Origin: an uncultured Anaerolineales bacterium
Lineage (GTDB): Bacteria; Chloroflexota; Anaerolineae; Aggregatilineales; Aggregatilineaceae
DNA length: 64,000 bases
Direction of reading: 5' to 3'
Assembly: GCA_937135955.1 (NCBI GenBank)
Contig: CAKZOB010000019.1
Location: 1-64,000 of the forward strand
Each line of letters begins with the position of its first letter. Position 1 is the stretch's first letter. The notes below the pieces were generated by a model. It was not told where the DNA came from and did not search any database. It saw only the letters and a program-made list of their open reading frames with translations. Made by a program: the position numbers and the translations under genes. Below, piece after piece: positions 1 to 64,000 of this stretch.

Positions 1-90
1 GGCCCGGACGGGGCCGCCAGGCGCTAACGTGGCCGGTTGCGGCGTGCGTAGCCTGGGAAGCTCCCCGCTTTAGCGGGGAGAGCCGTCACT
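1..90 (+). mobile_element. Probable right end of an IS200/IS605-type element (omegaRNA-like 3' hairpin)
   Basis: The segment ends in a perfect 8-bp stem with a TTTA loop (CTCCCCGC at 61-68, GCGGGGAG at 73-80). It is preceded by TGGGAAG and followed within a few bases by GTCAC. This arrangement matches the 3' ends of many IS200/IS605 TnpB-only elements, where the hairpin is both the transposition end and the end of the omegaRNA scaffold. Any tnpB would lie upstream, outside the window. The stem lacks a T-run on either strand, so an ordinary terminator for the gene at 129 is less likely. The assignment rests on remembered family resemblance only. Confidence 0.4.
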
Positions 91-128
91 GGGTTTGTCT
101 CAGGACAAGAATCTGTCAGATGGCGCTT

Positions 129-863
129 TCAGAGCTTCAGGGCGTACTCGGCGATGATCTCTTCGTGTGTAGCGTGCAACAACTCGGCCCGATGAGCCTT
201 TTCGTCGAGCGCATAGATGGTAAGGCGGACTCTCTCCACGCGCAATGGCAGGGGGGCTGCCTGCCGGAAGGGCGTCAGCGCGGCGACCAGGGGCGCTACA
301 GGTTGCCGTCCCCAGTAGCCCAACGTCACATGAGGCACAAACGGCCAGCGTCGCGACGGACGGGCGCGCGAGGGCAAGGCCCGCCGTAGACCTGTCCGCA
401 GTGCGCGCAGACAGCCGGTGTCGTCCTGTACCTCAGCGAACAGCACATTGGGAAAGGCGTTCAGCGGGCCAATACCTACCTCGAAAGCATCCGTCGCCTG
501 TACCAGCGACCGCGCCCTTTCGGCCAGCCTATCGAGATCGCGCCGCCGCCAGATACGCGGCAGGGGCAACCAGGGCAGCGGATTGACCCGCCCCACGATG
601 TGCAGGGTGATATGCAGGTGTTGTGCTGGCTGTGGCGCATAGGCCAGCCAGGAAGCCAGCGCCTGCTGCCAGCCCTGGAGTTGCTTGCGCACAGCCGGAT
701 CGTCCAGGGGGATGAGAAAGGCTACGATCGGGAACTGCAGCCAGCGTCGCCAGCCGCGCCGTTCCTCGGCCAGGCTATCCTCCGTCCAGCGCAGATGGCA
801 GAAGCGCTCCCAGATGGCCAGATAGGAATTGGCGTTGGCTGCCTGTGCACCGATGTTGCTCAT
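129..863 (-). CDS. 2H phosphoesterase superfamily protein (2'-5' RNA ligase-like)
   Basis: A 244-residue protein with the two HxTx motifs that define the 2H phosphoesterase fold: HIT at about residues 84-86 and HVT at about 178-180, each followed by a short hydrophobic strand. Family members open or close 2',3'-cyclic phosphodiester bonds in RNA or nucleotides; the substrate here cannot be told from sequence. The ATG at 863 was chosen because it overlaps the stop of the upstream galactokinase-like gene (ATGA), indicating translational coupling. A longer reading to 1070 would run in antisense frame through that gene and has GC-rich low-complexity translation. The presence of the fold is well supported; the role is unknown. 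Confidence 0.75.
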   Translation of the reverse strand: MSNIGAQAANANSYLAIWERFCHLRWTEDSLAEERRGWRRWLQFPIVAFLIPLDDPAVRKQLQGWQQALASWLAYAPQPAQHLHITLHIVGRVNPLPWLPLPRIWRRRDLDRLAERARSLVQATDAFEVGIGPLNAFPNVLFAEVQDDTGCLRALRTGLRRALPSRARPSRRWPFVPHVTLGYWGRQPVAPLVAALTPFRQAAPLPLRVERVRLTIYALDEKAHRAELLHATHEEIIAEYALKL

Positions 864-2077
864 CGTTGCTCCCACACTCCTGCGCCCGCCGAAGGCGGCG
901 TGACAAAGAATGCCCCCTGGCGACCTGTCAGGCGCTGATACGTCTCCGCCGCGCCCGCCAGGAAGTCCCGCACCTGCGCCGTGTCCACCAGTGCGACCAC
1001 CGCGCCCGCCTCGCCCCCACCGCTGTAACGCGCGCCGTAACAACCGGGCTGCGTCGTCGCCGCCGTCCACATGGCATCCAGCGCGGGCGAACTGCTGCCG
1101 TAATCATCGCGGGCGCTGAAATAGGACTCGTTCATCAGCGTTCCCATCGCGGCCAGGTCACCCCGCCGCAAGGCCTCGGCGGCGCGCTCAACGCGGGCGA
1201 TCTCGCCCACTACATGTCGGGCGCGGCGGTATTGCGTTTCGGTCAGCGCGTGCCGGTGTGCTTCGAGTTGTTCGGGCGTCACGTCGCGCAGAGTGCGCAC
1301 GGCGGGATCGCGCTCACCGATCAGGCGGGCGGCTTCGTGCGCGTCGCGAGCGCGGCTGCCATAGCCGGAGCCGGTCAGCGCGCGGCGTGTGTTGGTGTCG
1401 CAGATCACCGCCGTTCCCCCGGACGGAAAGGGGATATGCTCATGGCGCAGGCTACGGCAATCGAGCCACAGCGCGTGTCCCTGGCGTGCCTGCAGGATGG
1501 TGTACTGATCCTGGATGCCAATTCCCAGTCCCAGGTAGCCGCGCTCTGCTTCCAACGTCACCTGGGCCAGATCATCCGCCCCCAGCGACCAGCCGCCCAG
1601 CGCCGCCCAGGTCACCGCGAAAGCCACTTCCACCGCCGCAGAAGACCCCAACCCCGCGCCGATGGGCAGATCGCCCGCAAAGACTACCCGCAGCTCCATC
1701 GCCTTTAGAGCGCGCTGACACAAGGCCCACATCACGCCAGCGGGGTAATGGGCCCAGCCCGGCAAAGGGTTGCCTGTCACGTCGAGCCGCGCCTCCAGCG
1801 CCTCCGGCGTGTGCGCAAGGGTGACGTTCGCCCCCAGATCGAGCGCGTGCAGCGTGCTGAGTGAGTCTGTGCCTGGGGCGGCCACCAGCCAGATGCCGCG
1901 CTCCAGCGCGATGGTGATCACCAGGCCACCGTGCATGTCCACGTGTCCGCCGAGCAGGTTGACCCGCCCTGGCGCGCGCACCATCAATGATGGCGTATCG
2001 CCCGGCCACAAACGCGCAAAGGCCGTCAGTGCTCTTTGCCGCGGCGCAGAGACAGGCTGATCGGGCATGTCACTCAT
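860..2077 (-). CDS. Galactokinase-like GHMP sugar kinase
   Basis: About 405 residues, the usual galactokinase length. The N-terminal signature reads GRVNLLGGHVDMHGG (about residues 37-51), the ATP-binding GHMP motif GAGLGSSAA lies near residue 150, and GIQDQY supplies the probable catalytic Asp. In galactokinases the first motif reads GEHTD and its Glu contacts the sugar; here it is Gly, so the substrate may not be galactose. ATG codons at 2077 and 2068 are both possible: 2077 overlaps the end of the upstream gene by 8 bases, 2068 follows it by one base. An ATG at 2098 lies further inside the upstream gene and looks less likely. Cytoplasmic sugar phosphorylation is inferred from the family. 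Confidence 0.75.
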   Translation of the reverse strand: MSDMPDQPVSAPRQRALTAFARLWPGDTPSLMVRAPGRVNLLGGHVDMHGGLVITIALERGIWLVAAPGTDSLSTLHALDLGANVTLAHTPEALEARLDVTGNPLPGWAHYPAGVMWALCQRALKAMELRVVFAGDLPIGAGLGSSAAVEVAFAVTWAALGGWSLGADDLAQVTLEAERGYLGLGIGIQDQYTILQARQGHALWLDCRSLRHEHIPFPSGGTAVICDTNTRRALTGSGYGSRARDAHEAARLIGERDPAVRTLRDVTPEQLEAHRHALTETQYRRARHVVGEIARVERAAEALRRGDLAAMGTLMNESYFSARDDYGSSSPALDAMWTAATTQPGCYGARYSGGGEAGAVVALVDTAQVRDFLAGAAETYQRLTGRQGAFFVTPPSAGAGVWEQR

Positions 2078-3764
2078 CGAAATCCGCCGCGATGCCATGT
2101 TCTTGCAAGGCAGAAAGTAACGCCTTTTCCTGTCCCTCGCGCACGATCACAGCATTAGGGCCAAGCCGTGCCCCCATAAAACGGCGCAGTTCGGGAGTGT
2201 CGTAGAGCGTCTGCAACAGATCGGGTTTGTTGGTGCGCAAGATCACCGCCCGCTCCAACCAGACCTCTGCATCCCTGCTATGCTCCCACTGATCGAGCAT
2301 CTGCAAGACACTGGGAGGCACACGGTCGTTGGTCGTCCGGCGCAAGAAAGCGCGGATGGCGCTGACCGGCACGTCCTGTTCGGCGGCACGGCGTAGACCA
2401 ACAGCGCTAAACCGGTAACGATAGGGATCGCCTGCCGTCTCCCATTCGGTGATGCGCGCCAGTTGGAAGCGCTCATACCGGCTGAGCGTGCGCGGAGCCA
2501 GCGCTGTGCCATCCGGCTGCAGGGTAAGGGGCGGGCGTTCTTCGGGCGGGTCGGGCCAGTCGGCGCTGCCGCATAGGGCGCGTCCGTAGGGCGTCAGGCG
2601 ACACAGAGCACCGCCATCGCCTAGGTCGGTCAGCCCCAGCCAGTGCATTGGCCCGGTCAGGATGAAACGCAGCACTGCCCCATCCACCCGATCCCAGCTT
2701 TCGAAGCCGCGCAAATACTCGCCGCTGGTCGCATCGCGGATGTACCAGCTATCGTAGTCGCCCGCCGGGCGTTGAAAGTCCGGCTCCTCTTCTTTGACCA
2801 GCGCGATCAACTCGTCCACCGGCCACCAGCCGCCTGGCACCATCTCCAGGAAGGTGAACACAACCTGCCGGGCCAGCAGCGGGTCGTTTTGCCAACCGGT
2901 TGGCTCCGGGACCAGGCCGGGGGTATACCACAGTTCGTTGAACAGGGGCGTGCTGCGCCAGGCTTCGGCCAGGGCGCGCACCTGGCGCGGGCGGGTGTCT
3001 TCCAGCCAGCGCCGCGCCGTCGCCGGGACAGGCTTAAGCAGGCCACCTTCCTCTGCGGCCAGACCCGCGCTCAGCGCCAGGCCGACCATCAGCGCTACCG
3101 ACGCCGGATGGTGCGCCCCCAGCCAGAAGGGAGCCAGGGCCTGGCCCAGCCCTGCCAGCGCGTCATCGCTGGCGGGGACGCGCTGCACCTGCAGGTGAGC
3201 CAGCAGCGTGGTGAGGTCGTCTACCAAGGTGGTGGTGGCCGGGGTGACCTGCTGAGGTGTCAGGTCGTCGTCGGCAGACCAGGCAGGTTCTGGCTCGGCG
3301 CTCAGGTCGAAGCCGGTCTCGTGCGCGGGTAGTATGTCGGCCAGATCGGATGGCACGTAGACGAAGTACTGCACACCGCTGCGCCCCTGATCGAAGGCGA
3401 CGGCGATCAGCCCGCGATAGAACAGAGCTTCGGCGACGTTGGCCGGTTGCAGGTGCGGTTTCTCGCGTTCGCGCCCCGCCGGGCCAAACTCGCGCAGTTC
3501 GCGGATGGGGCCGAAGAGCCGGGCGAACTGCGCTTCGGGCATCTTGTGTTCGCGCGTGCCGAGCAATGTCTGCAGCACGCCGCGCTCAGCGTCGCTCAGG
3601 CGACTCCACTCGGCGGCAGCGCGGGCAGGATCGAGCATGGCGTCTGCCAGCGCCTGGGCCGCTTCGCGCTTGTCGAACGCTTCCAGGTCAACGTCCCAGC
3701 GCCGCGCAATGATCGCCAGCAAATCCGGATCGTAGTCGAGCAAGGTCGGCAACAGGGTGGGCAT
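2070..3764 (-). CDS. Helicase-associated-domain (XPB/Ssl2-like) DNA-binding protein
   Basis: A 564-residue protein without Walker motifs. Its last 150 residues resemble the helicase-associated domain found next to XPB/Ssl2-like helicases in Actinobacteria and Chloroflexota: a winged-helix-like part with YRYRFSAVGLRRA, then VILRTNKPDLLQTLYD and RLGPNAVIV near the C-terminus. The N-terminal half looks like further helical winged-helix repeats. No ATPase is encoded next to it, so it probably acts as a stand-alone nucleic-acid-binding protein; its partner is unknown. It is first in a tight minus-strand group with the galactokinase-like and 2H genes, overlapping the next gene by several bases. Confidence 0.6.
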   Translation of the reverse strand: MPTLLPTLLDYDPDLLAIIARRWDVDLEAFDKREAAQALADAMLDPARAAAEWSRLSDAERGVLQTLLGTREHKMPEAQFARLFGPIRELREFGPAGREREKPHLQPANVAEALFYRGLIAVAFDQGRSGVQYFVYVPSDLADILPAHETGFDLSAEPEPAWSADDDLTPQQVTPATTTLVDDLTTLLAHLQVQRVPASDDALAGLGQALAPFWLGAHHPASVALMVGLALSAGLAAEEGGLLKPVPATARRWLEDTRPRQVRALAEAWRSTPLFNELWYTPGLVPEPTGWQNDPLLARQVVFTFLEMVPGGWWPVDELIALVKEEEPDFQRPAGDYDSWYIRDATSGEYLRGFESWDRVDGAVLRFILTGPMHWLGLTDLGDGGALCRLTPYGRALCGSADWPDPPEERPPLTLQPDGTALAPRTLSRYERFQLARITEWETAGDPYRYRFSAVGLRRAAEQDVPVSAIRAFLRRTTNDRVPPSVLQMLDQWEHSRDAEVWLERAVILRTNKPDLLQTLYDTPELRRFMGARLGPNAVIVREGQEKALLSALQEHGIAADFDE

Positions 3765-3880
3765 GGTTCAGACCCCCGTCGGTTGAGTTCGCGACATGTG
3801 TAGCTTAGATGATCGCCGTTGTTCGGCGCAAATTCTGGCGATGTGCAGTTGCTACATGCCATGATCGCGCTCGCGCCCGC

Positions 3881-4852
3881 TCAGCCCGCGCCGACCGAGG
3901 CACCGGTCGGCAGCCCGCCAAGCGGCGTCGCCATGCGGGCCGCCCGCCGGATAGCCTGCGCGGTCACTTCGGCGGCGAATGCGCCGATCACGCTGACGTT
4001 GGCGCGTCCGGCGCTGCCCGTTGCCAGGGCGAAAATGGTATCGCCGTCTAGCATGGTGTGGGCGGGACGAATGGCGCGGGCCAGGCCGTCGTGTGCCATC
4101 TGCGCGACCTTATTGACTTCTTCTTTGCTCAGCGCGGCATTGGTCGCCACCACGCCGAGCACCGTATGCGAGGCGCTCCCCGGAGTCATGCGGGCCAGCG
4201 CAGGGAGAACGTTCAACGCGCCAGCGAAGCGCATCCCCTCCGGAGGCTGGCGCGTTCCGGCCAGGATCGTCCCATCCTCGTCCACCACGTCGCCTAGCGC
4301 ATTGACGGCAAAAAGCGCGGCCACGCGCAGGCCGTCGCCGATCTCCACAGCAGCGCTCCCCAGGCCAGACTTGCAGGCGAAGGCTGGCCCCAGCAACCGC
4401 CCCACCTGCGCACCCGCCCCCGCGCCGACGCACCCCTCGGTAACCGGCTCTGTAGAGGCCGCCTGGCAAGCCGCGTAGCCCATCGCCGCGTCGGGGCGGG
4501 CGGCGGGGCTGCCCAGGTCGAGGTCGAAGAGGATGGCGGCGGGGACAATGGGCACCACACCTACGCCTACGTTGAAGCCGATGCCGCGCTCCTCCAGCCA
4601 GCGCATGACGCCGCCCGCCGCGTCCAGGCCGTAGGCGCTGCCCCCAGCCAGCACGACCGCGTGCACATGCTCAACCATGTGCAGGGGGCGCAGCAGGTCG
4701 GTCTCGCGCGTGCCAGGCGCGCCGCCACGCTGATCCACGCCGCCGACTGTGTCCGGCGGGCAGAGGATCACTGTGCAGCCGGTCAGGCCGTCCAGGTCAT
4801 GCGCATGGCCCACGCGCAGGCCCTCGATGGCGGTCAGAGTATAGTTGTCCAT
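3881..4852 (-). CDS. P1 family peptidase (DmpA/S58, Ntn-hydrolase)
   Basis: A 323-residue protein of the DmpA/BapA/ThnT family, self-cleaving N-terminal-nucleophile hydrolases active on N-terminal residues or beta-amino peptides. Family hallmarks are the N-terminal GLRVGHA, GGSAYGLDAA, NVGVGVVPIVPAAILFDL, and the self-cleavage region SHTVLGVVATNA, in which the Thr is the likely nucleophile after autoproteolysis. The ATG at 4852 was chosen because GAGG precedes it at a proper distance; an upstream ATG at 4915 would add residues unlike the family and lies in the promoter region of the divergent coaX. There is no signal peptide, so it is probably cytoplasmic. The natural substrate is not predictable. 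Confidence 0.85.
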   Translation of the reverse strand: MDNYTLTAIEGLRVGHAHDLDGLTGCTVILCPPDTVGGVDQRGGAPGTRETDLLRPLHMVEHVHAVVLAGGSAYGLDAAGGVMRWLEERGIGFNVGVGVVPIVPAAILFDLDLGSPAARPDAAMGYAACQAASTEPVTEGCVGAGAGAQVGRLLGPAFACKSGLGSAAVEIGDGLRVAALFAVNALGDVVDEDGTILAGTRQPPEGMRFAGALNVLPALARMTPGSASHTVLGVVATNAALSKEEVNKVAQMAHDGLARAIRPAHTMLDGDTIFALATGSAGRANVSVIGAFAAEVTAQAIRRAARMATPLGGLPTGASVGAG

Positions 4853-4910
4853 CAGGATTTCCCTCGCTTTCCCACATAGACCACACAAACCCAACCATAT
4901 CGCAAGATTT

Positions 4911-4939
4911 CGCACATTTCCCGCCGCACGCCCTATAAT
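4911..4939 (+). promoter_or_regulatory. Sigma70-type promoter of coaX
   Basis: A perfect -10 box TATAAT lies at 4934-4939, with CGCACA (3 of 6 matches to TTGACA) 17 bases upstream at 4911-4916. Transcription would start about 40 bases before the coaX ATG, which has an AAGGGG ribosome-binding site. Confidence 0.6.
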
Positions 4940-4984
4940 GGGCGCGATGACTGGGGATCAGCTCGGCGCAAAGGGGTTGCGAGC

Positions 4985-5752
4985 ATGTTGTTGGCCATAG
5001 ACGTAGGCAACACCACCATTGTTTTCGGCGTACACGATGGCACCCGCTGGATACATCACTGGCGCGTGCAGACGGTGCGCGAGCGAATGCCGGACGAGTA
5101 CGCGGTGATGTTCCGCACCTTCCTCAACGAAGCGGGGCTGGACCTGGAGCAGTTCGAGCAGACGGTGCTCAGCAGTGTGGTGCCGCCCCTGACGGCGGGG
5201 TTGTGCGAGATGGTCGCCCGGCGTACCGGTTTCCCGCCGGTGGTGGTCAGTGCGCGCGTCAATACGGGTATCCGCATCAGCACCGATCACCCCGAAAGCG
5301 TGGGCAGCGACCGCATCGCCGACGCTGTGGCTGCCTATGATCGCTTCCGCAGCAATTGTATCGTAGTGGACTTCGGCACGGCGACCAGCTTCACCATTGT
5401 GCGCGAGCCGGGCGAGATGATCGGCGCGGTGATCGCCGCTGGCCTGGGCACTACCGCCGACGCGCTCGTCCGCCGCACGGCCCAGTTGCCACAGATTGAG
5501 CTGGCCCCGCCGCCGTCCATCATCGCCCGCAACACGGTTCACGCCATGCAGGCCGGCCTGGTGGTGGGTCATGTGGCCATGGTAGAAGGGCTGGTGGCGC
5601 GGATTCGGGCGGAACTGGGCCAGGCCCATACAATCGCGACAGGCGGTTATGCGACAGTGCTGGCCCCGTTGGCAACGTGCTTTGACGCCGTTGACCCCTG
5701 GCTGACGCTGGACGGCCTGCGCCTGATCGCGGAACGCAACCCGCGCCCCTAA
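4985..5752 (+). CDS. coaX: Type III pantothenate kinase
   Basis: A 255-residue ASKHA-fold kinase that phosphorylates pantothenate, the first step of CoA synthesis. Motifs in order: phosphate-binding DVGNTT near residue 6, VGSDR near residue 108, DFGTATSF (second phosphate loop and catalytic region) near residue 131, RNTVHAMQAG near 184, and the adenosine-loop TGG near 219. This type is typically insensitive to CoA feedback. It converges with coaBC with one base between the stops, so two steps of the same pathway sit back to back. The start has an AAGGGG ribosome-binding site and a good promoter upstream. Confidence 0.95.
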   Translation: MLLAIDVGNTTIVFGVHDGTRWIHHWRVQTVRERMPDEYAVMFRTFLNEAGLDLEQFEQTVLSSVVPPLTAGLCEMVARRTGFPPVVVSARVNTGIRISTDHPESVGSDRIADAVAAYDRFRSNCIVVDFGTATSFTIVREPGEMIGAVIAAGLGTTADALVRRTAQLPQIELAPPPSIIARNTVHAMQAGLVVGHVAMVEGLVARIRAELGQAHTIATGGYATVLAPLATCFDAVDPWLTLDGLRLIAERNPRP

Positions 5753-5753
5753 A

Positions 5754-7007
5754 CTATCCGCGTTTTTCCAGCAGACGGGCGACGCGGGCGATCACCTGCT
5801 CGGCGACGCGCGCCTTGCTGGCCAGTTCTAACGGCTCGACGCCTCCTTGCGCATCGAGCAGGGTCACGCGGTTGGTATCCACAGCGAAACCGGCATCTGG
5901 CGCGGTGATGTCGTTGGCGACGATCAGGTCTAGCCCCTTGCGCTGTAGTTTCTCCTGCGCGTTGCGCAACAGGTCTTCGCTCTCGGCGGCAAAGCCCACC
6001 ACGACGCGCGGCCAGCCGGTGCGGGCGCGCTGATCGCGCACCTCGCTGAGGATGTCCGGCGTGCGGACGAGCGTCAGCGTCCGTGTCTTGGCGGTTTGGT
6101 CTGTCTTCTTGAGCTTGTGCGCAGCAACTGCGGAGGGCCGGTAGTCGGCCACCGCCGCCGCCATCAGCAGGGCGTCCGCGCCGCTGAGATGTTGCAGCAC
6201 GGCGTCGAGCATCTGCGCGGCGGTCTCGACGACAACAAAAGTTGCTCCGACTGGCACAGGCAGTACGCTCACTGTGCTGATCAGCGTCACGTCTGCGCCA
6301 GCGTCCAGCGCGGCCTGGGCCAGGGCATAGCCTTGTTTGCCGCTAGAGCGGTTGGCGAGCACGCGCACCGGGTCGAGCGGTTCGCGCGTCCCCCCGGCGG
6401 TGACTATCACGCGCTGCCCGGCCAGCGCGCCCCCGCGCCCCAGCGCCCGCCGGATGTGCCCCATGAGCGTATGCGTTTCCGGCAGGCGACCCTTGCCGAT
6501 CAGCCCTGACGCAAAGCGCCCCTCCTCCGGCTCGATCACGATCACACCGCGCGCTCGCAGAGTCGCCAGATTGTCCTGGGTAGCCGGGTGCGCGTACATG
6601 CCGCCGTCCATCGCGGGCGCGATCAGCACAGGGCAACGCGCCGCCAGCGCGGTCACGGCGAGCAGGTCGTCGGCCAGGCCATGCGCCAGGCGGGCGATGG
6701 TGTGCGCGGTAATCGGCGCGATGACCAGCAGGTCGGCCCCTTCGCCCAGTCCTACGTGAGCAATGTGCGTCGGCAGGGCACCGGCGTCGGTGGCCCACAT
6801 GGTGGTATAGACGGGTCGTCCGGTGACCGAGGCGAAGGTCAGCGGCGCGACGAAGCGCTGTGCAGAGGCGGTCATGATCACGTCCACCAGCGCCCCGGCC
6901 TGAGTGAGTTTGCTCGCCAGATCAACAGCTTTGTAGATGGCAATGCTGCCCGTCACGCCCAGGATGATGCGCCTGTTGTGCAGCACGGTGATCGGTTCAG
7001 AGGACAT
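5754..7007 (-). CDS. coaBC: Bifunctional phosphopantothenoylcysteine decarboxylase / phosphopantothenate-cysteine ligase
   Basis: A 417-residue CoaBC: an N-terminal FMN-binding CoaC half (ILGVTGSIAIYKAVDL, then APITAHTIARLAHG) and a C-terminal CoaB half beginning with VIVTAGGTREPLDPVR and containing SSGKQGYALA and VGFAAES. It makes phosphopantothenoylcysteine and decarboxylates it to phosphopantetheine. Two CoaC active-site motifs differ from the textbook forms: PAMDGGMY in place of PxMNxxMW, and ASGLIGKGR in place of ACGxxGxGR (Cys to Ser). The ATG at 7007 was chosen because the CoaC fold begins directly after it; an upstream ATG at 7061 adds an unconserved tail. Product assignment is firm; the effect of the substitutions is open. 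Confidence 0.93.
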   Translation of the reverse strand: MSSEPITVLHNRRIILGVTGSIAIYKAVDLASKLTQAGALVDVIMTASAQRFVAPLTFASVTGRPVYTTMWATDAGALPTHIAHVGLGEGADLLVIAPITAHTIARLAHGLADDLLAVTALAARCPVLIAPAMDGGMYAHPATQDNLATLRARGVIVIEPEEGRFASGLIGKGRLPETHTLMGHIRRALGRGGALAGQRVIVTAGGTREPLDPVRVLANRSSGKQGYALAQAALDAGADVTLISTVSVLPVPVGATFVVVETAAQMLDAVLQHLSGADALLMAAAVADYRPSAVAAHKLKKTDQTAKTRTLTLVRTPDILSEVRDQRARTGWPRVVVGFAAESEDLLRNAQEKLQRKGLDLIVANDITAPDAGFAVDTNRVTLLDAQGGVEPLELASKARVAEQVIARVARLLEKRG

Positions 7008-7085
7008 GGGGTTGTGCCTTATGAGTAGTTCAGCCTCGTAAATAAGCCCATATAATTTCACAGGACTGAAAATTTTTCGCTCACG

Positions 7086-7332
7086 TCACTCAATGTAGAA
7101 GTGAGAGTGTAACTCATCTTCAGGGACACAGGGGGAGATCTGGCGCAGAATGGCACGCAAGGTCCCCGTGCTTAGTGGTTGATTTCCGTGCATAGGGGCT
7201 GTGGTGTAGCACGATTGATCGGGCAAGACCCTCTTCAGACGATAATGGCTTCCTTTGACTCGTGTCACTATGAAACCCAATCTTCCAAGAGGCGATTACC
7301 TGAGCGCCCGAAAGTCTACGCAGTCTGGGCAT
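7086..7332 (-). pseudogene. hicA: hicA-type mRNA interferase toxin, frameshifted
   Basis: Two reading frames together make one HicA. The first starts at the ATG at 7332, overlapping the hicB end by 17 bases, and reads MPRLRRLSGAQVIA. The second, from about 7290 downward, reads LGFIVTRVKGSHYRLKR, then MHGNQPLSTGTLRAILRQ, and ends at 7086. GSH holds the catalytic His of this dsRBD-like toxin. The shift falls at about 7283-7295, where a full HicA would need two more bases, plausibly one in each of two short homopolymers. This is either a real inactivating lesion or a sequencing error. HicA cleaves mRNA during stress and is neutralised by HicB. Confidence 0.75.
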
Positions 7333-7564
7333 CCGCCGGCATCTCCATCGTGAGCACGATGCGCGGGTTGGGCGCAAGGCCCAGTTCCCCAGCATCAACC
7401 AGGCACAGCGCCAAAGCCTCGCGCAGGTTGTCGAGCAGCATTTCGAATGTTGTCCCGTCGGTCACCAACCCCAGCCTGTCGTTCGTCGCCACATAGACAG
7501 TGCCGTATTCTTCATCGTAGGTGACCTCGACCTTGATCTCCAGGGTATCGGGAGCTGTGCTCAT
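7316..7564 (-). CDS. hicB: HicB-like antitoxin
   Basis: An 82-residue acidic protein of the HicB/DUF1902-like partial RNase-H fold: an initial strand IKVEVTYDEEYGTVYVATND, then LGLVTDGTTFEMLLDNLREALALCL. It would bind and neutralise the HicA toxin and, in many systems, repress its own operon. It precedes the toxin gene and overlaps it, the reverse order of the classical hicA-hicB pair but common for this subgroup. The ATG at 7564 has GAGGAA at good spacing and a TATAAT box about 33 bases upstream. The gene is intact while its partner is frameshifted. Confidence 0.75.
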   Translation of the reverse strand: MSTAPDTLEIKVEVTYDEEYGTVYVATNDRLGLVTDGTTFEMLLDNLREALALCLVDAGELGLAPNPRIVLTMEMPADAQTA

Positions 7565-7596
7565 CGGATTCCTCGTTTCTCGCAGCTTCGCCCCTG

Positions 7597-7602
7597 ATTA
7601 TA
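7597..7602 (-). promoter_or_regulatory. -10 box of the hicBA promoter
   Basis: A perfect TATAAT on the minus strand about 33 bases before hicB. No convincing -35 box is seen at 16-18 bases (best TTCGGC), so the promoter may be weak or autoregulated. Confidence 0.45.
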
Positions 7603-7640
7603 GCTCATTGCCGCCAATCGCCGAAGGTCATCTGTGCTGA

Positions 7641-7770
7641 GGGTGCGTGCAAAATGTGACAGGCAATTTGTAGCAGTCTGCTGCTCCTCATCCCTCTATC
7701 CCCCTCTCCCTCGCGACTGCGTCGCGGGACTCGGGCACAGCAAAGTTGCTGACAACCTTTGCACGCACCC
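7641..7770. repeat. MITE-like element, family A (130 bp)
   Basis: A non-coding element bounded by perfect 13-bp terminal inverted repeats, GGGTGCGTGCAAA at 7641-7653 and its complement at 7758-7770. The interior has the words CAGGCAATTTG, CAGTCTGCTGC and CCCTCTCCCTCGCGACTGCGTCGCGGG, which recur at 18961-19314 and 56153-56358. Flanking octamers TGTGCTGA and TGTGCCAA could be a decayed target duplication. Together with the hairpin at 7792 it fills the gap between hicB and etfA; no gene is seen there. Confidence 0.7.
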
Positions 7771-7791
7771 TGTGCCAACCACTGCGAACAA

Positions 7792-7822
7792 CACAGGTCT
7801 CTCAACAGCGGAGAGACCTGTG
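7792..7822 (-). terminator. Rho-independent terminator of etfA
   Basis: A perfect 12-bp stem (CACAGGTCTCTC / GAGAGACCTGTG) with a 7-base loop, followed on the minus strand by TTGTT. It lies 26 bases beyond the etfA stop. Confidence 0.7.
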
Positions 7823-7848
7823 CCACATTCAACTTCTGGTCAGCGTTT

Positions 7849-8826
7849 TCACTTCAGCCGCTGGCGGAAGGCTTCGGTGAGGGCAGGGAGAATCTCGAAC
7901 AGATCGCCGACGATGCCGTAGCGGGCCAGCTTGAAGATGGGCGCTTCGGGGTCTTTGTTGATGGCGACGATCACCTTGGCCGTGCGCATCCCCGCCTGAT
8001 GCTGGATCGCGCCGGAGATGCCCGCCGCGATGTACAGATCGGGCGAGACAACCTTGCCTGTCTGCCCCACCTGGTGCTCGTAGGGAATCCAGCCGGCGTC
8101 TACGGCGGCGCGGCTGGCTCCCACCGCTGCGCCCAGCACTTCGGCCAGCTCGCGGATGGGGGCGAAGCCTTCCGGCCCGCCGACCCCGCGCCCGCCGGAG
8201 ACGATGATGCTGGCATCGGTCAGGCTCACTGTGCCGCCACTGCTTTCCACGCACTCGATCTGCGTGGCGATGGCGTCGGGGGGCAGGGCGGGGGGAACAG
8301 CGATCACCTCGCCGCTGCGCCCTGGCTGGGCTTCCGGCAGGGGGAAGGCGCGCGCCCGCAGTGTGACGAACTGCGGCCCGTCGCCGGTAACTGCCTCCAC
8401 ACTCAGGACTTTGCCGCCCAGCACCGGACGCACGGCGCGCAGTTTGCCGTTTTCCAGCGTCAGTTCGGTCACGTCGTGCAGCAGGGGAGCATTGAGATCG
8501 GCGGCAGCGCTGGCCAGCAGTTCGCGCCCGGCGACCGTCGCGCCTGCCAGCACCACATCTGGTTGATGCGTCTGTACCTGCTGGGCCAGCAGCGCCACAT
8601 AGGGTTCGCAGCGATAGTGCGCCAGCGAGGGGTCGTCGGCCCGGATGACGGCGTCCGCGCCATAGCTGAAGGCCAGGGGGACGATGGGATCAACGCCCGC
8701 GCCGAAGATCAGCGCTGTCACGCGCCCCTCCCCGGCCAGCGTCCGCGCCACGCCCAGCGCTTCCCAGGACGCGCTCACGGGCTGACCGTCGCGTTGCTCG
8801 ATCCAGACGAAGACGTTGACGCTCAT
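7849..8826 (-). CDS. etfA: Electron transfer flavoprotein, alpha subunit
   Basis: A 325-residue EtfA. The C-terminal FAD-binding domain is clear: IIVSGGRGVGG near residue 207, then GASRAAVDAGWIPYEHQVGQTGK, LYIAAGISGAIQHQAG and INKDPEAPIF. With EtfB it forms the cytoplasmic heterodimer that takes electrons from acyl-CoA dehydrogenases and passes them to the membrane quinone pool. It overlaps etfB by four bases (ATGA), indicating translational coupling, and an acyl-CoA dehydrogenase lies just upstream on the same strand, its likely electron donor. A strong hairpin terminator follows. Confidence 0.95.
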   Translation of the reverse strand: MSVNVFVWIEQRDGQPVSASWEALGVARTLAGEGRVTALIFGAGVDPIVPLAFSYGADAVIRADDPSLAHYRCEPYVALLAQQVQTHQPDVVLAGATVAGRELLASAAADLNAPLLHDVTELTLENGKLRAVRPVLGGKVLSVEAVTGDGPQFVTLRARAFPLPEAQPGRSGEVIAVPPALPPDAIATQIECVESSGGTVSLTDASIIVSGGRGVGGPEGFAPIRELAEVLGAAVGASRAAVDAGWIPYEHQVGQTGKVVSPDLYIAAGISGAIQHQAGMRTAKVIVAINKDPEAPIFKLARYGIVGDLFEILPALTEAFRQRLK

Positions 8827-9608
8827 AGGATTTTCTCCTCCAGCAGGCGGGCGACCAGTTTTTCGGCCTTTTCCTGGGCGGTCGCGCCCTCGATGATCTC
8901 CGCTGAGCCTTCGCGTTTGGGCAGTTCGCGGTAGCCCAGCACCTGGGCGCGCGGCGCGACCTCAGCCGCGCTCAGCCCCAGGTCGGCCAGCCCCCAGACG
9001 GGGACCTCGGCCTTGGCAGCCTTGCGAATGCCGATGAAGGTGGGGTACTTGGGTTCGTTGATGTCTTTGAGCACGCTGATCACCGCGGGCAGGCGGCTGG
9101 CGACGACCTCCGCGCCGCGATCGGTCAGGCGACGGACGCGGACGGTGCGGGCGGCGAAGTCGAGCGCCTCGATCTTCGCCACGAAGCCGAGCATATTCCA
9201 GCCCAGCTTGCGCGCCGTCTGGAAGATGTGCTGATCGGTGGCCAGGTCGGCCATCTCCTTGCCGAACAGCACCAGGTCAACGTCGCCCAGTTTGCGGATG
9301 GCCGCCGCAACGACCGTGGCATAGGCCAGGCTGTCGTGTTTTTCCAGGGCAGAGTCCCACAGGCGGACGGCCTGGTCGCAGCCAATGGCCAGACCATGCT
9401 TGAGCGCCTCAGACTGCGCCTCCGGCCCTACGGTCATGACGGTCACCTGGACGTTGTGCGCGCCCTTGATCAGCACGGCTTCGGTGATGGCGTATTCATC
9501 CCAGGGATTGATGACCAGTTTGTCGCCCCAGTGCACCTGCCCGCTGGCGTTTACGGTCACGGTCGCCTCGGTGTCGGGCGTCATTTTGGTCAGCACTACG
9601 ACATGCAA
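8823..9608 (-). CDS. etfB: Electron transfer flavoprotein, beta subunit
   Basis: A 261-residue EtfB with the characteristic VLTKMTPDTEATVTV start, NPWDEYAITEA, an AMP-binding-type loop around GKEMADLATDQ, and the loop RRLTDRGAEVVASRLPAVISV. It completes the ETF heterodimer with the next gene. An AAGGAG lies about 13 bases before the ATG, a slightly long spacing. A 113-base gap separates it from the acyl-CoA dehydrogenase gene upstream; the two may be cotranscribed, as no terminator is seen between them. Confidence 0.94.
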   Translation of the reverse strand: MHVVVLTKMTPDTEATVTVNASGQVHWGDKLVINPWDEYAITEAVLIKGAHNVQVTVMTVGPEAQSEALKHGLAIGCDQAVRLWDSALEKHDSLAYATVVAAAIRKLGDVDLVLFGKEMADLATDQHIFQTARKLGWNMLGFVAKIEALDFAARTVRVRRLTDRGAEVVASRLPAVISVLKDINEPKYPTFIGIRKAAKAEVPVWGLADLGLSAAEVAPRAQVLGYRELPKREGSAEIIEGATAQEKAEKLVARLLEEKIL

Positions 9609-9721
9609 GGGTCACTCTCCTTAAGCACTAAATAGCTGTCAGCGCTCAGCCTTCAGCAAGAACGTGTGAAAACCACCTCTGGCGGCAGCAACGGCGGTTG
9701 AGGCGAACGGTCAGGCTCGCG

Positions 9722-10936
9722 CTAGGCTTCGCTCTGCCAGTATTCCGGATCGTAGGGCACTGGCTCGCAACGTAGCGGCCTGTCCTGGCGATAACCCAGC
9801 GCGTAATCGGCCTGCAGCAGTTGCTGAATCTCGCTCGATCCCTCGTAGATAACCGCGCCTTTGGCATTGCGCAGGTAGCGTTCCACGTCGTATTCATCAC
9901 TGAAGCCATAGGCTCCGTGAATCTGTACCGCTTCCAGCGCAGCTTTGACGCTCATTTCGGTGGCGAACCACTTGGCGACAGCGGTCTCGCGCGTATTGCG
10001 CATACCCTGGTTCTTCAGCCAGCCCGCGCGCAGCACCAGCAGTTTCGCCGCGTCGTACCACTGCTGCATGTAGGCGATCTTCTGCTTGATGAGTTGATGG
10101 TGCGCAATGGGCACGCCGAACGTGTAACGCTCCTTGGCATATTTGACGCTGTCCTCCAGACAGGCGCGGATACAGCCCGTCGCGCCAGCGGCGACCGTGT
10201 AGCGTCCGTTGTCCAGGCAACTCATGGCGATGTAGAAGCCCTCGCCCTCTTCGCCCAGGCGATTCTCGACGGGCACCTCCACGTCTTGCATGACGATGCC
10301 CCCCGTCGAACCGGCGCGCACGCCGAGCTTGTGCTTTTCGTCGTAGGTGCTCACGCCCTTCATGTCGCGGGTGATGATGAAGGCAGTGATCCCTTTGTGA
10401 CGGGGCTGCGCGTGCGGGTCGGTCTTGGCGAAGACGATGAAATGATCGGCCAGCGTCGCCAGGCTGATCCACATCTTCTCGCCGTTGAGGATATAGATAT
10501 CTCCTTCGCGGCGGGCGGTGCTGCGCAGGTTAGCCGGGTCGCTGCCCGCTTCGGCCTCGGTGAGGGCGTAACCAGCGATCTTCTCGCCGCGCGCCTGCGG
10601 CACCAGAAAGCGTTGTTTCTGGTCTTCGGTGCCCCATTGCAGCAGGGCCAGGCTGTTCAGACCGGCGTGCACCGACATCACCACGCGCAGGCTGGCGTCT
10701 ACACGCTCCAGTTCCTCGCAGACCAGCGCCAGAGTGATGTAGTCGAAGCCCTGCCCGCCATAGCGGACGGGGATGTTGATGCCCAATACACCGTTTTCGG
10801 CCAGCAAGGGCAGCACGTCCGGATGCGGTTGGTGTTTGCGGTCCCATTCCTTGAGGGTGGGGTAAATCTTGTCGTGTGCAAGTTCCCGCACCATCTCCTG
10901 GGCCATGAGTTGTTCTTCAGTCAGAGAAAAGTCCAT
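9722..10936 (-). CDS. Acyl-CoA dehydrogenase
   Basis: A 404-residue FAD flavoprotein of the acyl-CoA dehydrogenase family, which introduces the alpha-beta double bond in acyl-CoA and donates electrons to ETF. It starts MDFSLTEEQ, has the FAD/substrate motif ALTEAEAGSDPA near residue 124, MWIS, and near the C-terminus the QIHGAYGFSDEYDVERYLRNAK segment followed by AVIYEGSSEIQ, in which the Glu is the probable catalytic base. The chain-length specificity cannot be told. Encoded upstream of etfB-etfA on the same strand, it forms a small beta-oxidation electron-transfer unit. Confidence 0.92.
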   Translation of the reverse strand: MDFSLTEEQLMAQEMVRELAHDKIYPTLKEWDRKHQPHPDVLPLLAENGVLGINIPVRYGGQGFDYITLALVCEELERVDASLRVVMSVHAGLNSLALLQWGTEDQKQRFLVPQARGEKIAGYALTEAEAGSDPANLRSTARREGDIYILNGEKMWISLATLADHFIVFAKTDPHAQPRHKGITAFIITRDMKGVSTYDEKHKLGVRAGSTGGIVMQDVEVPVENRLGEEGEGFYIAMSCLDNGRYTVAAGATGCIRACLEDSVKYAKERYTFGVPIAHHQLIKQKIAYMQQWYDAAKLLVLRAGWLKNQGMRNTRETAVAKWFATEMSVKAALEAVQIHGAYGFSDEYDVERYLRNAKGAVIYEGSSEIQQLLQADYALGYRQDRPLRCEPVPYDPEYWQSEA

Positions 10937-11029
10937 AGGGGTAGGAACATCCTTCGAACTAAGCGCCGGCGCTCGCTGGCAGCTTTGGGAGCGTCGGAGC
11001 GCCGCAGCGCAGACCCGAAAACTGTCGCG

Positions 11030-11058
11030 ATTATAGCAACACTCTCTGGGGATAACGA
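11030..11058 (-). promoter_or_regulatory. Promoter of the acyl-CoA dehydrogenase gene
   Basis: A perfect TATAAT on the minus strand (11030-11035) with TCGTTA (3 of 6) 17 bases upstream at 11053-11058. It predicts an untranslated leader of about 85-90 bases. Confidence 0.45.
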
Positions 11059-11076
11059 GTGGCGCGGTTTCTAGGT

Positions 11077-11245
11077 CAGGGGGATTGCCTCAAACGCGCT
11101 TGCCGCTTTACCTCACCCCCAGCCTCGCTTCGCTTGGCGAGGCGCGCCAGCGCCGAGTGGGGGTGAGGTAAGCGCCTCTGCACCGAGCAAATCGCTGAGA
11201 CCCTTTGCTCGCACTCAGTTTGAGGGGAGCATTTCACAAAAGCAT
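11077..11245. repeat. Partial dispersed repeat, hybrid of families A and B
   Basis: The left part (11077-11172, with CTCACCCCCAGCCTCGCTTC and GGCGCGCCAGCGCCGAG) matches the interior of the family A copy at 19008-19112. The right part, read on the opposite strand (GCTTTTGTGAAATGCTCCCC, then CTCAAACTGAGTGCGAGCAAA), matches the left arm of the family B copies at 52530 and 59211. The repeat reaches into the 3' end of the neighbouring PIG-L gene. It fills the 297-base gap between the acyl-CoA dehydrogenase and that gene; no coding sequence is seen. Confidence 0.65.
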
Positions 11246-12085
11246 ACTGCTGAGACGTTGGCGCACGTCCTGCGCGAAACGGTCTATGAAGGACTGCACG
11301 TAGTCGGCAATGTCCAGCGATGGATCGGCGATGAGCGGCGTCAAGTCCATGGCAAACGAGGTGCCAGTGGTGATATCGGTGGCGTGCGAGGCGTGATAGG
11401 TGGCATGCGCGCGCCGTCGCCCCATGGTTGCCAGATCGTAGCGTTTGCCACCGCTGATCTGCGAATCGAAGACGCCCAGCAGGGCCGCCTGTAGATTCTC
11501 CTGGGCCGACAGGTCGAAGGCGACCTTGTCCTCGTCCAGCAGCCAGTCGAGATCGCGCCAGACTTCGCAGCCGTAGAGCTTGGCCGGACGCTCGTCGGCA
11601 GGCAGACGGCGCAGGGCGGCGATCACTTTGAGGGCCACGCCCACATGCGTTGGGTGTTTGTCGGCCAGGTTATGGGTGTAGACGACCTGAGGCCGCGCCG
11701 CCTTCAGGATGGCTTCCAGGTCTTCGACGGGGCGGGTGTCGGCGCGGTCTTTGACGGCGCTACTGGGGTAGTCCAGCAGGATTTGCGCGGCGTACTCGCC
11801 AACCATGGCGGCTTTCTTCTGCTCTTTGACGCGCACGACCTGCATCTGCTCGTCGGTATAGTGGGCATAAAGGCCGGTACGCGGTGACCCCGCCCCGTTG
11901 GTGACGACTACGCCGGTGAACCAGCGGTCGTCGCGCTGGAAGCACTGCAACACGCCGTCCATGGCCATGATCTCGATGTCGTCCTGGTGCGCCGAGACGG
12001 CCAGGTGTGTGGTGCGGGCCAACGCCTCGGCGACGGGCAGGCCGTCGGGGATGTATATTTGTGCACTTGCGAGATGGAATTTCAT
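11234..12085 (-). CDS. PIG-L family deacetylase
   Basis: A 283-residue zinc-dependent deacetylase of the PIG-L/LmbE fold, which removes acetyl groups from N-acetylglucosamine-type sugars. The metal-binding motif AHQDDIE lies at residues 32-38 and the second ligand region THNLADKHPTHVG near 135. The gene is the last of a minus-strand trio with a ROK kinase and a SIS-domain isomerase/deaminase, which suggests deacetylation, phosphorylation and deamination of an amino sugar. The final codons and the stop (CTTTTGTGA) fall in sequence shared with the dispersed repeat that adjoins it, so the natural C-terminus may have been altered by repeat insertion. Confidence 0.8.
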   Translation of the reverse strand: MKFHLASAQIYIPDGLPVAEALARTTHLAVSAHQDDIEIMAMDGVLQCFQRDDRWFTGVVVTNGAGSPRTGLYAHYTDEQMQVVRVKEQKKAAMVGEYAAQILLDYPSSAVKDRADTRPVEDLEAILKAARPQVVYTHNLADKHPTHVGVALKVIAALRRLPADERPAKLYGCEVWRDLDWLLDEDKVAFDLSAQENLQAALLGVFDSQISGGKRYDLATMGRRRAHATYHASHATDITTGTSFAMDLTPLIADPSLDIADYVQSFIDRFAQDVRQRLSSMLL

Positions 12086-12192
12086 AGGGCTTCTTCTCCT
12101 GATAAGAATAGCGAACAGTTGTTAGCGATCACCAACAGTTTTCAGCCATCAACGATCGGCGGGCGCGAAGGTCAGGGGGCGGTTGTCGTTCT

Positions 12193-13599
12193 CTACTGCC
12201 CGCTGCCCAGCTCCGGCAGACTTGCCGCGGCGATGGACTGCCCCACGCGACGGCTCTTTTCGTCTGGCAGTTGCAGATGGATGCGAGCCGCCAGGTCGGG
12301 GAACTCGCCGTGCAGCACCCGTCCCGCCTCGTGCAGAATCAGCGCGCCGCCGCGACCAGAGGTGACACGGCCCAGGATCAGCACGTGCTTGAGGTCGTAG
12401 AAATCGGCGTAGTGGGCCACGGCGTAGCCCAGGTAAACGCCGATCGTCTGCCAGATTTGTGCCGTGCCTTCGTCGCCCGCTTCCAGCTTTTGCTGCACGA
12501 ACTTGAGTTTGTCGGCGTCGGGCACGCCGGTGGGGATAGTAATGCCCACGCGCGGGGCCAGGCGGAAGACAGCCTGTTGCGAGAAGTAGAGTGCTCCCAC
12601 TCCCCGGTCGCCCGACCACTCGTCCACTGGCGCGTCGGGTTGGTAGTCCACTGGCGCAAAGGCCAGCTCGTTCAGCCAGTCGGTCAGGCGGCCCGACGCC
12701 GTGACATAACCGGCGGCCTGGCTTGACCCCAGGGCAATGCCCAGCACGGCGTTGTCTTCCAGCGACATCGAACCGGCCAGGGCGGTCACCTCGCCATCGT
12801 TGATCACTTCCAGCGGCACATCGCCCATTGCCTGACGGATGCGGGCGAAGAGTTCGCGCACCTCGCCGTAACGCTCGGCGGGGACGCCGCGGAACAACGA
12901 GGCGACCATAGGCCGGTTGTCCACATATACGCCCGCCGAACTGCCGCCGATGGCATCCACGCGGGGCAATTTGCTCGCAGCCAGTTGCAGCGCGGACAGG
13001 ATTTTCTCGTAGTGATACTGCGGGTCGCTCTGCTGACGCGGCTCCCAGACGATCTCGGTGCTGAAGATCGGCTCGCCGTCAATCACTGCTGACACTTTCA
13101 GGTCGGATGCGCCCAGGTCGAAGCCGATGCGGCAGCCTTCCAGGTGACGTCCCAGCGCTTTTTCGCTCTCGTGTTCGGGCGGCACGTCGTCGGGATCGCA
13201 GATCACCACGGTGAAGGGGTGCTGGTAGACTTGCTCGCCCATGAAGTGATAATCGAAGGCGCGCGGTCCAGCGGGGGCATAGGTGCGGCGGATGTGCTCA
13301 CCGATGGAACGCGGCCCGCCGATGTAAACCTTCCAGCCGCCGCGTTGCCACAACAAGAATTTGAGCAGCCGCTCCACATAGCGCAGGTTGGCTCCGGCGC
13401 GCGGATGATTCTCCGGAAAGACCACTGTCTCAAAGCGCGACAGCGTCCCGCCGGTGCGCTCCAGGCCGATCACCAGCGGCACACCCACCCGCGACGCCTC
13501 GACTTCGGCCCGAAACGCCCGGTTGGCCAGCACCGCCGGACGAAAGCTGGGGTCCAGGGGAGGGACGAAATGAGGATTGATAAGGGTTAAATCGGCCAT
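12193..13599 (-). CDS. ROK-type sugar kinase with N-terminal extension
   Basis: A 468-residue protein. The ASKHA/ROK core begins near residue 155 with the phosphate loop IGFDLGASDLKVSAV; IGGSSAGVYVDN, INDGEVTALAG and LGIALGSSQAAGYV follow in the proper order. The usual ROK zinc cluster (CxCGxxGCxE) is missing. The first 150 residues form an additional domain without recognised motif. Cytoplasmic phosphorylation of a hexose or amino sugar is the likely role; the neighbours (SIS isomerase upstream, PIG-L deacetylase downstream) favour glucosamine or a relative. Substrate assignment is inference. Confidence 0.7.
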   Translation of the reverse strand: MADLTLINPHFVPPLDPSFRPAVLANRAFRAEVEASRVGVPLVIGLERTGGTLSRFETVVFPENHPRAGANLRYVERLLKFLLWQRGGWKVYIGGPRSIGEHIRRTYAPAGPRAFDYHFMGEQVYQHPFTVVICDPDDVPPEHESEKALGRHLEGCRIGFDLGASDLKVSAVIDGEPIFSTEIVWEPRQQSDPQYHYEKILSALQLAASKLPRVDAIGGSSAGVYVDNRPMVASLFRGVPAERYGEVRELFARIRQAMGDVPLEVINDGEVTALAGSMSLEDNAVLGIALGSSQAAGYVTASGRLTDWLNELAFAPVDYQPDAPVDEWSGDRGVGALYFSQQAVFRLAPRVGITIPTGVPDADKLKFVQQKLEAGDEGTAQIWQTIGVYLGYAVAHYADFYDLKHVLILGRVTSGRGGALILHEAGRVLHGEFPDLAARIHLQLPDEKSRRVGQSIAAASLPELGSGQ

Positions 13600-13688
13600 G
13601 GCGAAAGTTCTCCGTGATCAGTTTTGGGTTAAGAACTATGAGTGCAAGTTATCAGTTGTCGGTTGTCACGACTGAGAGATTTGCCAGC

Positions 13689-13740
13689 GGGGAGCGGATC
13701 ACAGATCACTGAGCACCGAAATCACTGAAAACCGCTCCCC
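13689..13740 (-). terminator. Intercistronic hairpin between SIS and ROK-kinase genes
   Basis: Perfect 9-bp arms GGGGAGCGG (13689-13697) and CCGCTCCCC (13732-13740) with a 34-base loop. There is no T-run, so it is more likely an mRNA-processing or stability element than a full terminator. Confidence 0.3.
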
Positions 13741-13748
13741 AATCACTT

Positions 13749-14795
13749 CTACCGCGTTACCGTCACTTTGGTCAGACCGCGCGGGCGATCGATTTCGTGA
13801 CCTTTCACCAACGCCAGGCGCATGGCGAAGACCTGCCCGTGAATGACCGCCGGGATGGGCGTCAGCCATTCGGGCATGTCCGCCGGCAGGCGCATGATCT
13901 GCCGGGCGTGTGCGAAAGCGGCTTCCTCGTTGGAAATGACCAGCAACTCCGCCCCTCTTTCGTGCAACTGATCGAGCAGGTCGAGCAGGGCGGGCAGCGT
14001 CTTGCCCGCTGGAGCGACGACGATGACCGGAAAGCCGCGGTCAATCACGGCAATCGGCCCGTGCCGGAAGTCGGCTTCGCTGTAGGCGTCGCCGGTGATA
14101 TAGCACAACTCCTTGATCTTCAGGTTGATCTCGAAAGCGGTGGCATAATTGTAGCCGCGCCCGATGGTGGCGAAGGCTTCCATATAGCGATAGCGCTCTA
14201 CCCAGCCTGGCTCGGTGAGCGGCGTTGTGATGTGCTCGGTGAGCGTCTGCGCCACATAGGCTGGCAGTCGCGCCAGCGCCTCGCGCAGGGAACTGTCGTC
14301 CACCAGAGCGCTGACCAGCAGTGCCACTGCTGCCAACTGCGCCGTGTAGGTCTTGGTGGCGGCGACGCTCACCTCCGGCCCTGCCTGGAGCGGCAGGTGA
14401 TAGGCGGCGGTCTGCGCGATGGGCGAGTCCGGATCGTTGGTGATCCCCAGCGTCAGCGCGCCCTGCTGACGGGCATCGGCCAGCACCTGGCGGATATCTT
14501 CTCCACGGCCCGATTGCGAGATGCCGATCACGAGCGCACGTGCCAGGTTGGGGGGAGTCTGGTACAGGGTGTGCAGGGAAGGGGTTGCCAGCGCGACGGG
14601 CAGGCGAGCCTGTGCCCCGAACAGATATTGCGCGTAGCGCGCGGCGTTGTCCGACGTGCCGCGCGCTGCAATGCAGATGAATGCCGGATCGAAATCGCGG
14701 ATGGCGGCGGCGATGCGCTGTGCTGTGCCGCTTTCTTCACTCAGCAGGCGTTGGAGCGCTACAGGCTGTTCGGCGATTTCCTGTTCCAGATACAT
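13749..14795 (-). CDS. SIS-domain amino-sugar isomerase/deaminase (GlmS-C/NagB-II-like)
   Basis: A 348-residue double-SIS protein resembling the isomerase half of GlmS without its glutaminase domain. Features: the start EIAEQPVALQRLL, first SIS domain with ARGTSDNAARY near residue 44 and GISQSGRGEDI near 91, AATKTYTAQ, then second SIS with GRGYNYATAFEINLKIKELC and EADFRHGPI. Proteins of this form act as glucosamine-6-phosphate deaminases (NagB-II) or related isomerases. It is the first gene of the minus-strand amino-sugar unit and is transcribed from a promoter that overlaps that of the divergent ROK regulator. GAGGAA precedes the ATG. Confidence 0.8.
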   Translation of the reverse strand: MYLEQEIAEQPVALQRLLSEESGTAQRIAAAIRDFDPAFICIAARGTSDNAARYAQYLFGAQARLPVALATPSLHTLYQTPPNLARALVIGISQSGRGEDIRQVLADARQQGALTLGITNDPDSPIAQTAAYHLPLQAGPEVSVAATKTYTAQLAAVALLVSALVDDSSLREALARLPAYVAQTLTEHITTPLTEPGWVERYRYMEAFATIGRGYNYATAFEINLKIKELCYITGDAYSEADFRHGPIAVIDRGFPVIVVAPAGKTLPALLDLLDQLHERGAELLVISNEEAAFAHARQIMRLPADMPEWLTPIPAVIHGQVFAMRLALVKGHEIDRPRGLTKVTVTR

Positions 14796-14946
14796 GAGCG
14801 GCTTCCTCTAGGAGTAGGTGACTGAGCGCGGCACACCGGAGAGATGCGTTGCGATGGGGCTGGGAAGAGGATACGCCGGGCCATGATGCCTATCTCCCCG
14901 CTGATTGGACTTGCCTTGCCGCGCCGACTGTGGCACACTGCGGTCG

Positions 14947-14975
14947 TTGACAGTAACTGTATTCTAGCGTATACT
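14947..14975 (+). promoter_or_regulatory. Promoter of the ROK regulator at 15004
   Basis: Perfect -35 TTGACA (14947-14952), 17-base spacer, -10 TATACT (14970-14975). Transcription would begin near 14982, giving a leader of about 22 bases without an obvious ribosome-binding site. It interleaves with the opposite promoter at 14961-14989. Confidence 0.8.
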
Positions 14976-14989
14976 TTGTTCGTAGTCAA
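14961..14989 (-). promoter_or_regulatory. Promoter of the amino-sugar operon (SIS gene)
   Basis: On the minus strand, -35 TTGACT (14984-14989), 17-base spacer, -10 TAGAAT (14961-14966). Its -10 box lies in the spacer of the plus-strand promoter and vice versa, so RNA polymerase cannot occupy both at once. The leader would be about 160 bases. Confidence 0.7.
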
Positions 14990-15000
14990 TACAAACAAAC
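14974..15000. promoter_or_regulatory. Probable ROK operator (27-bp interrupted palindrome)
   Basis: Left half CTTTGTTCGT (14974-14983), 7-base spacer, right half ACAAACAAAC (14991-15000); the halves are inverted repeats at 8 of 10 positions. The site touches the -10 box of the plus promoter and contains the -35 box of the minus promoter, so a bound repressor would block both. An operator with the same half-site length, spacer and identical right half precedes the ROK gene at 23679. Confidence 0.65.
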
Positions 15001-15003
15001 ATC

Positions 15004-16236
15004 ATGAGTGTATACCGCCGATCTGCCGATCATCACCTGATGCGCGATATCAATCGCGCCCTCATCCTCAATCACCTGCGCCAGGATGCCCCGCAGTCGC
15101 GCGCCGAACTGGCCGAACGCACCGGCCTGACTCGTAGCACGGTTTCCAGTCTGGTAGATGAGTTGATCGCTGCCAACCTGGTGCACGAAACGGGTATCGC
15201 GCCTTCGCGCGGGGGGCGGCGCGGCACGTTGCTGGCGCTGAATCCGGCGGGTGGCTGCGCCATCGGCGTGGCAATCACCAGCGATCAGATCGTGGTATTG
15301 CTCACCGATTTCGTCGCTCATCCGCGCTGGCAACGACAGATGGCGCTGCTGGACGCGGACGCGGGCCAGGTGATCGGGCAAGTTGAGGCGCTGATTGACG
15401 AGGCACTGGCCTACAACGCCGCTCACGAGGCTGCGCCCCTGCTGGGGATTGGCCTGGCTACGCCGGGTCTGGTGCGCGTCCGCGATGGCACGCTGCGCAC
15501 CGCCACCAATCTGCGCTGGCGCGACATCCCCTTCCAGGCCCGCTGGGAGGCGCGTTTCGGCGTGCCGGTGCGCGTGGGCAACGAGGCCAGCATCGCCGCG
15601 CTCGGTGAGCACTATTTCGGCGCGGGCGCGGGCTTCAGCGATTTCCTCTACCTGGAACTGAGCGCACGGGCTATCGGCGCGGGGATTTTCGTCGAAGGCC
15701 GCCTCTATCAGGGGGTAGATGGCTACGCGGGCGAGGTCGGCCATATGGTCGTTGATCCGGCGGGACCGGCGTGCTCGTGCGGGCGATGCGGTTGCTGGGA
15801 GGCGGTGCTGCGCCAGGTGTGCGACCTGGCCCCGCTGCGGGACGCCCTGGCGGCGGGCATGCCGTCGTCGCTGGGCGACCCGACCCGGCTGACGCGAGCC
15901 ATGGTGCTGTCGGCAGCGGAGGCCGGCGACGCACTGGCCCGCGGCTATGTCGAGCGGCTGCTGAACGTCCTGGTGATCGGCATTGCCAATCTGGTCAACG
16001 TGTTCAACCCGCAGCGGGTAGTGCTGGGCGGATCGTTGGGAATGCTGCTTGCGCCGTTCTTGCCCGCGTTGCAGAGCGCGCTTGCCGCTCAGATCACCCT
16101 GCCCGCCGAGAGCGCGCCCGACGTAGTGCTGGCGCAGATCGCCTCGAATCCCTCAGCGCTGGGGGCGGTGGCGCTGGTGCTTGACGAGATCATGAGCGAG
16201 CCGCTGCCGGGGGCGATACGTCAATCATGGCCTTGA
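15004..16236 (+). CDS. ROK family transcriptional regulator (NagC/XylR type)
   Basis: A 410-residue repressor with an N-terminal winged helix (about residues 15-75; RAELAERTGLTRSTVSSLV) and a ROK sugar-sensing domain. The latter has EASIAALGEHYFGA, GEVGHMVVDP and the zinc cluster CSCGRCGCWE. Family members bind operator DNA until a sugar or sugar phosphate binds. Divergent from the SIS/ROK-kinase/PIG-L unit and sharing its control region, it is the probable regulator of those genes and of itself. Its 3' end overlaps the convergent MDR dehydrogenase gene by 47 bases. The ATG lacks a clear ribosome-binding site. Confidence 0.85.
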   Translation: MSVYRRSADHHLMRDINRALILNHLRQDAPQSRAELAERTGLTRSTVSSLVDELIAANLVHETGIAPSRGGRRGTLLALNPAGGCAIGVAITSDQIVVLLTDFVAHPRWQRQMALLDADAGQVIGQVEALIDEALAYNAAHEAAPLLGIGLATPGLVRVRDGTLRTATNLRWRDIPFQARWEARFGVPVRVGNEASIAALGEHYFGAGAGFSDFLYLELSARAIGAGIFVEGRLYQGVDGYAGEVGHMVVDPAGPACSCGRCGCWEAVLRQVCDLAPLRDALAAGMPSSLGDPTRLTRAMVLSAAEAGDALARGYVERLLNVLVIGIANLVNVFNPQRVVLGGSLGMLLAPFLPALQSALAAQITLPAESAPDVVLAQIASNPSALGAVALVLDEIMSEPLPGAIRQSWP

Positions 16237-17263
16237 TGATCCCATCGCCATAGGCAGCATTCAGCGCGTAGGCATCGCCTGTCTGCTCCAGCGGGAAGCG
16301 ATGTGTGATTAACTCGGTCAGCGGGATTGCGCCCGCCAGGGCCAGCGCCGTTGCGCGGGGGTAGGTGTGCTTCATCCGGCGGCTCAGCAACACCGTCAGA
16401 CCTTTGCGCCGCGCCACCGAATGCGTGAACGCCGCGCGGTCATCCGAGGGGATGCCCACCAGCACCACACGCCCGCCCAGGTCGGCCATGCGCACGGCCT
16501 GCTCGATCGCTTCTCCACCCCAGGCGGCTTCCAGCACCACTTCTACGCCGCGCCCGCCGGTGTGCGCCAGCACCGTCTCCACCGGATCGGCTGCCGTGAT
16601 ATCGAACACATCGTCCGCGCCCCAACGTCGCGCCATGTCCAGCCGCCAGTCGAAACGATCCAGCGCAAAGATGGGCGAGGCCCCCGCCATGCGGGCCAGA
16701 CGCAGGATCAGCAGGCCGATTGGCCCGCAGCCCAGCACTGCGACGCTCTGCGCTATGCGCAGTTTGGCCAGGTCAACCGCGTGCAGGGCCACGCCCAGCG
16801 GTTCCAACAGCGTCCCCTCGTCCAGCGAGAGGGCATCGGGGAGGGGGAAGCAACCCCGCGCGGGCACACAGACGCGCTCCTGCAATGCGCCATCGTCGGG
16901 ATACAAGCCCATGAAACGCAGATGGCGGCACAGGTTGGGATGACCGGCCTCGCAGCGGTCGCAGCGCCAGCAAGGGATGGCCGGATCAACGGCTACCCGT
17001 TGCCCTACTTGCAACGGTTGCCCCAGCCCATCGCGGGCGTCTGCCCCGGTGGCGACCACCGTGCCCGCGAATTCGTGGCCCAGCACCAGCGGCGCGGCCA
17101 GGACGGTGTCGCCGATGCGGCCATCAAGGTAGGTGTGCAGGTCGGAGCCGCACACACCTACCGGCCCCACCTGGACGATCACCTCGTCCGGGCCAGGGGG
17201 TGGCGGTTCGGGCAGGTCTTCCAGGCGGAAATCGCGCGGGCCATGCAGACGAGCGGCTTTCAT
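16190..17263 (-). CDS. Zinc-dependent MDR dehydrogenase (threonine/sorbitol dehydrogenase-like)
   Basis: A 357-residue medium-chain alcohol dehydrogenase. Catalytic zinc ligands lie in VCGSDLH (near residue 38) and GHEFAG (near 63); four Cys of a structural zinc site lie in the CWRCDRCEAGHPNLC stretch; the NAD-binding loop is VLGCGPIG near residue 175. It oxidises a polyol, sugar or amino alcohol; the exact substrate is not determined. The start overlaps the stop of the upstream glycosyltransferase gene (ATGA), and the 3' end overlaps the convergent ROK regulator gene. The family is certain, the substrate is not. Confidence 0.85.
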   Translation of the reverse strand: MKAARLHGPRDFRLEDLPEPPPPGPDEVIVQVGPVGVCGSDLHTYLDGRIGDTVLAAPLVLGHEFAGTVVATGADARDGLGQPLQVGQRVAVDPAIPCWRCDRCEAGHPNLCRHLRFMGLYPDDGALQERVCVPARGCFPLPDALSLDEGTLLEPLGVALHAVDLAKLRIAQSVAVLGCGPIGLLILRLARMAGASPIFALDRFDWRLDMARRWGADDVFDITAADPVETVLAHTGGRGVEVVLEAAWGGEAIEQAVRMADLGGRVVLVGIPSDDRAAFTHSVARRKGLTVLLSRRMKHTYPRATALALAGAIPLTELITHRFPLEQTGDAYALNAAYGDGIIKAMIDVSPPAAARS

Positions 17264-18921
17264 GGTTTCTCCTTACCAGGCACACTGGATAGCGAATGGG
17301 CGAGAGAGGGCGACGACTGGCGACTTCTAAGGGAGCGCCGGACGTGGAGATGGGCCGTGCGGCTGCTGCGAGGTATGACGCGACCGAGGCCAGACGGTAG
17401 ATGCCTTGTCCGGCGTATCTGCCACGCCTGGGCCAGATTCCACAGGGCGAACCCCAGCAGAGACAGCGCATACGTAGCGAAGTAAGGGACGAGCGCGGGC
17501 GCATGTCGCGCGGCTACCAGCAGCCCGCCCAGGGCATACAGCCCCAGCGCCAGCTCGCCCAACGTGACGCGGTCGGCGGGCAGGGCGTAGCGGCTACCCG
17601 TCCAGGTGCGCGCCTCCCCAGTGACGCTGAACTTGGGGGTGCGCCGGAATTCGCGCGCTGCGCGGGTGCCCAGCAGGGCGTCGAGCACCCCCAGCGTGTT
17701 GTTGAGCACCAGCGCACTGGCAATCATTCCCTGAAGCGGCATGGCCAACAGGCGGCGCGGCCAGTCCGGGTAGAGGGCGCGTTGGGCCAGGATCATCATC
17801 AGCGGCGGGATGACGCCTACTGCGCTCAGCACACCCAGGGCGGGCAAACGGGCCAGCATCCCGCTGGCGGCCAGCGGAGGCGTCAGCAAAAAGGTCAGCA
17901 GGATCAGCGGCTGCACGGCGTACTGACCCAGATGCATCAATCCCATCACCCGTTGCCAGGGGGCGTAACGCTTTGCTTTGAGCAGGGGGATCGCATGGCG
18001 TAACAGATTCTGGGTCATGCCGGTCGCCCAGCGCCGCTGCTGGAGTTTGTAGGCCTGCACCTGGGGCGTCAGCTCCCCTGGCCCGGCTACATCGGGCAGA
18101 TAGCAGAAGTGCCAGCCGCGTAGCAGCGCCCGGTAGGACAGATCGAGGTCTTCGGTGAGCGTGTCCGCCGACCAGCCTCCTGCATCCAGCAGGGCCGTCA
18201 CGCGCCACACTCCGCCCGATCCATTCATGGACATGGGCAGTCCGCCCCGACTGCGGGCGATCTGCTCGATGACAAAGTGTCCGTCGGTAGTCAGGGCTTG
18301 CGCGCGGGTGAGGGGGGTCGCGCAGGCATTGAGGTGACTCCAGCGCGTCTGTACCAGGGCCAGGCGTTCGTCGGCAAGAAAGTAGGGTAGCGTCCGGCGC
18401 AAGAAGTCGCGCGGGGGGATGAAATCGGCGTCGAAGATGGCAACGAAGGGTGTGCGCACGTGTTGCAAGCCCCAGGCCAGCGCTCCCGCCTTGTAGCCCG
18501 CGCGAGTGGGACGGCGCAGCAGAGCGATGGGCGGTGCGCCACGCCGTTCCCAGGCGGTGATGGTCTGCTCCAGCACGCGCGTGGTCTCGTCCGTCGAATC
18601 GTCAATGATCTGAATGTGCAGGCGGTCGCGCGGGTAGTCGAGACGGGCACAGGCAGCGATCAGGCGGGCGACGACGTGCGCTTCGTTGTAGATGGGCAAC
18701 TGCACCGTGACGGCGGGCAGGTCGTCGTCGCTCACGGCGGGCACAGGGGGTTGGCGGCGTCGCGTGCACAGATAGAGCGCGATCAACACGCCGAAGCTGC
18801 CGACGAAAAGCGTCAGCAGCATCACCGACATCACATACAATCCCGCCGCTATTTCCAACAAGAACTGTAGCATCGTCGCCTGGGTTAGCCTTTCCTGTGT
18901 GTCCTGAGGCCGCTGATTCAT
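17260..18921 (-). CDS. Membrane-bound processive family 2 glycosyltransferase (BcsA-like)
   Basis: About 553 residues: N-terminal membrane segments (GLYVMSVMLLTLFVGSFGVL), a GT-A catalytic domain and a C-terminal block of several membrane helices. Catalytic motifs are all present: QLPIYNEAHVV, IIDDSTDET, DADFIPP, TEDLDLSYRALLRGW and QQRRWATG. This is the layout of cellulose/hyaluronan synthase-like enzymes that polymerise and export a glycan, or of single-addition relatives. The start is uncertain: ATG at 18921 is used here, and 18873 is also good. The ATG at 19011 lies inside a dispersed repeat and is rejected. The downstream dehydrogenase is translationally coupled. Confidence 0.8.
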   Translation of the reverse strand: MNQRPQDTQERLTQATMLQFLLEIAAGLYVMSVMLLTLFVGSFGVLIALYLCTRRRQPPVPAVSDDDLPAVTVQLPIYNEAHVVARLIAACARLDYPRDRLHIQIIDDSTDETTRVLEQTITAWERRGAPPIALLRRPTRAGYKAGALAWGLQHVRTPFVAIFDADFIPPRDFLRRTLPYFLADERLALVQTRWSHLNACATPLTRAQALTTDGHFVIEQIARSRGGLPMSMNGSGGVWRVTALLDAGGWSADTLTEDLDLSYRALLRGWHFCYLPDVAGPGELTPQVQAYKLQQRRWATGMTQNLLRHAIPLLKAKRYAPWQRVMGLMHLGQYAVQPLILLTFLLTPPLAASGMLARLPALGVLSAVGVIPPLMMILAQRALYPDWPRRLLAMPLQGMIASALVLNNTLGVLDALLGTRAAREFRRTPKFSVTGEARTWTGSRYALPADRVTLGELALGLYALGGLLVAARHAPALVPYFATYALSLLGFALWNLAQAWQIRRTRHLPSGLGRVIPRSSRTAHLHVRRSLRSRQSSPSLAHSLSSVPGKEKP

Positions 18922-18960
18922 ACCCTGTGCGGCGCGTTTTGACAAGCGCGGCGACCGGAC

Positions 18961-19314
18961 GGGTGCGTGCAAAATGAGACGAGCACTCTGCAGCGGTCTG
19001 CTGCCCCTCACCTCCAGGGGGACTGGATCAAACCGCTTGCCGCTTTACCTCGCCCCCAGCCTCGCTGCGCTCGGCTTGGAGGCGCGCCAGCGCCGAGCGG
19101 GGGTGAGGTCAACCAGCAGATCACACCTGAGCTTACTTCTGCCCATGGTTCTGCTGGCTGGTTTTGATGCGATTACCCTCTGCCCCTCACCCCTACATCC
19201 CCTCTCCCTCGCGACTGCATCACGGGGCGAGGGGACTTACTTTCTCTCGTCCAAGGGCTGGGGGATGAGGGTCACCGGGTGGGGCAAAGTCGCTGTCAAC
19301 CTTCGCTCGCACCC
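18961..19314. repeat. MITE-like element, family A, long copy (354 bp)
   Basis: It begins GGGTGCGTGCAAAA and ends CTTCGCTCGCACCC, imperfect terminal inverted repeats of the family at 7641. The interior contains family A words plus a 100-base block (19008-19112) shared with 11077-11172 and, inverted, with the family B copies. Flanking octamers GACCGGAC and GACCAGAT agree at 6 of 8 positions, a possible decayed target duplication. It occupies most of the gap between the glycosyltransferase and the REC protein (18922-19470); no gene is seen there. Confidence 0.65.
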
Positions 19315-19470
19315 GACCAGATCGCAGCATGGGGCTGAAGATGGATCTACCGCTGGAGATGCATCTACCTATGACTTGTGCTATGCTAAGGCGATATTGA
19401 TGGGAGCGAGTGAGTGATTTCGCTCACAGATCCGGATTGGATGGGGGTAGGTTGCCAGAGGAGAGATTCT

Positions 19471-20580
19471 GTGACACGCATCCTGATTATCGAGGATGAG
19501 GAATATCTGTGTGACAACATTGCCGCCATTCTAGAATTCGAGGGATTTGAACTGCTCACTGCTCTCAACGGGATGCAAGGGATCGCCCTGGCCCGTCGTC
19601 ACCGGCCCGATCTGATCATCTGCGACATCATGATGCCAGGCATAGATGGCTACGAAGTCCTGCAGACCCTGCGCAGCGATCCGGTGACCAGCACTATCCC
19701 CTTCATTTTCCTGACGGCCAAGGCCGGTCGTGAACAGTTGCGGCAGGGCATGGTCCTGGGGGCGGATGATTACCTGACCAAACCGTTCAACCCCGAAGAA
19801 CTGATTGCCAGCGTTAACGCCCGGCTGGAGCGACAGCGCCGCTTCGAAGAAGAGACGCGCGTGGCCATGCAGGAAATTCAGCTTGGTATCACTCTGGCAT
19901 TGCCCCCCGAACTCGATGCGCCGCTCAACAATGTGTTGGGCACTGCCGGGCGGCTCATTGACCGGGCTGCCGAGTTGACGCCGCGGGATATCGAAGCGGC
20001 TTCGTTGAGCATCTTTGAAGCGACGAGCTACCTGCATCGCGAGATCGAGAACTACCTGCTGTTCGCACAACTTGAGATTCTGCGTTTCGACCCCGCTCGC
20101 GTGATCCTGCTGCGCAAGAACACGTTGCAGGCTCCTGGTGCGGTGATCGAGAGCACGGCGCGACAGATCGCCGCGCAGCGGCATCGCGAAGCCGACCTGT
20201 CGCTAGAGACGCACGATGTGCCCGTCCAGGTGACTCAGGACAATCTGCGCAAGATCGTTGAGGAATTGCTCGACAATGCGCTGAAGTTCTCTGCTCCCGG
20301 AATGCCGGTGCGGGTGTACACTCGCACCGAGGCGGGCGGGTATGTCCTGCACGTTGAAGATCGCGGCCCAGGTATACCCCCTGAGGTGCTGGAGCGTCTG
20401 CGCATGCCCACCGGTTTCCGCGCCAGGCTGGCCTCGTTGCGGCAGCACCCTGGCCTGGGGTTGGTGGTGGTGCAATATCTGGTTGAGGCGCACGGCGGAC
20501 GCCTGGCGATCCAAAGCACGTCTGGCGGGGGGACATGCGTCCGAGTCATCTTACCGCTGGCTGCCACTGAGGTAGCGTAG
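19471..20580 (+). CDS. Response-regulator receiver / histidine-kinase-like ATPase protein without phosphoacceptor His
   Basis: A 369-residue protein: REC domain (residues 1-120; Asp52 in IICDIMMPG, Thr82, Lys104 in TKPF), a degenerate dimerisation helix, and a HATPase domain with EELLDNALKFS, EDRGPGIP and GLGLVVV. Where kinases have HELRTPL this protein reads PELDAPL (Pro at about 146), so it cannot autophosphorylate in the normal way. It might be a phosphorylation-controlled ATPase, partner switch or pseudokinase. GTG at 19471 was chosen for its strong AGAGGAGAG site; upstream starts at 19414 and 19441 lack one. The adjacent gene encodes a complete sensor kinase, its likely partner. Confidence 0.85.
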   Translation: MTRILIIEDEEYLCDNIAAILEFEGFELLTALNGMQGIALARRHRPDLIICDIMMPGIDGYEVLQTLRSDPVTSTIPFIFLTAKAGREQLRQGMVLGADDYLTKPFNPEELIASVNARLERQRRFEEETRVAMQEIQLGITLALPPELDAPLNNVLGTAGRLIDRAAELTPRDIEAASLSIFEATSYLHREIENYLLFAQLEILRFDPARVILLRKNTLQAPGAVIESTARQIAAQRHREADLSLETHDVPVQVTQDNLRKIVEELLDNALKFSAPGMPVRVYTRTEAGGYVLHVEDRGPGIPPEVLERLRMPTGFRARLASLRQHPGLGLVVVQYLVEAHGGRLAIQSTSGGGTCVRVILPLAATEVA

Positions 20581-20598
20581 TTTCCGGCTTCTGGAGCG

Positions 20599-23022
20599 AT
20601 GGGCGCGATCCCGTATCAACAGGTCAGATACCTGATCACTTTGCTCGACTACCTTCCGGTTGGTGTGTTTGTGGCTACTTTGGAAGGGCAACTCCGGTAC
20701 GCCAACCGCTATTTTCTGGAACATTGCGGTTGGGCCTGCTGTCCGCAGGCCCCCTCTGAGGCTACGGGGGATGCAATCCATCTGCGCGAGGACTTTGCAG
20801 AGGGAAATCGGCGGGTGACGACTGAAGGCACACTGTCTGAAGTCTGCTATGTCGAAGTCCCGGCGGGGGAGCGGCGCGCGTTCGAGGTGCATCGCTTCCC
20901 AGTCTCTATTGAGGGAGAAAACCTGGTGGGTGGTATGGCTCTGGACGTTACGGCGCGGGTGCAGGAAGAACAGCATCGCCGTATGCTCGCCCACGCACTC
21001 GAACACGGCCCGGCGATGGTGTTCATCACCGACGCAGAGGGTCATCTGCAGTACTTCAACCGCAAATTCGCCGACATGACCGGCTATACGCTGGAGGAGT
21101 CGCTGGGACGACTGCCTCGTTCGCTTGATCCTGCTTACCTGACGCCTGAGGAATATCACGAGCGCTGGGGGGCGATCCGCGCTGGCCGCGACTGGCAGGG
21201 CGAGTTCCTGAATTACAAGAAGAATGGCGAACCCTACTGGGAACTGGTGCAAGTCTCGCCAGTTCTCGACGCTGAGGGGACGTTGACCAATATTGTGCTG
21301 ATCAAGCAGGACATCACGCGGCGGAAACAGGCCGAACTGGCCGAACGGCAGCAGCGCGAACTTGCCGAAGCCCTGACCGAGACCGCGGCGTTACTCACGC
21401 GCACCTTTGACCTTGATTCCATCTTCGACCATATCCTGGTGCAGGCGGCGCGGCTGGTGCCTTATGATGCCGGACATCTGGGCGTCGTTCACGAGGGGGT
21501 GCAACGTATCGTGCGCACACAGGGGTATGGCCCCTATGGGGGCAACCGGGCTGTGCGGGCTACAGTGCTGCCGGTCAATGAGGTGCCTACACTGCGCAGG
21601 ATGGCCCGCACTCATCAGCCGGTGATCATCCCCGACATATACGCAGACCCCGACTGGGTGCACCTAGCCGAGCCAGAGCCGCTACGAGCCTACCTGGGCG
21701 TGCCACTGATGGTGTATGACGAGATGTTGGGCGTCCTGGCATTGCTTAGCGAGAAGCCCGGTTTCTTCACCGAGGAACACGCTCGCCTGTTGCAGGCGCT
21801 GGCCGATCAGGCGGCGCAGGCGCTGAGCAATGCGCAGCTTTATCAGGCGGTGCGCAGGCACGCCGCCGAACTGGAAGATCGCGTGGCCGAGCGCACCGAA
21901 GCGCTCCGTCTGAGCGAGGAACGCGCGCGTGCGCAGTACAAGGCGACACCAGTGCCTACCTTCATCGTGCGGCACCGCCCCGACGGCGAATTCGTGCTGG
22001 TGGACTACAACGACGCGGCCTATGAATTCACGGGAGGAACTGTAGCAAGCCTGGTGGGGCAGACGATGTCGGCCTTTCACCGCGATCAACCTCACCTGAT
22101 CGAGCTGGCCCGTCAGTGCGTGGAGCAACAGGCTGTATTGCGGCGCGAAATGGACTATACCGTTGAGAGCACCGGAAAGCACCATTACATCCAGGTCACT
22201 GTCTCTTTTGTGCCGCCCGATCTCGTCTTGGTGCACATGGTTGATCTTACCGACCGCAAGCGCTATGAGGAGACGTTGCAGGCCGCGCTGGAACACGAGA
22301 AATATCTGGGCGAGTTGCGCTCTCGCCTGGTGACCACGGTGTCGCATCAATTCCGCACGCCCCTGTCGATCATCCTCACCAGCGCGGACATCCTGGAGCG
22401 TTATAGCAGCAAGCTGACGGATGACGACCGCAACAAGCGTTTTGCTCATATCCGGGAGGCCATCCAGCGCATCACGCATCTGCTGGATGATGTGTTGCAG
22501 TTGGAAGCGCTGCAGGCGGGAGAGACGGCCATCAGGCCGGAACCGGTCGACGTGATTGTGCTCTGCGAACAGATCATCGCGCAGGTGAAGGATACGAAAG
22601 AGATCGACGTCGAAGTACGTCTGGAAGTGAACAATTGTCCAGGGTTGGTCTTGCTCGACCGCGGGCTGGTTAACCAGATTTTGCGTCATCTGATCTCCAA
22701 TGCGGTGAAGTTTTCACGCCCAGGCGGAGAGGTGATGGTACGGTTGGGGCGCCAGGGCGGGCGTCTCAACATTCAAGTGCAGGATCAGGGGATCGGCATT
22801 CCGCTTGCCGACCGCAGCCGTGTCTTCGATGGCTTCTTCCGGGGCAGCAATGTCGGGTCAATCCCTGGCACGGGCCTGGGATTGACCATTGCCCGTCAGG
22901 CTGTTGAGCTATGCGGCGGGACGATTGGTTTTCAAAGCGTGGAAGGCCAGGGCACGACGTTCACAGTGACGCTGCCCCTGGTGTCCGCGCCGGACGTATC
23001 CAGGGGAGAAGACAACCGCTGA
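20599..23022 (+). CDS. Multi-domain sensor histidine kinase (PAS-PAS-GAF-PAS-HisKA-HATPase)
   Basis: An 807-residue soluble kinase. In order: a degenerate PAS-like domain (about 10-115), a PAS/PAC domain (about 130-240; FNRKFADMTGYTLEESLG), a GAF domain (about 265-415), a coiled linker (DRVAERTEALRLSEE), a third PAS domain (about 445-545), HisKA with the phosphoacceptor in SHQFRTPLS near 585, and HATPase with NAVKFSRPGG, QDQGIGIP and GTGLGLTIA. There are no membrane segments, so it senses a cytoplasmic signal such as redox, light or a ligand. It follows the REC protein by 18 bases and overlaps the VanZ-like gene (TGATG), suggesting a three-gene operon. Confidence 0.9.
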   Translation: MGAIPYQQVRYLITLLDYLPVGVFVATLEGQLRYANRYFLEHCGWACCPQAPSEATGDAIHLREDFAEGNRRVTTEGTLSEVCYVEVPAGERRAFEVHRFPVSIEGENLVGGMALDVTARVQEEQHRRMLAHALEHGPAMVFITDAEGHLQYFNRKFADMTGYTLEESLGRLPRSLDPAYLTPEEYHERWGAIRAGRDWQGEFLNYKKNGEPYWELVQVSPVLDAEGTLTNIVLIKQDITRRKQAELAERQQRELAEALTETAALLTRTFDLDSIFDHILVQAARLVPYDAGHLGVVHEGVQRIVRTQGYGPYGGNRAVRATVLPVNEVPTLRRMARTHQPVIIPDIYADPDWVHLAEPEPLRAYLGVPLMVYDEMLGVLALLSEKPGFFTEEHARLLQALADQAAQALSNAQLYQAVRRHAAELEDRVAERTEALRLSEERARAQYKATPVPTFIVRHRPDGEFVLVDYNDAAYEFTGGTVASLVGQTMSAFHRDQPHLIELARQCVEQQAVLRREMDYTVESTGKHHYIQVTVSFVPPDLVLVHMVDLTDRKRYEETLQAALEHEKYLGELRSRLVTTVSHQFRTPLSIILTSADILERYSSKLTDDDRNKRFAHIREAIQRITHLLDDVLQLEALQAGETAIRPEPVDVIVLCEQIIAQVKDTKEIDVEVRLEVNNCPGLVLLDRGLVNQILRHLISNAVKFSRPGGEVMVRLGRQGGRLNIQVQDQGIGIPLADRSRVFDGFFRGSNVGSIPGTGLGLTIARQAVELCGGTIGFQSVEGQGTTFTVTLPLVSAPDVSRGEDNR

Positions 23023-23444
23023 TGCGCTTCGCTACTGTGCGTGCTCTGGTCAGTCACCCCCTGCCGCGCTGGGCGTTGGCACTGGCCTGGACAGCTCTGG
23101 TGTGCCTGCTGATGCTGCTGCCCGGCGAGGATTCCGTCGCCGAGGATACGTCTGGCTTCTTTGGCGGCACTGACCTCACCGACGCCGCCGGGCATGTGTT
23201 GCTCTTCGGCGGACTGACTCTGTTCTGGTACGCTGCGCTTGTCTGTCACGGCACGCCTGCCGAGGCGTTGCGCCTGGCGTTGAGCCTGGCGGGAGGGCTG
23301 GGGGTGCTGCTCGAAGCTGGGCAGAGCCTGGTGCCCGAACGCGGCGTGTCGTTGCTGGACTTTTCGGCTAATGCGCTGGGCGTATGCGCGGCGGCCTATC
23401 TCCTTCACACGGCGTCGGGACGCCGCGCGCTCTCTCCGCGTTGA
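23022..23444 (+). CDS. VanZ-like membrane protein
   Basis: A 140-residue protein with about four hydrophobic segments and the VanZ pattern: an N-terminal helix LALAWTALVCLLMLLPG, DAAGHVLLFGGLTLF, and the C-terminal EAGQSLVPERGVSLLDFSANALG. VanZ-like proteins confer low-level teicoplanin resistance in some enterococci; in most bacteria the function is unknown. Its ATG shares one base with the stop of the sensor kinase, so the two are translationally coupled. The 234-base gap after it holds the promoter and operator of the next gene. Confidence 0.75.
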   Translation: MRFATVRALVSHPLPRWALALAWTALVCLLMLLPGEDSVAEDTSGFFGGTDLTDAAGHVLLFGGLTLFWYAALVCHGTPAEALRLALSLAGGLGVLLEAGQSLVPERGVSLLDFSANALGVCAAAYLLHTASGRRALSPR

Positions 23445-23529
23445 GGGGTGTCGTCAGCCTCACAACACGCCGATGATCAAATTGGCACAAAATCTAACTT
23501 GAGGTTGTGCAAAAACCGCTGGTGAGTGC

Positions 23530-23558
23530 TTGACTTTAGAATGGACTGACCCCATAAT
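23530..23558 (+). promoter_or_regulatory. Promoter of the ROK/XylR-type regulator
   Basis: -35 TTGACT (23530-23535), 17-base spacer, -10 CATAAT (23553-23558). The operator at 23563-23589 would cover the start of transcription near 23565. The leader is about 115 bases. Confidence 0.7.
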
Positions 23559-23562
23559 GTAA

Positions 23563-23589
23563 GTTAGTTGGTTGGAACAACAAACAAAC
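23563..23589. promoter_or_regulatory. Probable ROK operator (27-bp interrupted palindrome)
   Basis: Left half GTTAGTTGGT (23563-23572), 7-base spacer, right half ACAAACAAAC (23580-23589); the inverted halves agree at 8 of 10 positions, and the symmetry extends to 23562 and 23590. The right half is identical to that of the operator at 14974-15000 and the spacing is the same. It sits directly downstream of the -10 box, a classical autorepression position. Confidence 0.65.
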
Positions 23590-23678
23590 TGATCGGGCTG
23601 AGGCCGCCGTGTGACGGCGTTGGCGCGCGTCTTCTTTAACAGAAAAACGCTTTTGCTTTTACGGGATATTAGAGCGTT

Positions 23679-24938
23679 ATGACACACCGCTCTTGCTTGC
23701 GAACGGGGGATCAGGCGCTGGTTCGCGAGATCAATCTCTCGGTGATCATGCGCCGCCTGCTTGAGCATGCCTCGCTTTCGCGCGCCTCGCTGGCCGAAGT
23801 CACCGGCCTTAACAAATCCACTGTCTCCAGCCTGGTACACGAACTGATCGAAATGGGTTTCGTCCACGAAGTTGGACAGACTTCCAGTGGCGTGGGTAGG
23901 CCCTCGACATTGCTGGAATTAAACCCCCGCGCGGGCTACATCGTCAGTTGCGAGCTGGGGGTGGATTTCATCTCCGTGATCTGCGCCAATTTCAGCGGAG
24001 AAGTCTTCTGGCGGGTCAAGGAGAATACCGCGGGCAGCCAGGGCCAGAGCGCGATCATCGAACGTAGTCTGGTCCTGTTGCGTCAGGCGGTGCGGGCGGG
24101 GAGCAGCGAGTGCGTGGGCTGTGACAGATTGCTGGGGATCGCCATGGGCGTGCCGGGGTTGGTGGAGCAGGCGACCGGCACGTTGCTCTTCGCGCCAAAT
24201 TTGAGGTGGCAGGACGTGCCTGTGCAGGCCATTCTGGCCGAGCAATTCCCTGGCGTGCCGCTTTTCGTGGACAACGAGGCGAACATGGCCGCGCTGGGCG
24301 AATATCTCTTCGGCGCAGCGCGGGGAGCCAACGAGGTGCTGTATCTGAGTGCCGGGGTAGGCGTGGGCGGCGCGGTAGTGCGCAACGGACAACTGGTACG
24401 CGGCACTACTGGCTTTGCCGCCGAGTTCGGGCACATGACGCTTGACCCGGACGGGTTGCCCTGCAACTGTGGCAACCGCGGTTGCTGGGAAACGCTGGTC
24501 AGTCAGTCGGCGGTTTTCCGGCTGGTACGCGAGGCCCTCGCCGGGGGCAGATCCAGCAGCCTGGTGCCGATGACCGGCGGTAACCTGGAACGACTGTCTA
24601 TCCCGCTGGTCGTGGAAGCTGCTCAGGGAGGCGATGAGGTAGCGCTGTCTGCCCTGGCGACGGTGGGACGCTACCTGGGTATCGGCATTGCCTCGTTGAT
24701 CAACGCTTTCAACCCAGACCTGATTGTGCTGGGCGGCATTCTCAGTCTGGCGGGCGATCTACTGTTGCCCGCCATACACGCCGAAGTGTCGCGGCGGGCG
24801 CTGCGCTGGAATGCCGAAGCGACGCAGATCGAGCTGGCCCAACACGGTTTCGACGCCTGTGTGATGGGAGGGGTCGCGGCCCTCTTGCAGGCGATCGTGT
24901 TGGAGCCGGGCAAGTACGATTTGCTGCACCGACCGTGA
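23679..24938 (+). CDS. ROK family transcriptional regulator (XylR type)
   Basis: A 419-residue repressor with an N-terminal winged helix (ASLAEVTGLNKSTVSSLVHEL near residue 38) and ROK domain (GVGRPSTLLELNP, NEANMAALGEYLFGA, GFAAEFGHMTLDPDG, zinc cluster CNCGNRGCWE). It heads the sugar-uptake and xylose-catabolism locus and is its likely repressor, released by a sugar such as xylose. The recognition helix (TGLNKSTVSSLVHEL) is close to that of the regulator at 15004 (TGLTRSTVSSLVDEL), in line with their similar operators. The 141-base gap to the first transporter gene has no clear promoter, so some readthrough from 23530 is possible. Confidence 0.88.
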   Translation: MTHRSCLRTGDQALVREINLSVIMRRLLEHASLSRASLAEVTGLNKSTVSSLVHELIEMGFVHEVGQTSSGVGRPSTLLELNPRAGYIVSCELGVDFISVICANFSGEVFWRVKENTAGSQGQSAIIERSLVLLRQAVRAGSSECVGCDRLLGIAMGVPGLVEQATGTLLFAPNLRWQDVPVQAILAEQFPGVPLFVDNEANMAALGEYLFGAARGANEVLYLSAGVGVGGAVVRNGQLVRGTTGFAAEFGHMTLDPDGLPCNCGNRGCWETLVSQSAVFRLVREALAGGRSSSLVPMTGGNLERLSIPLVVEAAQGGDEVALSALATVGRYLGIGIASLINAFNPDLIVLGGILSLAGDLLLPAIHAEVSRRALRWNAEATQIELAQHGFDACVMGGVAALLQAIVLEPGKYDLLHRP

Positions 24939-25079
24939 ATTCATCGTGGGGGTGGAGTTCAGAAAGGAGGCAGGCAACGACGCGAAAACCCATTCGAGTA
25001 ATTCGTCGCAGCCCAGGTGGGTTTATTGTCCGCTACCTAGTGCTTCCAGACACAGAGACTTTCCAGGAGGATTTTTGCC

Positions 25080-26423
25080 ATGTTGCGCAAGACAGCGAGC
25101 TTCTTTTTGCTGATCGTGTTGGTGCTGACCCTGGCGGTGGGGGTTGGCGCAGTCAAGGCCGCGCCCAAGCAGCAGGTCACCGAGCTGACGATCCTGTGGG
25201 CGGAGTGGGACCCGGCCAACTATCTGCAGGAGATTGGCAACCGCTACGAGGCGGCTACCGGCATCAAGGTCAACGTCATTCAGGAGCCGTGGGGCAGCTT
25301 CTACGATCGCATGGCTGCTGAGTGGGCGGCCAAGGGCGATGCCTACGACATGGTGGTCGGCGACAGCCAGTGGATCGGCCAGGGTGTGACGCAGGGTCAC
25401 TACATGGAGCTGACCGACTTCTTCATCGAGAACGGGATTCACGAGACGGTGACGCCGGCGACGCTGAAGTTCTACGGGGAGTATCCGGCGGGGTCTGGGC
25501 GGTACTGGGCCTATCCGACGGAGGGTGACGCGGTCGGCTGGGCGTATCGCAAGGACCTGTTCGAAGACCCGGAGAACCAGAAGGCCTTCGAGGAGAAGTA
25601 CGGCTACCCGCTGGACGTGCCGCAGACCTGGATGCAACTGCGCGACATCGCTGAGTTCTTCACCCGCCCAGAGCAGAACCTGTATGGCGTCGGCGTCTAC
25701 ACACAGATTGACTACGATGCGATCACGATGGGCTATGAGACGGCGATGTTCAGTTGGGGAGTGGAGTGGCAGGACGAGAACAACAACGTGCTGGGGGTAG
25801 TGAACTCCGAGCGGGCGGTGGAGGCGCTGGAGTTCTACAAGGGGCTGTATCAGTTTGCACCGCCGGGGACGAGCAACGCCTTCTTTGCGGAGATGAATGA
25901 CATCTTCATCAACGGGCAGGCGGCGATGATCATGAACTACTTCGCCTTCTTCCCGGCGTTGATCAACCCTGGCATCAACCCCTATGCCGAAGTGACGGGG
26001 TTCTTCTCGACGCCGGCGGGGCCATATGGCGACCGCTATACCTCGTTGGGTGGCCAGGGGTTGAGCGTGATCAACTACATTTCCGACGAGCGCAAGCAGG
26101 CCTCGCTGGACTTCATCAAATGGTTTGCGTCGGAGGACGTGCAGCGCCAGTGGGCCGAGGTGGGCGGCTATACCTGCAACGTGGCCGTGCTGCAGTCGGA
26201 AGAATTCCTCAATGCCACGCCCTATAACGTCGCCTTCGCCGAGTCCATGACCTTCGTCAAGGACTTCTGGAACATCCCAGAGTTCGGTCAGCTCCTGGAG
26301 CCGGTACAGCGCTACCTGCATGCCTACGTAGTGGGCAACCAGGGCACAGCGAAAGAGGCGTTGGATAACATCGCCGTCGAGCAACACGAAATCCTAGTCG
26401 AAGCAGGGGTGATCGAAGGCTAG
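25080..26423 (+). CDS. Sugar ABC transporter solute-binding protein, copy 1
   Basis: A 447-residue extracellular binding protein of the MalE/UgpB class (family 1). A Sec signal peptide (MLRKTASFFLLIVLVLTLAVG to AVKAA) is followed by LTILWAEWDPANYLQEIG and GIKVNVIQEPWGSFYDRM, and later PTEGDAVGWAYRKDLFEDP. No lipobox Cys is seen, unusual for a presumed monoderm, so retention at the surface must come from elsewhere. CCAGGAGG precedes the ATG. Bases 25086-26167 recur unchanged in copy 2 1458 bases downstream; only the last 84 residues differ (about 77% identical). It probably feeds xylose or a xyloside to the permeases at 27962 and 28910. Confidence 0.9.
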   Translation: MLRKTASFFLLIVLVLTLAVGVGAVKAAPKQQVTELTILWAEWDPANYLQEIGNRYEAATGIKVNVIQEPWGSFYDRMAAEWAAKGDAYDMVVGDSQWIGQGVTQGHYMELTDFFIENGIHETVTPATLKFYGEYPAGSGRYWAYPTEGDAVGWAYRKDLFEDPENQKAFEEKYGYPLDVPQTWMQLRDIAEFFTRPEQNLYGVGVYTQIDYDAITMGYETAMFSWGVEWQDENNNVLGVVNSERAVEALEFYKGLYQFAPPGTSNAFFAEMNDIFINGQAAMIMNYFAFFPALINPGINPYAEVTGFFSTPAGPYGDRYTSLGGQGLSVINYISDERKQASLDFIKWFASEDVQRQWAEVGGYTCNVAVLQSEEFLNATPYNVAFAESMTFVKDFWNIPEFGQLLEPVQRYLHAYVVGNQGTAKEALDNIAVEQHEILVEAGVIEG

Positions 26424-27625
26424 CTCGCGTCCATACTGCCTGGGGGAGCGGAGACATCCGCTCCCCTTTCCCGCTCGTTTGCTCTGAGTGAGCACCTGGT
26501 CTCGGTAACTATCCTGGAGTCTTGGGGGGAGGAGAGGATGGTACGCAAGACAGCGAGCTTCTTTTTGCTGATCGTGTTGGTGCTGACCCTGGCGGTGGGG
26601 GTTGGCGCAGTCAAGGCCGCGCCCAAGCAGCAGGTCACCGAGCTGACGATCCTGTGGGCGGAGTGGGACCCGGCCAACTATCTGCAGGAGATTGGCAACC
26701 GCTACGAGGCGGCTACCGGCATCAAGGTCAACGTCATTCAGGAGCCGTGGGGCAGCTTCTACGATCGCATGGCTGCTGAGTGGGCGGCCAAGGGCGATGC
26801 CTACGACATGGTGGTCGGCGACAGCCAGTGGATCGGCCAGGGTGTGACGCAGGGTCACTACATGGAGCTGACCGACTTCTTCATCGAGAACGGGATTCAC
26901 GAGACGGTGACGCCGGCGACGCTGAAGTTCTACGGGGAGTATCCGGCGGGGTCTGGGCGGTACTGGGCCTATCCGACGGAGGGTGACGCGGTCGGCTGGG
27001 CGTATCGCAAGGACCTGTTCGAAGACCCGGAGAACCAGAAGGCCTTCGAGGAGAAGTACGGCTACCCGCTGGACGTGCCGCAGACCTGGATGCAACTGCG
27101 CGACATCGCTGAGTTCTTCACCCGCCCAGAGCAGAACCTGTATGGCGTCGGCGTCTACACACAGATTGACTACGATGCGATCACGATGGGCTATGAGACG
27201 GCGATGTTCAGTTGGGGAGTGGAGTGGCAGGACGAGAACAACAACGTGCTGGGGGTAGTGAACTCCGAGCGGGCGGTGGAGGCGCTGGAGTTCTACAAGG
27301 GGCTGTATCAGTTTGCACCGCCGGGGACGAGCAACGCCTTCTTTGCGGAGATGAATGACATCTTCATCAACGGGCAGGCGGCGATGATCATGAACTACTT
27401 CGCCTTCTTCCCGGCGTTGATCAACCCTGGCATCAACCCCTATGCCGAAGTGACGGGGTTCTTCTCGACGCCGGCGGGGCCATATGGCGACCGCTATACC
27501 TCGTTGGGTGGCCAGGGGTTGAGCGTGATCAACTACATTTCCGACGAGCGCAAGCAGGCCTCGCTGGACTTCATCAAATGGTTTGCGTCGGAGGACGTGC
27601 AGCGCCAGTGGGCCGAGGTGGGCGG
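25086..27625 (+). repeat. Tandem duplication of the binding-protein gene (identical 1082-base tracts)
   Basis: The tract 25086-26167 recurs at 26544-27625 with a constant offset of 1458 bases. No difference was found by eye within it. Divergence begins sharply at codon level (GGCTATACC against GGTTTCACC) and continues to both stops, and the intergenic sequences and first two codons also differ. This pattern points to an older duplication homogenised by recent gene conversion, rather than one fresh duplication. Confidence 0.85.
26443..26466 (+). terminator. Hairpin terminator/attenuator after binding-protein copy 1
   Basis: A perfect 10-bp stem GGGGAGCGGA / TCCGCTCCCC with tetraloop GACA, followed by TTTC. 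It lies 19 bases after the stop of copy 1 and could reduce downstream transcription or protect the upstream mRNA. Confidence 0.65.
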
Positions 27626-27881
27626 TTTCACCTGCAACGTGGCCGTGCTGGAATCCGAGGAGTTCTTGAACGCCACGCCCTATAACGCAGCCTTCGCCGA
27701 GTCCATGACCTTCGTCAAGGACTTCTGGAACATCCCGGAATACGAGCAGCTCTTGCGACCTGTACAACGTCACCTGCACCCCTACGTCGTCAGCGGTTTG
27801 GGGACGGCCAGGGAGGCGCTGGACAAGATCGCGTCTGAACAGCATCAGATATTGGTGGAAGCGGGCATCGTCGCGGAATGA
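26538..27881 (+). CDS. Sugar ABC transporter solute-binding protein, copy 2
   Basis: A second 447-residue family 1 binding protein, identical to copy 1 from residue 3 to about residue 363 and diverging only in the C-terminal 84 residues (FTCNVAVLESEEF in place of YTCNVAVLQSEEF, and so on). The signal peptide is the same and again no lipobox is seen. GGAGAGG precedes the ATG. The C-terminal region of such proteins packs against the N lobe and helps form the hinge and the permease contact face, so the divergence might affect coupling rather than ligand choice. Having two binding proteins for one transporter also raises receptor dose. Confidence 0.9.
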   Translation: MVRKTASFFLLIVLVLTLAVGVGAVKAAPKQQVTELTILWAEWDPANYLQEIGNRYEAATGIKVNVIQEPWGSFYDRMAAEWAAKGDAYDMVVGDSQWIGQGVTQGHYMELTDFFIENGIHETVTPATLKFYGEYPAGSGRYWAYPTEGDAVGWAYRKDLFEDPENQKAFEEKYGYPLDVPQTWMQLRDIAEFFTRPEQNLYGVGVYTQIDYDAITMGYETAMFSWGVEWQDENNNVLGVVNSERAVEALEFYKGLYQFAPPGTSNAFFAEMNDIFINGQAAMIMNYFAFFPALINPGINPYAEVTGFFSTPAGPYGDRYTSLGGQGLSVINYISDERKQASLDFIKWFASEDVQRQWAEVGGFTCNVAVLESEEFLNATPYNAAFAESMTFVKDFWNIPEYEQLLRPVQRHLHPYVVSGLGTAREALDKIASEQHQILVEAGIVAE

Positions 27882-27905
27882 GAGCTGCTCTGTGAAAGTC
27901 GGTGT

Positions 27906-27936
27906 GGAAAGGCGGTGCATGACCCGCCGCCTTTCC
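27906..27936 (+). terminator. Intercistronic hairpin after binding-protein copy 2
   Basis: Arms GGAAAGGCGG and CCGCCTTTCC with an 11-base loop. No T-run follows, so it probably acts as an mRNA stabiliser or partial attenuator that keeps binding-protein levels above permease levels. Confidence 0.5.
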
Positions 27937-27961
27937 GCTCATCCAAGCTGAAGGGGCACGT

Positions 27962-28906
27962 ATGTCGCAACTAGAGATGCCAGCCGTAGCTGCTGGCCCA
28001 GCCTACCGGAGACAGAATCAGCGCCGTCAGATGAGCGACAGGACTATCACGCACCTGTTCATCTGGCCGACGCTGATCTTGCTGATCTTGATGAATATTT
28101 TCCCCTTGTTTTACAGCCTGTATCTCAGTTTCAATGACTACTCGGTGATCGCCAACGAGCCGCCGAAGTGGGTGGCGCTGGACAATTACGAGAAGATTCT
28201 GACCAACGAGCGCAGCCGCTACTGGCACAACTTCACGGTGACGGGCAAGTACGCCGTGCTATCGGTGGGGCTGCAGATTGTGGTGGGGTTTGGGCTGGCC
28301 ATGCTGCTGAAGGAGAAGTTCGCTGGCAGTGGCCTGATCACCACGCTGATCCTCATCCCCATGATGTTGTCGCCAGTGGTGGTGGGCCTGTTCTGGAAAC
28401 TCATCTTCGACCCGTCTAAGGGCATTTTCAACCACCTGATCTACATGAACGCAACGGGGGGCAAAGAGTGGCTTTCCGATCCCACCTTGGCGCTGTGGGC
28501 CATCGTGATCGTGGACGTGTGGATGTGGAGTCCGTTTGTGGTGTTGCTGTGCCTTTCTGGCCTGAGCGCCATCCCCTCCTACCTGTACGAAGCGGCTGCC
28601 ATTGACCGGGCCAGCGGATGGTTTCAGTTCCGGCGCATCACGCTGCCGCAGGTGATGCCGTTGCTGTTGATCGCCGTGCTTTTCCGCACCATCGAAGCGT
28701 TCAAACAATTCGATCTGGTCATGGGCCTGACGGGCGGTACCCCAGGCGATGCCACTGAGACGGTCTCCGTGCGGCTCTATCGCGAAGCGTTTCTGGGCAA
28801 GTTCAAGACGGGCGAATCCAGCGCGCTGGCCTACATCGTGTTGATCATCATCATCGCCGTCAGCAACCTGTACATCCGCGCGCTCAACCGGACGAGGGAG
28901 GGCTAG
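27962..28906 (+). CDS. Sugar ABC transporter permease (MalF/UgpA-like)
   Basis: A 314-residue inner-membrane permease with six predicted helices (the first being THLFIWPTLILLILMNIFPL near residue 30). The cytoplasmic EAA loop reads EAAAIDRASGWFQFRRITLP near 215, the contact site for the ATPases. It would pair with the next gene's product as the channel of a sugar importer. Its stop is separated by three bases from the ATG of the partner permease, and it follows two binding-protein genes. Confidence 0.92.
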   Translation: MSQLEMPAVAAGPAYRRQNQRRQMSDRTITHLFIWPTLILLILMNIFPLFYSLYLSFNDYSVIANEPPKWVALDNYEKILTNERSRYWHNFTVTGKYAVLSVGLQIVVGFGLAMLLKEKFAGSGLITTLILIPMMLSPVVVGLFWKLIFDPSKGIFNHLIYMNATGGKEWLSDPTLALWAIVIVDVWMWSPFVVLLCLSGLSAIPSYLYEAAAIDRASGWFQFRRITLPQVMPLLLIAVLFRTIEAFKQFDLVMGLTGGTPGDATETVSVRLYREAFLGKFKTGESSALAYIVLIIIIAVSNLYIRALNRTREG

Positions 28907-28909
28907 ACC

Positions 28910-30229
28910 ATGTTTGGGCTGGATATCCCGTTGCCGGATTTCTGGATCGCCTATTTCTTCGTCTTTTGGGTGTTGATCGGTGGAACTACTGCGCCGGTCA
29001 TGTTCCGTCACCAGGGGCACCCGGTCTGGTTGGGAGTCCTGACGGGGGGCGTCGTAGGGGTGATCAGCGGCGTCGTGTTCATGGTACTGCTGACTGTGCT
29101 CAAGCCCCTGGCCGATGTAGTGGACGATCCCTTCCTGGGCATCCTGGTCTCGATCCTGATCAGTGCTGTGCTGATCCTGATTGCGCTGGGATGGCTGCGG
29201 CGTTTCGTCCCGCTGGCGAGGGCCAATGAAGTAGTCACGCTGGCCGAAGGCGGGCCGCGCGCACCTGTCACCTACTCGACGCGGGTGGACAAGGTAGACC
29301 CATCGTGGCTGTCGGTGCAGGGCATCCGCGCGACAGTGGTGGTCATGCTGGCGGTGTTGTCGCTGATCCCGGTCGTGTGGATGGGCATGACCGCCTTCAA
29401 GTCGCGCGCCGACGCAGTGGCCTCGCCGCCCAAGGTCATCTTCGAGCCGACGATGGAGGGCTTCATCAGCCTGCTGACCAAGCGTCGGCAGCTCACCGAC
29501 GCGCAGATCGCCGAATACAAGCAGCGCGAAGACCTAGCCTGGTACGACGAAGTCATGCTCAAACGCGGGCAGGCGATCATCGGCCAGAGCGACTACGTCA
29601 AGCGCCTGCGCAACTCGCTGATCATCGCCAGCGTTTCGACAGTGCTGTCGGTGACGCTGGGATTGCTGTCGGCCTATGCGTTCAGTCGCTTCCGTATTCC
29701 AGGCGAGGGGGACTTGCTCTTCTTCATCCTCAGCACGCGCATGTTGCCGCCGGTGGTGGTCACCATCCCCATCTTCTTGATGTACCGCGAGCTGGGGCTT
29801 TACGACACCCATATCGGCATGATCTTGCTCTACACCGCCTTCAACCTGTCGTTCTCGGTGTGGTTGCTGAAGGGGTTCATAGACGAGATTCCGCGCGAAT
29901 ATGAGGAGGCGGCCCTTGTAGACGGCTATACCCGTATGCAGGCGTTCCGCAAGATCGTGCTGCCGCAGGCGGTGACGGGCATTGCTGCGACGACTGTTTT
30001 CTCGTTCATCTTCGCCTGGAATGAGTACGCTTTTGCCCTGATGCTCACTTCCGACAAGGCGCGCACTGCCCCGCCGAGCATCCCGTCGGTGTTGGGGACG
30101 GGCGGCATCGAATGGGCGGCTATCGCGGCTGGTTCGCTGGGCTTCCTCATTCCGGTGGTCATCGTCACTTTTTCGCTGCGGCGCTATCTGTTGCGCGGCG
30201 TGACCTTCGGGGCCATTCGTCAGGGGTGA
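28910..30229 (+). CDS. Sugar ABC transporter permease (MalG/UgpE-like) with extended N-terminus
   Basis: A 439-residue permease, about 160 residues longer than typical MalG-type proteins. The normal core begins near residue 135 (GIRATVVVMLAVLSLIPVVW) and has the EAA loop EYEEAALVDGYTRMQAFRKI near 330. The extra N-terminal part has about three membrane segments (IAYFFVFWVLIGGTTAPVMF, GVVGVISGVVFMVLLTVL, ILVSILISAVLILIALGWL). A second insert of about 50 residues (near 178-230, charged, including LTKRRQLTDAQIAEYKQRED) sits in the first external loop. The additions may modulate docking of the binding proteins. Seven bases separate it from the first ATPase gene. Confidence 0.9.
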   Translation: MFGLDIPLPDFWIAYFFVFWVLIGGTTAPVMFRHQGHPVWLGVLTGGVVGVISGVVFMVLLTVLKPLADVVDDPFLGILVSILISAVLILIALGWLRRFVPLARANEVVTLAEGGPRAPVTYSTRVDKVDPSWLSVQGIRATVVVMLAVLSLIPVVWMGMTAFKSRADAVASPPKVIFEPTMEGFISLLTKRRQLTDAQIAEYKQREDLAWYDEVMLKRGQAIIGQSDYVKRLRNSLIIASVSTVLSVTLGLLSAYAFSRFRIPGEGDLLFFILSTRMLPPVVVTIPIFLMYRELGLYDTHIGMILLYTAFNLSFSVWLLKGFIDEIPREYEEAALVDGYTRMQAFRKIVLPQAVTGIAATTVFSFIFAWNEYAFALMLTSDKARTAPPSIPSVLGTGGIEWAAIAAGSLGFLIPVVIVTFSLRRYLLRGVTFGAIRQG

Positions 30230-30235
30230 GCGACT

Positions 30236-31327
30236 ATGGCAACCATTGAACTGCAACAGGTAGAAAAGAAATTCGGCGACCTGCACGCGGTCAAGCCGAT
30301 GGACCTCACTATTCACGATGGGGAATTCGTGGTGCTGCTTGGCCCGTCGGGGTGCGGCAAAACCACCACCCTGCGTATGATCTCCGGTCTGGAGGCGGTC
30401 ACCGGCGGTCGCATCATCCTCAACGGGCGCGATGTCACCTGGGCGCACCCCAGCGAGCGCGATATCGCGTTCGTCTTTCAGTTCTTCGCGCTCTATTCGC
30501 ACCTGACCGTCCGGCAGAACATCGCCTTTCCGCTGCAGGCGCAGGGGGAGAGCAAAGAGACCATCCGGCAGCGGGTGGCCGAAGTGGCCCGCCTGCTGCG
30601 CATCGAGCATGTGCTGGATGTGAAGCCCGGTTCGCTGAGCGGCGGCGATCGGCAACGGGTGGCGTTAGCCCGCGCTCTGGTGCGCCGGCCCGCCGCCTTC
30701 CTGATGGACGAGCCGCTGGGCGCGCTCGATGCGGAATTCCGCGAGACCATGCGGGCGGAGATCAAGCGGTTGCACATTGAGCAGCACGCAACGACCGTCT
30801 ACGTGACGCACGATCAGATCGAGGCCATGGCCATGGGCGATCGCATCGTGGTGATGTCCGATGCGGTGGTGCAGCAGGTCGGCACGCCCGCGCAGGTCTA
30901 CCACGATCCGGCCAACCTGTTCGTGGCACACTTCATCGGTAGCCCTGGCATGAACCTGATCAAAGGTCGCTACGCGGCGGGAACAGTGCACCTGCGCGAG
31001 GGAGTGTCTTACCCAGTGCCGGACTTCTGGGTCTCTACGCTCAACGAAGTGCTGAAGGGCGAAGGTGACGTGATCCTCGGCTTCCGGCCCGAAGCGGTGA
31101 CGGTCAACAGCGAAGGCATGCCCGCGACCGTCTATGCGACCGACCTGCACGGAGGCTACACCATGTTGCATCTCGACCTGGGCGGCGAGGAGATCGTGCA
31201 CGCCCGCGCCCCGCGCAGTGTGCATTATCCTATCGGCACGGCGGTGCGCTTCGCCCTGGAGCCAGCGATGGTGCGTTTCTTCGATCCCGTCACCGAGAAA
31301 GCAATCGTCCGGGAGGTGACAGCATGA
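30236..31327 (+). CDS. Sugar ABC transporter ATPase 1 (MalK/UgpC-like)
   Basis: A 363-residue ATPase with Walker A GPSGCGKTT near residue 36, Q-loop VFQFF, signature LSGGDRQRVALARAL near 135 (Asp in place of the usual Gln), Walker B FLMDEP, D-loop GALD and switch His in VTHDQ. A C-terminal OB-fold regulatory domain begins near 240. It overlaps the second ATPase by four bases (ATGA), which suggests that the two form an obligate heterodimer, as in two-ATPase sugar/polyol importers such as GlpST, rather than the MalK homodimer. Confidence 0.92.
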   Translation: MATIELQQVEKKFGDLHAVKPMDLTIHDGEFVVLLGPSGCGKTTTLRMISGLEAVTGGRIILNGRDVTWAHPSERDIAFVFQFFALYSHLTVRQNIAFPLQAQGESKETIRQRVAEVARLLRIEHVLDVKPGSLSGGDRQRVALARALVRRPAAFLMDEPLGALDAEFRETMRAEIKRLHIEQHATTVYVTHDQIEAMAMGDRIVVMSDAVVQQVGTPAQVYHDPANLFVAHFIGSPGMNLIKGRYAAGTVHLREGVSYPVPDFWVSTLNEVLKGEGDVILGFRPEAVTVNSEGMPATVYATDLHGGYTMLHLDLGGEEIVHARAPRSVHYPIGTAVRFALEPAMVRFFDPVTEKAIVREVTA

Positions 31328-32379
31328 GCAATGTAGCGCTAGAGCATATCACCAAGCGCTTCAAGGATGTCACGGCGCTGGACGATGTTTCGTTTTCGAT
31401 CACGCACGGCGAGTTTTTCGTCCTGCTGGGGCCAACGGGCGCGGGGAAGACGACTACCTTGCGCGTGATCGCCGGCCTGGAGAAGCAGGATCACGGCGAC
31501 GTGATCTTCGACGGGGTGAACGTCAACAAATACACCCCTGCCGACCGCGATGTAGCCTTCGTCTTCCAGCAATACTCGCTCTACCCAACCCGCACGGTCT
31601 ACGAGAACCTGGCCTTTCCGCTGCAATCTCCGCTGCGCAAGTGGCCCAAAGAGCGTATTGATCAGCGCGTGAAAGAGGTGGCGGAGAAGATACACATCGC
31701 GCACCTGCTGCACCGCAAGACGGCCAATCTGTCCGGCGGCGAAATGCAGCGCGTGGCCCTGGGGCGCGCCCTGGTGCGCAGCCCGCGCCTTTTCTTGATG
31801 GACGAACCGCTGAGCAACCTGGATGCCAAGCTGCGCGAGGCGCTGCGCATCGAGCTGCAGCATCTGCAAAAGACTGAGGGCAGCACCACGCTCTTCGTCA
31901 CTCACGATCAGATCGAAGCGCTGACCATGGCTGACCGCATCGCGGTACTCAACCAGGGCCGCATTGTACAGATCGGCACGCCTTACGACATCTACGACCG
32001 CCCGGCGACAACCTTTGTGGCGCAGTTGGTGGGCATTCCGCGCATCAACCTGTTGCCAGCCGTGCGCGAAAATGGCCTGTTGAATGTCGAGCGCAGCACC
32101 ATCCGCTTGCCCTTGCCCACCGATCGCACCATCCCGCAGCGGTTCTTGCTGGGCATCCGCCCGGAGGATGTGCGGCTGGCTCCGGACGGCGACCTGCGCG
32201 GCGAGGTGGCGCTCACCGAGCCATTGGGCGTGGAGACAGTGATTCACATCCGGTCGGGCCAGCAGACGCTGCTGAGCATCGCACCGGGGATCACCGACTT
32301 GAAGATCGGCGACGTGATCGCGTACAGCATCGTGCGCGAGCGCCTGCATTTCTTCGATCTCGACGGCGTGCGGCTGTGA
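31324..32379 (+). CDS. Sugar ABC transporter ATPase 2 (MalK/UgpC-like)
   Basis: A 351-residue ATPase with Walker A GPTGAGKTT near residue 36, Q-loop VFQQY, signature LSGGEMQRVALGRAL near 135, Walker B FLMDEP, NLDAKLRE and switch His in VTHDQIEALTM, then a C-terminal OB-fold (LGIRPEDVRL). All catalytic motifs are intact in both ATPases, so each composite site should hydrolyse ATP. It is translationally coupled to ATPase 1. The next gene starts the catabolic part of the locus after a 46-base gap. Confidence 0.92.
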   Translation: MSNVALEHITKRFKDVTALDDVSFSITHGEFFVLLGPTGAGKTTTLRVIAGLEKQDHGDVIFDGVNVNKYTPADRDVAFVFQQYSLYPTRTVYENLAFPLQSPLRKWPKERIDQRVKEVAEKIHIAHLLHRKTANLSGGEMQRVALGRALVRSPRLFLMDEPLSNLDAKLREALRIELQHLQKTEGSTTLFVTHDQIEALTMADRIAVLNQGRIVQIGTPYDIYDRPATTFVAQLVGIPRINLLPAVRENGLLNVERSTIRLPLPTDRTIPQRFLLGIRPEDVRLAPDGDLRGEVALTEPLGVETVIHIRSGQQTLLSIAPGITDLKIGDVIAYSIVRERLHFFDLDGVRL

Positions 32380-32425
32380 ATACGCCGTCTTTGACAGGGG
32401 ATATCGCAAACCAGGAGGGATTTCG

Positions 32426-33274
32426 ATGAGATTTGGCGTCAATGCGTGGGTGTGGGTGTCACCACTGACGACTGAGGGCGTCGCCGAGCTGGCCCCCAAA
32501 GTCAAAGCGCTGGGCTTCGACTGGTTCGAAGTGCCCATCGAAGGGACGGGTGACATTGACTACGTCCGTGCCGGGCAGATTCTGCGCGACAACGGGCTGG
32601 GCGTCAGCGTGTGCGCGGCCATGGGGCCGGATCGCGATCTGATTCACCCAGACCCGGCCATTCGCGACAATGGCATGGCCTATCTGAAGCACTGCATTGA
32701 TGCGGTGCGCACGATGGGCGGCACTAATGTGGTTGGCCCGCTCTATTCGGCGGTGGGGCGCGTGTGGCAAATGACCGACGAAGAGCGCGCCCGCGATACC
32801 GATCTGCTGGTGCGGCAGCTCCGCGAACTGGCCGCTTACGCTGGCGACAAAGGCGCGGTGCTGGGCGTCGAACCGCTCAACCGCTTCGAGACCAGCTTCA
32901 TCAACCTGGCTGCTCAGGTCGTCGAAGTGGTGGATCGCGTAGACCATCCGGCGTGCGGGATCATGCTGGACACGTTCCACATGAACATCGAAGAAAAGTC
33001 GCTGGGCGCGGCCATCCGTGCGGCGGGCAAGCGCCTGGTGCACCTGCACGCCTGCGAGAACGATCGCGGCGCGCCCGGCTCTGGCAACGTCACCTGGGGC
33101 GAGGTCGCTGCTGCGCTGCGCGAGATCGGCTACGACGGGCCGGTGGTGATCGAATCCTTCACCAACAAGGTCAAGAGCATCGCCCGCGCGGCGGCGATCT
33201 GGCGTCCGCTCGCCCCGAGTCAGGATGCGCTGGCGCAGGAAGGGTTGACGTTCCTCAAACAATTGCTCGCCTGA
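32426..33274 (+). CDS. Sugar epimerase, D-tagatose/D-psicose 3-epimerase family
   Basis: A 282-residue TIM barrel. Metal-binding residues of the ketose 3-epimerase family are at Glu149 (GVEPLNRFE), Asp182 (MLDTFHMNIEE), His208 (HLHACENDRGAPGSG) and Glu243 (VIESF). The length and spacing are typical. Such enzymes epimerise free ketoses at C3, for example fructose/psicose or xylulose/ribulose. In this operon it could bring an unusual ketose into the xylulose pathway or act on keto-sugars made by the neighbouring oxidoreductases. GGAGGG precedes the ATG. Confidence 0.82.
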   Translation: MRFGVNAWVWVSPLTTEGVAELAPKVKALGFDWFEVPIEGTGDIDYVRAGQILRDNGLGVSVCAAMGPDRDLIHPDPAIRDNGMAYLKHCIDAVRTMGGTNVVGPLYSAVGRVWQMTDEERARDTDLLVRQLRELAAYAGDKGAVLGVEPLNRFETSFINLAAQVVEVVDRVDHPACGIMLDTFHMNIEEKSLGAAIRAAGKRLVHLHACENDRGAPGSGNVTWGEVAAALREIGYDGPVVIESFTNKVKSIARAAAIWRPLAPSQDALAQEGLTFLKQLLA

Positions 33275-33342
33275 GCAAAGAGGTCGCGCTTTGCCGGGCG
33301 ATCATGATTTGAGATAAGAAGACGTTTCAGGAGGGAGAGCTT

Positions 33343-34455
33343 ATGGCCGAAAAGAAAGTTAACGTCGCCATCATCGGTTTGGGGTTTGGGGCGGAGTTCA
33401 TCCCTATCTACCAGAATCACCCCAACGCCAACATGTACGCCATCTGCCAGCGCACAGAAAGCCGCCTGAATGAGATCGGCGATGCGTTCGGGGTGGAAAA
33501 GCGCTATACGGACTACTACAAGCTGCTGGAAGACCCCAACGTAGACGCAGTGCACATCAACACGCCCATTCACGAGCACGCCCGTATGGCCATTGCCGGG
33601 CTGAAGGCGGGCAAACACGTGGCTTGCACCGTCCCTGCTGCGACTACCATCGAGGAACTGGAGCAGATCGTGCAGGCGCAACAGGAGTCCGGCAAGAAGT
33701 ACATGATGATGGAGACCGTCATCTACTCGCGCGAGTTCCTCTATGTCAAGGAACTCTACACAACGGGCAAGCTGGGGCGCATCCAGTATCTGCGTGCCAC
33801 GCATCAGCAGGAAATGCTCGGCTGGCCGGGCTACTGGGAAGGGCTGCCGCCCATGCACTACGCCACGCACGTCGTCAGCCCGTGCCTGGCGCTGGTGGGC
33901 AAGGACGCCGAAGCCGTCACTTGCTTCGGCTCCGGGCGCATTCAGGAACACCTGATCCCCAAGTACAACTCGCCTTTCGCCGTCGAGGCCGCGCACATCA
34001 AGATCAGGGATTCCGACATCGTGGCCGAGGTGATGCGTTCGCTATTCAACACGGCGCGGCAATATCGCGAGAGCTTCGATGTCTACGGCAGCAAGATGTC
34101 GTTCGAGTGGCCGCTCATCGAGCATCAGCCGCCAGTGGTGCACATCGGCGAGACGCCGCACCTGGTGGACGTGCTCGACTACGCGCACCTGCTGCCGGAG
34201 CCGATCCAGCGCTTCACTACCAAGGGCGTATACGGCGAGGACGTCAAGCATCTGTCGTTCATCCAGGGATCGGGGCATGGTGGGTCGCACCCGCACCTGG
34301 CACATCAGTTCATCATGAGCATCGTCGAAGATCGCGAGCCGTTCCCCAACGCCCGACAGTCGGCCAACTGGACGGCAGTGGGCATCCTGGCGCATGAGTC
34401 GGCCATGAAGGGCGGCGTGACGATCAAGCTGCCCGACTTCACGCTGTCGTCATAG
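33343..34455 (+). CDS. Gfo/Idh/MocA family oxidoreductase 1 (lacks the EKP Lys)
   Basis: A 370-residue NAD(P)-dependent sugar or inositol oxidoreductase: Rossmann start VAIIGLGFGAEFIPIY near residue 8, INTPIHEHARMAIAGLKAGKH near 75, and the C-terminal substrate domain with GSGHGGSHPHLAHQF. The otherwise near-universal EKP motif, whose Lys binds substrate and cofactor, is replaced by CTVPAATT. A His-rich pair (GGSHPHL) near the C-terminus may serve instead. Its neighbours (two TIM-barrel epimerases, a second Gfo/Idh enzyme, xylA, xylB) point to sugar interconversion. GGAGGG precedes the ATG. Confidence 0.82.
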   Translation: MAEKKVNVAIIGLGFGAEFIPIYQNHPNANMYAICQRTESRLNEIGDAFGVEKRYTDYYKLLEDPNVDAVHINTPIHEHARMAIAGLKAGKHVACTVPAATTIEELEQIVQAQQESGKKYMMMETVIYSREFLYVKELYTTGKLGRIQYLRATHQQEMLGWPGYWEGLPPMHYATHVVSPCLALVGKDAEAVTCFGSGRIQEHLIPKYNSPFAVEAAHIKIRDSDIVAEVMRSLFNTARQYRESFDVYGSKMSFEWPLIEHQPPVVHIGETPHLVDVLDYAHLLPEPIQRFTTKGVYGEDVKHLSFIQGSGHGGSHPHLAHQFIMSIVEDREPFPNARQSANWTAVGILAHESAMKGGVTIKLPDFTLSS

Positions 34456-34474
34456 TGCCGGGCGTTTACCAGTC

Positions 34475-34508
34475 ACCGGGCGAGGAGGCATTGCGCTCCT
34501 CGCCGGTG
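34475..34508 (+). promoter_or_regulatory. Intercistronic hairpin
   Basis: A 13-bp stem with one bulged G: CACCGGGCGAGGAG and CTCCTCGCCGGTG around an 8-base loop. It has no T-run. It is a probable mRNA-processing or stability element between the first oxidoreductase and the membrane-protein gene. Confidence 0.4.
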
Positions 34509-34530
34509 TACCTGGAGAGGCGAGAGAACC

Positions 34531-35277
34531 ATGCGCAGAAGATTAATCCGCATCACCATCCGCTTCGCGATCGCCATTGCCCTGGTGCTGGCCTTTGGCG
34601 GTCTGTTCAAGCTCTACACCGACGAACAGCTCTCTGCCGAGCAGCGCAACGAAGTGCTGATCAAGGCGGTGCCCTTCGTGACGGTGTTCGTTTCCATCGT
34701 GCTGGCCTTCATCTGTCTGATCGTGCTGGTGGCCGTGACGTTCGGGGGCAGGGTGCCCGCCCGCACCTACAGGCCAGTCGAAGCTATCATTGTCCTGGGC
34801 ATCCTGTTGGGCGTGGTGGGCCTGTTCCAGTGGTGGAAACTTTTCGCCTATCAGTATGGCTTTCTGTTGCTGCTCGTCTCGTTGCTGTTCTTCATGGTCT
34901 GGAGTCATTTCGAGCCACTGCCCGCCCGCGCGGCGAAACAGTTGCCGCCGATCAGCCGCCGCGCACACCTGATCGGCCTGGCGGCTGCCGTGATTGCTTT
35001 CGTCATTGTGGCGGCGGTGCTGATTCCAGCCTCGCGCCCGCGCGAACCCTATGGCCTGGGCCAGACGCTGTGGGACTTCAAGAGCGACGAAGAGAAGGCG
35101 CAAATCCGCGACCGGGCCGAAGACGAGTTCCGCACGGGGAAAGTGCCGGTGCTGGTGTTGGTGAGCCTGTTGCCTGCCGGGCTGGTCTACTTCGTGGTGC
35201 GCGAACTGGTGCCTGACGAGGAAGGGCAACCTGTCCAGGGGCGGGCGGCGCAGCCGGTCGGCTCGTCGCCGGTCTAG
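34531..35277 (+). CDS. Integral membrane protein of unknown function in the sugar operon
   Basis: A 248-residue protein with about six predicted membrane helices: near residues 7-25 (ITIRFAIAIALVLAFGGLF), 45-75 (a long hydrophobic stretch), 82-100, 107-125, 145-170 and a last one near 208-228 (VLVLVSLLPAGLVYFVV). The loops are charged, and the segment GLGQTLWDFKSDEEKAQIRD near 175 is soluble. I do not recognise a family. Its position inside the operon, between oxidoreductase and isomerase genes, suggests a link to transport, for example an accessory to the extended permease at 28910. GGAGAGGCG precedes the ATG. Confidence 0.65.
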   Translation: MRRRLIRITIRFAIAIALVLAFGGLFKLYTDEQLSAEQRNEVLIKAVPFVTVFVSIVLAFICLIVLVAVTFGGRVPARTYRPVEAIIVLGILLGVVGLFQWWKLFAYQYGFLLLLVSLLFFMVWSHFEPLPARAAKQLPPISRRAHLIGLAAAVIAFVIVAAVLIPASRPREPYGLGQTLWDFKSDEEKAQIRDRAEDEFRTGKVPVLVLVSLLPAGLVYFVVRELVPDEEGQPVQGRAAQPVGSSPV

Positions 35278-35310
35278 CGGATGGGCAGCGCGTTCGTGTA
35301 GGGTGATAGG

Positions 35311-35338
35311 CAGTCGTCAGCTCTGCGGCTGGTGACTG
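35311..35338 (+). promoter_or_regulatory. Intercistronic hairpin
   Basis: Arms CAGTCGTCAGC (35311-35321) and GCTGGTGACTG (35328-35338) pair at 9 of 11 positions around a 6-base loop. It is a probable RNA-processing structure in the 103-base gap before the next gene. Confidence 0.35.
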
Positions 35339-35380
35339 TATAGACAGGTTCGGTTGTCTGTAGCAGAAAGGATTTTCAAT

Positions 35381-36382
35381 ATGGCTCGGCCTGTTACTCT
35401 CTTTACCGGTCAGTGGGCAGATTTGCCCCTGGAAGTGTTAGCGGAAAAAGCCGCGAGCTTTGGCTACGACGGTCTGGAACTGGCGTGCTGGGGTGACCAT
35501 TTCGAAGTAGACAAGGCGCTTGAACAGGATGGCTACACTCAGAGCCGCTGGGACATCCTGCACAAGCACGGCCTGAAGTGCTTCGCCATCAGCACGCACC
35601 TGGTGGGGCAGTGTGTGGCGGACGCCATCATTGACGAGCGTCACAAGTCTATCCTGCCGCCGCGCCTGTGGGGCGATGGCGACCCCGAAGGCGTGCGTCA
35701 GCGCTGCGCCGAGGAAGTGAAGAACACCGCTCGCGCGGCCAGGAAGTTCGGCGTGAAGGTGGTCAATGGCTTCACCGGCAGCCCGGTGTGGCATATGCTG
35801 TACTTCTTCCCGCCCACCACCGACGCCATGATTGACAAAGGGTTCGAGGAGTTCGCCGCCCGCTGGAAGCCCATCCTCGACGTGTTCGAGCAGGAGGGTG
35901 TGCGCTTCGCCCTGGAGTGCCATCCGGCGGAGATCGCCTACGATATCTACACGGCGGAGCGGGCGCTGAAGGCGCTGAACTATCACAAGGCCTTCGGCTT
36001 CAACTTCGATCCCAGCCACTTTGTGCATCAGCTCTTCGACCCGGTCGAGTTCATCAACGCCTTCCCGGATCGCATCTTCCACATGCACGTCAAGGACTCC
36101 AAGGTGCGCCTGTCTGGACGCAACAGCATCCTGTGCTCGCATCTGCAGTTCGGCGATCACCGGCGCGGCTGGAACTTCGTCTCGCCCGGCCATGGTGACA
36201 TTGACCTGGACAACATCATCCGCGCCCTGAATCGCATTGGCTACGACGGCCCGCTCTCGGTCGAGTGGGAAGACAGCGGGATGGATCGCGAGCATGGCGC
36301 GCGCGAGGCGGTCGAAGTGGTGCGCAAGGCCGATTTCAAACCCTCTGCGGTGGCGTTCGACGCAGCGTTTGCCGAGAGTTGA
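35381..36382 (+). CDS. TIM-barrel sugar phosphate isomerase/epimerase
   Basis: A 333-residue xylose-isomerase-like TIM barrel. Probable metal ligands lie in [13 protein letters not shown] (Glu), [11 protein letters not shown] (Asp, His), HMHVKDSK (His) and [11 protein letters not shown] (Glu). It would isomerise or epimerise a sugar or keto-sugar intermediate. It precedes a Gfo/Idh oxidoreductase by 18 bases, the pairing commonly seen in oxidise-epimerise-reduce routes for inositols and keto-sugars. The ATG at 35381 was chosen for AGAAAGGA upstream and because the first strand (VTLFTGQW) follows directly. The substrate is unknown. Confidence 0.78.
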
Positions 36383-36400
36383 CCATAGGGAGAGCAGAGC

Positions 36401-37597
36401 ATGTCTGAAGAAGTCGGGTTCATCAGCATGGCCGGGGCCAAAGCGACGGGCGAGGCCCCCGTCCTGGGCATTGGCATGTTGGGCTATGCTTTCATGGGCA
36501 AGGCTCACTCCAACGCCTTCAAGAAACTGCCCTACATCATGTATCCGCCAGTGGCGATCCCGCGCCTGGTGGCGATCTGCGGGCGCAACCAGGACGCTGT
36601 CGCTGAGGCGGCCCGTCGCTACGGCTACGAGAAGTACTACACCGACTGGCGCAAGATGATCGAAGACCCCGACATCCAGGTCTTCGACAATGGCGGGCCG
36701 AACGATATGCACGCCGAGCCGACCATCGCCGCGGCGCAGGCGGGCAAGCATGTCTTCTGCGAGAAGCCCTTGGCCCGCACCGCCGAGGAAGCCAGGCGGA
36801 TGCTCGACGCGGTAGAGAAGGCGGGCGTCAAGCATCAGGTAGCCTTCAACTATCGCTTTGTGCCGGCGGTGGTACAGGCGCGCAAGCTGATCGAGAGCGG
36901 GGCGCTGGGGCGCATCTATCACTGGCGGGCCGTCTACCTGCAGGAATGGGGCATGGACCCCAAGATGCCCATTAGCTGGCGTTTCCAGAAGCACATCGCC
37001 GGTAGCGGTGCCTTGGGCGACCTGGGGGCGCACATCATTGACCTGGCGCGCTTCCTGGTGGGCGAGCCGACTAAAGTGATGGGGCTGACCCAGAACTGGA
37101 TGAAGGAGCGTCCTTCGCCCGGCGATCCCAACAAGATGGTGCCCTCCGACGTGGACGATGCCTTCGTCGCTGTCTTCGAGTTCGAAGGCGGCGCGCTGGG
37201 CACCATGGAAGCGTCGCGCTTCGCGCCCGGCCACAAGAACTTCAACAGCTTCGAGATCAACGCCGAGAACGGCTCAATCCGCTTCAACCTGGAACGGCTC
37301 AATGAACTGGAAGTGTTCTGGGCCAAAGAGGAGCCGAAGGAGACACGCGGCTTCCACACGGCGCTGATCAGCGAGAGCTATCACCCCTACTGGGCCAACT
37401 GGTGGCCACATGGGCACATGATCGGTTGGGAGCACAGCTTCGTGCACGAGTTCCATCACTTCTTCGATGCCATCGTCAACAACAAGGACGTTGCGCCCTA
37501 TGCCGCGACCTTCGTAGATGGCTATCGCAATGCGGTGATCTGCGACGCCATCCTGGAGTCGGCGCAGAACGGGCGGGCGGTGGACATCAAATACTAG
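36401..37597 (+). CDS. Gfo/Idh/MocA family oxidoreductase 2
   Basis: A 398-residue NAD(P)-dependent dehydrogenase. The nucleotide-binding loop is GIGMLGYAFMGKAHSNAF near residue 26, the canonical EKP motif is present (HVFCEKPLARTAEEAR near 117), and the second domain carries GSGALGDLGAHIIDLARFL near 200. The C-terminal part (HSFVHEFHHFFDAI) is typical of the family. Unlike the paralogue at 33343 it keeps the catalytic Lys. It is encoded directly after a TIM-barrel isomerase and before xylA, so it probably oxidises or reduces a sugar at C1 or a ring keto group. GGGAGAG precedes the ATG. Confidence 0.87.
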   Translation: MSEEVGFISMAGAKATGEAPVLGIGMLGYAFMGKAHSNAFKKLPYIMYPPVAIPRLVAICGRNQDAVAEAARRYGYEKYYTDWRKMIEDPDIQVFDNGGPNDMHAEPTIAAAQAGKHVFCEKPLARTAEEARRMLDAVEKAGVKHQVAFNYRFVPAVVQARKLIESGALGRIYHWRAVYLQEWGMDPKMPISWRFQKHIAGSGALGDLGAHIIDLARFLVGEPTKVMGLTQNWMKERPSPGDPNKMVPSDVDDAFVAVFEFEGGALGTMEASRFAPGHKNFNSFEINAENGSIRFNLERLNELEVFWAKEEPKETRGFHTALISESYHPYWANWWPHGHMIGWEHSFVHEFHHFFDAIVNNKDVAPYAATFVDGYRNAVICDAILESAQNGRAVDIKY

Positions 37598-37624
37598 CTT
37601 CGATCGTTGATATGGCCCGTTGGG

Positions 37625-37658
37625 TGAGCAAGAGGGGACGCGCGTCCCCTCTTGCTCA
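37625..37658 (+). promoter_or_regulatory. Perfect 34-bp palindrome before xylA
   Basis: TGAGCAAGAGGGGACGC (37625-37641) is followed at once by its exact complement (37642-37658), flanked by TTGGG and AACCCCC that may extend the stem. With no T-run it is more probably a transcript-processing or protection hairpin than a terminator. The spacing to xylA is about 47 bases. Confidence 0.5.
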
Positions 37659-37705
37659 ACCCCCTGGGGAACGGGTTCGCATCGAGAAGCGACAAGGAGT
37701 CTTCA

Positions 37706-38872
37706 GTGAGCACATACGATCCGAAACCAGAACACAAATTCACCTTCGGGCTGTGGACGGTGGGCAACGTTGGGCGCGATCCGTTCGGCGTGGAGGTGCG
37801 CGATCCGCTGTCGCCAGTGCAGATCGTGCACCTGCTGGCCGAAGTCGGCGCGTATGGAGTGAACTTCCACGACAACGACCTGGTGCCCATTGACGCCACC
37901 CCTGCCGAGCGCGATCGCATCGTCGCCGACTTCAAACGCGCCCTGGCCGAGACTGGCCTGGTCGTGCCCATGGCCACCACCAACCTGTTCACCGATCCGG
38001 CTTTCAAGGATGGGGCGTTCACTTCCAATGATCCCAAAGTGCGCGCCTATGCGCTGCACAAAACCCTGCGCGCCATAGACCTGGGCGTGGAACTGGGGGC
38101 GAAAGTGTATGTCTTCTGGGGTGGACGCGAAGGCACCGAGACCGACGCCAGCAAGAACCCGCTCGACGCCATCAAGCGGATGCGCGACGCGCTCAACTTC
38201 CTGTGCGACTACGTCCTCGACCAGGGCTACGATCTCAAGTTCGCCCTGGAGGCCAAGCCCAATGAGCCGCGGAGCAATATCTACTTCCCCACCACTGGGG
38301 CGATGCTCGGCTTCATCGCCACGCTCGATCATCCGGAGATGGTAGGTGTCAATCCGGAAGTGGCGCACGAGCACATGGCCGGCCTCAACTTCATGCACGC
38401 TGTCGCGCAGGCGTGGGACGCGGGTAAGCTGTTCCACATTGACCTCAACGATCAGCTTTTCGGGCGCTACGATCAGGACTTTCGCTTCGGGGCGGAGATG
38501 CTCAAGCAGGCGTTCTTCCTGGTCAAGTTCCTGGAAGATGTCGGCTACCAGGGATCGCGGCACTTCGACGCGCACGCTTACCGCACCGAAGGGCCGGAGG
38601 GCGTCAAGGACTTTGCCCGCGGCTGTATGCGCACTTATCTCATCCTCAAGGAGAAGGCCGGGCGCTTCAATGCCGATCCGGAGATTCAGGCGCTGTTGGC
38701 CGAGATCAACGCGGACGACGGAACCTATGCCTGGCTGGACGGCGGCTACAGCGCCGAGAAAGCCGCTCGGCTGAAGGGCGAGACGTTCGACCGGCGGTCG
38801 TTGGGGCGGCGCGACCTGCGCTATGAGCGGCTGGATCAGCTCACGGTTGAGCTGTTGCTGGGAGTCCGCTAG
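37706..38872 (+). CDS. xylA: Xylose isomerase (actinobacterial type)
   Basis: A 388-residue class I xylose isomerase, converting D-xylose to D-xylulose. Conserved active-site segments: FHDNDLVP (catalytic His/Asp pair), [25 protein letters not shown] (metal Glu and catalytic Lys), EVAHEHMAG (Glu, His), FHIDLNDQ and RYDQDFRFG (metal Asp residues), and [10 protein letters not shown]. All expected metal ligands are present. The start is GTG at 37706, with AAGGAG seven bases upstream; a longer reading would begin inside the palindrome. xylB follows after eight bases. The regulator is presumably the ROK protein at 23679. Confidence 0.94.
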
Positions 38873-38880
38873 GAGGGACT

Positions 38881-40371
38881 ATGCGCACTTTGCTGGGTCT
38901 CGATGTCAGTACGACCGGCTCCAAAGCCCTGCTCATTGACGAACGCGGCGACGTTGTCGCCAGTCACACGGTGCCTCACCCGCTCAGCCAGCCCTACCCG
39001 CTGTGGAGCGAACAGAACCCGGCGGACTGGTGGAACGGTATGGTCACGGCCATTCGGACAGTGCTGGAGCAAACCGGCGCGGCGGAGACGATCCAGGCCA
39101 TCGGTCTGACGGGGCAAATGCACGGGCTGGTCTGCCTGGACGAGCAGAACAACGTCCTGCGCCCGGCCATCCTGTGGAACGATCAGCGCACCCAGGCCGA
39201 GTGCGACGAGATCACCGCCACCATCGGCGCGTCCCGCCTGATCCAACTCACCGGCAACCGCGCGCTGACGGGTTTCACCGCGCCCAAGATTCTCTGGGTG
39301 CGCAAGCACGAGCCGGAGGTTTACGCGCGTATCCGCCATATCCTGCTTCCCAAGGACTATATCCGCTTCCAGCTCACCGGCGAGTACGCCACCGACCTGG
39401 CCGATGGCGCAGGGATGTTGTTGCTCGATGTCGCCAACCGGCGCTGGTCGCAGGCGGTACTGGAGGAGTTGAACATCCCCGCCGAATGGCTGCCCACTGC
39501 CTATGAAGGGCCACAGGTGACCGGCGTGGTCAGCGAGCAAGCGGCGGCGCTCACCGGCCTGAAGGCGGGCACGCCGGTCGTGGGCGGTGGCGGCGATCAG
39601 GCGGCGCAGGCGGTAGGGGTAGGAGCGGTGCAGCCGGGCATCGTCGCGCTAACGGTTGGGACGTCGGGCGTGGTCTTTGCGCCGCTGGCCAGCTACGCCT
39701 ACGAACCCGACGGGCGGCTGCACGCTTTCTGCCATGCTGTGCCGGGGCAGTGGCACTTCATGGGCGTGATGCTCAGCGCGGCGGGCAGCCTGCAATGGTA
39801 TCGCGATACGCTGGCCCCGCAGGAAGACTTCGGCAAACTCACCGAAGAAGCGCACAGCGCCCCGCCCGGCTGCGAGGGGCTGATCTTCCTGCCCTACCTC
39901 ACCGGCGAGCGTACCCCGCATCCTGATCCGCTGGCGCGCGGCGCGTTCGTCGGGCTGACGGCGCGTCACACGCGCGCGCACCTCACCCGCGCCGTGCTGG
40001 AGGGCGTGGCCTTCGGGCTGCGCGACAGCTTCGAGCTGATCAAAGCCAGCCCTGCCGGGCTGATCAACGAGGTGCGCGTCAGCGGCGGCGGGGCCAAAAG
40101 CCCGCTATGGCGGCAGATCATGGCCGATGTGCTGGGCGTCCCCCTGGTGGTGGCCGAGGCCATCGAAGGGGCAGCCTACGGGGCGGCCTTGCTGGCTGGC
40201 GTGGGCGGTGGCGTGTGGCCGGACGTGCAAACAGCGGCCCGCGCGGCGGTCAAGCTCGGCGAGCGCGTCGAGCCGGACGAGGCCGCCGGTGCCTATGAGG
40301 GAGCATATCAGCTTTACCGCGACCTGTATCCCATGCTCAAACCGGCGTTTCAGCGCCAGGCGACGCTTTGA
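38881..40371 (+). CDS. xylB: Xylulokinase
   Basis: A 496-residue FGGY-family kinase that phosphorylates D-xylulose to D-xylulose 5-phosphate for the pentose phosphate pathway. Motifs: LGLDVSTTGSKALLID (phosphate 1), GLTGQMHGLVCLD near residue 76 with WNDQRT near 99, VVGGGGDQAAQAVGVG near 232 (catalytic Asp), LTVGTSGVVF, FLPYLTGERTPH and VSGGGAKSPLWRQIMADVLG. The MHG and WNDQR signatures are typical of xylulokinases. It is last in the plus-strand sugar locus and is followed by a strong terminator. Confidence 0.95.
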   Translation: MRTLLGLDVSTTGSKALLIDERGDVVASHTVPHPLSQPYPLWSEQNPADWWNGMVTAIRTVLEQTGAAETIQAIGLTGQMHGLVCLDEQNNVLRPAILWNDQRTQAECDEITATIGASRLIQLTGNRALTGFTAPKILWVRKHEPEVYARIRHILLPKDYIRFQLTGEYATDLADGAGMLLLDVANRRWSQAVLEELNIPAEWLPTAYEGPQVTGVVSEQAAALTGLKAGTPVVGGGGDQAAQAVGVGAVQPGIVALTVGTSGVVFAPLASYAYEPDGRLHAFCHAVPGQWHFMGVMLSAAGSLQWYRDTLAPQEDFGKLTEEAHSAPPGCEGLIFLPYLTGERTPHPDPLARGAFVGLTARHTRAHLTRAVLEGVAFGLRDSFELIKASPAGLINEVRVSGGGAKSPLWRQIMADVLGVPLVVAEAIEGAAYGAALLAGVGGGVWPDVQTAARAAVKLGERVEPDEAAGAYEGAYQLYRDLYPMLKPAFQRQATL

Positions 40372-40386
40372 GGGATGAAAGAAACA

Positions 40387-40426
40387 ACACGCGCCATGAG
40401 TCTGGCGACCGATTCATGGCGCGTGT
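40387..40426 (+). terminator. Bidirectional terminator between xylB and the corrinoid gene
   Basis: A perfect 13-bp stem ACACGCGCCATGA / TCATGGCGCGTGT with a 14-base loop. It is followed by GTTTGT on the plus strand and by TTGTTTC on the minus strand, so it can end both convergent transcripts. Confidence 0.8.
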
Positions 40427-40449
40427 GTTTGTGGGCAGTGAAATGTCGT

Positions 40450-41082
40450 TCAAATCCCCAACAGTTCTTTGGCCTTGCGCACCGCCGATGATGCATCGGG
40501 CGAATAGCCGTCGGCTCCGATCTCATCAGCGTAGGCCTGGGTCACTGGCGCGCCGCCGATCATCACCTTGACCTGCTCGCGCACGCCAGCCTCTTTGAGC
40601 GCCTGAATGGTATTTTTCATGTTGGGCATCGTCGTGGTGAGCAGGGCGGACATGGCGACGATCTGCACGCCCTTCTTCGCTTCCTCGACGAACTTCTCCG
40701 GCGCAACGTCCACGCCCAGGTTGACGATCTCAAAGCCTGCGCCTTCGAGCATCATCGCCACCAGCGACTTGCCGATGTCGTGCAGGTCGCCCTTGACAGT
40801 GCCGATGGCCACGCGCCCCAGCGGCTCGACGCCCGTTTCGACCAGATGCGGCTTGAGCAGTTCCAGGGCGGCGGACATGGCCCGCGCCGCGATGAGCATT
40901 TCGGGGACGAAGTACTCCCCCTCCTCGAACAACCGGCCCACCTCGGCCATGGCGTCAATCAGGCCCTTTTGCAGGATTTCATCGGCGGGGATGCCGTCAG
41001 CAAGGGCCTGCTCTACTTTGGGTACGACGGCTTTAGCCTGGCCTTCGATGACAGCTTGGCGAATGTCCTCGATCAACGACAT
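40450..41082 (-). CDS. Corrinoid (B12-binding) protein of the methyltransferase type
   Basis: A 210-residue protein with an N-terminal helical cap (about 1-85; DEILQKGLIDAMAEVGRLFEEGEYFVPEML) and a C-terminal Rossmann-like B12 domain with the DxHxxG motif in GDLHDIGKSLVAMMLEGAGFE and IGGAPV. Such proteins carry the cobamide for a substrate-specific methyltransferase (methanol, methylamines, glycine betaine, methoxy compounds). No methyltransferase gene lies near it. The ATG at 41082 was chosen for its AAAAGGAG site; upstream in-frame ATGs are not supported. A palindrome at 41115-41142 may be its operator. Confidence 0.88.
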   Translation of the reverse strand: MSLIEDIRQAVIEGQAKAVVPKVEQALADGIPADEILQKGLIDAMAEVGRLFEEGEYFVPEMLIAARAMSAALELLKPHLVETGVEPLGRVAIGTVKGDLHDIGKSLVAMMLEGAGFEIVNLGVDVAPEKFVEEAKKGVQIVAMSALLTTTMPNMKNTIQALKEAGVREQVKVMIGGAPVTQAYADEIGADGYSPDASSAVRKAKELLGI

Positions 41083-41114
41083 TGTGCTTGAACTCCTTTT
41101 CATATCGCTACCCT

Positions 41115-41142
41115 GTGCCGACAGGATGTATCCTGTGCGTAC
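41115..41142. promoter_or_regulatory. 28-bp palindrome upstream of the corrinoid gene
   Basis: GTGCCGACAGGAT and ATCCTGTGCGTAC are 13-base arms around GT, matching at 11 of 13 positions, with a perfect core ACAGGAT-gt-ATCCTGT on either side. It lies 33 bases before the corrinoid ATG and about 225 bases before the divergent aldo/keto reductase. It could be an operator or an RNA hairpin in the leader. Nothing else is seen in the 283-base gap. Confidence 0.45.
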
Positions 41143-41365
41143 AGCGCAGGGGAAGATGGCAAGGGATGAGAGTATGTCTATCACCGACCGCGTAACACGA
41201 GAGCAATGATAATCGAATTCTCTTGAGCGGGCCAGTAGCCAAAAGCAGATCGTGGAGTGACTTTGCTCATACGGCAGGGCGGGGAATTGTTTCCCCTAAA
41301 GACGAAATGGCGCTATGCTAGGCGCACATGGGATTCTGGTCTGTGTATCGCAGGGAGGAAATGCC

Positions 41366-42337
41366 ATGGAGTACCGGATATTTGGCCGGATGGGGTGGCA
41401 GGTGAGCGAGGTCGGCTATGGCATGTGGGGCATGGCCGGCTGGACGGGTTCCGACGACGCCGAGTCGCTGGAGGCGCTCGAACGGGCGGTTCAACTGGGC
41501 TGCAACTTCTTCGACACGGCCTGGGCCTATGGCGCAGGGCACAGCGAGAAGCTGCTTGGTCAGTTGGTGCGGGCGCATCCGGAAAAGAAGCTCTACACGG
41601 CCAGCAAGATACCGCCCAAGAACTTCAAATGGCCATCGCGGCGAGGATATACGCTCGATGAGTGCTTCCCACCCGATCACATTCGCGAATATACCGAAAA
41701 GAGCCTGGAAAACCTGGGGCTGGACAGCGTTGACCTGATGCAGTTTCACGTCTGGGAAGACTGCTGGGCACGCGACGAACGCTGGCAGCGAACCATTGAC
41801 GATCTCAAGCGCCAGGGGTTGATCCACGCGGTGGGCATCAGCGTCAACCGCTGGGAACCCTGGAACAGCCTGGAGACGCTGCGCACCGGCCTGGTGGACG
41901 CTGTGCAGGTGATCTACAACATCTTCGATCAGGCCCCCGAAGATCAGCTTTTTAAAGTGTGCGTCGAGCAAAATGTGGCCGTCATCGCCCGTGTGCCCTT
42001 CGACGAGGGGACACTGACCGGCACCCTCACCAAAGACAGTCGCTGGCCAGAAGGGGACTGGCGCAACACCTACTTTGTGCCGGAGAACCTGATCGCTTCG
42101 GTCGAGCGGGCCGAGGCCCTGCGCCCGCTCATCCCGCCGGGCATGACCATGCCGGAGATGGCGTTGCGCTTCTGCCTGGCCCATCCGGCGGTGAGCACGG
42201 TCATCCCTGGGATGCGCAAGGTGCGCCATGTGGAGGCTAATATTGCTGTCAGCGATGGGCGGGCGCTGCCGCCTGAGCTGATCAAGAAGCTGCGCGAGCA
42301 TCGCTGGGATCGCGTGCCGACGGCCTGGTCGCAATGA
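41366..42337 (+). CDS. Aldo/keto reductase
   Basis: A 323-residue NADPH-dependent oxidoreductase with an AKR TIM barrel. The catalytic tetrad is visible: Asp in FFDTAWAYGAGHSE (near residue 51, with its Tyr), Lys in TASKIPP near 82 and His in MQFHVWED near 127. The cofactor segment PGMRKVRHVEANI lies near the C-terminus. The substrate is unknown; sugar aldehydes or ketones fit the setting. The ATG at 41366 follows GGGAGGAAA. A hairpin terminator separates it from the convergent isomerase gene. Confidence 0.88.
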   Translation: MEYRIFGRMGWQVSEVGYGMWGMAGWTGSDDAESLEALERAVQLGCNFFDTAWAYGAGHSEKLLGQLVRAHPEKKLYTASKIPPKNFKWPSRRGYTLDECFPPDHIREYTEKSLENLGLDSVDLMQFHVWEDCWARDERWQRTIDDLKRQGLIHAVGISVNRWEPWNSLETLRTGLVDAVQVIYNIFDQAPEDQLFKVCVEQNVAVIARVPFDEGTLTGTLTKDSRWPEGDWRNTYFVPENLIASVERAEALRPLIPPGMTMPEMALRFCLAHPAVSTVIPGMRKVRHVEANIAVSDGRALPPELIKKLREHRWDRVPTAWSQ

Positions 42338-42361
42338 GCCTTCGAAAGGGCTGGTTACGAG

Positions 42362-42386
42362 ACGGGGCGCTGAGTATGCGCCCCGT
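42362..42386. terminator. Terminator between convergent aldo/keto reductase and isomerase genes
   Basis: A perfect 9-bp stem ACGGGGCGC / GCGCCCCGT with a 7-base loop, 24 bases after the reductase stop and 13 bases before the end of the minus-strand isomerase gene. Confidence 0.6.
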
Positions 42387-42399
42387 TGCACTTCTGTAG

Positions 42400-43434
42400 T
42401 CAGCGCCGCAGCAGGTGCGCCAGGATCAGCCGGTCGAGTTCCTCGTAGTCGCGCGCGGCGATGCACTGCTGCATAGCGGCGCGGTCCAGGCCCCGGACGC
42501 GCTCCACCAGCCACAGGAAGGTCTCCAGGCTGTTGCGCAGGTGCTTCTCGGCGACCTCGGCCTTTTGCGTGCGCAGCGCTTTCACATCCAGCCCGACGAT
42601 GCCTTTCTCGTAGTACCTGTGCTCATCCAGCACCAGCACCTGGTCGAAGGCCCGCCGCAGGTTGACCGCGCCGAATGAGCGATCCTGGTCGAACTTCAGG
42701 CCATTCTGGTCATTGAGGTGCACGCTCCACAGCTTGCCGTAGGCCAGGCCAAAGGCCATCTCGTCGGCGGGATCGAGGCCGGCCAGGATGGCGTGCGCGG
42801 ACTCCACCAGCACGCCGACGCGCGAGGGGTCTTTGGTCTTGAAGCTGAGCGCGACGGCGTGCCCGATGGTGGGGATATAGGCCAGGTCCATCGGCTCGTT
42901 GGGCTTTGGCTCGACGGCGAAGCGCATTCCCGGCGCGTAGTCGAGCATATCGTCAATCGCCTCGACCAGCAGATCAACGGCGCGGGCGGCATCTTTGGCC
43001 TCGCGCATGTACGTCCCTTCGCGGGCCAGCCAGAGCACCATCAAGTCGGTGCCCAGCGCCTGCGCAATGTCCAGCGCCTTGCGCGAGCGCTCGCGGGCAT
43101 AGGCGCGCGCTGCCGGATCGTTGGCGGTATACGCGCCGTCAATGGTCATGGGGTGTTCCCACAGGCGCGGCGCGACGAATTCCGCCGCCAGGCCCATGCT
43201 GTCCAGCTTGGCCTTGAGCGCCCGTGCTTCCGCCTCGATCTGCGCCGGAGTCTTGTCGTCCAGGTTAGGCACGGCATCGTCATCGTGGAACTGCACCGCA
43301 TCGAAGCCCAACCGCTGATACGCCTCCAACTTCTTTTCGAAGGGCACGCTGGGGCGCACAGGCGGCCCGAAGGGGTCGGCTCCCTCGTGAATGTTCCAGG
43401 GGCCGAAGGAAAAGCGATAACCGTATTTTTCCAT
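42400..43434 (-). CDS. Xylose-isomerase-like sugar isomerase (paralogue of xylA)
   Basis: A 344-residue TIM barrel clearly related to XylA: it opens with FSFGPWNIHEGADPFGPPVR and has FHDDDAVP, VEPKPNEPMDLAYIPTIGH, VESAHAILAG and KFDQDRSFG. Where XylA has FHIDLN, with the Asp a metal-1 ligand, this protein has VHLND, placing His at that site. L-rhamnose isomerases use His among their metal ligands, so an altered aldose is plausible. It is about 45 residues shorter than XylA at the C-terminus, where XylA makes dimer contacts. It follows the argH and thiamine-binding genes on the minus strand after a 136-base gap. Confidence 0.8.
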   Translation of the reverse strand: MEKYGYRFSFGPWNIHEGADPFGPPVRPSVPFEKKLEAYQRLGFDAVQFHDDDAVPNLDDKTPAQIEAEARALKAKLDSMGLAAEFVAPRLWEHPMTIDGAYTANDPAARAYARERSRKALDIAQALGTDLMVLWLAREGTYMREAKDAARAVDLLVEAIDDMLDYAPGMRFAVEPKPNEPMDLAYIPTIGHAVALSFKTKDPSRVGVLVESAHAILAGLDPADEMAFGLAYGKLWSVHLNDQNGLKFDQDRSFGAVNLRRAFDQVLVLDEHRYYEKGIVGLDVKALRTQKAEVAEKHLRNSLETFLWLVERVRGLDRAAMQQCIAARDYEELDRLILAHLLRR

Positions 43435-43570
43435 AAGTCTCTCCTTGATCCTTGATAGTTCTCAGTGCTTGGTTGTCAGTGATCGGCGGGCGGCGGTAGC
43501 TCCCAGGCAGGAGCGCGAGAGGTCTGTTGCCTGTCTGTACTCTACGCCAAAGCGGGGGTAACGACAAGCA

Positions 43571-43867
43571 TCAGGCGCGGTATTTGGCGGTTTTCTCGTC
43601 AATGGTCATCCCACCCGCTGCGCCGTCGGCGATCTTGATGATGGTCACCACATGCGGCACGCCCGCTTCAATGCAGGCCAGGTGCGCGGCTTTGGCCGCG
43701 TTGAATGCTTCTTCGAACGGGCCTTCGATGACCGTCTCCAGCGGGCCGACTTCGTAACGGAGTCCGCTGGCGGCAATGGCCGCGATGGCCTGGTCTATGA
43801 TAGGCAGCGCGTCTTCGCTGAGCGGTAGCACCTGCACGCCAATGTTCACGATCCGTTTCTCGTCCAT
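43571..43867 (-). CDS. MTH1187/YkoF-type thiamine-binding protein
   Basis: A 98-residue ferredoxin-like-fold protein: NIGVQVLPLSEDALPIIDQAIAAIAASG, then YEVGPLETVIEGPFEEAFNAAKAAHLA and VVTIIKIADG. Members of this family (MTH1187, Ta1207, YkoF relatives) bind thiamine or hydroxymethylpyrimidine and are thought to buffer or deliver the vitamin; the physiological role is not settled. The gene starts 32 bases after the argH stop, so it is probably cotranscribed with argH. There is no membrane segment or signal. Confidence 0.75.
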   Translation of the reverse strand: MDEKRIVNIGVQVLPLSEDALPIIDQAIAAIAASGLRYEVGPLETVIEGPFEEAFNAAKAAHLACIEAGVPHVVTIIKIADGAAGGMTIDEKTAKYRA

Positions 43868-43899
43868 CTGGCAACTCCGTCAACTCGGTTCAGGTTTGT

Positions 43900-45294
43900 T
43901 CAGAAGGTGTCGGATGTGTCCATGTCGCGCCCGGTCAGCCAGGCATGCGCTCGCTCGATCTGCCCGCCGACCTCGCCCGTCCCGCCGAAGCCCCCCCGCC
44001 GCGCAACTGCCGCGTCGAAGTCGAAGACCTGTGTTACATCCAGGCCGAAGGCGTCGGAGAGCGTCCGATAATCGGCCAGTGTCAGGGCGGAGAGTGATAC
44101 GCCCTTTGCCTCGGCCAGCCGGACGGCCTGCCCGGCCAGTCCGTGCGCCTGCCGAAACGGCACACCGCGGCTCACCAGGTAGTCGGCCAGGTCGGTGGCG
44201 AGCATTCCCTCGTCCAGGGCAGCGCGCATCCGTTCCGGCACAAAGGTCAGGGCGCGCACCAGACCGGTCAGCGGCGGCAACAGCGCGATCAGCGTGTCGT
44301 AGGCGTCGAAGAGCGGCTCTTTGTCTTCCTGCAAGTCTTTGTTATAGCCGCTGGGCAGCCCTTTGAGCGTCATCAGGAATCCGGCCAGATGTCCGGCCAG
44401 CCGACCGGCCTTACCCCGTGCCAGTTCGAGCGGGTCGGGATTGCGCTTCTGGGGCATCAGGCTACTGCCGGTGCTGTACCGTTCGTCGAGCCGGACAAAG
44501 CCGAAAGCAGGGTTGGCGAAGACGATCAGGTCTTCGGCCAGGCGACTGAGATGTACGCCGATCAGCGCGGCGGCGAAGAGGAACTCGGCGACGTGATCGC
44601 GGTCGGCGACGGCGTCCAGGCTGTTAGGGCTGGGGGCGCGGAAACCCAGGCGTTCCGCCAGGCGTTGCCGGTCAATGGGGTAGGGTGTGCCAGCCAACGC
44701 GCCAGACCCCAGCGGACATTTGTCGCGCCAGGTGTCGGCGAACTGCTCCAGGCGGGTCACATCGCGGGCCAGCGCCCAGAAATGGCTCAGCAGCCAGTGC
44801 GCGACGGTGACCGGCTGGGCGGGCTGGAAATGCGTCGTGCCCGGCATGATCGTGCCGGTGTGCTGCTCGGCCTGGATCAGCAGGGCGGATAGCAGCCCGG
44901 CCAGCAGCGCCGACAGGCGCGGGACAGCGTCCAGCAGCCACAGCAGCACATCGGTCGCCACCTGATCGTTGCGGCTGCGTCCGGTGTGCAGCTTGCCCGC
45001 TACCGGCCCGATCAACTCGCCCAACCGTCGCTCGACGGCGGTGTGAATGTCCTCGTCCGTCGGTGCGGGGACGAACTGCCCGGCGACGAACTCGGCACGC
45101 ACGCGCTCCAGACCGTTGATCAGCATCTCGCGCTCCGTGGCGGTGATCACGCCCGCCTCGGCCAGCGCGGTAGCCCAGGCAATGCTGCCGGTGATGTCAG
45201 CGCCATAGAGCCGCCAGTCGAAGCGCAGGCTGTCGTTGAGCCGGCGCACGGTGTCGTCGGTTGGTTGGGAGAATGCTCCGCCCCATAGCGTCAT
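43900..45294 (-). CDS. argH: Argininosuccinate lyase
   Basis: A 464-residue enzyme that splits argininosuccinate into arginine and fumarate. Hallmarks: WGGAFSQPTD at the start, TGRSRNDQVATD near residue 110, THFQPAQPVTVAHW near 157, and the flexible catalytic loop GSSLMPQKRNPDPLELARGK near 277. No other arginine genes are in the window. The ATG at 45294 was chosen because the family's WGGRF-like start follows it directly; an in-frame ATG at 45339 would add an unconserved tail. The thiamine-binding gene follows after 32 bases. Confidence 0.94.
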   Translation of the reverse strand: MTLWGGAFSQPTDDTVRRLNDSLRFDWRLYGADITGSIAWATALAEAGVITATEREMLINGLERVRAEFVAGQFVPAPTDEDIHTAVERRLGELIGPVAGKLHTGRSRNDQVATDVLLWLLDAVPRLSALLAGLLSALLIQAEQHTGTIMPGTTHFQPAQPVTVAHWLLSHFWALARDVTRLEQFADTWRDKCPLGSGALAGTPYPIDRQRLAERLGFRAPSPNSLDAVADRDHVAEFLFAAALIGVHLSRLAEDLIVFANPAFGFVRLDERYSTGSSLMPQKRNPDPLELARGKAGRLAGHLAGFLMTLKGLPSGYNKDLQEDKEPLFDAYDTLIALLPPLTGLVRALTFVPERMRAALDEGMLATDLADYLVSRGVPFRQAHGLAGQAVRLAEAKGVSLSALTLADYRTLSDAFGLDVTQVFDFDAAVARRGGFGGTGEVGGQIERAHAWLTGRDMDTSDTF

Positions 45295-45357
45295 GATTCG
45301 CTTAACCCCCTTGCAGAGGCGATCAGCAGCGTGAAGCATGCGGGGGAAAGCTGATTG

Positions 45358-45437
45358 AACCGCGGAGACGCAGAGGACACAGAGAAGAGCACAGAGTAAT
45401 TACTGTTCTCTCTGCGCTCTCTGTCTCTCTGCGGTTT
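45358..45437. repeat. 80-bp imperfect palindromic repeat
   Basis: The arms begin AACCGCGGAGACGCAGAG and end CTCTGTCTCTCTGCGGTTT, complementary over most of about 30 bases. Words of this type (ACGCAGAGGACACAGAG) are widespread dispersed repeats in several bacterial phyla. It is non-coding and lies in the 444-base gap between argH and the first glycosyltransferase, together with the next repeat. Confidence 0.6.
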
Positions 45438-45442
45438 AGAGG

Positions 45443-45578
45443 CCATTTGATAACCCCTCACCCCGGCGCTGTGCGCCACCCCTCTCCCTCAATGGGGCAA
45501 GGGGAAAAAAAGCTGGCCTGTCTCCCCTTCTCCCTCAGAGGGAGAAGGGGCCGGGGGTTGAGGGGGCTTTTCAAACGG
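45443..45578. repeat. 136-bp MITE-like palindromic element
   Basis: The ends CCATTTGATAACCCCTCA and TGAGGGGGCTTTTCAAACGG are imperfect inverted repeats. The interior contains CCCTCTCCCTCAATGGGGCA and a second hairpin CCCCTTCTCCCTC / GAGGGAGAAGGGG. No open reading frame with coding character is present. No target duplication was recognised. The rest of the gap up to 45738 has a weak TACAAT box at 45684-45689 ahead of the glycosyltransferase gene. Confidence 0.55.
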
Positions 45579-45738
45579 TCTGTTATTCTCCCCTCGCTAG
45601 CAGTCACTCATACTGATCGCGGCCAGATGCGTTTCAAGTATAGCAAGACGCGGCGGAATTGCCGCGAAGAAGGGTGCCTGCGGTACAATGGTGCGCCGGA
45701 ATGTGGCACCATCGCCGATGTGGAGGAAAAGGCATCTC

Positions 45739-46896
45739 GTGCCTGGTATAACCGTGCGCAACCTGCTGTTCGTCTCTGCCTATACGGGCCTCGGCGGCGG
45801 CGAGAGCGTGCAACTCAACCTGATGCGCGCCCTGGATCGGCAGCGTTTCCGGCTGCACCTGGTCTGCCCGCGCGAGGGACAATTGCCCGCCGCAGCGCGG
45901 GAACTGGGCGTCAGGGTGCACCTGCTGCCTTACCGTCCGGCAACAGCCTGGTTCGTGCCCGCGATCTGGACGCGCTTGCCGGTCGCCGGGCGGCTGGCCA
46001 ACCTGATCCGCGCGGAAGGCATTGCTGCCGTGCACAGCGACTACCATTCGCTGCCGTTCGCGGCGGCGGCAGCACAGAACGCGGGCGTCCCTGTGATCTG
46101 GAACGCGATGGGTTGGTGGTTTCCCGCCCGACCGTGGCAGCGACGCTTCTTCCGCGAGCAGGTGACGCAGATCATCGCCATCACCAGGGCGGTGCGCGAT
46201 CGCTGGCTGGCGGCTTCCGGCAACTTCCTGCCGCCGGAGCGCGTTCAGGTGATCGTGCCCGGCGTAGACTCCGATCAGTTCCACCCCGCCGTGGACGGCT
46301 CGCCGGTGCGCGAACGGCTGAGCATCGGCCCCGACGTGCCGCTGGTGGGGATGATCGCCCGTTTTCAGCGTGTCAAGGGGCACGACATCTTTCAGGCGAT
46401 GGCGCGGCGCGTTACCGCTGAATTGCCCGCCGCGCGTTTCGTCGTGGCGGGGGAAAATGTCTTCGGCGTGGCGAAGGATGAGGCGTACAAGCGCGAGATG
46501 CTCGCCGCGGCGCAGACCGACCCGCTGCTGCGCGAGCGGCTGACTTACCTGGGCTTCTGGGAAGATGCCCGTCAGGTGATCGCCGCCTGCGATGTGGTGG
46601 TGTGCCCGTCGCGCTTCGAGTCGCTGGGGATGGTGCACCTGGAGAGCATGGCCATGGCCCGTCCGGTGGTCAGCATGAACAACGGCGGTCCCGCCGAAAC
46701 CGTGGTAGATGGTGAGACGGGCTTTCTGGTGCCGCCCGAAGACCCGCAGGCGCTGGCCGATCGTGTGCTGACGCTGCTGCGCGATCCAGCGTTGCGGGCG
46801 CGCATGGGAGCAGCGGGGCGCGCGCGCGTGCTGACCCACTACACGGCGGCGGGCTACGCTCAGGCATTGGCGCATCTGATCGAAACCCTGGGGTAG
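45739..46896 (+). CDS. Family 4 (GT-B) glycosyltransferase
   Basis: A 385-residue GT-B enzyme. The N-terminal acceptor domain starts LLFVSAYTGLGGGESVQLNL; the C-terminal donor domain has GMIARFQRVKGHDIF near residue 210, LGFWED near 272 and the nucleotide-sugar motif PSRFESLGMVHLESMAMARPVV near 290 with its EX7E Glu residues. It transfers a sugar from a nucleotide donor to a lipid or glycan at the cytoplasmic face. GTG at 45739 was chosen for AGGAAAAGG upstream; an ATG at 45688 overlaps the likely promoter. The second glycosyltransferase follows after six bases, so they form an operon. Confidence 0.85.
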   Translation: MPGITVRNLLFVSAYTGLGGGESVQLNLMRALDRQRFRLHLVCPREGQLPAAARELGVRVHLLPYRPATAWFVPAIWTRLPVAGRLANLIRAEGIAAVHSDYHSLPFAAAAAQNAGVPVIWNAMGWWFPARPWQRRFFREQVTQIIAITRAVRDRWLAASGNFLPPERVQVIVPGVDSDQFHPAVDGSPVRERLSIGPDVPLVGMIARFQRVKGHDIFQAMARRVTAELPAARFVVAGENVFGVAKDEAYKREMLAAAQTDPLLRERLTYLGFWEDARQVIAACDVVVCPSRFESLGMVHLESMAMARPVVSMNNGGPAETVVDGETGFLVPPEDPQALADRVLTLLRDPALRARMGAAGRARVLTHYTAAGYAQALAHLIETLG

Positions 46897-46902
46897 GGCC
46901 TT

Positions 46903-48129
46903 GTGGATATTCTGCTGATTTCGCGTTGCCCACCGTTCCCGCTCTATTTCGGCGATCGGCTGATCGTCTACCATCTGGCACGGCAACTGAGCGCACGTCG
47001 GCACCTGATTGACCTGGTGGCTTACTATCAGTACCCTGAAGACCTGGCCGACATACCACGCTACGAGCATCTTTTTCGCAGCGTGCGCCTGATCCGCGAG
47101 CCGCGCCGATCGCCGGGCAGTCTGGCCGTGCGTTACCTGCGTCCGGCGGAGCGCTATCCGCGCCGGGCCGAAGAGAGTTGGTCACCGGAGATGGGGCAGG
47201 CTATCGCCGAGCAGCTCAGCACGCAGGGCTATGACGTGGTGCATCTGTTCGGCGGCATCCATGTCTACGAATTTCGCGACCTGGTGCGCTCATTGCCCAA
47301 CGTCATCGTGCCCTACGAGTCCTACAGCCTGTGGCTGAGTCGCGAGGTCGCCGAGGCGCGCGGCCCTGTTGCGTCTCTGCTGGCGCGGCTGCGCCAACGC
47401 TTCGCGCAGGGCTTCGAGCGGTGGATGTTCGCCGGTTTCGACCGGGTGGTCGTGCTCACCGATCGCGACGCGACGGCGCTGCATGCGCTGGCTCCGCAGT
47501 TGCCGCTGGTGACCATCCCCAACGGTGTTGATCTAGACTTCTACACGCCGACCGGTTACGAGCCAGACGAGCCAACCCTGCTCTTCATCGGCAACTACGA
47601 CTACCGTCCCAACCTGGACGCAGCGTTGCGGTTGGCGCGCGACGTCTTCCCGCGCGTGCGCGAAGCGGTGCCAGAAGCGCGGTTGTTGCTGGTGGGCGGT
47701 AATCCGCCGCCGGAGTTGCAGGCTCTGGCCAGCGCGCAGATCGAGGTGACAGGGCGTGTGCCCGACCTGCGGCCCTACTTCGAACAGGCATTGCTCTTCG
47801 TCAGCCCGTTACGGCTGGGCGCGGGCATCAAGAACAAGGTGCTGGAGGCGATGGCGATGGACGTGCCGGTGGTCGCCACGCCGCTGAGCTGCGACGGCAT
47901 CCCGGTGATTCACGGCGAACACGTCTGGCTGGGCGAGACCGACACCGACCTGGCAAAGGGGATTGTGCACCTGATCCATGACGCTTCGTTGCGGCAGACC
48001 CTGCGGCAGAGTGGACGGGCGCTGGTCGAGCGAACTTTCACTTGGCAGCGCGTAGCCGATCAATACGAGGCCCTTTATGGGGAAGTCATTGCCGAGCGCC
48101 GCGGTCGTCCCCCTGCGGCGCTGCGCTGA
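46903..48129 (+). CDS. Family 4-like glycosyltransferase
   Basis: A 408-residue GT-B protein starting from GTG. The N-terminal domain begins ILLISRCPPFPLYFGDRLIVYHLARQL; the donor domain has IPNGVDLDFYTP near residue 205, FIGNYDYRPNLDAALRLARDVFP near 228, GRVPDLRPYF and PLRLGAGIKNKVLEAMAMDVPVV near 304. The GAGIKNK-LEAM pattern is typical of sugar-PEP-CTERM and teichuronic-type glycosyltransferases. With the preceding gene it probably builds a surface glycan or glycolipid; donor and acceptor are unknown. Confidence 0.85.
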   Translation: MDILLISRCPPFPLYFGDRLIVYHLARQLSARRHLIDLVAYYQYPEDLADIPRYEHLFRSVRLIREPRRSPGSLAVRYLRPAERYPRRAEESWSPEMGQAIAEQLSTQGYDVVHLFGGIHVYEFRDLVRSLPNVIVPYESYSLWLSREVAEARGPVASLLARLRQRFAQGFERWMFAGFDRVVVLTDRDATALHALAPQLPLVTIPNGVDLDFYTPTGYEPDEPTLLFIGNYDYRPNLDAALRLARDVFPRVREAVPEARLLLVGGNPPPELQALASAQIEVTGRVPDLRPYFEQALLFVSPLRLGAGIKNKVLEAMAMDVPVVATPLSCDGIPVIHGEHVWLGETDTDLAKGIVHLIHDASLRQTLRQSGRALVERTFTWQRVADQYEALYGEVIAERRGRPPAALR

Positions 48130-48191
48130 TTGTCTCAGTTGGTCCTATTTGGCCCTGTGCGCAGTCTGGTGGCCCTGTTAGGATTGAAGGT

Positions 48192-49679
48192 ATGGAGACT
48201 CAATTCCGCGATATTGTGATCGTCAAAGATTCGGTCGAGCCGATCTATCAGCAACTGGCCCGCTACTTTCGGCAGCAGATCGAAAGCGGTCGCCTGGCCC
48301 CAGGCGACCGCCTGCCGCCGTCGCGCGATCTGGCGCAGCAACTCGGCATTGGGCGGATTAGCGTGGTCAACGCCTACGCTCAGTTGCAGGAAGAGGGCCT
48401 GATCGCGTCTCATGCGGGGCGGGGGACGTATGTCACCGGTGGACGGGTTCTGCCGCGCGCTCACGAGAGCGCTTCCCGTGTTCTGACAGGCGTGCCCAAT
48501 CTGCCCATGCGCGAGATGACGCGCTTGGCGCAGCAGCCCGGCGTGATCGCCTTCAACAGCGGCGCTCCGCCGGAGGAATTCCTGCCAGTCGAGGCGTTGC
48601 GGCACGCGCTCAACCTGGTGCTCGACCGCGACGGCGCGGCAGCCGTCGCCTATGAGGAGGCCGAGGGCTATCCGCCGCTGCGCGCGGGCATCACCGAGTA
48701 TGTGTCCTCGTTGGGCATTCGCTGTCACCCGGACGATGTGCTGGTCACCGGCGGCGCGCAGCAGGCGCTCGACCTGGCCGTGCAGACGTTGTTGCGCGAA
48801 GGCGACGTGCTGGTCACGGGCAACCCCACCTACCTGGGCATCCTGGACATCGCCCATATACGGCGGGTGCGCGTCGTTGGCGTGCCGCTGGACGCCGAGG
48901 GATTGCGCCTGGAGGCGCTGGAAACGGCCCTGCGCGAGCAGCGCGTGGGCCTGATCTACACTGCGCCGACACATCACAACCCCACTGGCACGGTGATGCC
49001 GCTGCACAGGCGGCGACAATTGCTGACCCTGGCGGCGCGTTATGGGGTGCCCATCCTGGAAGATGCCGTCTATCACGAACTGGGCTACCGGGGCGCTCCG
49101 CCGCCGCCGCTCAAGGCGCTGGACGAAGATGACCTGGTGATCCATGTGGGCGGCTTCTCCAAGATTCTGTTGCCCGGCACACGCATCGGCTATGTGATCG
49201 CCGGCGGGACGTTGCGCGAGCAACTGGCGCGCGTCAAACAGGCTGCCGATATCTGCACGCCAAGCTTGAATCAACGGGCCATTCACGTCTTCCTGGCCAA
49301 TGGGATGCTGGTGGGTCACCTGAACCGCGTGCGGAAGGAGCTGCGCGAGCGTTGCGCGGCGGCCTGCACGGCGGCGCAGCGTCATCTGCCGCCTGGGTCG
49401 CAATGGGAAGAACCGGGCGGGGGGATGTACCTATGGGTGCGCCTGCCTGACGACGGGCCAACTGCCGCCGAGCTGTACGTCACGGCGGTGCAGCACGGCG
49501 TCGCCTATGCCATCGGGACACTCTTCCACACCGACGGCAGCGGCGGGCGGCATATCCGGCTCAACTTCGCGGCGCACCCTCCGGCGCGCATTGAGGAAGG
49601 TTTCCGGCGGTTAGGGGCAGCGTGGCACGCCTGGCAGGAGACCTACGCCCCGACAGTGCGCCGCGCACCGATTCTGTAG
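48192..49679 (+). CDS. MocR/GntR-type regulator with aminotransferase domain (possible PdxR)
   Basis: A 495-residue fusion: GntR winged helix (residues about 15-85; EPIYQQLARYFRQQIESGRLAPGDRLPPSR) and a fold-type I PLP aminotransferase domain. The latter has TGGAQQALDLAVQ, APTHHNPTG and the PLP Lys in GGFSKILLPGTRIGY near residue 325. MocR proteins use PLP as effector; the PdxR subgroup controls pdxST, and pdxS lies two genes downstream, so PdxR is a reasonable guess. The ATG at 48192 directly begins the domain. Just upstream are two similar tracts, TTTGGCCCTGT and GGTGGCCCTGT, which might be binding sites. Confidence 0.85.
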   Translation: METQFRDIVIVKDSVEPIYQQLARYFRQQIESGRLAPGDRLPPSRDLAQQLGIGRISVVNAYAQLQEEGLIASHAGRGTYVTGGRVLPRAHESASRVLTGVPNLPMREMTRLAQQPGVIAFNSGAPPEEFLPVEALRHALNLVLDRDGAAAVAYEEAEGYPPLRAGITEYVSSLGIRCHPDDVLVTGGAQQALDLAVQTLLREGDVLVTGNPTYLGILDIAHIRRVRVVGVPLDAEGLRLEALETALREQRVGLIYTAPTHHNPTGTVMPLHRRRQLLTLAARYGVPILEDAVYHELGYRGAPPPPLKALDEDDLVIHVGGFSKILLPGTRIGYVIAGGTLREQLARVKQAADICTPSLNQRAIHVFLANGMLVGHLNRVRKELRERCAAACTAAQRHLPPGSQWEEPGGGMYLWVRLPDDGPTAAELYVTAVQHGVAYAIGTLFHTDGSGGRHIRLNFAAHPPARIEEGFRRLGAAWHAWQETYAPTVRRAPIL

Positions 49680-49739
49680 GAGTTCCCCGCCAGGCCGAAT
49701 GGCGGCGCATTGCGTGCCGCGGGTTGAAAGGAAGGACTT

Positions 49740-51086
49740 GTGTCCGCAAAGACCCTGTATAGATGGCTGGCTCTACTGCTGGTGCTCTCGGTCGCGCTGC
49801 CTGTGCCAGTGTCGGCGCAGGATGGCGTTGATCCGCGGGCGATCGCTCAGGCCGTCCTCGATAACCTGCTTGCCGGAAACTATGAGGCAGCGGCGGCTGA
49901 TTTCGACGCGCAGATGATTCAGGCCGTGCCGGTGACGGCATTGCAGCAGGCGTGGACGCAGGTTACCCAACTGGGGGGCTCATTCCAGAAAGTGGATCAG
50001 GTGCAGACCGTGCCCCAGGGCGAGTTTGTGAGCGTTGTATATACGCTCTTGTTCGAGCGAGCGGCCATTGAGATGATAGTCACGGTCGATCGAAATGGGC
50101 AGGTCGCGGGACTGTTTCTGCGACCTATAGCGAGCGAAGCGGGCAAGAGTTGGGAGTCGCCCCCTTACGCCGACCCGACCGCTTTCGTGGAGCGCGAGAT
50201 CATCGTCAATGAAGGCAGCGCCTGGGAATTGCCAGGTGTGCTCACTCTGCCGCAGGGCGATGGCCCATTCCCGGCAGTGGTGCTGGTTCACGGCTCCGGC
50301 CCGAACGATCGCGACGAGACGGTCGGGCCGAACAAGCCTTTCGCCGACCTTGCTCATGGCCTTGCCTCGCGGGGGATCGCCGTGCTGCGCTATGACAAGC
50401 GCACGCGGGTTTATGCTCAGGCGTTTGCTGGAGACAAAGCGTTCACCGTGCAGGATGAGGCCGTTGACGATGCGCTGGCAGCAGTTGCCTTGCTGCGGCA
50501 GACCGAAAGCGTTGATCCGGCGCGCGTCTTCGTCCTGGGGCACAGCATGGGCGGCTATCTCGCGCCGCGCATTGGGGCGGCGGACGCGCGCATCGCCGGG
50601 CTGATCATTCTGGCCGGTAGCACACGCTCGTTGCTGGATAGCGTGCGCATGCAAACCGAGTACCTGGCTAGGCTCGATGGTGAACTGTCAGAGGCGGAAG
50701 AAGCCTCGCTCGCCGAAGTGGAGGAGCTGCTCCTGGCAACGGAAAACGTACAGCCTGGCGACGATCCGGCGAAACTGCTCTTCAACGCGCCAGCCTCTTA
50801 CTGGCTCGACCTGAAGGAGTATGATCCGGCGGCGCTGGCGACTGAACTGACGATGCCGATGTTGATTCTGCAGGGCGGGCGTGATTGGCAGGTGACGCTC
50901 GACGACTTCGCCGGGTGGGAAGCGGCGCTCGGCCAGCGGGACGACGTGACGCTGCGCGTCTATCCCGACCTGAACCACCTTTTCATCAGCGGTGAGGGGC
51001 CAGGCACGCCGGAGGAATACGAACAGCCTGGCCATGTTGCTGAGGTCGTCATTGAAGATATCGCCCAGTGGATTCTGGATCATTGA
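49740..51086 (+). CDS. Secreted alpha/beta hydrolase with N-terminal DUF3887-like domain
   Basis: A 448-residue exported protein. A signal peptide (WLALLLVLSVALPVPVSAQ) is followed by a small domain (about 30-130; LDNLLAGNYEAAAADFDAQM) of the DUF3887/SnoaL-like type, then an alpha/beta hydrolase with VVLVHGSGPNDRDE near residue 180, the nucleophile Ser in LGHSMGGYLAPR near 263 and the His in LNHLFIS near 420. Esterase or acyl-hydrolase activity outside the membrane is likely. GTG start after GGAAGG. It sits between the MocR gene and pdxS with no evident functional tie. Confidence 0.8.
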   Translation: MSAKTLYRWLALLLVLSVALPVPVSAQDGVDPRAIAQAVLDNLLAGNYEAAAADFDAQMIQAVPVTALQQAWTQVTQLGGSFQKVDQVQTVPQGEFVSVVYTLLFERAAIEMIVTVDRNGQVAGLFLRPIASEAGKSWESPPYADPTAFVEREIIVNEGSAWELPGVLTLPQGDGPFPAVVLVHGSGPNDRDETVGPNKPFADLAHGLASRGIAVLRYDKRTRVYAQAFAGDKAFTVQDEAVDDALAAVALLRQTESVDPARVFVLGHSMGGYLAPRIGAADARIAGLIILAGSTRSLLDSVRMQTEYLARLDGELSEAEEASLAEVEELLLATENVQPGDDPAKLLFNAPASYWLDLKEYDPAALATELTMPMLILQGGRDWQVTLDDFAGWEAALGQRDDVTLRVYPDLNHLFISGEGPGTPEEYEQPGHVAEVVIEDIAQWILDH

Positions 51087-51147
51087 GATGGTACGTTGTT
51101 CGCTTCTGGCTTGAAGTCAGGTAAGCTATCGCAAGGAGAGAAACACC

Positions 51148-52062
51148 ATGGCACCGGAAACACCTGTAGCAAACAATGGGGCGCAAAAAGGCACCGACAC
51201 CGTCAAGCGCGGCCTGGCGCAGATGCTCAAGGGCGGTGTGATCATGGACGTGGTCACGCCAGAACATGCGCAGATCGCTGAGGAAGCGGGCGCGGTGGCC
51301 GTCATGGCGCTGGAGCGCGTGCCAGCGGACATTCGGGCGACGGGCGGCGTGGCCCGCATGAGCGATCCCGCCCTGATCGAGCGCATCATGGCCGCGGTGA
51401 CCATACCGGTCATGGCCAAGTGCCGCATCGGGCATTTCGTTGAGGCGCAGATTCTCGAAGCGATTGGCGTGGACTACATAGACGAGAGCGAGGTGCTCAC
51501 GCCCGCCGACGAGCAGTATCACATCAACAAGCATGCTTTCAAGGTGCCCTTCGTCTGCGGGGCGCGCAACCTGGGCGAGGCGTTGCGGCGCATCGGCGAG
51601 GGGGCGGCGATGATCCGCACCAAAGGCGAAGCGGGCACCGGCGATGTGGTCGAGGCGGTGCGCCATGCGCGGGCGGTGCTCGGCGAGATTCGCCGCCTGA
51701 CCACCATGCGCGAAGACGAGATGATGACCTACGCCAAAGAGATCGGCGCACCCTATGAGCTGGTCAAAGAGACTGCCGAACTGGGGCGGCTGCCCGTGGT
51801 GAACTTCGCGGCGGGTGGCATTGCCACGCCAGCGGATGCCGCGCTGATGATGCAGTTGGGCATGGACGGCGTATTCGTCGGGTCGGGCATCTTCAAGAGT
51901 GGCGATCCGGCCAAGCGGGCGCGGGCGATCGTGCAGGCGGTGACGCACTACAACGATCCCAAGATCATCGCCGAGGTCAGCCGCGACCTGGGCGAGCCGA
52001 TGGTCGGCATCGGCGTGACCACCATGCCCGAAGTGCAGCGCATCGCCGGGCGCGGGTGGTGA
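51148..52062 (+). CDS. pdxS: Pyridoxal 5'-phosphate synthase, PdxS subunit
   Basis: A 304-residue synthase subunit of the ribose-5-phosphate-dependent PLP pathway. Highly conserved blocks include [90 protein letters not shown] and [17 protein letters not shown]. PdxS forms a dodecamer that receives ammonia from PdxT. Unusually, pdxT is not adjacent but on the other strand at 53001. A strong terminator follows. Confidence 0.97.
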
Positions 52063-52072
52063 GGAGGACGAG

Positions 52073-52104
52073 AAGGGGGCACCCCTGATAGGACGTGCCC
52101 CCTT
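52073..52104. terminator. Terminator after pdxS
   Basis: Stem AAGGGGGCAC / GTGCCCCCTT with a 12-base loop and T residues after it. It borders the end of the vapC remnant on the opposite strand and could also stop that transcript. Confidence 0.75.
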
Positions 52105-52289
52105 TTACCTTACGCTTTCGAGTGGTATGAGTCGTATCAATTCAGAAAAGCGCTGCATATCTCTCACGTTTCCCGTCAGCAAAGTCCCTCGATCAAGCGC
52201 CTGGCCTGAGCATGAGAGGGAAGACTGACCACTACGGCCCTTAACAACGCGTTAGTGTCAACAAACGCTCTATCGCTGGTCATCATCAT
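52105..52289 (-). pseudogene. VapC-type PIN toxin remnant with internal deletion
   Basis: From an ATG at 52289 (or 52286/52283), overlapping the antitoxin end, the frame reads SDRAFVDTNALLRAVV and HAQARRLIEG, the N-terminal strand and first acidic residue of a PIN nuclease, then stops. In another frame the last 80 bases read GTLLTGNVRDMQRFSELIRL and IPLESVR, the typical C-terminal strand and end of a PIN toxin. The roughly 80 residues between are missing. The toxin is therefore dead; the remnant is about 185 bases where a complete gene needs about 420. Confidence 0.75.
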
Positions 52290-52491
52290 GCCAGTCTTCG
52301 CGACGGAAAGAGAAATCCGGCGACGCAGGGCCAAGATCAGCCACTAACTTCTCGAAGAGAGCTTTGCGCTCAGCTTTGGACAAGCGCCGTTTCTCAACCA
52401 GTTGCTGCAGGTGCAAGGCAAGAGCCTCTTGTTCTTCGGGGGACAGGCGTTCGATCAACTCAAGTACCTGAGAGTATGCAGTGGTGGTCAT
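52270..52491 (-). CDS. Antitoxin-like protein of a VapBC-type pair
   Basis: A 73-residue acidic protein: a helical N-terminus (SQVLELIERLSPEEQEALALHLQQLV), then SKAERKALFEKLVADLG and a C-terminal tail SFRREDWHDDDQR of the kind that wraps a PIN toxin. The following PIN toxin gene overlaps its end by up to 20 bases but is a deletion remnant. The antitoxin reading frame is intact, which implies recent toxin loss or retention for another role. A TATAT-rich stretch lies just upstream (52512-52520). Confidence 0.6.
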   Translation of the reverse strand: MTTTAYSQVLELIERLSPEEQEALALHLQQLVEKRRLSKAERKALFEKLVADLGPASPDFSFRREDWHDDDQR

Positions 52492-52529
52492 AGGGCGTTC
52501 CTTTCCTCCCGCTATTATATGCTACTCAT

Positions 52530-52877
52530 GGGTGCATTTCAGTTGAGTTTACGAGTGCAAGCGAACTGAGGCAGATTTCCAAAGCCGGTCTCTGGGATGA
52601 GCTTTTGTGAAAAGCATCCCTCAAACTGAGTGCGAGCAAAGGTCCTCAGCAATTTGCTTGGTGCGGGGGAATTTACTTCACCCCCGCTCGGCGCTGGCGC
52701 GCCTCGCCGAGCGAAGCGAGGCTGGGGGTGAGGTAAACCACAGCGCAGCAAACGGCCAGTCACAGTTTGCGCGCACCTCTCAAAGGGGTGCATTTCAGTT
52801 GAGTTCACAATACCTGACAAGCCCGAACGGATCTGATGCCTGATCGGCTGACCGTGAACTTTCGTGAAATGCACCCC
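52530..52877. repeat. MITE-like element, family B (348 bp)
   Basis: It begins GGGTGCATTTCA and ends TGAAATGCACCCC, inverted repeats. Flanking heptamers TACTCAT and TGCTCAT differ at one position, a probable 7-bp target duplication. Within it a further palindromic half (52788-52877) repeats the ends. The core TCGGCGCTGGCGCGCCTCG and GAGCGAAGCGAGGCTGGGG recurs at 59211-59561 and, inverted, at 11077 and 19008. It is non-coding. It fills most of the 509-base gap between the antitoxin and pdxT; 52878-53000 shows nothing recognisable. Confidence 0.75.
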
Positions 52878-53000
52878 TGCTCATGACACTGGTTGACGGC
52901 GGGGGGAGTTTGTTCAGCGCGACGGCCCACTTTCCCTACCGAACCGAGACGCGGGGCGGATCAAGGCAGGGCCGCCCCGCGCTGCTGACGAGGCGCGCAC

Positions 53001-53591
53001 CTAGCGCACCGGTACCAGGTTGCCCACCTCCTGCAGGAAATAGCGGTGAAAACGCGGATCGTCGGTCAGTTCTGGATGAAAGGCGGTCGCCAGCCAGTGT
53101 CCCTGTCGCGCCGCGACGATGCTGCCGTCTTCCAGCCGCGCCAGCACTTCTACCCCATCGCCGACGCGCGTCACCAGCGGCGCGCGGATGAACACAGCGT
53201 GGAATGGCTCCAACCCCAGCGCGGGAACGTGTAGATCGGTCTCGAAGCTATCTACCTGCCGCCCGAAGGCGTTGCGGTTGACGGTGATGTCCATCAGCCC
53301 CAGCAGCGGTTGATCGCGCCCGATGTCGCGGGCCAGCAGAATCATACCGGCGCACGTGCCCCATACCGGCTTATGCCGGGCGAACTCGCGCAGCGGCTCC
53401 AGCAGGCCGAAGTCCACTGCCAGCTTGCCGATGGTGGTGCTCTCGCCGCCGGGGATGATCAGCGCGTCCAGACCGTCCAGTTGCTGCGGCAAGCGCACTT
53501 CGACGGCCTGTGCGCCCACCTGCTGCAACATCTTCTCGTGTTCGATGAAAGCGCCCTGCAATGCCAACACGCCGACTCGTATGTCGCTCAT
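53001..53591 (-). CDS. pdxT: Pyridoxal 5'-phosphate synthase, PdxT glutaminase subunit
   Basis: A 196-residue class I glutamine amidotransferase that supplies ammonia to PdxS. It shows [17 protein letters not shown] at the start, [11 protein letters not shown] near residue 46, the nucleophile Cys in [12 protein letters not shown] near 78, [11 protein letters not shown], and the catalytic His/Glu in AFHPELTDD near 171. The ATG at 53591 directly begins the domain; an upstream ATG at 53672 adds an unconserved tail. It is convergent with pdxS, about 0.9 kb away, separated by toxin-antitoxin debris and a repeat. Confidence 0.95.
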
Positions 53592-53715
53592 GGCTCGATG
53601 CACTCTCCCCTGCTCTGGCAATGTTCGTGTGGAAACAATGGCGAGTGATTCAGACTCTAGCAGGCGGGGCAAACGCCTACAAGCCGTGTTGGACTCATTT
53701 GGTCTGCACGGTGTG

Positions 53716-54576
53716 TCACAGCGAACGACCTTGCAGGTAGCGCATCAACAAATCTTTGCGCACGAAGAAAAAGACGGTGAAGGCAGCCAGAAAGCCCGCC
53801 AGATGGGCCAGATGATTGACGCCCTGGATTTCCTGGTTGCTGCGGATCGTCTCGATGGAAGGCAGGAAACTCTGTGCCACGAACCAGATCAGCAGCAGCC
53901 AGCCGGGCAGGGGAACCGTCCAGCGCCAGAACCTGTAGCCTTCTTTGGCGCTCAGCCAGCGGATCAGCGCATAGGGCAGGCGCAGGATCAGCCCCACTCC
54001 CCACAGGCAGTTGACCCAGGCTCCGGGGAACAGAAACAGAAAGGCGCCCATCACGCCGGAAATCGCGCCACTGGCTCCGATGGACGGCAGGGTATCGAGC
54101 TTGGGGTTGAGCAGCACGCTGCCGACATTGGCGATCATGCCCGCCAGCAGGTAGAAGAGAAAGAAGCGCGGCGACCCGCACGCATCCTCCACGCGACGCC
54201 CAAACGCCCACAGGAAAACCATGTTGCCGAACAGGTGCCAGAAGTCGGCGTGCATGAAGATGGACGTGAGCGTCGCGAAAGCCATAATGCCCTGGCCATC
54301 GCGCAGCACTTTTTCGTTGAAGCCATACGTGTTGATCTTGCCCACGTAGTCTTCGAACGTCGTCTCCATGACGATGCTGCCTTCCTGTTGCCCGTAGAGA
54401 TCAGGAGCGATCCACAACACGAACACCGTCGTGTTGATCACGATCAGCGACAGCGTGGCCCAGGGGATGGTACGGTAGCGCACCAGGCCGGAGTCGTTGA
54501 CAGGCATGGGGTACAGGAAGGTGGAGATGAACAGGATGAGCAGGAAGTAGGCCAGGATGGCGACGAGCAGGCACAT
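53716..54576 (-). CDS. Rhomboid family intramembrane serine protease
   Basis: A 286-residue membrane protein with about six to seven helices. Conserved rhomboid features are [20 protein letters not shown] near residue 108 (His and Asn of the oxyanion region), the catalytic Ser in [13 protein letters not shown] near 170 and the catalytic His in [15 protein letters not shown] near 255. It cleaves transmembrane substrates; none can be named. The N-terminus begins with a membrane helix ([20 protein letters not shown]). It lies 27 bases after the TPR membrane protein on the same strand. Confidence 0.88.
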
Positions 54577-54603
54577 GGCTCAGTATCTCCAGAGCAGGTA
54601 ACG

Positions 54604-56079
54604 CTACCAGGGTAGATAAGGCGGGCGGTGATCGCCAACCCACTCCAGCGACTGCGAGAAGACGAGTATAAAGGCCAGGATCAGCAACACCAGCCCGGCC
54701 AGCGCCAGCATCAGGCGCGCGCTGGCGGGCAACAATGGCAATTCGGTCGGTTCCTGCAGGGCATGGCCCGGCGGGCGAAACGGCTCGGGGTCGAGCGGGC
54801 CGCGCGGCGGCTCCGGAGGAGGCGGGGGCGGCACTGTGCCCCCCAGCCAACCCGCCAGCGGTTTCTGCTGCGGCGACGAAGTGGCTGTCACCAGCAGGTA
54901 GCCGCCGAGCAGGCTGACCAACACGCCGAGCCAACGGCGTGGCCCCAACGCCAGCAGATCGAGGCGTGCATCCTGCCAGCCGAGCAACAGAAAGAGACTT
55001 GCCACCCCCATGGCTTCACGTACCGCCAGCCACACGTTGCCGCGCTCGCGGTCGGTGAGGACGGGCAAGGCGGTGCGCAGTTTCTTATCAACTTCTTTGC
55101 GCACTTTGCCGGGCGCTTTGGTCCGCGCCGCGCGCTCGTACAGGCGGGTGGCCTCGATGCTGTCTCCGGCATCGCGCGCCATGTCGCCCAGTTTGATCAA
55201 CGCAGCGGGCATATGGGGATGTGCGGCCAGGGCCTGCTCCAGGAAGCGCCGCGCGGTACTGGTATCGCCGCGCCCCAGATAGTAATCGGCCACTTTGACA
55301 ACCAGTGCTTCGTCAGGGTTGGAGAGCGTCGCCACTTTCTCGCGCAGATCGGTGCTCCAGGCAGTATCGCCGCGCCGTTCGGCCATGTCTATAGCTGTCA
55401 GGTAGACAGTGGGCACGCGCGTACCCGCGTCAATGGCGCGCTGAATCAGTTCCCTGGCGTCGTCCCAGTATTGCAGCTTCCACAGATGACCCGCTGCGTT
55501 GCGCAGCGCCAGTTCGTGGTCTACGCGAATAGATAGCACCTCGACCCACAGGGCAATGGCCTGCTCGATGTCGCCGCCTTGCTGATAGGCGTCGGCGCGA
55601 TCCATCAACAGGGCAATGCGTTCGCGCTCGGCGGGAGTGACCGGCTCGTCTATCGTCTTGCGCTTCAGCGGTTGGATCACGGACGGCGTCACTGGGGCCG
55701 CCTCGCTTGCTGACAGGGCGGGCGCGGTCGGTTCTTCTATCACAGGCGACGCGGACTGCTCTGTTTCAACGAGCGCTGTCGAAGAGGCATCCGGCGCGGG
55801 GGCGGGTGGGGGCGACACGGGTTCGGGCGGCTGCCCGGCGGATTGCAGGCGCGCCTTCAGCTTCAGGGCGGCTTCGTTGTTCGGGTTGACGCGCAAAGCC
55901 CGCTCGACCAGTTCCAGACGCTTGACAGGATCAGAGGTGGTGTGGGTCAGCCACAGCCAGGCCATGTCATTGCGCGGGTCAAGCTTGAGCGACTGTATCA
56001 GCAGTTCGCGCCCGCGGGCCAGGTCTTTCTGGTCGCGGATGGCAATTACACCCTGGCGGAAGAGTTCTTGTGCGTTCAT
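54604..56079 (-). CDS. TPR-repeat membrane protein
   Basis: A 491-residue protein. An N-terminal TPR block (residues 1-80; QELFRQGVIAIRDQKDLARGRELLIQSLKLDPRND) is followed by a Pro/Ala-rich linker (about 85-140), a second TPR block (about 155-330; ADAYQQGGDIEQAIALWVEVLS), then about three membrane helices with a PPPPPPEPP linker between the last two. It is probably a scaffold anchored in the membrane with its TPRs in the cytoplasm. The ATG at 56079 was chosen because a TTGTCC-17-TATAGT promoter lies just upstream; a longer reading would start in the neighbouring repeat. Confidence 0.75.
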   Translation of the reverse strand: MNAQELFRQGVIAIRDQKDLARGRELLIQSLKLDPRNDMAWLWLTHTTSDPVKRLELVERALRVNPNNEAALKLKARLQSAGQPPEPVSPPPAPAPDASSTALVETEQSASPVIEEPTAPALSASEAAPVTPSVIQPLKRKTIDEPVTPAERERIALLMDRADAYQQGGDIEQAIALWVEVLSIRVDHELALRNAAGHLWKLQYWDDARELIQRAIDAGTRVPTVYLTAIDMAERRGDTAWSTDLREKVATLSNPDEALVVKVADYYLGRGDTSTARRFLEQALAAHPHMPAALIKLGDMARDAGDSIEATRLYERAARTKAPGKVRKEVDKKLRTALPVLTDRERGNVWLAVREAMGVASLFLLLGWQDARLDLLALGPRRWLGVLVSLLGGYLLVTATSSPQQKPLAGWLGGTVPPPPPPEPPRGPLDPEPFRPPGHALQEPTELPLLPASARLMLALAGLVLLILAFILVFSQSLEWVGDHRPPYLPW

Positions 56080-56119
56080 GTATCTCTTCGGAGAAACCCT
56101 GGCAAATCGAGTCTGTGGC

Positions 56120-56148
56120 ACTATAGCACCAAGTGTACAGGCGGACAA
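56120..56148 (-). promoter_or_regulatory. Promoter of the TPR protein gene
   Basis: Minus strand: -35 TTGTCC (56143-56148), 17-base spacer, -10 TATAGT (56120-56125). Transcription would start about 34 bases before the ATG. Confidence 0.65.
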
Positions 56149-56152
56149 CTGC

Positions 56153-56358
56153 CCGTGTGTGCAAAATGTGACAGGCAATTTGCAGCAGTCTGCTGCCCCT
56201 CACCCCTACATCCCCTCGCCCTCACGACTGCGTCGCGGGGCGAGGGGACTTACTGTCTCTCGTGCGCGCGCTCCCCTTCTCCCGCAGCGCGGGAGAAGGG
56301 GTCGGGGGATGAGGGCCATCGGGCGGGGCAAAGTCGCTGACAACCTTTGCATGCACCC
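56153..56358. repeat. MITE-like element, family A (206 bp)
   Basis: The left end CCGTGTGTGCAAAATGTGAC and right end ACCTTTGCATGCACCC are imperfect terminal inverted repeats of the 7641 family. The interior shares CAGGCAATTTGCAGCAGTCT, CTGCTGCCCCTCACCCCTAC and GGGGCAAAGTCGCTGACAAC with the other copies. It also has an inner hairpin CCCCTTCTCCCGC / GCGGGAGAAGGGG. It lies between the promoters of the TPR gene and the M23 peptidase gene; the remaining 56359-56503 shows no gene. Confidence 0.65.
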
Positions 56359-56503
56359 CACTGTCCCGCTGTCGGCTATACAGCGGCGGAGAATCGGGCG
56401 ACCGTCGTTGCCAATTGTGGCGGGCCGCGGTACTATCCCGCCCGCTGAGGAGTATCGGTAGGGTCTGGATAGCGGCGGTAGACTGAGCGGGGAGTAGCGG
56501 AAG

Positions 56504-57724
56504 ATGGCAGATGAGGTCCACCGGCCATCCGACGGACAGAGATGGCGTGGCCTGAGTGTGCTGATGGTGGCCGGAGCGCTGGCCTTGACGGCGCTGGCCG
56601 TGATCATTGCGTTACGCCCTGGGGAAACCCCTACCCCTGCCGTGCCGACGGCCACCGATCTGCCCGCCCTGGGCATCGCTGCCGTCGAATATGCCACACC
56701 GGTTCCCACTATCCCGCCAACGCCAACCCTGCCACCCGTAGAGTGGGTGCGTCCCACCGCCGATCCGCAGACTGTCGCGGCGGCCCTGGACGAGCCGCTG
56801 ACGGTGGCCTGGGCGGGGAACACCATCGCCCGGCAGTTCGATCCCTTGACGATCATCCCCGAACGCCCGCGCAGCACGGTGATCACCTACAAGGTGAAGA
56901 AAGGCGACAACCTGCGCGAGATCGCCGCACGTTTTGGGCTGAACGAGAACACGATCATCTGGTCGAACGATCGCTTCTACGTCAACGCCATGCGCGTGGG
57001 GCTGGAACTGAATATCCTGCCGGTAGATGGGGTCTATCATCGGGTACAGGGTGTGCAGACGATCGCCGAGATCGCCGAGACGTATCAGGTTGACCCCTAC
57101 GCCATCATTGACTCCGAGTTCAACACGCTCTTCGGAGCAAAGCCGGAGACGGTGTTGCCCGAAGGGTTGTGGGTGATCGTGCCGGGCGGCACTGGTTCTA
57201 CCGAGCCGATTTATTGGGACCCTGGCATCGTCATGGCCAGGGTGAGCACCGATGGCAGCAATCCAGTTGGGTCGGGCATCAGCGTGGGGACGGACGTGGC
57301 GGCGTTCGCCATCGGCGATCCAGGGTCGTGCGGTAAGCAGGTCGTAGCGGGCGGGACGCCGCCGGTCAGCCCACCGCTCTATGCGCGGTATCGCATCACC
57401 CAGGACTTCTCCTGGAATCATGGCGGAATCGATCTCGCCGTGCCGCCGGGCACGCCCGTCTTTGCGGCGGGGGGCGGCACAGTCATCTTCAGCGGGATGA
57501 GCACGTGGGGCTACGGCTACACTGTAGTCATCGCGCACGGCAGCACGCTGAGCCTCTATGGGCACCTCAACGGGGCGTTCGTCAAGTGCGGAGAGACGGT
57601 CACAGCCGGGCAGAACATCGCCGTGACGGGCAATTCCGGGCGTTCGAGCGGCCCGCACCTGCACTTCGAGATTCGCGGGCCGGGCGGCGTGCCGGTCAAC
57701 CCGTGGAACTACCAGAGCTTCTAG
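56504..57724 (+). CDS. LysM domain M23 family metallopeptidase
   Basis: A 406-residue cell-wall hydrolase or scaffold. An N-terminal signal-anchor (LSVLMVAGALALTALAVIIAL) is followed by a Pro/Thr-rich linker, a LysM domain (ITYKVKKGDNLREIAARFGLNENTIIWSND near residue 125), a second LysM-like part (VQTIAEIAETYQVDPYAIID), and a C-terminal M23 LytM domain with zinc ligands in NHGGIDLAVP near 306 and HLHFEIRGPG near 387. It acts outside the membrane on peptidoglycan, binding glycan through LysM. GGGGAGTAGCGGAAG precedes the ATG. It converges with the glycoside hydrolase gene. Confidence 0.9.
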   Translation: MADEVHRPSDGQRWRGLSVLMVAGALALTALAVIIALRPGETPTPAVPTATDLPALGIAAVEYATPVPTIPPTPTLPPVEWVRPTADPQTVAAALDEPLTVAWAGNTIARQFDPLTIIPERPRSTVITYKVKKGDNLREIAARFGLNENTIIWSNDRFYVNAMRVGLELNILPVDGVYHRVQGVQTIAEIAETYQVDPYAIIDSEFNTLFGAKPETVLPEGLWVIVPGGTGSTEPIYWDPGIVMARVSTDGSNPVGSGISVGTDVAAFAIGDPGSCGKQVVAGGTPPVSPPLYARYRITQDFSWNHGGIDLAVPPGTPVFAAGGGTVIFSGMSTWGYGYTVVIAHGSTLSLYGHLNGAFVKCGETVTAGQNIAVTGNSGRSSGPHLHFEIRGPGGVPVNPWNYQSF

Positions 57725-57766
57725 CTGTCAACCGACGGACAGCGGCGGGCGGAGGCAGGGTAGCGC

Positions 57767-59143
57767 TCAACAGCCGCCCGTCTCGCTGACGACAATGTAG
57801 CCCTGGATCATCTCGGCGACGATCTGCTCGCCGATAGTCGCGGTCACATTGACGTAGATGGTATGCAGACCCGGCAGCAGGCCGGTGGTGTCGGCGTAGA
57901 CCTGCACCGTGTCGCCGCTGGAAACGCGCGGAGGATATACTTCGAGCGCCGGCCCATCCGGCGGGCTGACCCCCTCTACCTGCGCGCTGAATGTCCCCGG
58001 ATAGCCGCTGTTGGCCACAACGAACTCGCCGACCAGCACTGAGCCAGGACAGGCTATATCCACCTCGGCAGTCATGTCGCGGGCGTAGAGGGTCAGGCGG
58101 GGCAGGTAATCGCTGATGCGGCGGGGCATGTTCGCCACGCGTTGGAAGACAGGCAGCGGCGATCCATCGCTGCGCAGCAGGCTGAACCAGCGCATATGAC
58201 TGCACAGCGGGGTGACATTCGGCGGGTAGAGCGCCCAGTTCAGGTTCCACAGGAACATCGGCCCGGCCCAGGGCCAGTGCCGGTCGGCCCAGTCGAAGGC
58301 GCGGACAGTGTAGTCGGCCTGGGTCTGCCCGGAGACGCGCAGCCAGGCGAATCCCGCGAAGTGCGGGTCGCTGTCGGAGCAGGTGACGCCATCCTCAGCC
58401 GGGTCGCGCAGCCAGCCGAATTCGGTCATCCAGATTTGCTTGTCGTAGATGCCGCGCTCTTCGAACAGGGCGCGGATCAACTCGACGCGGCGGAAATTGA
58501 GCGTATTGTAGTCCGGTTCGGCTTCGGGCGGCTGATTGTAGCCGTAGGGATGATAGCCGAAGGCGTCGAACCACTGCGCCGCGCCGTTGTCGAGCATTTC
58601 GGCGGCGTAGTCAATGTCGCTGATCGCGCCCCGGTCGGCGGTGGTGATGGTTGGGGCCAGCCCGCCCGACACGACGATGATCTGCGGAGCGACGGCTTTG
58701 ATCTGCGTGTAGGCCACGCGCAGCATCTGCGTGTATTCCCAGGCGTTGGGGCCGTGCGGCCATTCGACGGCCAGGTTCGGCTCGTTGTGTACTTCGATGG
58801 CGTCTACGCCCAGCGCGGCCAGCTCAGTAGCGCGCTGGCGTATGCTGACCCGGAAGGCTTCCCAGTTGGATGGCCAGGGTAGGTCCATGCGGAAGAGCAC
58901 GCGCTTGTTGCTGAAAGCCGCCACCTGCCCCACTTCGTACACCTTCACCCAGTCCATGCGCAACTGATCGACCAGGGCGGGGCTGGCCGTCGTGTGCGGG
59001 CCGACATGCACGCCATAGCCCAGATGTGGCGGGGGCAGGGGGTCGTCGCCTTGGGCGGCAGCGAAAGGCGAAGGGCGCAGGGGTGTCAGCAACACCGATG
59101 CGCCCAGCACCACTAGCGAGATGAAAGCGGTCATGCGTCGCAT
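57767..59143 (-). CDS. Secreted glycoside hydrolase (clan GH-A, GH39-like)
   Basis: About 458 residues. A signal peptide (MTAFISLVVLGASVLLTPL) precedes a TIM-barrel catalytic domain with the acid/base Glu in AIEVHNEPNLAVEW near residue 118 and the nucleophile Glu in IWMTEFGWLRDP near 243, the clan A arrangement. A C-terminal beta-sandwich (about 355-455) resembles an Ig/CARDB-like module. The first ATG at 59152 lies inside the TATAAT box and cannot be used if that promoter is real; ATG at 59143 or 59134 is preferred. Substrate and GH family number are not certain. Confidence 0.75.
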   Translation of the reverse strand: MRRMTAFISLVVLGASVLLTPLRPSPFAAAQGDDPLPPPHLGYGVHVGPHTTASPALVDQLRMDWVKVYEVGQVAAFSNKRVLFRMDLPWPSNWEAFRVSIRQRATELAALGVDAIEVHNEPNLAVEWPHGPNAWEYTQMLRVAYTQIKAVAPQIIVVSGGLAPTITTADRGAISDIDYAAEMLDNGAAQWFDAFGYHPYGYNQPPEAEPDYNTLNFRRVELIRALFEERGIYDKQIWMTEFGWLRDPAEDGVTCSDSDPHFAGFAWLRVSGQTQADYTVRAFDWADRHWPWAGPMFLWNLNWALYPPNVTPLCSHMRWFSLLRSDGSPLPVFQRVANMPRRISDYLPRLTLYARDMTAEVDIACPGSVLVGEFVVANSGYPGTFSAQVEGVSPPDGPALEVYPPRVSSGDTVQVYADTTGLLPGLHTIYVNVTATIGEQIVAEMIQGYIVVSETGGC

Positions 59144-59150
59144 GGCGGCC

Positions 59151-59181
59151 ATTATAGATCACAAAGGCGAGCACAGGACAA
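59151..59181 (-). promoter_or_regulatory. Promoter of the glycoside hydrolase gene, possibly leaderless
   Basis: Minus strand: TTGTCC (59176-59181), 19-base spacer, perfect TATAAT (59151-59156). Transcription would begin at about 59143-59145, at the second ATG, so the mRNA may have no leader. Confidence 0.5.
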
Positions 59182-59210
59182 TGTCGTACGTCTGGCCTGT
59201 GTCTGGCCGG

Positions 59211-59561
59211 GGGGTGCATTTCAGTTGATTTCTGCAACCGTTCTCTGAGGTGAACTGTTGTGAGATGCCCCCTCAAACTGAGTGCGAGCAAAGATTCTCA
59301 GCGATTTGCTCGGTGCGGAGGCGTTTACCTCACCCTCCCTCGGCACTGGCGCGCCTCGCGCCCCCTCCCCGCGTCGGGGAGGGGGCAAGCCGAGCGAAGC
59401 GAGGCTGGAGGTGAGGTCAACCACAGCGCGGCACACGGCCTGTCACAGTTCGCGCGCACCTCTCAAATGGGGTGCATTTCAGTTGAGTTCACAAGATCCG
59501 ACAAACCTGAAGAGGTCTGATGCTTTATCAACCGACCGTGAGCTTTCGTGAAATGCACCCC
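59211..59561. repeat. MITE-like element, family B (351 bp) with target duplication
   Basis: It begins GGGGTGCATTTCA and ends TGAAATGCACCCC, perfect 13-bp terminal inverted repeats. It is flanked by exact 7-bp direct repeats TGGCCGG (59204-59210 and 59562-59568), the footprint of transposition. The interior matches the copy at 52530-52877 and adds a CCCCTCCCCGC / GCGGGGAGGGG-type hairpin near 59370-59390. It is non-coding. It occupies most of the 59157-59680 gap. Confidence 0.85.
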
Positions 59562-59575
59562 TGGCCGGCTGCCCG

Positions 59576-59604
59576 CCGACAAATACGCCGTTTCGCGGTA
59601 TGAT
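59576..59604 (+). promoter_or_regulatory. Promoter of the polyprenol-phosphate mannosyltransferase gene
   Basis: CCGACA (59576-59581, 4 of 6), 17-base spacer, TATGAT (59599-59604). The leader is about 70 bases. The promoter lies just outside the MITE, with its -35 box 14 bases beyond the element end. Confidence 0.5.
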
Positions 59605-59680
59605 TGGGGGCGGCGGGTAACCCTGCCCCGGAGAAAGGATCGAGCATATCTCCGGCACACCACGGTGTGGAGAAAACGGT

Positions 59681-60442
59681 ATGAAGCTGATGGTGGTGCT
59701 GCCGACCTATAACGAGGCAGAAAACCTGGAGACGATGGTCGAACGGCTGCTGGCGCTGGAATTGCCAGTGGAACTGTCTGTGCTGGTGGTGGACGACAAT
59801 TCGCCCGATGGCACGGGGCAGATCGCCGATGCGCTGGCCGCGCGCTATCCGGGGCGGGTGGAAGTGCTGCACCGCAAGGCCAAGCGCGGCCTGGGAACGG
59901 CCTACATCGAGGGCTTTCGCGTGGCCTTCGAGCGGGGCGCGGACTACATCCTGCAGATGGATTGTGACTTCTCACACGATCCCAAATATATCCCGGCCAT
60001 GGTAGCCGAGATGCAGACCTGTGGTTGCGATATTGTCGTCGGCTCGCGCTACACCAAAGGTGGCAGCGTAGACGAGACATGGGGGATCGGGCGTAAGCTG
60101 CTAAGCTGGTGGGCCAACAGCGTCTATGTCAACCTGATTCTGCGCACCGGCACCAAAGACGCGACTGGCGGCTTCCGGCTCTGGCGGGCCGAAGTGCTCA
60201 AGGGCATTGATCTGGATCGCATCCGGTCGAGCGGCTACGTGTTCCAGGTGGAGACGATCTACGTGGCCGAAAAACTGGGCTACCGTACTGCCGAAGTGCC
60301 CATCTACTTCGCCGACCGCAAGCGGGGCCGCTCCAAGATGAGCTTCAGGGTGCAGAGCGAAGCGGCGTTGCGCGTATGGCAGGTGTGGTGGCGTCACCGG
60401 CACCTGACGCCCAAAGACCGGCTACCGGTCTCTGCCTCGTGA
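59681..60442 (+). CDS. Polyprenol monophosphomannose synthase (DPM1-like GT2)
   Basis: A 253-residue cytoplasmic GT-A enzyme that transfers mannose (or another hexose) from a nucleotide donor to a polyprenyl phosphate. It has VVLPTYNEAENLETMV at the start, VVDDNSPDGTG near residue 36, KRGLGTAYIEGFRVAFERGAD near 67, QMDCDFSHDP (DxD-like) near 90, GSRYTKGGSV, and GYVFQVETIY with KRGRSKMS near the end. It lacks the C-terminal membrane domain of some relatives. The lipid-linked sugar could be used by membrane glycosyltransferases. The YfhO-flippase fusion gene follows after 24 bases. Confidence 0.9.
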   Translation: MKLMVVLPTYNEAENLETMVERLLALELPVELSVLVVDDNSPDGTGQIADALAARYPGRVEVLHRKAKRGLGTAYIEGFRVAFERGADYILQMDCDFSHDPKYIPAMVAEMQTCGCDIVVGSRYTKGGSVDETWGIGRKLLSWWANSVYVNLILRTGTKDATGGFRLWRAEVLKGIDLDRIRSSGYVFQVETIYVAEKLGYRTAEVPIYFADRKRGRSKMSFRVQSEAALRVWQVWWRHRHLTPKDRLPVSAS

Positions 60443-60466
60443 TCGGCGGCGTTGTAGTTGCCTGGG

Positions 60467-63400
60467 ATGACGATGCTGCGTAGAGTCCTCCCCGATGGGC
60501 TGATTGTGGCAGGGCTGTTGCTTCTGCCACTCTTGTTTTTCGCGCCGGTCACGCTGGGCGACCGCACACTGATCCCTGCCGACAACCTCTACCAGTACGA
60601 ACCCTGGCGCAGCGCCCGCGAGACCGTCGGCGTGCCGGAGATTCCCCACAACGCGCTACTTTCCGACCTGGTGCTGCAGAACTATCAGTGGAAGACGTTC
60701 CTGCGGCGCACCCTGTCCGAAGGTGTGATTCCCCTGTGGCAGCCCAATCAGTTCGCCGGAACGCCCTTCCTGGCGGCGGGGCAACACGGCGCGCTGTACC
60801 CCTTCAGCATCCTGTACTATGTCCTGCCCCTGCCGCGCGCCTACGGCTGGTTCACGGTGAGTCAACTCTGGCTGGCGGGCGCGCTGATGTACGCCTTTGC
60901 CCGTGGACTGCGCCTCAGTCGGGCGGCGGGCGCGGTGGCGGGCGTGGCCTATCAGTTCAGCGCGTTTTTCATCGTCAGCGCTGTGTTCCCCATGATGATC
61001 TCCGGCGCGGCCTGGTTGCCGTTGTTGCTGCTGATGATCGAATTCGTCATCGAGCAGCGACCGTTGCGCGGCGACCGTCCGGCGACCGTTCCCTGGATCG
61101 CGCTCGGCGCGCTGGCGTTGATGATGAATATCTTCGCCGGGCACGTGGAGATCACCTACTATACACTGATCGTCATGGCCTTCTACGCAGCGGCGCGCCT
61201 GCTGGGGCTGTGGTGGGGCGACCGCGCCGCCTGGCGACGGCTACTGCGCCCCGCTGGGGCGCTGTTGCTGATGGTCGCGCTGGGGATCGGGCTGGGCGCG
61301 GCACAGTTCCTGCCGCTGTACGAACTGGGCACGCGCAACTTCCGCGAGGCGGCGGCCAGTTTCGAGCAGGTGCGCGGCTACGCCTTTCCCGCGCGGCACG
61401 TCCTCAAGTTCCTGATGCCGAATGCCTATGGCAACCCGGCGCAGCACAGTTACCGCGATGTCTTCACCTGGGAGATGGTCGCGCAGGACTGGCAACGCCC
61501 CTGCGCAGAGTGCGCGAACGGCTTCGCCCGCGTGACCGATACGGATTTCGGCATCAAGAACTACGTAGAGGGCGGGGCGTATGTCGGCATCCTGACGCTG
61601 GTGCTGGCGGCGGTGGGCTTGCTGGCCCATGGTCACGCGACTGCCCAGGGAAATGCGGGCGCAGGGCGGGGGCGCACCCCTCAGCGCCTGATCCTGGGCG
61701 CGCTGGCGCTGGTCTCGCTGACCTTTGCCTTTGGCCTGCCGACCTACGCGCTGCTGTACTACGCTTTTCCCAACATCAATCAGTTGCATACGCCGTTCCG
61801 CTGGGTGTGGCCGTTCACCTTCTGCACGGCGGCGCTGGCGGGGTTCGGCGTGGACGCGCTGCAGCAGGCGACGGCAGAACGCCTCCGCTGGGTGAAGTGG
61901 CTGGGCGGCGGGCTGATCGCGCTCGGCGCGGCGATTGTCGGTGGCCTGCTGCTTTCCCGCGCTGCCTATGATACCGTCGCCCCACTTGTGGAGCGCCTGT
62001 ATACAGGGCTGGCGAAGGCCGATCAGGCGTTCCCCGACGCGCGGGCGTTCTACAGCTACGAATTTTGGAACGTTCTGTGGCTGGGGGTGTTCGTCGGCGC
62101 GGCGGGCGTCGTGGTATGGCTGAGCAGCAGCAAAGCGCGTCTGCCGCGACAGTTGGGCGGCGCTCCGCTGGGGGGCGCGCTGGCGGTGAGCGTCGTCGCG
62201 CTCGATCTGATGATCGCAGGTTGGGGCTTCAACCCGTCTGCTGATCCGGCCTGGCTGGACTACACGCCGGATGCGATCCGCTGGTTGCAGGAGCGGCAGG
62301 CGGAGGAAGGGCCGTTCCGCTACACCACGATCAATTTTGGCGAGAATCCGCTGCATGCCAACAGCACCTGGCGCTACGACCTGCACGACGCGCGCGGCTA
62401 CGACAGCATGATCCCGCGGCAGTACGCCCAGTATATGGCGCTGATCGCGCCGCAGGGCGGGTTACTGCACAACCGTATTGATCCCATTGCCTGGGACAAT
62501 GTGGAGGCGCTGGCTTCGCCGCTGCTGGATTTGCTCAACGTGCGCTACATGGTCACAGACTGGCTCGTTGCCGACGCTGAGGCGCTCGGTCTGCGCGAGG
62601 TCTACACCGATGCGGCGGTGCGCATTTACGAGAACATAGATGCCCTGCCGCGCGCCTACCTGCTGCCCTATTACGATCTCACCGAGCCGCTGTGCGGCGC
62701 TGCGCCCGACGACTTTGCCACGATCGTCCGCAGCCCGGATTTCGTCGCCGACCCGCGCCGCGTGGTGATCCAGGACTTCAGTGGCGCGGATTCGTGCGAC
62801 CTGGTCTATCACTGGCCGACACCAGCGCACGAAGCCGATCCAGTGCCCGCGAAGATCGTTTCCTACGGTGCTATCGAGGTGATAGTCGAAGCCGAGGTCA
62901 GCGCGGAGTCGTGGCTGGTGCTGGCCGACAGCTACTACCCCGGCTGGAAGGCATTCATCCGTCCGCAGGGGAGCGGCGAAGTTCAGGAGCAGGAGACGCC
63001 CCTTTACCTGGTCAACGGCAACTTCCGCGGGGTGCGCCTGTCCCCTGGTGTGTGGACGGTGCGCTTCCGCTACAGCCCGCCGAGCTTTCAGGTTGGTGCG
63101 TTCCTTTCTTTCCTCAGCGGGATGCTGATCATCTTCATGCTGATGCTGTGGCTGTGGCGGCGGGTCTATCGCGCCGAGGACGAAGCGGACAGCGCCCGGC
63201 GCATCGCCAAGAACAGCCTGGCCCCTATCGTGCTCAATCTGTTCAACCGCGCCATAGACTTCGCCTTCGCTTTCGTCATGCTGCGCATCCTGGGGCCGGC
63301 GAACGCGGGTATCTACTATTACGCCATCGTCATCTTCGGCTGGTTCGACATCCTCACCAACTTCGGCCTCAACACGCTATTGACGCGCGAAGTGGCCCGC

Positions 63401-64000
63401 GACCGGAGCGCAGCAGCGCGTTACCTGTTCAACAGCACGGCGTTGCGGCTGGCGCTGTCGGCGTTGGGAGTTCCGTTGTTGTTGGGCTTCCTGGCTGTCC
63501 GTCAGGCGACCGTCAGCCCTGCGCTGGAGGGGCAGGCCATTGCCGCGATCGTGCTGCTGTATCTTGGCCTGCTACCGAACAGCATCAGCACCGGCCTGAC
63601 GGCGCTGTTCTACGCCTTCGAGAAGGCCGAGTATCCGGCGGCGATCACGACGGTGAGCACCATTGTCAAGGTGACGCTGGGGCTGGGCACGTTGCTGCTC
63701 GGCTGGGGCGTGGTAGGGCTGGCCGGTGGCGCGGTGATCACTAATCTGGTCACGCTGACGGTGCTGGGCTGGCTGGCCCGTCCGCTGGCGGGTGGCGTCT
63801 TCGCCGAGCGGCTCGACCGTCCCCTGCTGCGGCAGATGGTCGGCGAAAGCTGGCCGCTGATGATCAATCATCTGCTGGCGACGGTCTTCTTCAAGATTGA
63901 CATCGTGCTGATGGAGGCGATCAACGGCAACACCGTCGTCGGGCAGTATTCGACAGCCTACAAGTGGCTCGACGCGCTGAACATTATCCCCGCCTTCCTC
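60467..64000 (+). CDS. YfhO-like membrane protein fused to a polysaccharide flippase (partial, runs off the window)
   Basis: One uninterrupted frame of at least 1178 codons; I read it through from 61082 to 63200 without a stop. Residues 1 to about 900 resemble YfhO-type multi-membrane proteins: GDRTLIPADNLYQYEPWR, IPLWQPNQFAGTPFLAAGQH, many helices, then the C-terminal hallmarks LNVRYMVTDW, ADSYYPGWKAF and VRFRYSPPSFQVGAFLSF. After RRVYRAEDEADSA a second protein begins near residue 908: RIAKNSLAPIVLNLFNRAID, FGLNTLLTREVARD, SWPLMINHLL, as in Wzx/MVF-type flippases. YfhO proteins are thought to be glycosyltransferase-like; flippases move lipid-linked glycans. The 3' end is outside the window. 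ATG at 60473 is an alternative start. Confidence 0.8.
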   Translation, partial: MTMLRRVLPDGLIVAGLLLLPLLFFAPVTLGDRTLIPADNLYQYEPWRSARETVGVPEIPHNALLSDLVLQNYQWKTFLRRTLSEGVIPLWQPNQFAGTPFLAAGQHGALYPFSILYYVLPLPRAYGWFTVSQLWLAGALMYAFARGLRLSRAAGAVAGVAYQFSAFFIVSAVFPMMISGAAWLPLLLLMIEFVIEQRPLRGDRPATVPWIALGALALMMNIFAGHVEITYYTLIVMAFYAAARLLGLWWGDRAAWRRLLRPAGALLLMVALGIGLGAAQFLPLYELGTRNFREAAASFEQVRGYAFPARHVLKFLMPNAYGNPAQHSYRDVFTWEMVAQDWQRPCAECANGFARVTDTDFGIKNYVEGGAYVGILTLVLAAVGLLAHGHATAQGNAGAGRGRTPQRLILGALALVSLTFAFGLPTYALLYYAFPNINQLHTPFRWVWPFTFCTAALAGFGVDALQQATAERLRWVKWLGGGLIALGAAIVGGLLLSRAAYDTVAPLVERLYTGLAKADQAFPDARAFYSYEFWNVLWLGVFVGAAGVVVWLSSSKARLPRQLGGAPLGGALAVSVVALDLMIAGWGFNPSADPAWLDYTPDAIRWLQERQAEEGPFRYTTINFGENPLHANSTWRYDLHDARGYDSMIPRQYAQYMALIAPQGGLLHNRIDPIAWDNVEALASPLLDLLNVRYMVTDWLVADAEALGLREVYTDAAVRIYENIDALPRAYLLPYYDLTEPLCGAAPDDFATIVRSPDFVADPRRVVIQDFSGADSCDLVYHWPTPAHEADPVPAKIVSYGAIEVIVEAEVSAESWLVLADSYYPGWKAFIRPQGSGEVQEQETPLYLVNGNFRGVRLSPGVWTVRFRYSPPSFQVGAFLSFLSGMLIIFMLMLWLWRRVYRAEDEADSARRIAKNSLAPIVLNLFNRAIDFAFAFVMLRILGPANAGIYYYAIVIFGWFDILTNFGLNTLLTREVARDRSAAARYLFNSTALRLALSALGVPLLLGFLAVRQATVSPALEGQAIAAIVLLYLGLLPNSISTGLTALFYAFEKAEYPAAITTVSTIVKVTLGLGTLLLGWGVVGLAGGAVITNLVTLTVLGWLARPLAGGVFAERLDRPLLRQMVGESWPLMINHLLATVFFKIDIVLMEAINGNTVVGQYSTAYKWLDALNIIPAFL

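Follow-up and report, generated by a model that had tools for sequence, protein, structure and literature searches.

A YfhO-type GT-C transferase and a MOP-superfamily flippase encoded as one open reading frame in Chloroflexota

The window analysed here, the whole 64,000-nucleotide stretch G000:C19:1-64000 of a 4.28 Mb genome in 93 contigs, ends within a gene that appears to join a membrane glycosyltransferase to a lipid flippase. This raises the questions of whether the two halves truly form a single gene and, if so, in which order they would act on a lipid-linked sugar.

Reading frame, conservation and origin of the fusion

An earlier note on this DNA described a frame open from 60467 to the window end, with YfhO hallmarks in its first ~900 residues followed, without an intervening stop, by an in-frame flippase N-terminus. 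ORF translation of the + strand bore this out: the hallmarks it named are present, and from TTG 60458 or ATG 60467 no stop interrupts the frame before the window end. Extending the contig, as the note had proposed, placed the stop at C19:64681, beyond the window on the same 103 kb contig. Counted from ATG 60467, the protein comprises 1404 residues (about 155 kDa), with a YfhO/GT-C half (~1-900) and a Wzx/MurJ-type MOP flippase half (~910-1404), and the junction (residues ~895-915) contains neither a stop nor a frameshift. The gap of 24 bases between the upstream GT2 gene and the fusion had also been given correctly (GT2 stop at 60442, ATG at 60467). The features are:

59681 to 60442, + strand: GT2 (GT-A fold) polyprenyl-phosphate sugar synthase of the DPM1 type, 253 aa (Pfam, PDB relative)
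60467 to 64000 and on to C19:64681, + strand: fused YfhO-type GT-C transferase and Wzx/MurJ-type flippase (open frame, Pfam, orthologues)
60467 to 62221, + strand: GT-C membrane domain, residues 1-585, 13 predicted TM helices (hydropathy, AlphaFold, Foldseek)
62222 to 63079, + strand: ectodomain, residues 586-871, mixed helix and strand, containing SYYPGWKAF (AlphaFold; external by helix count)
63080 to 63211, + strand: last GT-C helix (872-900) and positively charged, predicted cytoplasmic linker (~901-915) (hydropathy, dN/dS)
63191 to 64000, + strand: MOP-superfamily flippase domain, residues 909-1404 with 14 predicted helices, of which the window holds residues 909-1178 (PF01943, AlphaFold, Foldseek)

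We searched other genomes for the same fusion and found it widely in Chloroflexota. All of 41 genomes related at genus to order level matched some part of the query, most of them with a continuous fusion ORF of about 1350-1500 aa. When 400 Chloroflexota genomes were sampled evenly, 45 matched at E<=1e-60, representing 39 genera and several classes and almost all with ORFs of 1310-1520 aa; the note had suggested that related fusions might exist in this phylum. A peptide-pattern scan of genome contigs recovered 44 loci, 32 of them with a complete fusion ORF, and all 44 belong to Chloroflexota by title; occurrence beyond the phylum was probed by this one scan, which a distant fusion elsewhere could escape. 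Among 34 phylum-wide members at E<=0.001 (34 ORFs, a few of which end at contig ends), the Pfam profile PF01943 was detected in 34/34 and PF09586 in 31/34. In total, more than 60 Chloroflexota orthologues carry an uninterrupted gene of 1310-1560 aa. Because the same continuous ORF is present in 32 + 34 other sequences, the fusion in the window is neither a chance event nor a misassembly. Furthermore, an assembly error or chimera at 63100-63250 was ruled out by the presence of the same junction in independent assemblies. We also looked for a stop or frameshift at 63100-63200 and for close relatives in which the halves are always separate genes, and found neither. The exceptions to an intact fusion were L054, with one in-frame stop inside the GT-C ectodomain and away from the junction, G028, in which the match falls into three pieces, one with a TGA, and the genomes G129 and G327.

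In trees, the YfhO halves of 53 fusions formed one clade (100) against 16 stand-alone paralogues, and the flippase halves of the same 53 formed one clade (99) within which two exceptions, those of G129 and G327, were nested. G129 encodes the flippase alone (525 aa, with an N-terminal helix and linker resembling those of the fusions), overlapped by a few bases by a gene for a 766-aa PMT-type GT-C; thus, the pairing of flippase and GT-C persists there with another GT-C. In G327, a full-size relative has lost part of its GT-C half to an internal deletion, so that its flippase may serve a separate function. The simplest reading of these sequences is a single fusion event that was later undone in the G129 and G327 lineages. 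These trees came from quick searches, are rooted at the midpoint and contain some long branches, so this direction, fission as opposed to a pre-fusion state, is likely but not proven.

In comparisons of the window gene with four relatives, dN/dS was 0.12-0.26 in both halves and the ectodomain and 0.06-0.15 over residues 871-930, which are thus selected as protein and rank among the most constrained residues. This constraint argues against two proteins being made, whether by starting translation internally or by cleaving the chain at the junction, in which case the fusion would be genetic only. In-frame ATG, GTG or TTG codons do occur in the last GT-C helix of most orthologues, and the G129 flippase exists alone with a similar starting helix and linker. 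However, the start codons change position between orthologues and separate neighbouring halves of the fusion type were not seen in relatives, so that we regard two separate products as very unlikely.

Fold, topology and conserved residues of the two halves

Domain and structure searches on both halves, as suggested earlier, recovered a YfhO/GT-C protein and a MOP flippase. With the whole protein as query, the Pfam YfhO profile PF09586 matched residues 61-297 at 65 bits, and with the GT-C half alone it scored 67 bits (cut-off 28.5). An AlphaFold2 model of this half, built from the orthologue alignment (pLDDT 86.2, pTM 0.88), matched ArnT with undecaprenyl phosphate (5f15, E 4e-7) and AftD (6w98, E 1.5e-6) in a Foldseek search of the PDB; as modelled, the N-terminal half has a GT-C fold. 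ArnT and AftD, which have this fold in common with it and use polyprenyl-phosphate sugar donors, lack a flippase domain and are 12-14% identical to it. A search of the PDB by sequence found no solved relative for either half.

In the second half, PF01943 (Polysacc_synt) matched residues 914-1188 at 105 bits against a cut-off of 28.2, and the Polysacc_synt_3 and MurJ Pfam profiles were also above cut-off. Modelled on the orthologue L021 (pLDDT 88.8, pTM 0.86), the flippase half retrieved MurJ (6nc6, 3e-9) and WzxE (9g9p, 4e-9) as top Foldseek matches in the PDB, and MATE transporters as well. MurJ and WzxE share its fold and helix number but are stand-alone proteins with pyrophosphate-linked cargo. 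The NCBIfam equivalogs for MurJ, SpoVB and Wzx_EPS scored far under their cut-offs (for MurJ, 38.5 vs 235.6 bits), and the flippase half is therefore a member of the MOP superfamily that is no named MurJ or Wzx.

Family-averaged hydropathy gave 13 helices up to ~residue 584, a soluble stretch of ~290 residues, a helix at 876-894, a 26-residue junction loop carrying 6 K/R, and then 14 helices. The large loops of the GT-C half span 96, 86 and 291 residues, and the first external loop lies at residues 31-111. Given an N-terminus inside, this helix count predicts every large GT-C loop and the ectodomain to be outside and the linker inside, and the flippase half, with its 14 predicted helices and the charged linker inside, fits the MOP plan of 12-14 helices and two cytoplasmic ends. 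YfhO-type proteins have 8-13 helices, the last two of which flank a large external loop, and B. subtilis YfhO has 13 predicted helices and such a loop (PMC5836110); the GT-C half of the fusion follows the same plan, with a large, predicted external loop before the last helix, and has one helix more than the B. subtilis protein.

Three sites stand out in the membrane domain:

60581 to 60583, + strand: Asp39, just after TM1, acidic (Asp/Glu) in all fusions aligned
60665 to 60667, + strand: Asp67, first external loop, candidate catalytic base, invariant in 33/33 and 53/53 fusions
61142 to 61150, + strand: His226-Val-Glu228 (GHxE), invariant in the alignment of 53 fusions

Position 39 was occupied by 25 D and 8 E among 33 fusions and by 49 D and 4 E among 53, and the residues invariant in all 53 include Asp67, His226, Glu228, Glu368, Gln439 and Arg445, among others. 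In the flippase half, Arg974, Asp1145 and Lys1166 are conserved charged residues. The catalytic role of Asp67 is suggested by its position in the first external loop. Stand-alone YfhO paralogues share His226, Arg445 and, in most of them, Glu368, whereas they carry GHxQ in place of the GHxE of the fusions and have no PADN...PHN insert in the first external loop. A strict GT-C DXD motif is absent from the first external loop of the window protein and was also not seen in the aligned stretch of the paralogues. Judged by family membership, the GT-C half would be a transferase that depends on a polyprenyl-phosphate sugar.

The adjacent GT2 gene and the order of flipping and transfer

The GT2 protein matched Pfam Glycos_transf_2 at 2e-31. 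Its best match among solved proteins is the P. furiosus dolichol monophosphate mannose synthase (5mlz), aligned at E 2e-34 across the first 244 of that enzyme's 374 residues; the GT2 lacks the GtrA-like membrane domain of this enzyme. Among the 74 fusion loci with enough upstream sequence, a GT2 gene is the immediate upstream neighbour, in the same orientation, in 30 (including this locus and L043) and within 1.3 kb in 6 further loci, and is not adjacent in the other 38; several classes are represented. GT-A synthase, flippase and GT-C are thus encoded together at this locus and 29 others. In this genome the GT2 is the sole homologue at E<=1e-20, and chance adjacency to the fusion is therefore most unlikely. 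Fusion genomes without adjacency carry a homologue elsewhere in 26 of 28 cases (the 28 include G327 and G129, which are not full fusions). A GT2 homologue was also present in 20/20 fusion-negative genomes tested, which rules out the GT2 as an exclusive partner of the fusion; with its non-adjacency in about half of the loci, this indicates that the GT2 is not dedicated to it. In some genomes the GT2 homologue sits beside a different GT-C (PMT_2 in L149, L154 and L156; GT87 in L152), and the theme common to these loci is a GT2 plus a GT-C.

In the accepted scheme, a GT-A enzyme charges polyprenyl phosphate inside the cell, a flippase follows, and a GT-C then transfers the sugar outside (PMC5836110, PMC8035078). 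We consider it probable that the GT2 and the fusion are a two-gene version of one such system, the CsbB/GtcA/YfhO multi-component transmembrane glycosylation system, acting extracytoplasmically. The GT2 would charge polyprenyl phosphate at the inner membrane face, most likely with mannose to judge from its family; the C-terminal MOP domain would carry the polyprenyl-phosphate sugar to the outer face; and the N-terminal YfhO-type GT-C would take up the lipid sugar there and pass it to an acceptor at the cell surface, which the ectodomain may hold. The fusion would thereby tie donor supply to donor use. What the present analysis establishes is the two domains with their folds, the parity of the topology, a conserved fusion that apparently arose once and, at about half of the loci, linkage to GT2. 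The fuller proposal, that one chain exports polyprenyl-phosphate-mannose through its MOP domain to feed its own GT-C site directly, physically coupling flipping to extracytoplasmic transfer, and that this arrangement arose once in Chloroflexota and was kept across classes, we advance tentatively.

The earlier note had suggested the opposite order, addition of the sugar to an acceptor followed by flipping of the product, which would place the transfer at the inner face. MprF does work in this way, with an inner-face synthase followed by a flippase (PMC8131360), but the MprF synthase is cytosolic, whereas the large loops and ectodomain of the GT-C half are predicted outside by helix count, and the best fold matches, ArnT and AftD, act outside. 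Transfer before flipping also runs against models of YfhO-type GT-Cs, for which the donor is already flipped (PMC5836110, PMC8035078), and we find it extremely improbable. Because YfhO-type GT-Cs act outside on a flipped donor, and the GT-C loops of the fusion are predicted to be external, we place flipping before transfer; it is more likely that the flippase supplies the transferase with its lipid-linked sugar.

Several points count against this two-gene scheme. The GT2 is not dedicated to the fusion, a strict DXD motif is absent from the first external loop, and the GT-C half is reduced in G327. In addition, the MOP superfamily is known chiefly for handling lipid II or oligosaccharides linked through pyrophosphate, not for phosphate-linked single sugars. 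The flippase domain could instead be an ordinary Wzx for a lipid-pyrophosphate oligosaccharide, with the GT-C decorating the unit afterwards from a donor flipped by another protein, such as GtrA. PF01943 and WzxE/MurJ are indeed the nearest flippase models, G327 retains the flippase beside a reduced GT-C half, and the genome has a separate GtrA gene, its only one, though this lies elsewhere, in a polysaccharide cluster that also encodes a Wzy_C ligase and a GT4. Around the fusion itself, however, we found no polysaccharide cluster: Wzy, an initiating transferase and other glycan genes are all missing beside it. An asparaginyl-type tRNA synthetase gene lies 771 bases downstream, and the remaining genes nearby encode PdxS/PdxT, rhomboid, TPR, M23 peptidase, GNAT, GH1 and GDPD proteins. 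Moreover, the recurrent neighbour is a synthase of polyprenyl-phosphate monosaccharides, and we judge an ordinary Wzx function unlikely. Another possibility is that the flippase domain recycles the carrier, moving polyprenyl phosphate back to the inner face once its sugar has been transferred; fusion to the enzyme from which the spent carrier is released would suit such a task. Such a scheme would still require a donor flippase, though, and none is encoded beside these genes; carrier recycling is assigned to the DedA and DUF368 families, whereas MOP flippases export. A recycling role is thus decidedly improbable, and donor delivery by the fused flippase remains our preferred reading.

Relation to known systems

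In the CsbB/GtcA/YfhO systems of B. subtilis, S. aureus and Listeria, as here, a polyprenyl-phosphate-sugar synthase gene adjoins that of a YfhO-type GT-C. Their flippase is a separate small GtrA-type protein, whereas here a MOP/Wzx-type domain is fused to the GT-C, and the GT2 here is a soluble DPM1-like enzyme that has no membrane domain. A precedent for a Wzx-type flippase is the GacI/GacJ/GacK/GacL system of Streptococcus pyogenes, where the Wzx-type GacK has been proposed in place of GtrA and to supply the GT-C GacL (PMC8035078); GacK and GacL are separate proteins, however, and GacL is listed as PMT-2 and not YfhO, while the present protein is one chain with a YfhO half. Enzyme and lipid flippase also share a single polypeptide in the lysyl-phosphatidylglycerol synthase/flippase MprF, the best-known enzyme-flippase fusion (PMC8131360). 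The MprF domains are unrelated; its cytosolic enzyme precedes the flipping step, whereas the enzyme here is predicted to be external and to follow it. We looked for an MprF flippase fold and a GNAT-type synthase, and the Pfam and fold matches went to other families; the likeness to MprF is therefore an analogy only.

Each half and the three-part system are known. The earlier note knew of no described enzyme with this architecture, and we likewise found no paper that describes GT-C and Wzx joined, or YfhO from Chloroflexi, in the open-licence literature; the covalent joining of a YfhO GT-C and a MOP flippase across Chloroflexota classes is undescribed in the literature searched, and domain databases may already list this architecture. 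To our knowledge, the identity of the proteins that flip polyprenyl-phosphate-linked single sugars is largely unproven. The fusion genetically links a Wzx-type flippase to the transferase expected to use its cargo, fixes a one-to-one ratio of the two, and allows the flippase assignment to be tested within one protein. It also provides a first candidate surface-glycosylation module for Chloroflexota. A PHROGs search gave no match, and the sole match in a plasmid search, a weak one to the flippase half, was in Haladaptatus.

Relatives with an altered YfhO half

The YfhO-type GT-C half is absent, reduced or interrupted at three loci. In the Chloroflexota genome G129 (L093:4812-8686), a flippase of the fusion clade is encoded without a YfhO half, and its gene is overlapped by a few bases by that of a 766-aa PMT-type GT-C protein. 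Thus, the GT-C partner of this flippase has apparently been swapped for one of PMT type. A second Chloroflexota genome, G327, encodes an 884-aa relative (L092:2930-5584) with an intact flippase and a GT-C half shrunk by internal deletion, whose match covers only residues 89-304 and 806-895. At L054:6687-10820, a single in-frame stop within the GT-C ectodomain breaks the fusion gene.

Genes around the fusion and the GtrA locus

Window 57767-59152, - strand: 461-aa protein, no match in Pfam at 1e-5
C19:65453 onward, past the window end (L065:6454-7788): asparaginyl-type tRNA synthetase
C60:62265-62705 (L097): GtrA gene, the only one in the source genome

In about ten of the retrieved loci, the sequence downstream of the fusion encodes an asparaginyl-type tRNA synthetase of 443-474 aa, a recurrence that perhaps reflects plain synteny. 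The GtrA gene is flanked by a Wzy_C ligase and a GT4 gene, at a site separate from the fusion.

DPM1-type GT2 genes elsewhere

Among genomes whose DPM1-type GT2 is not adjacent to the fusion, this gene adjoins other GT-C genes, PMT_2 or GT87, at L149, L152, L154 and L156.
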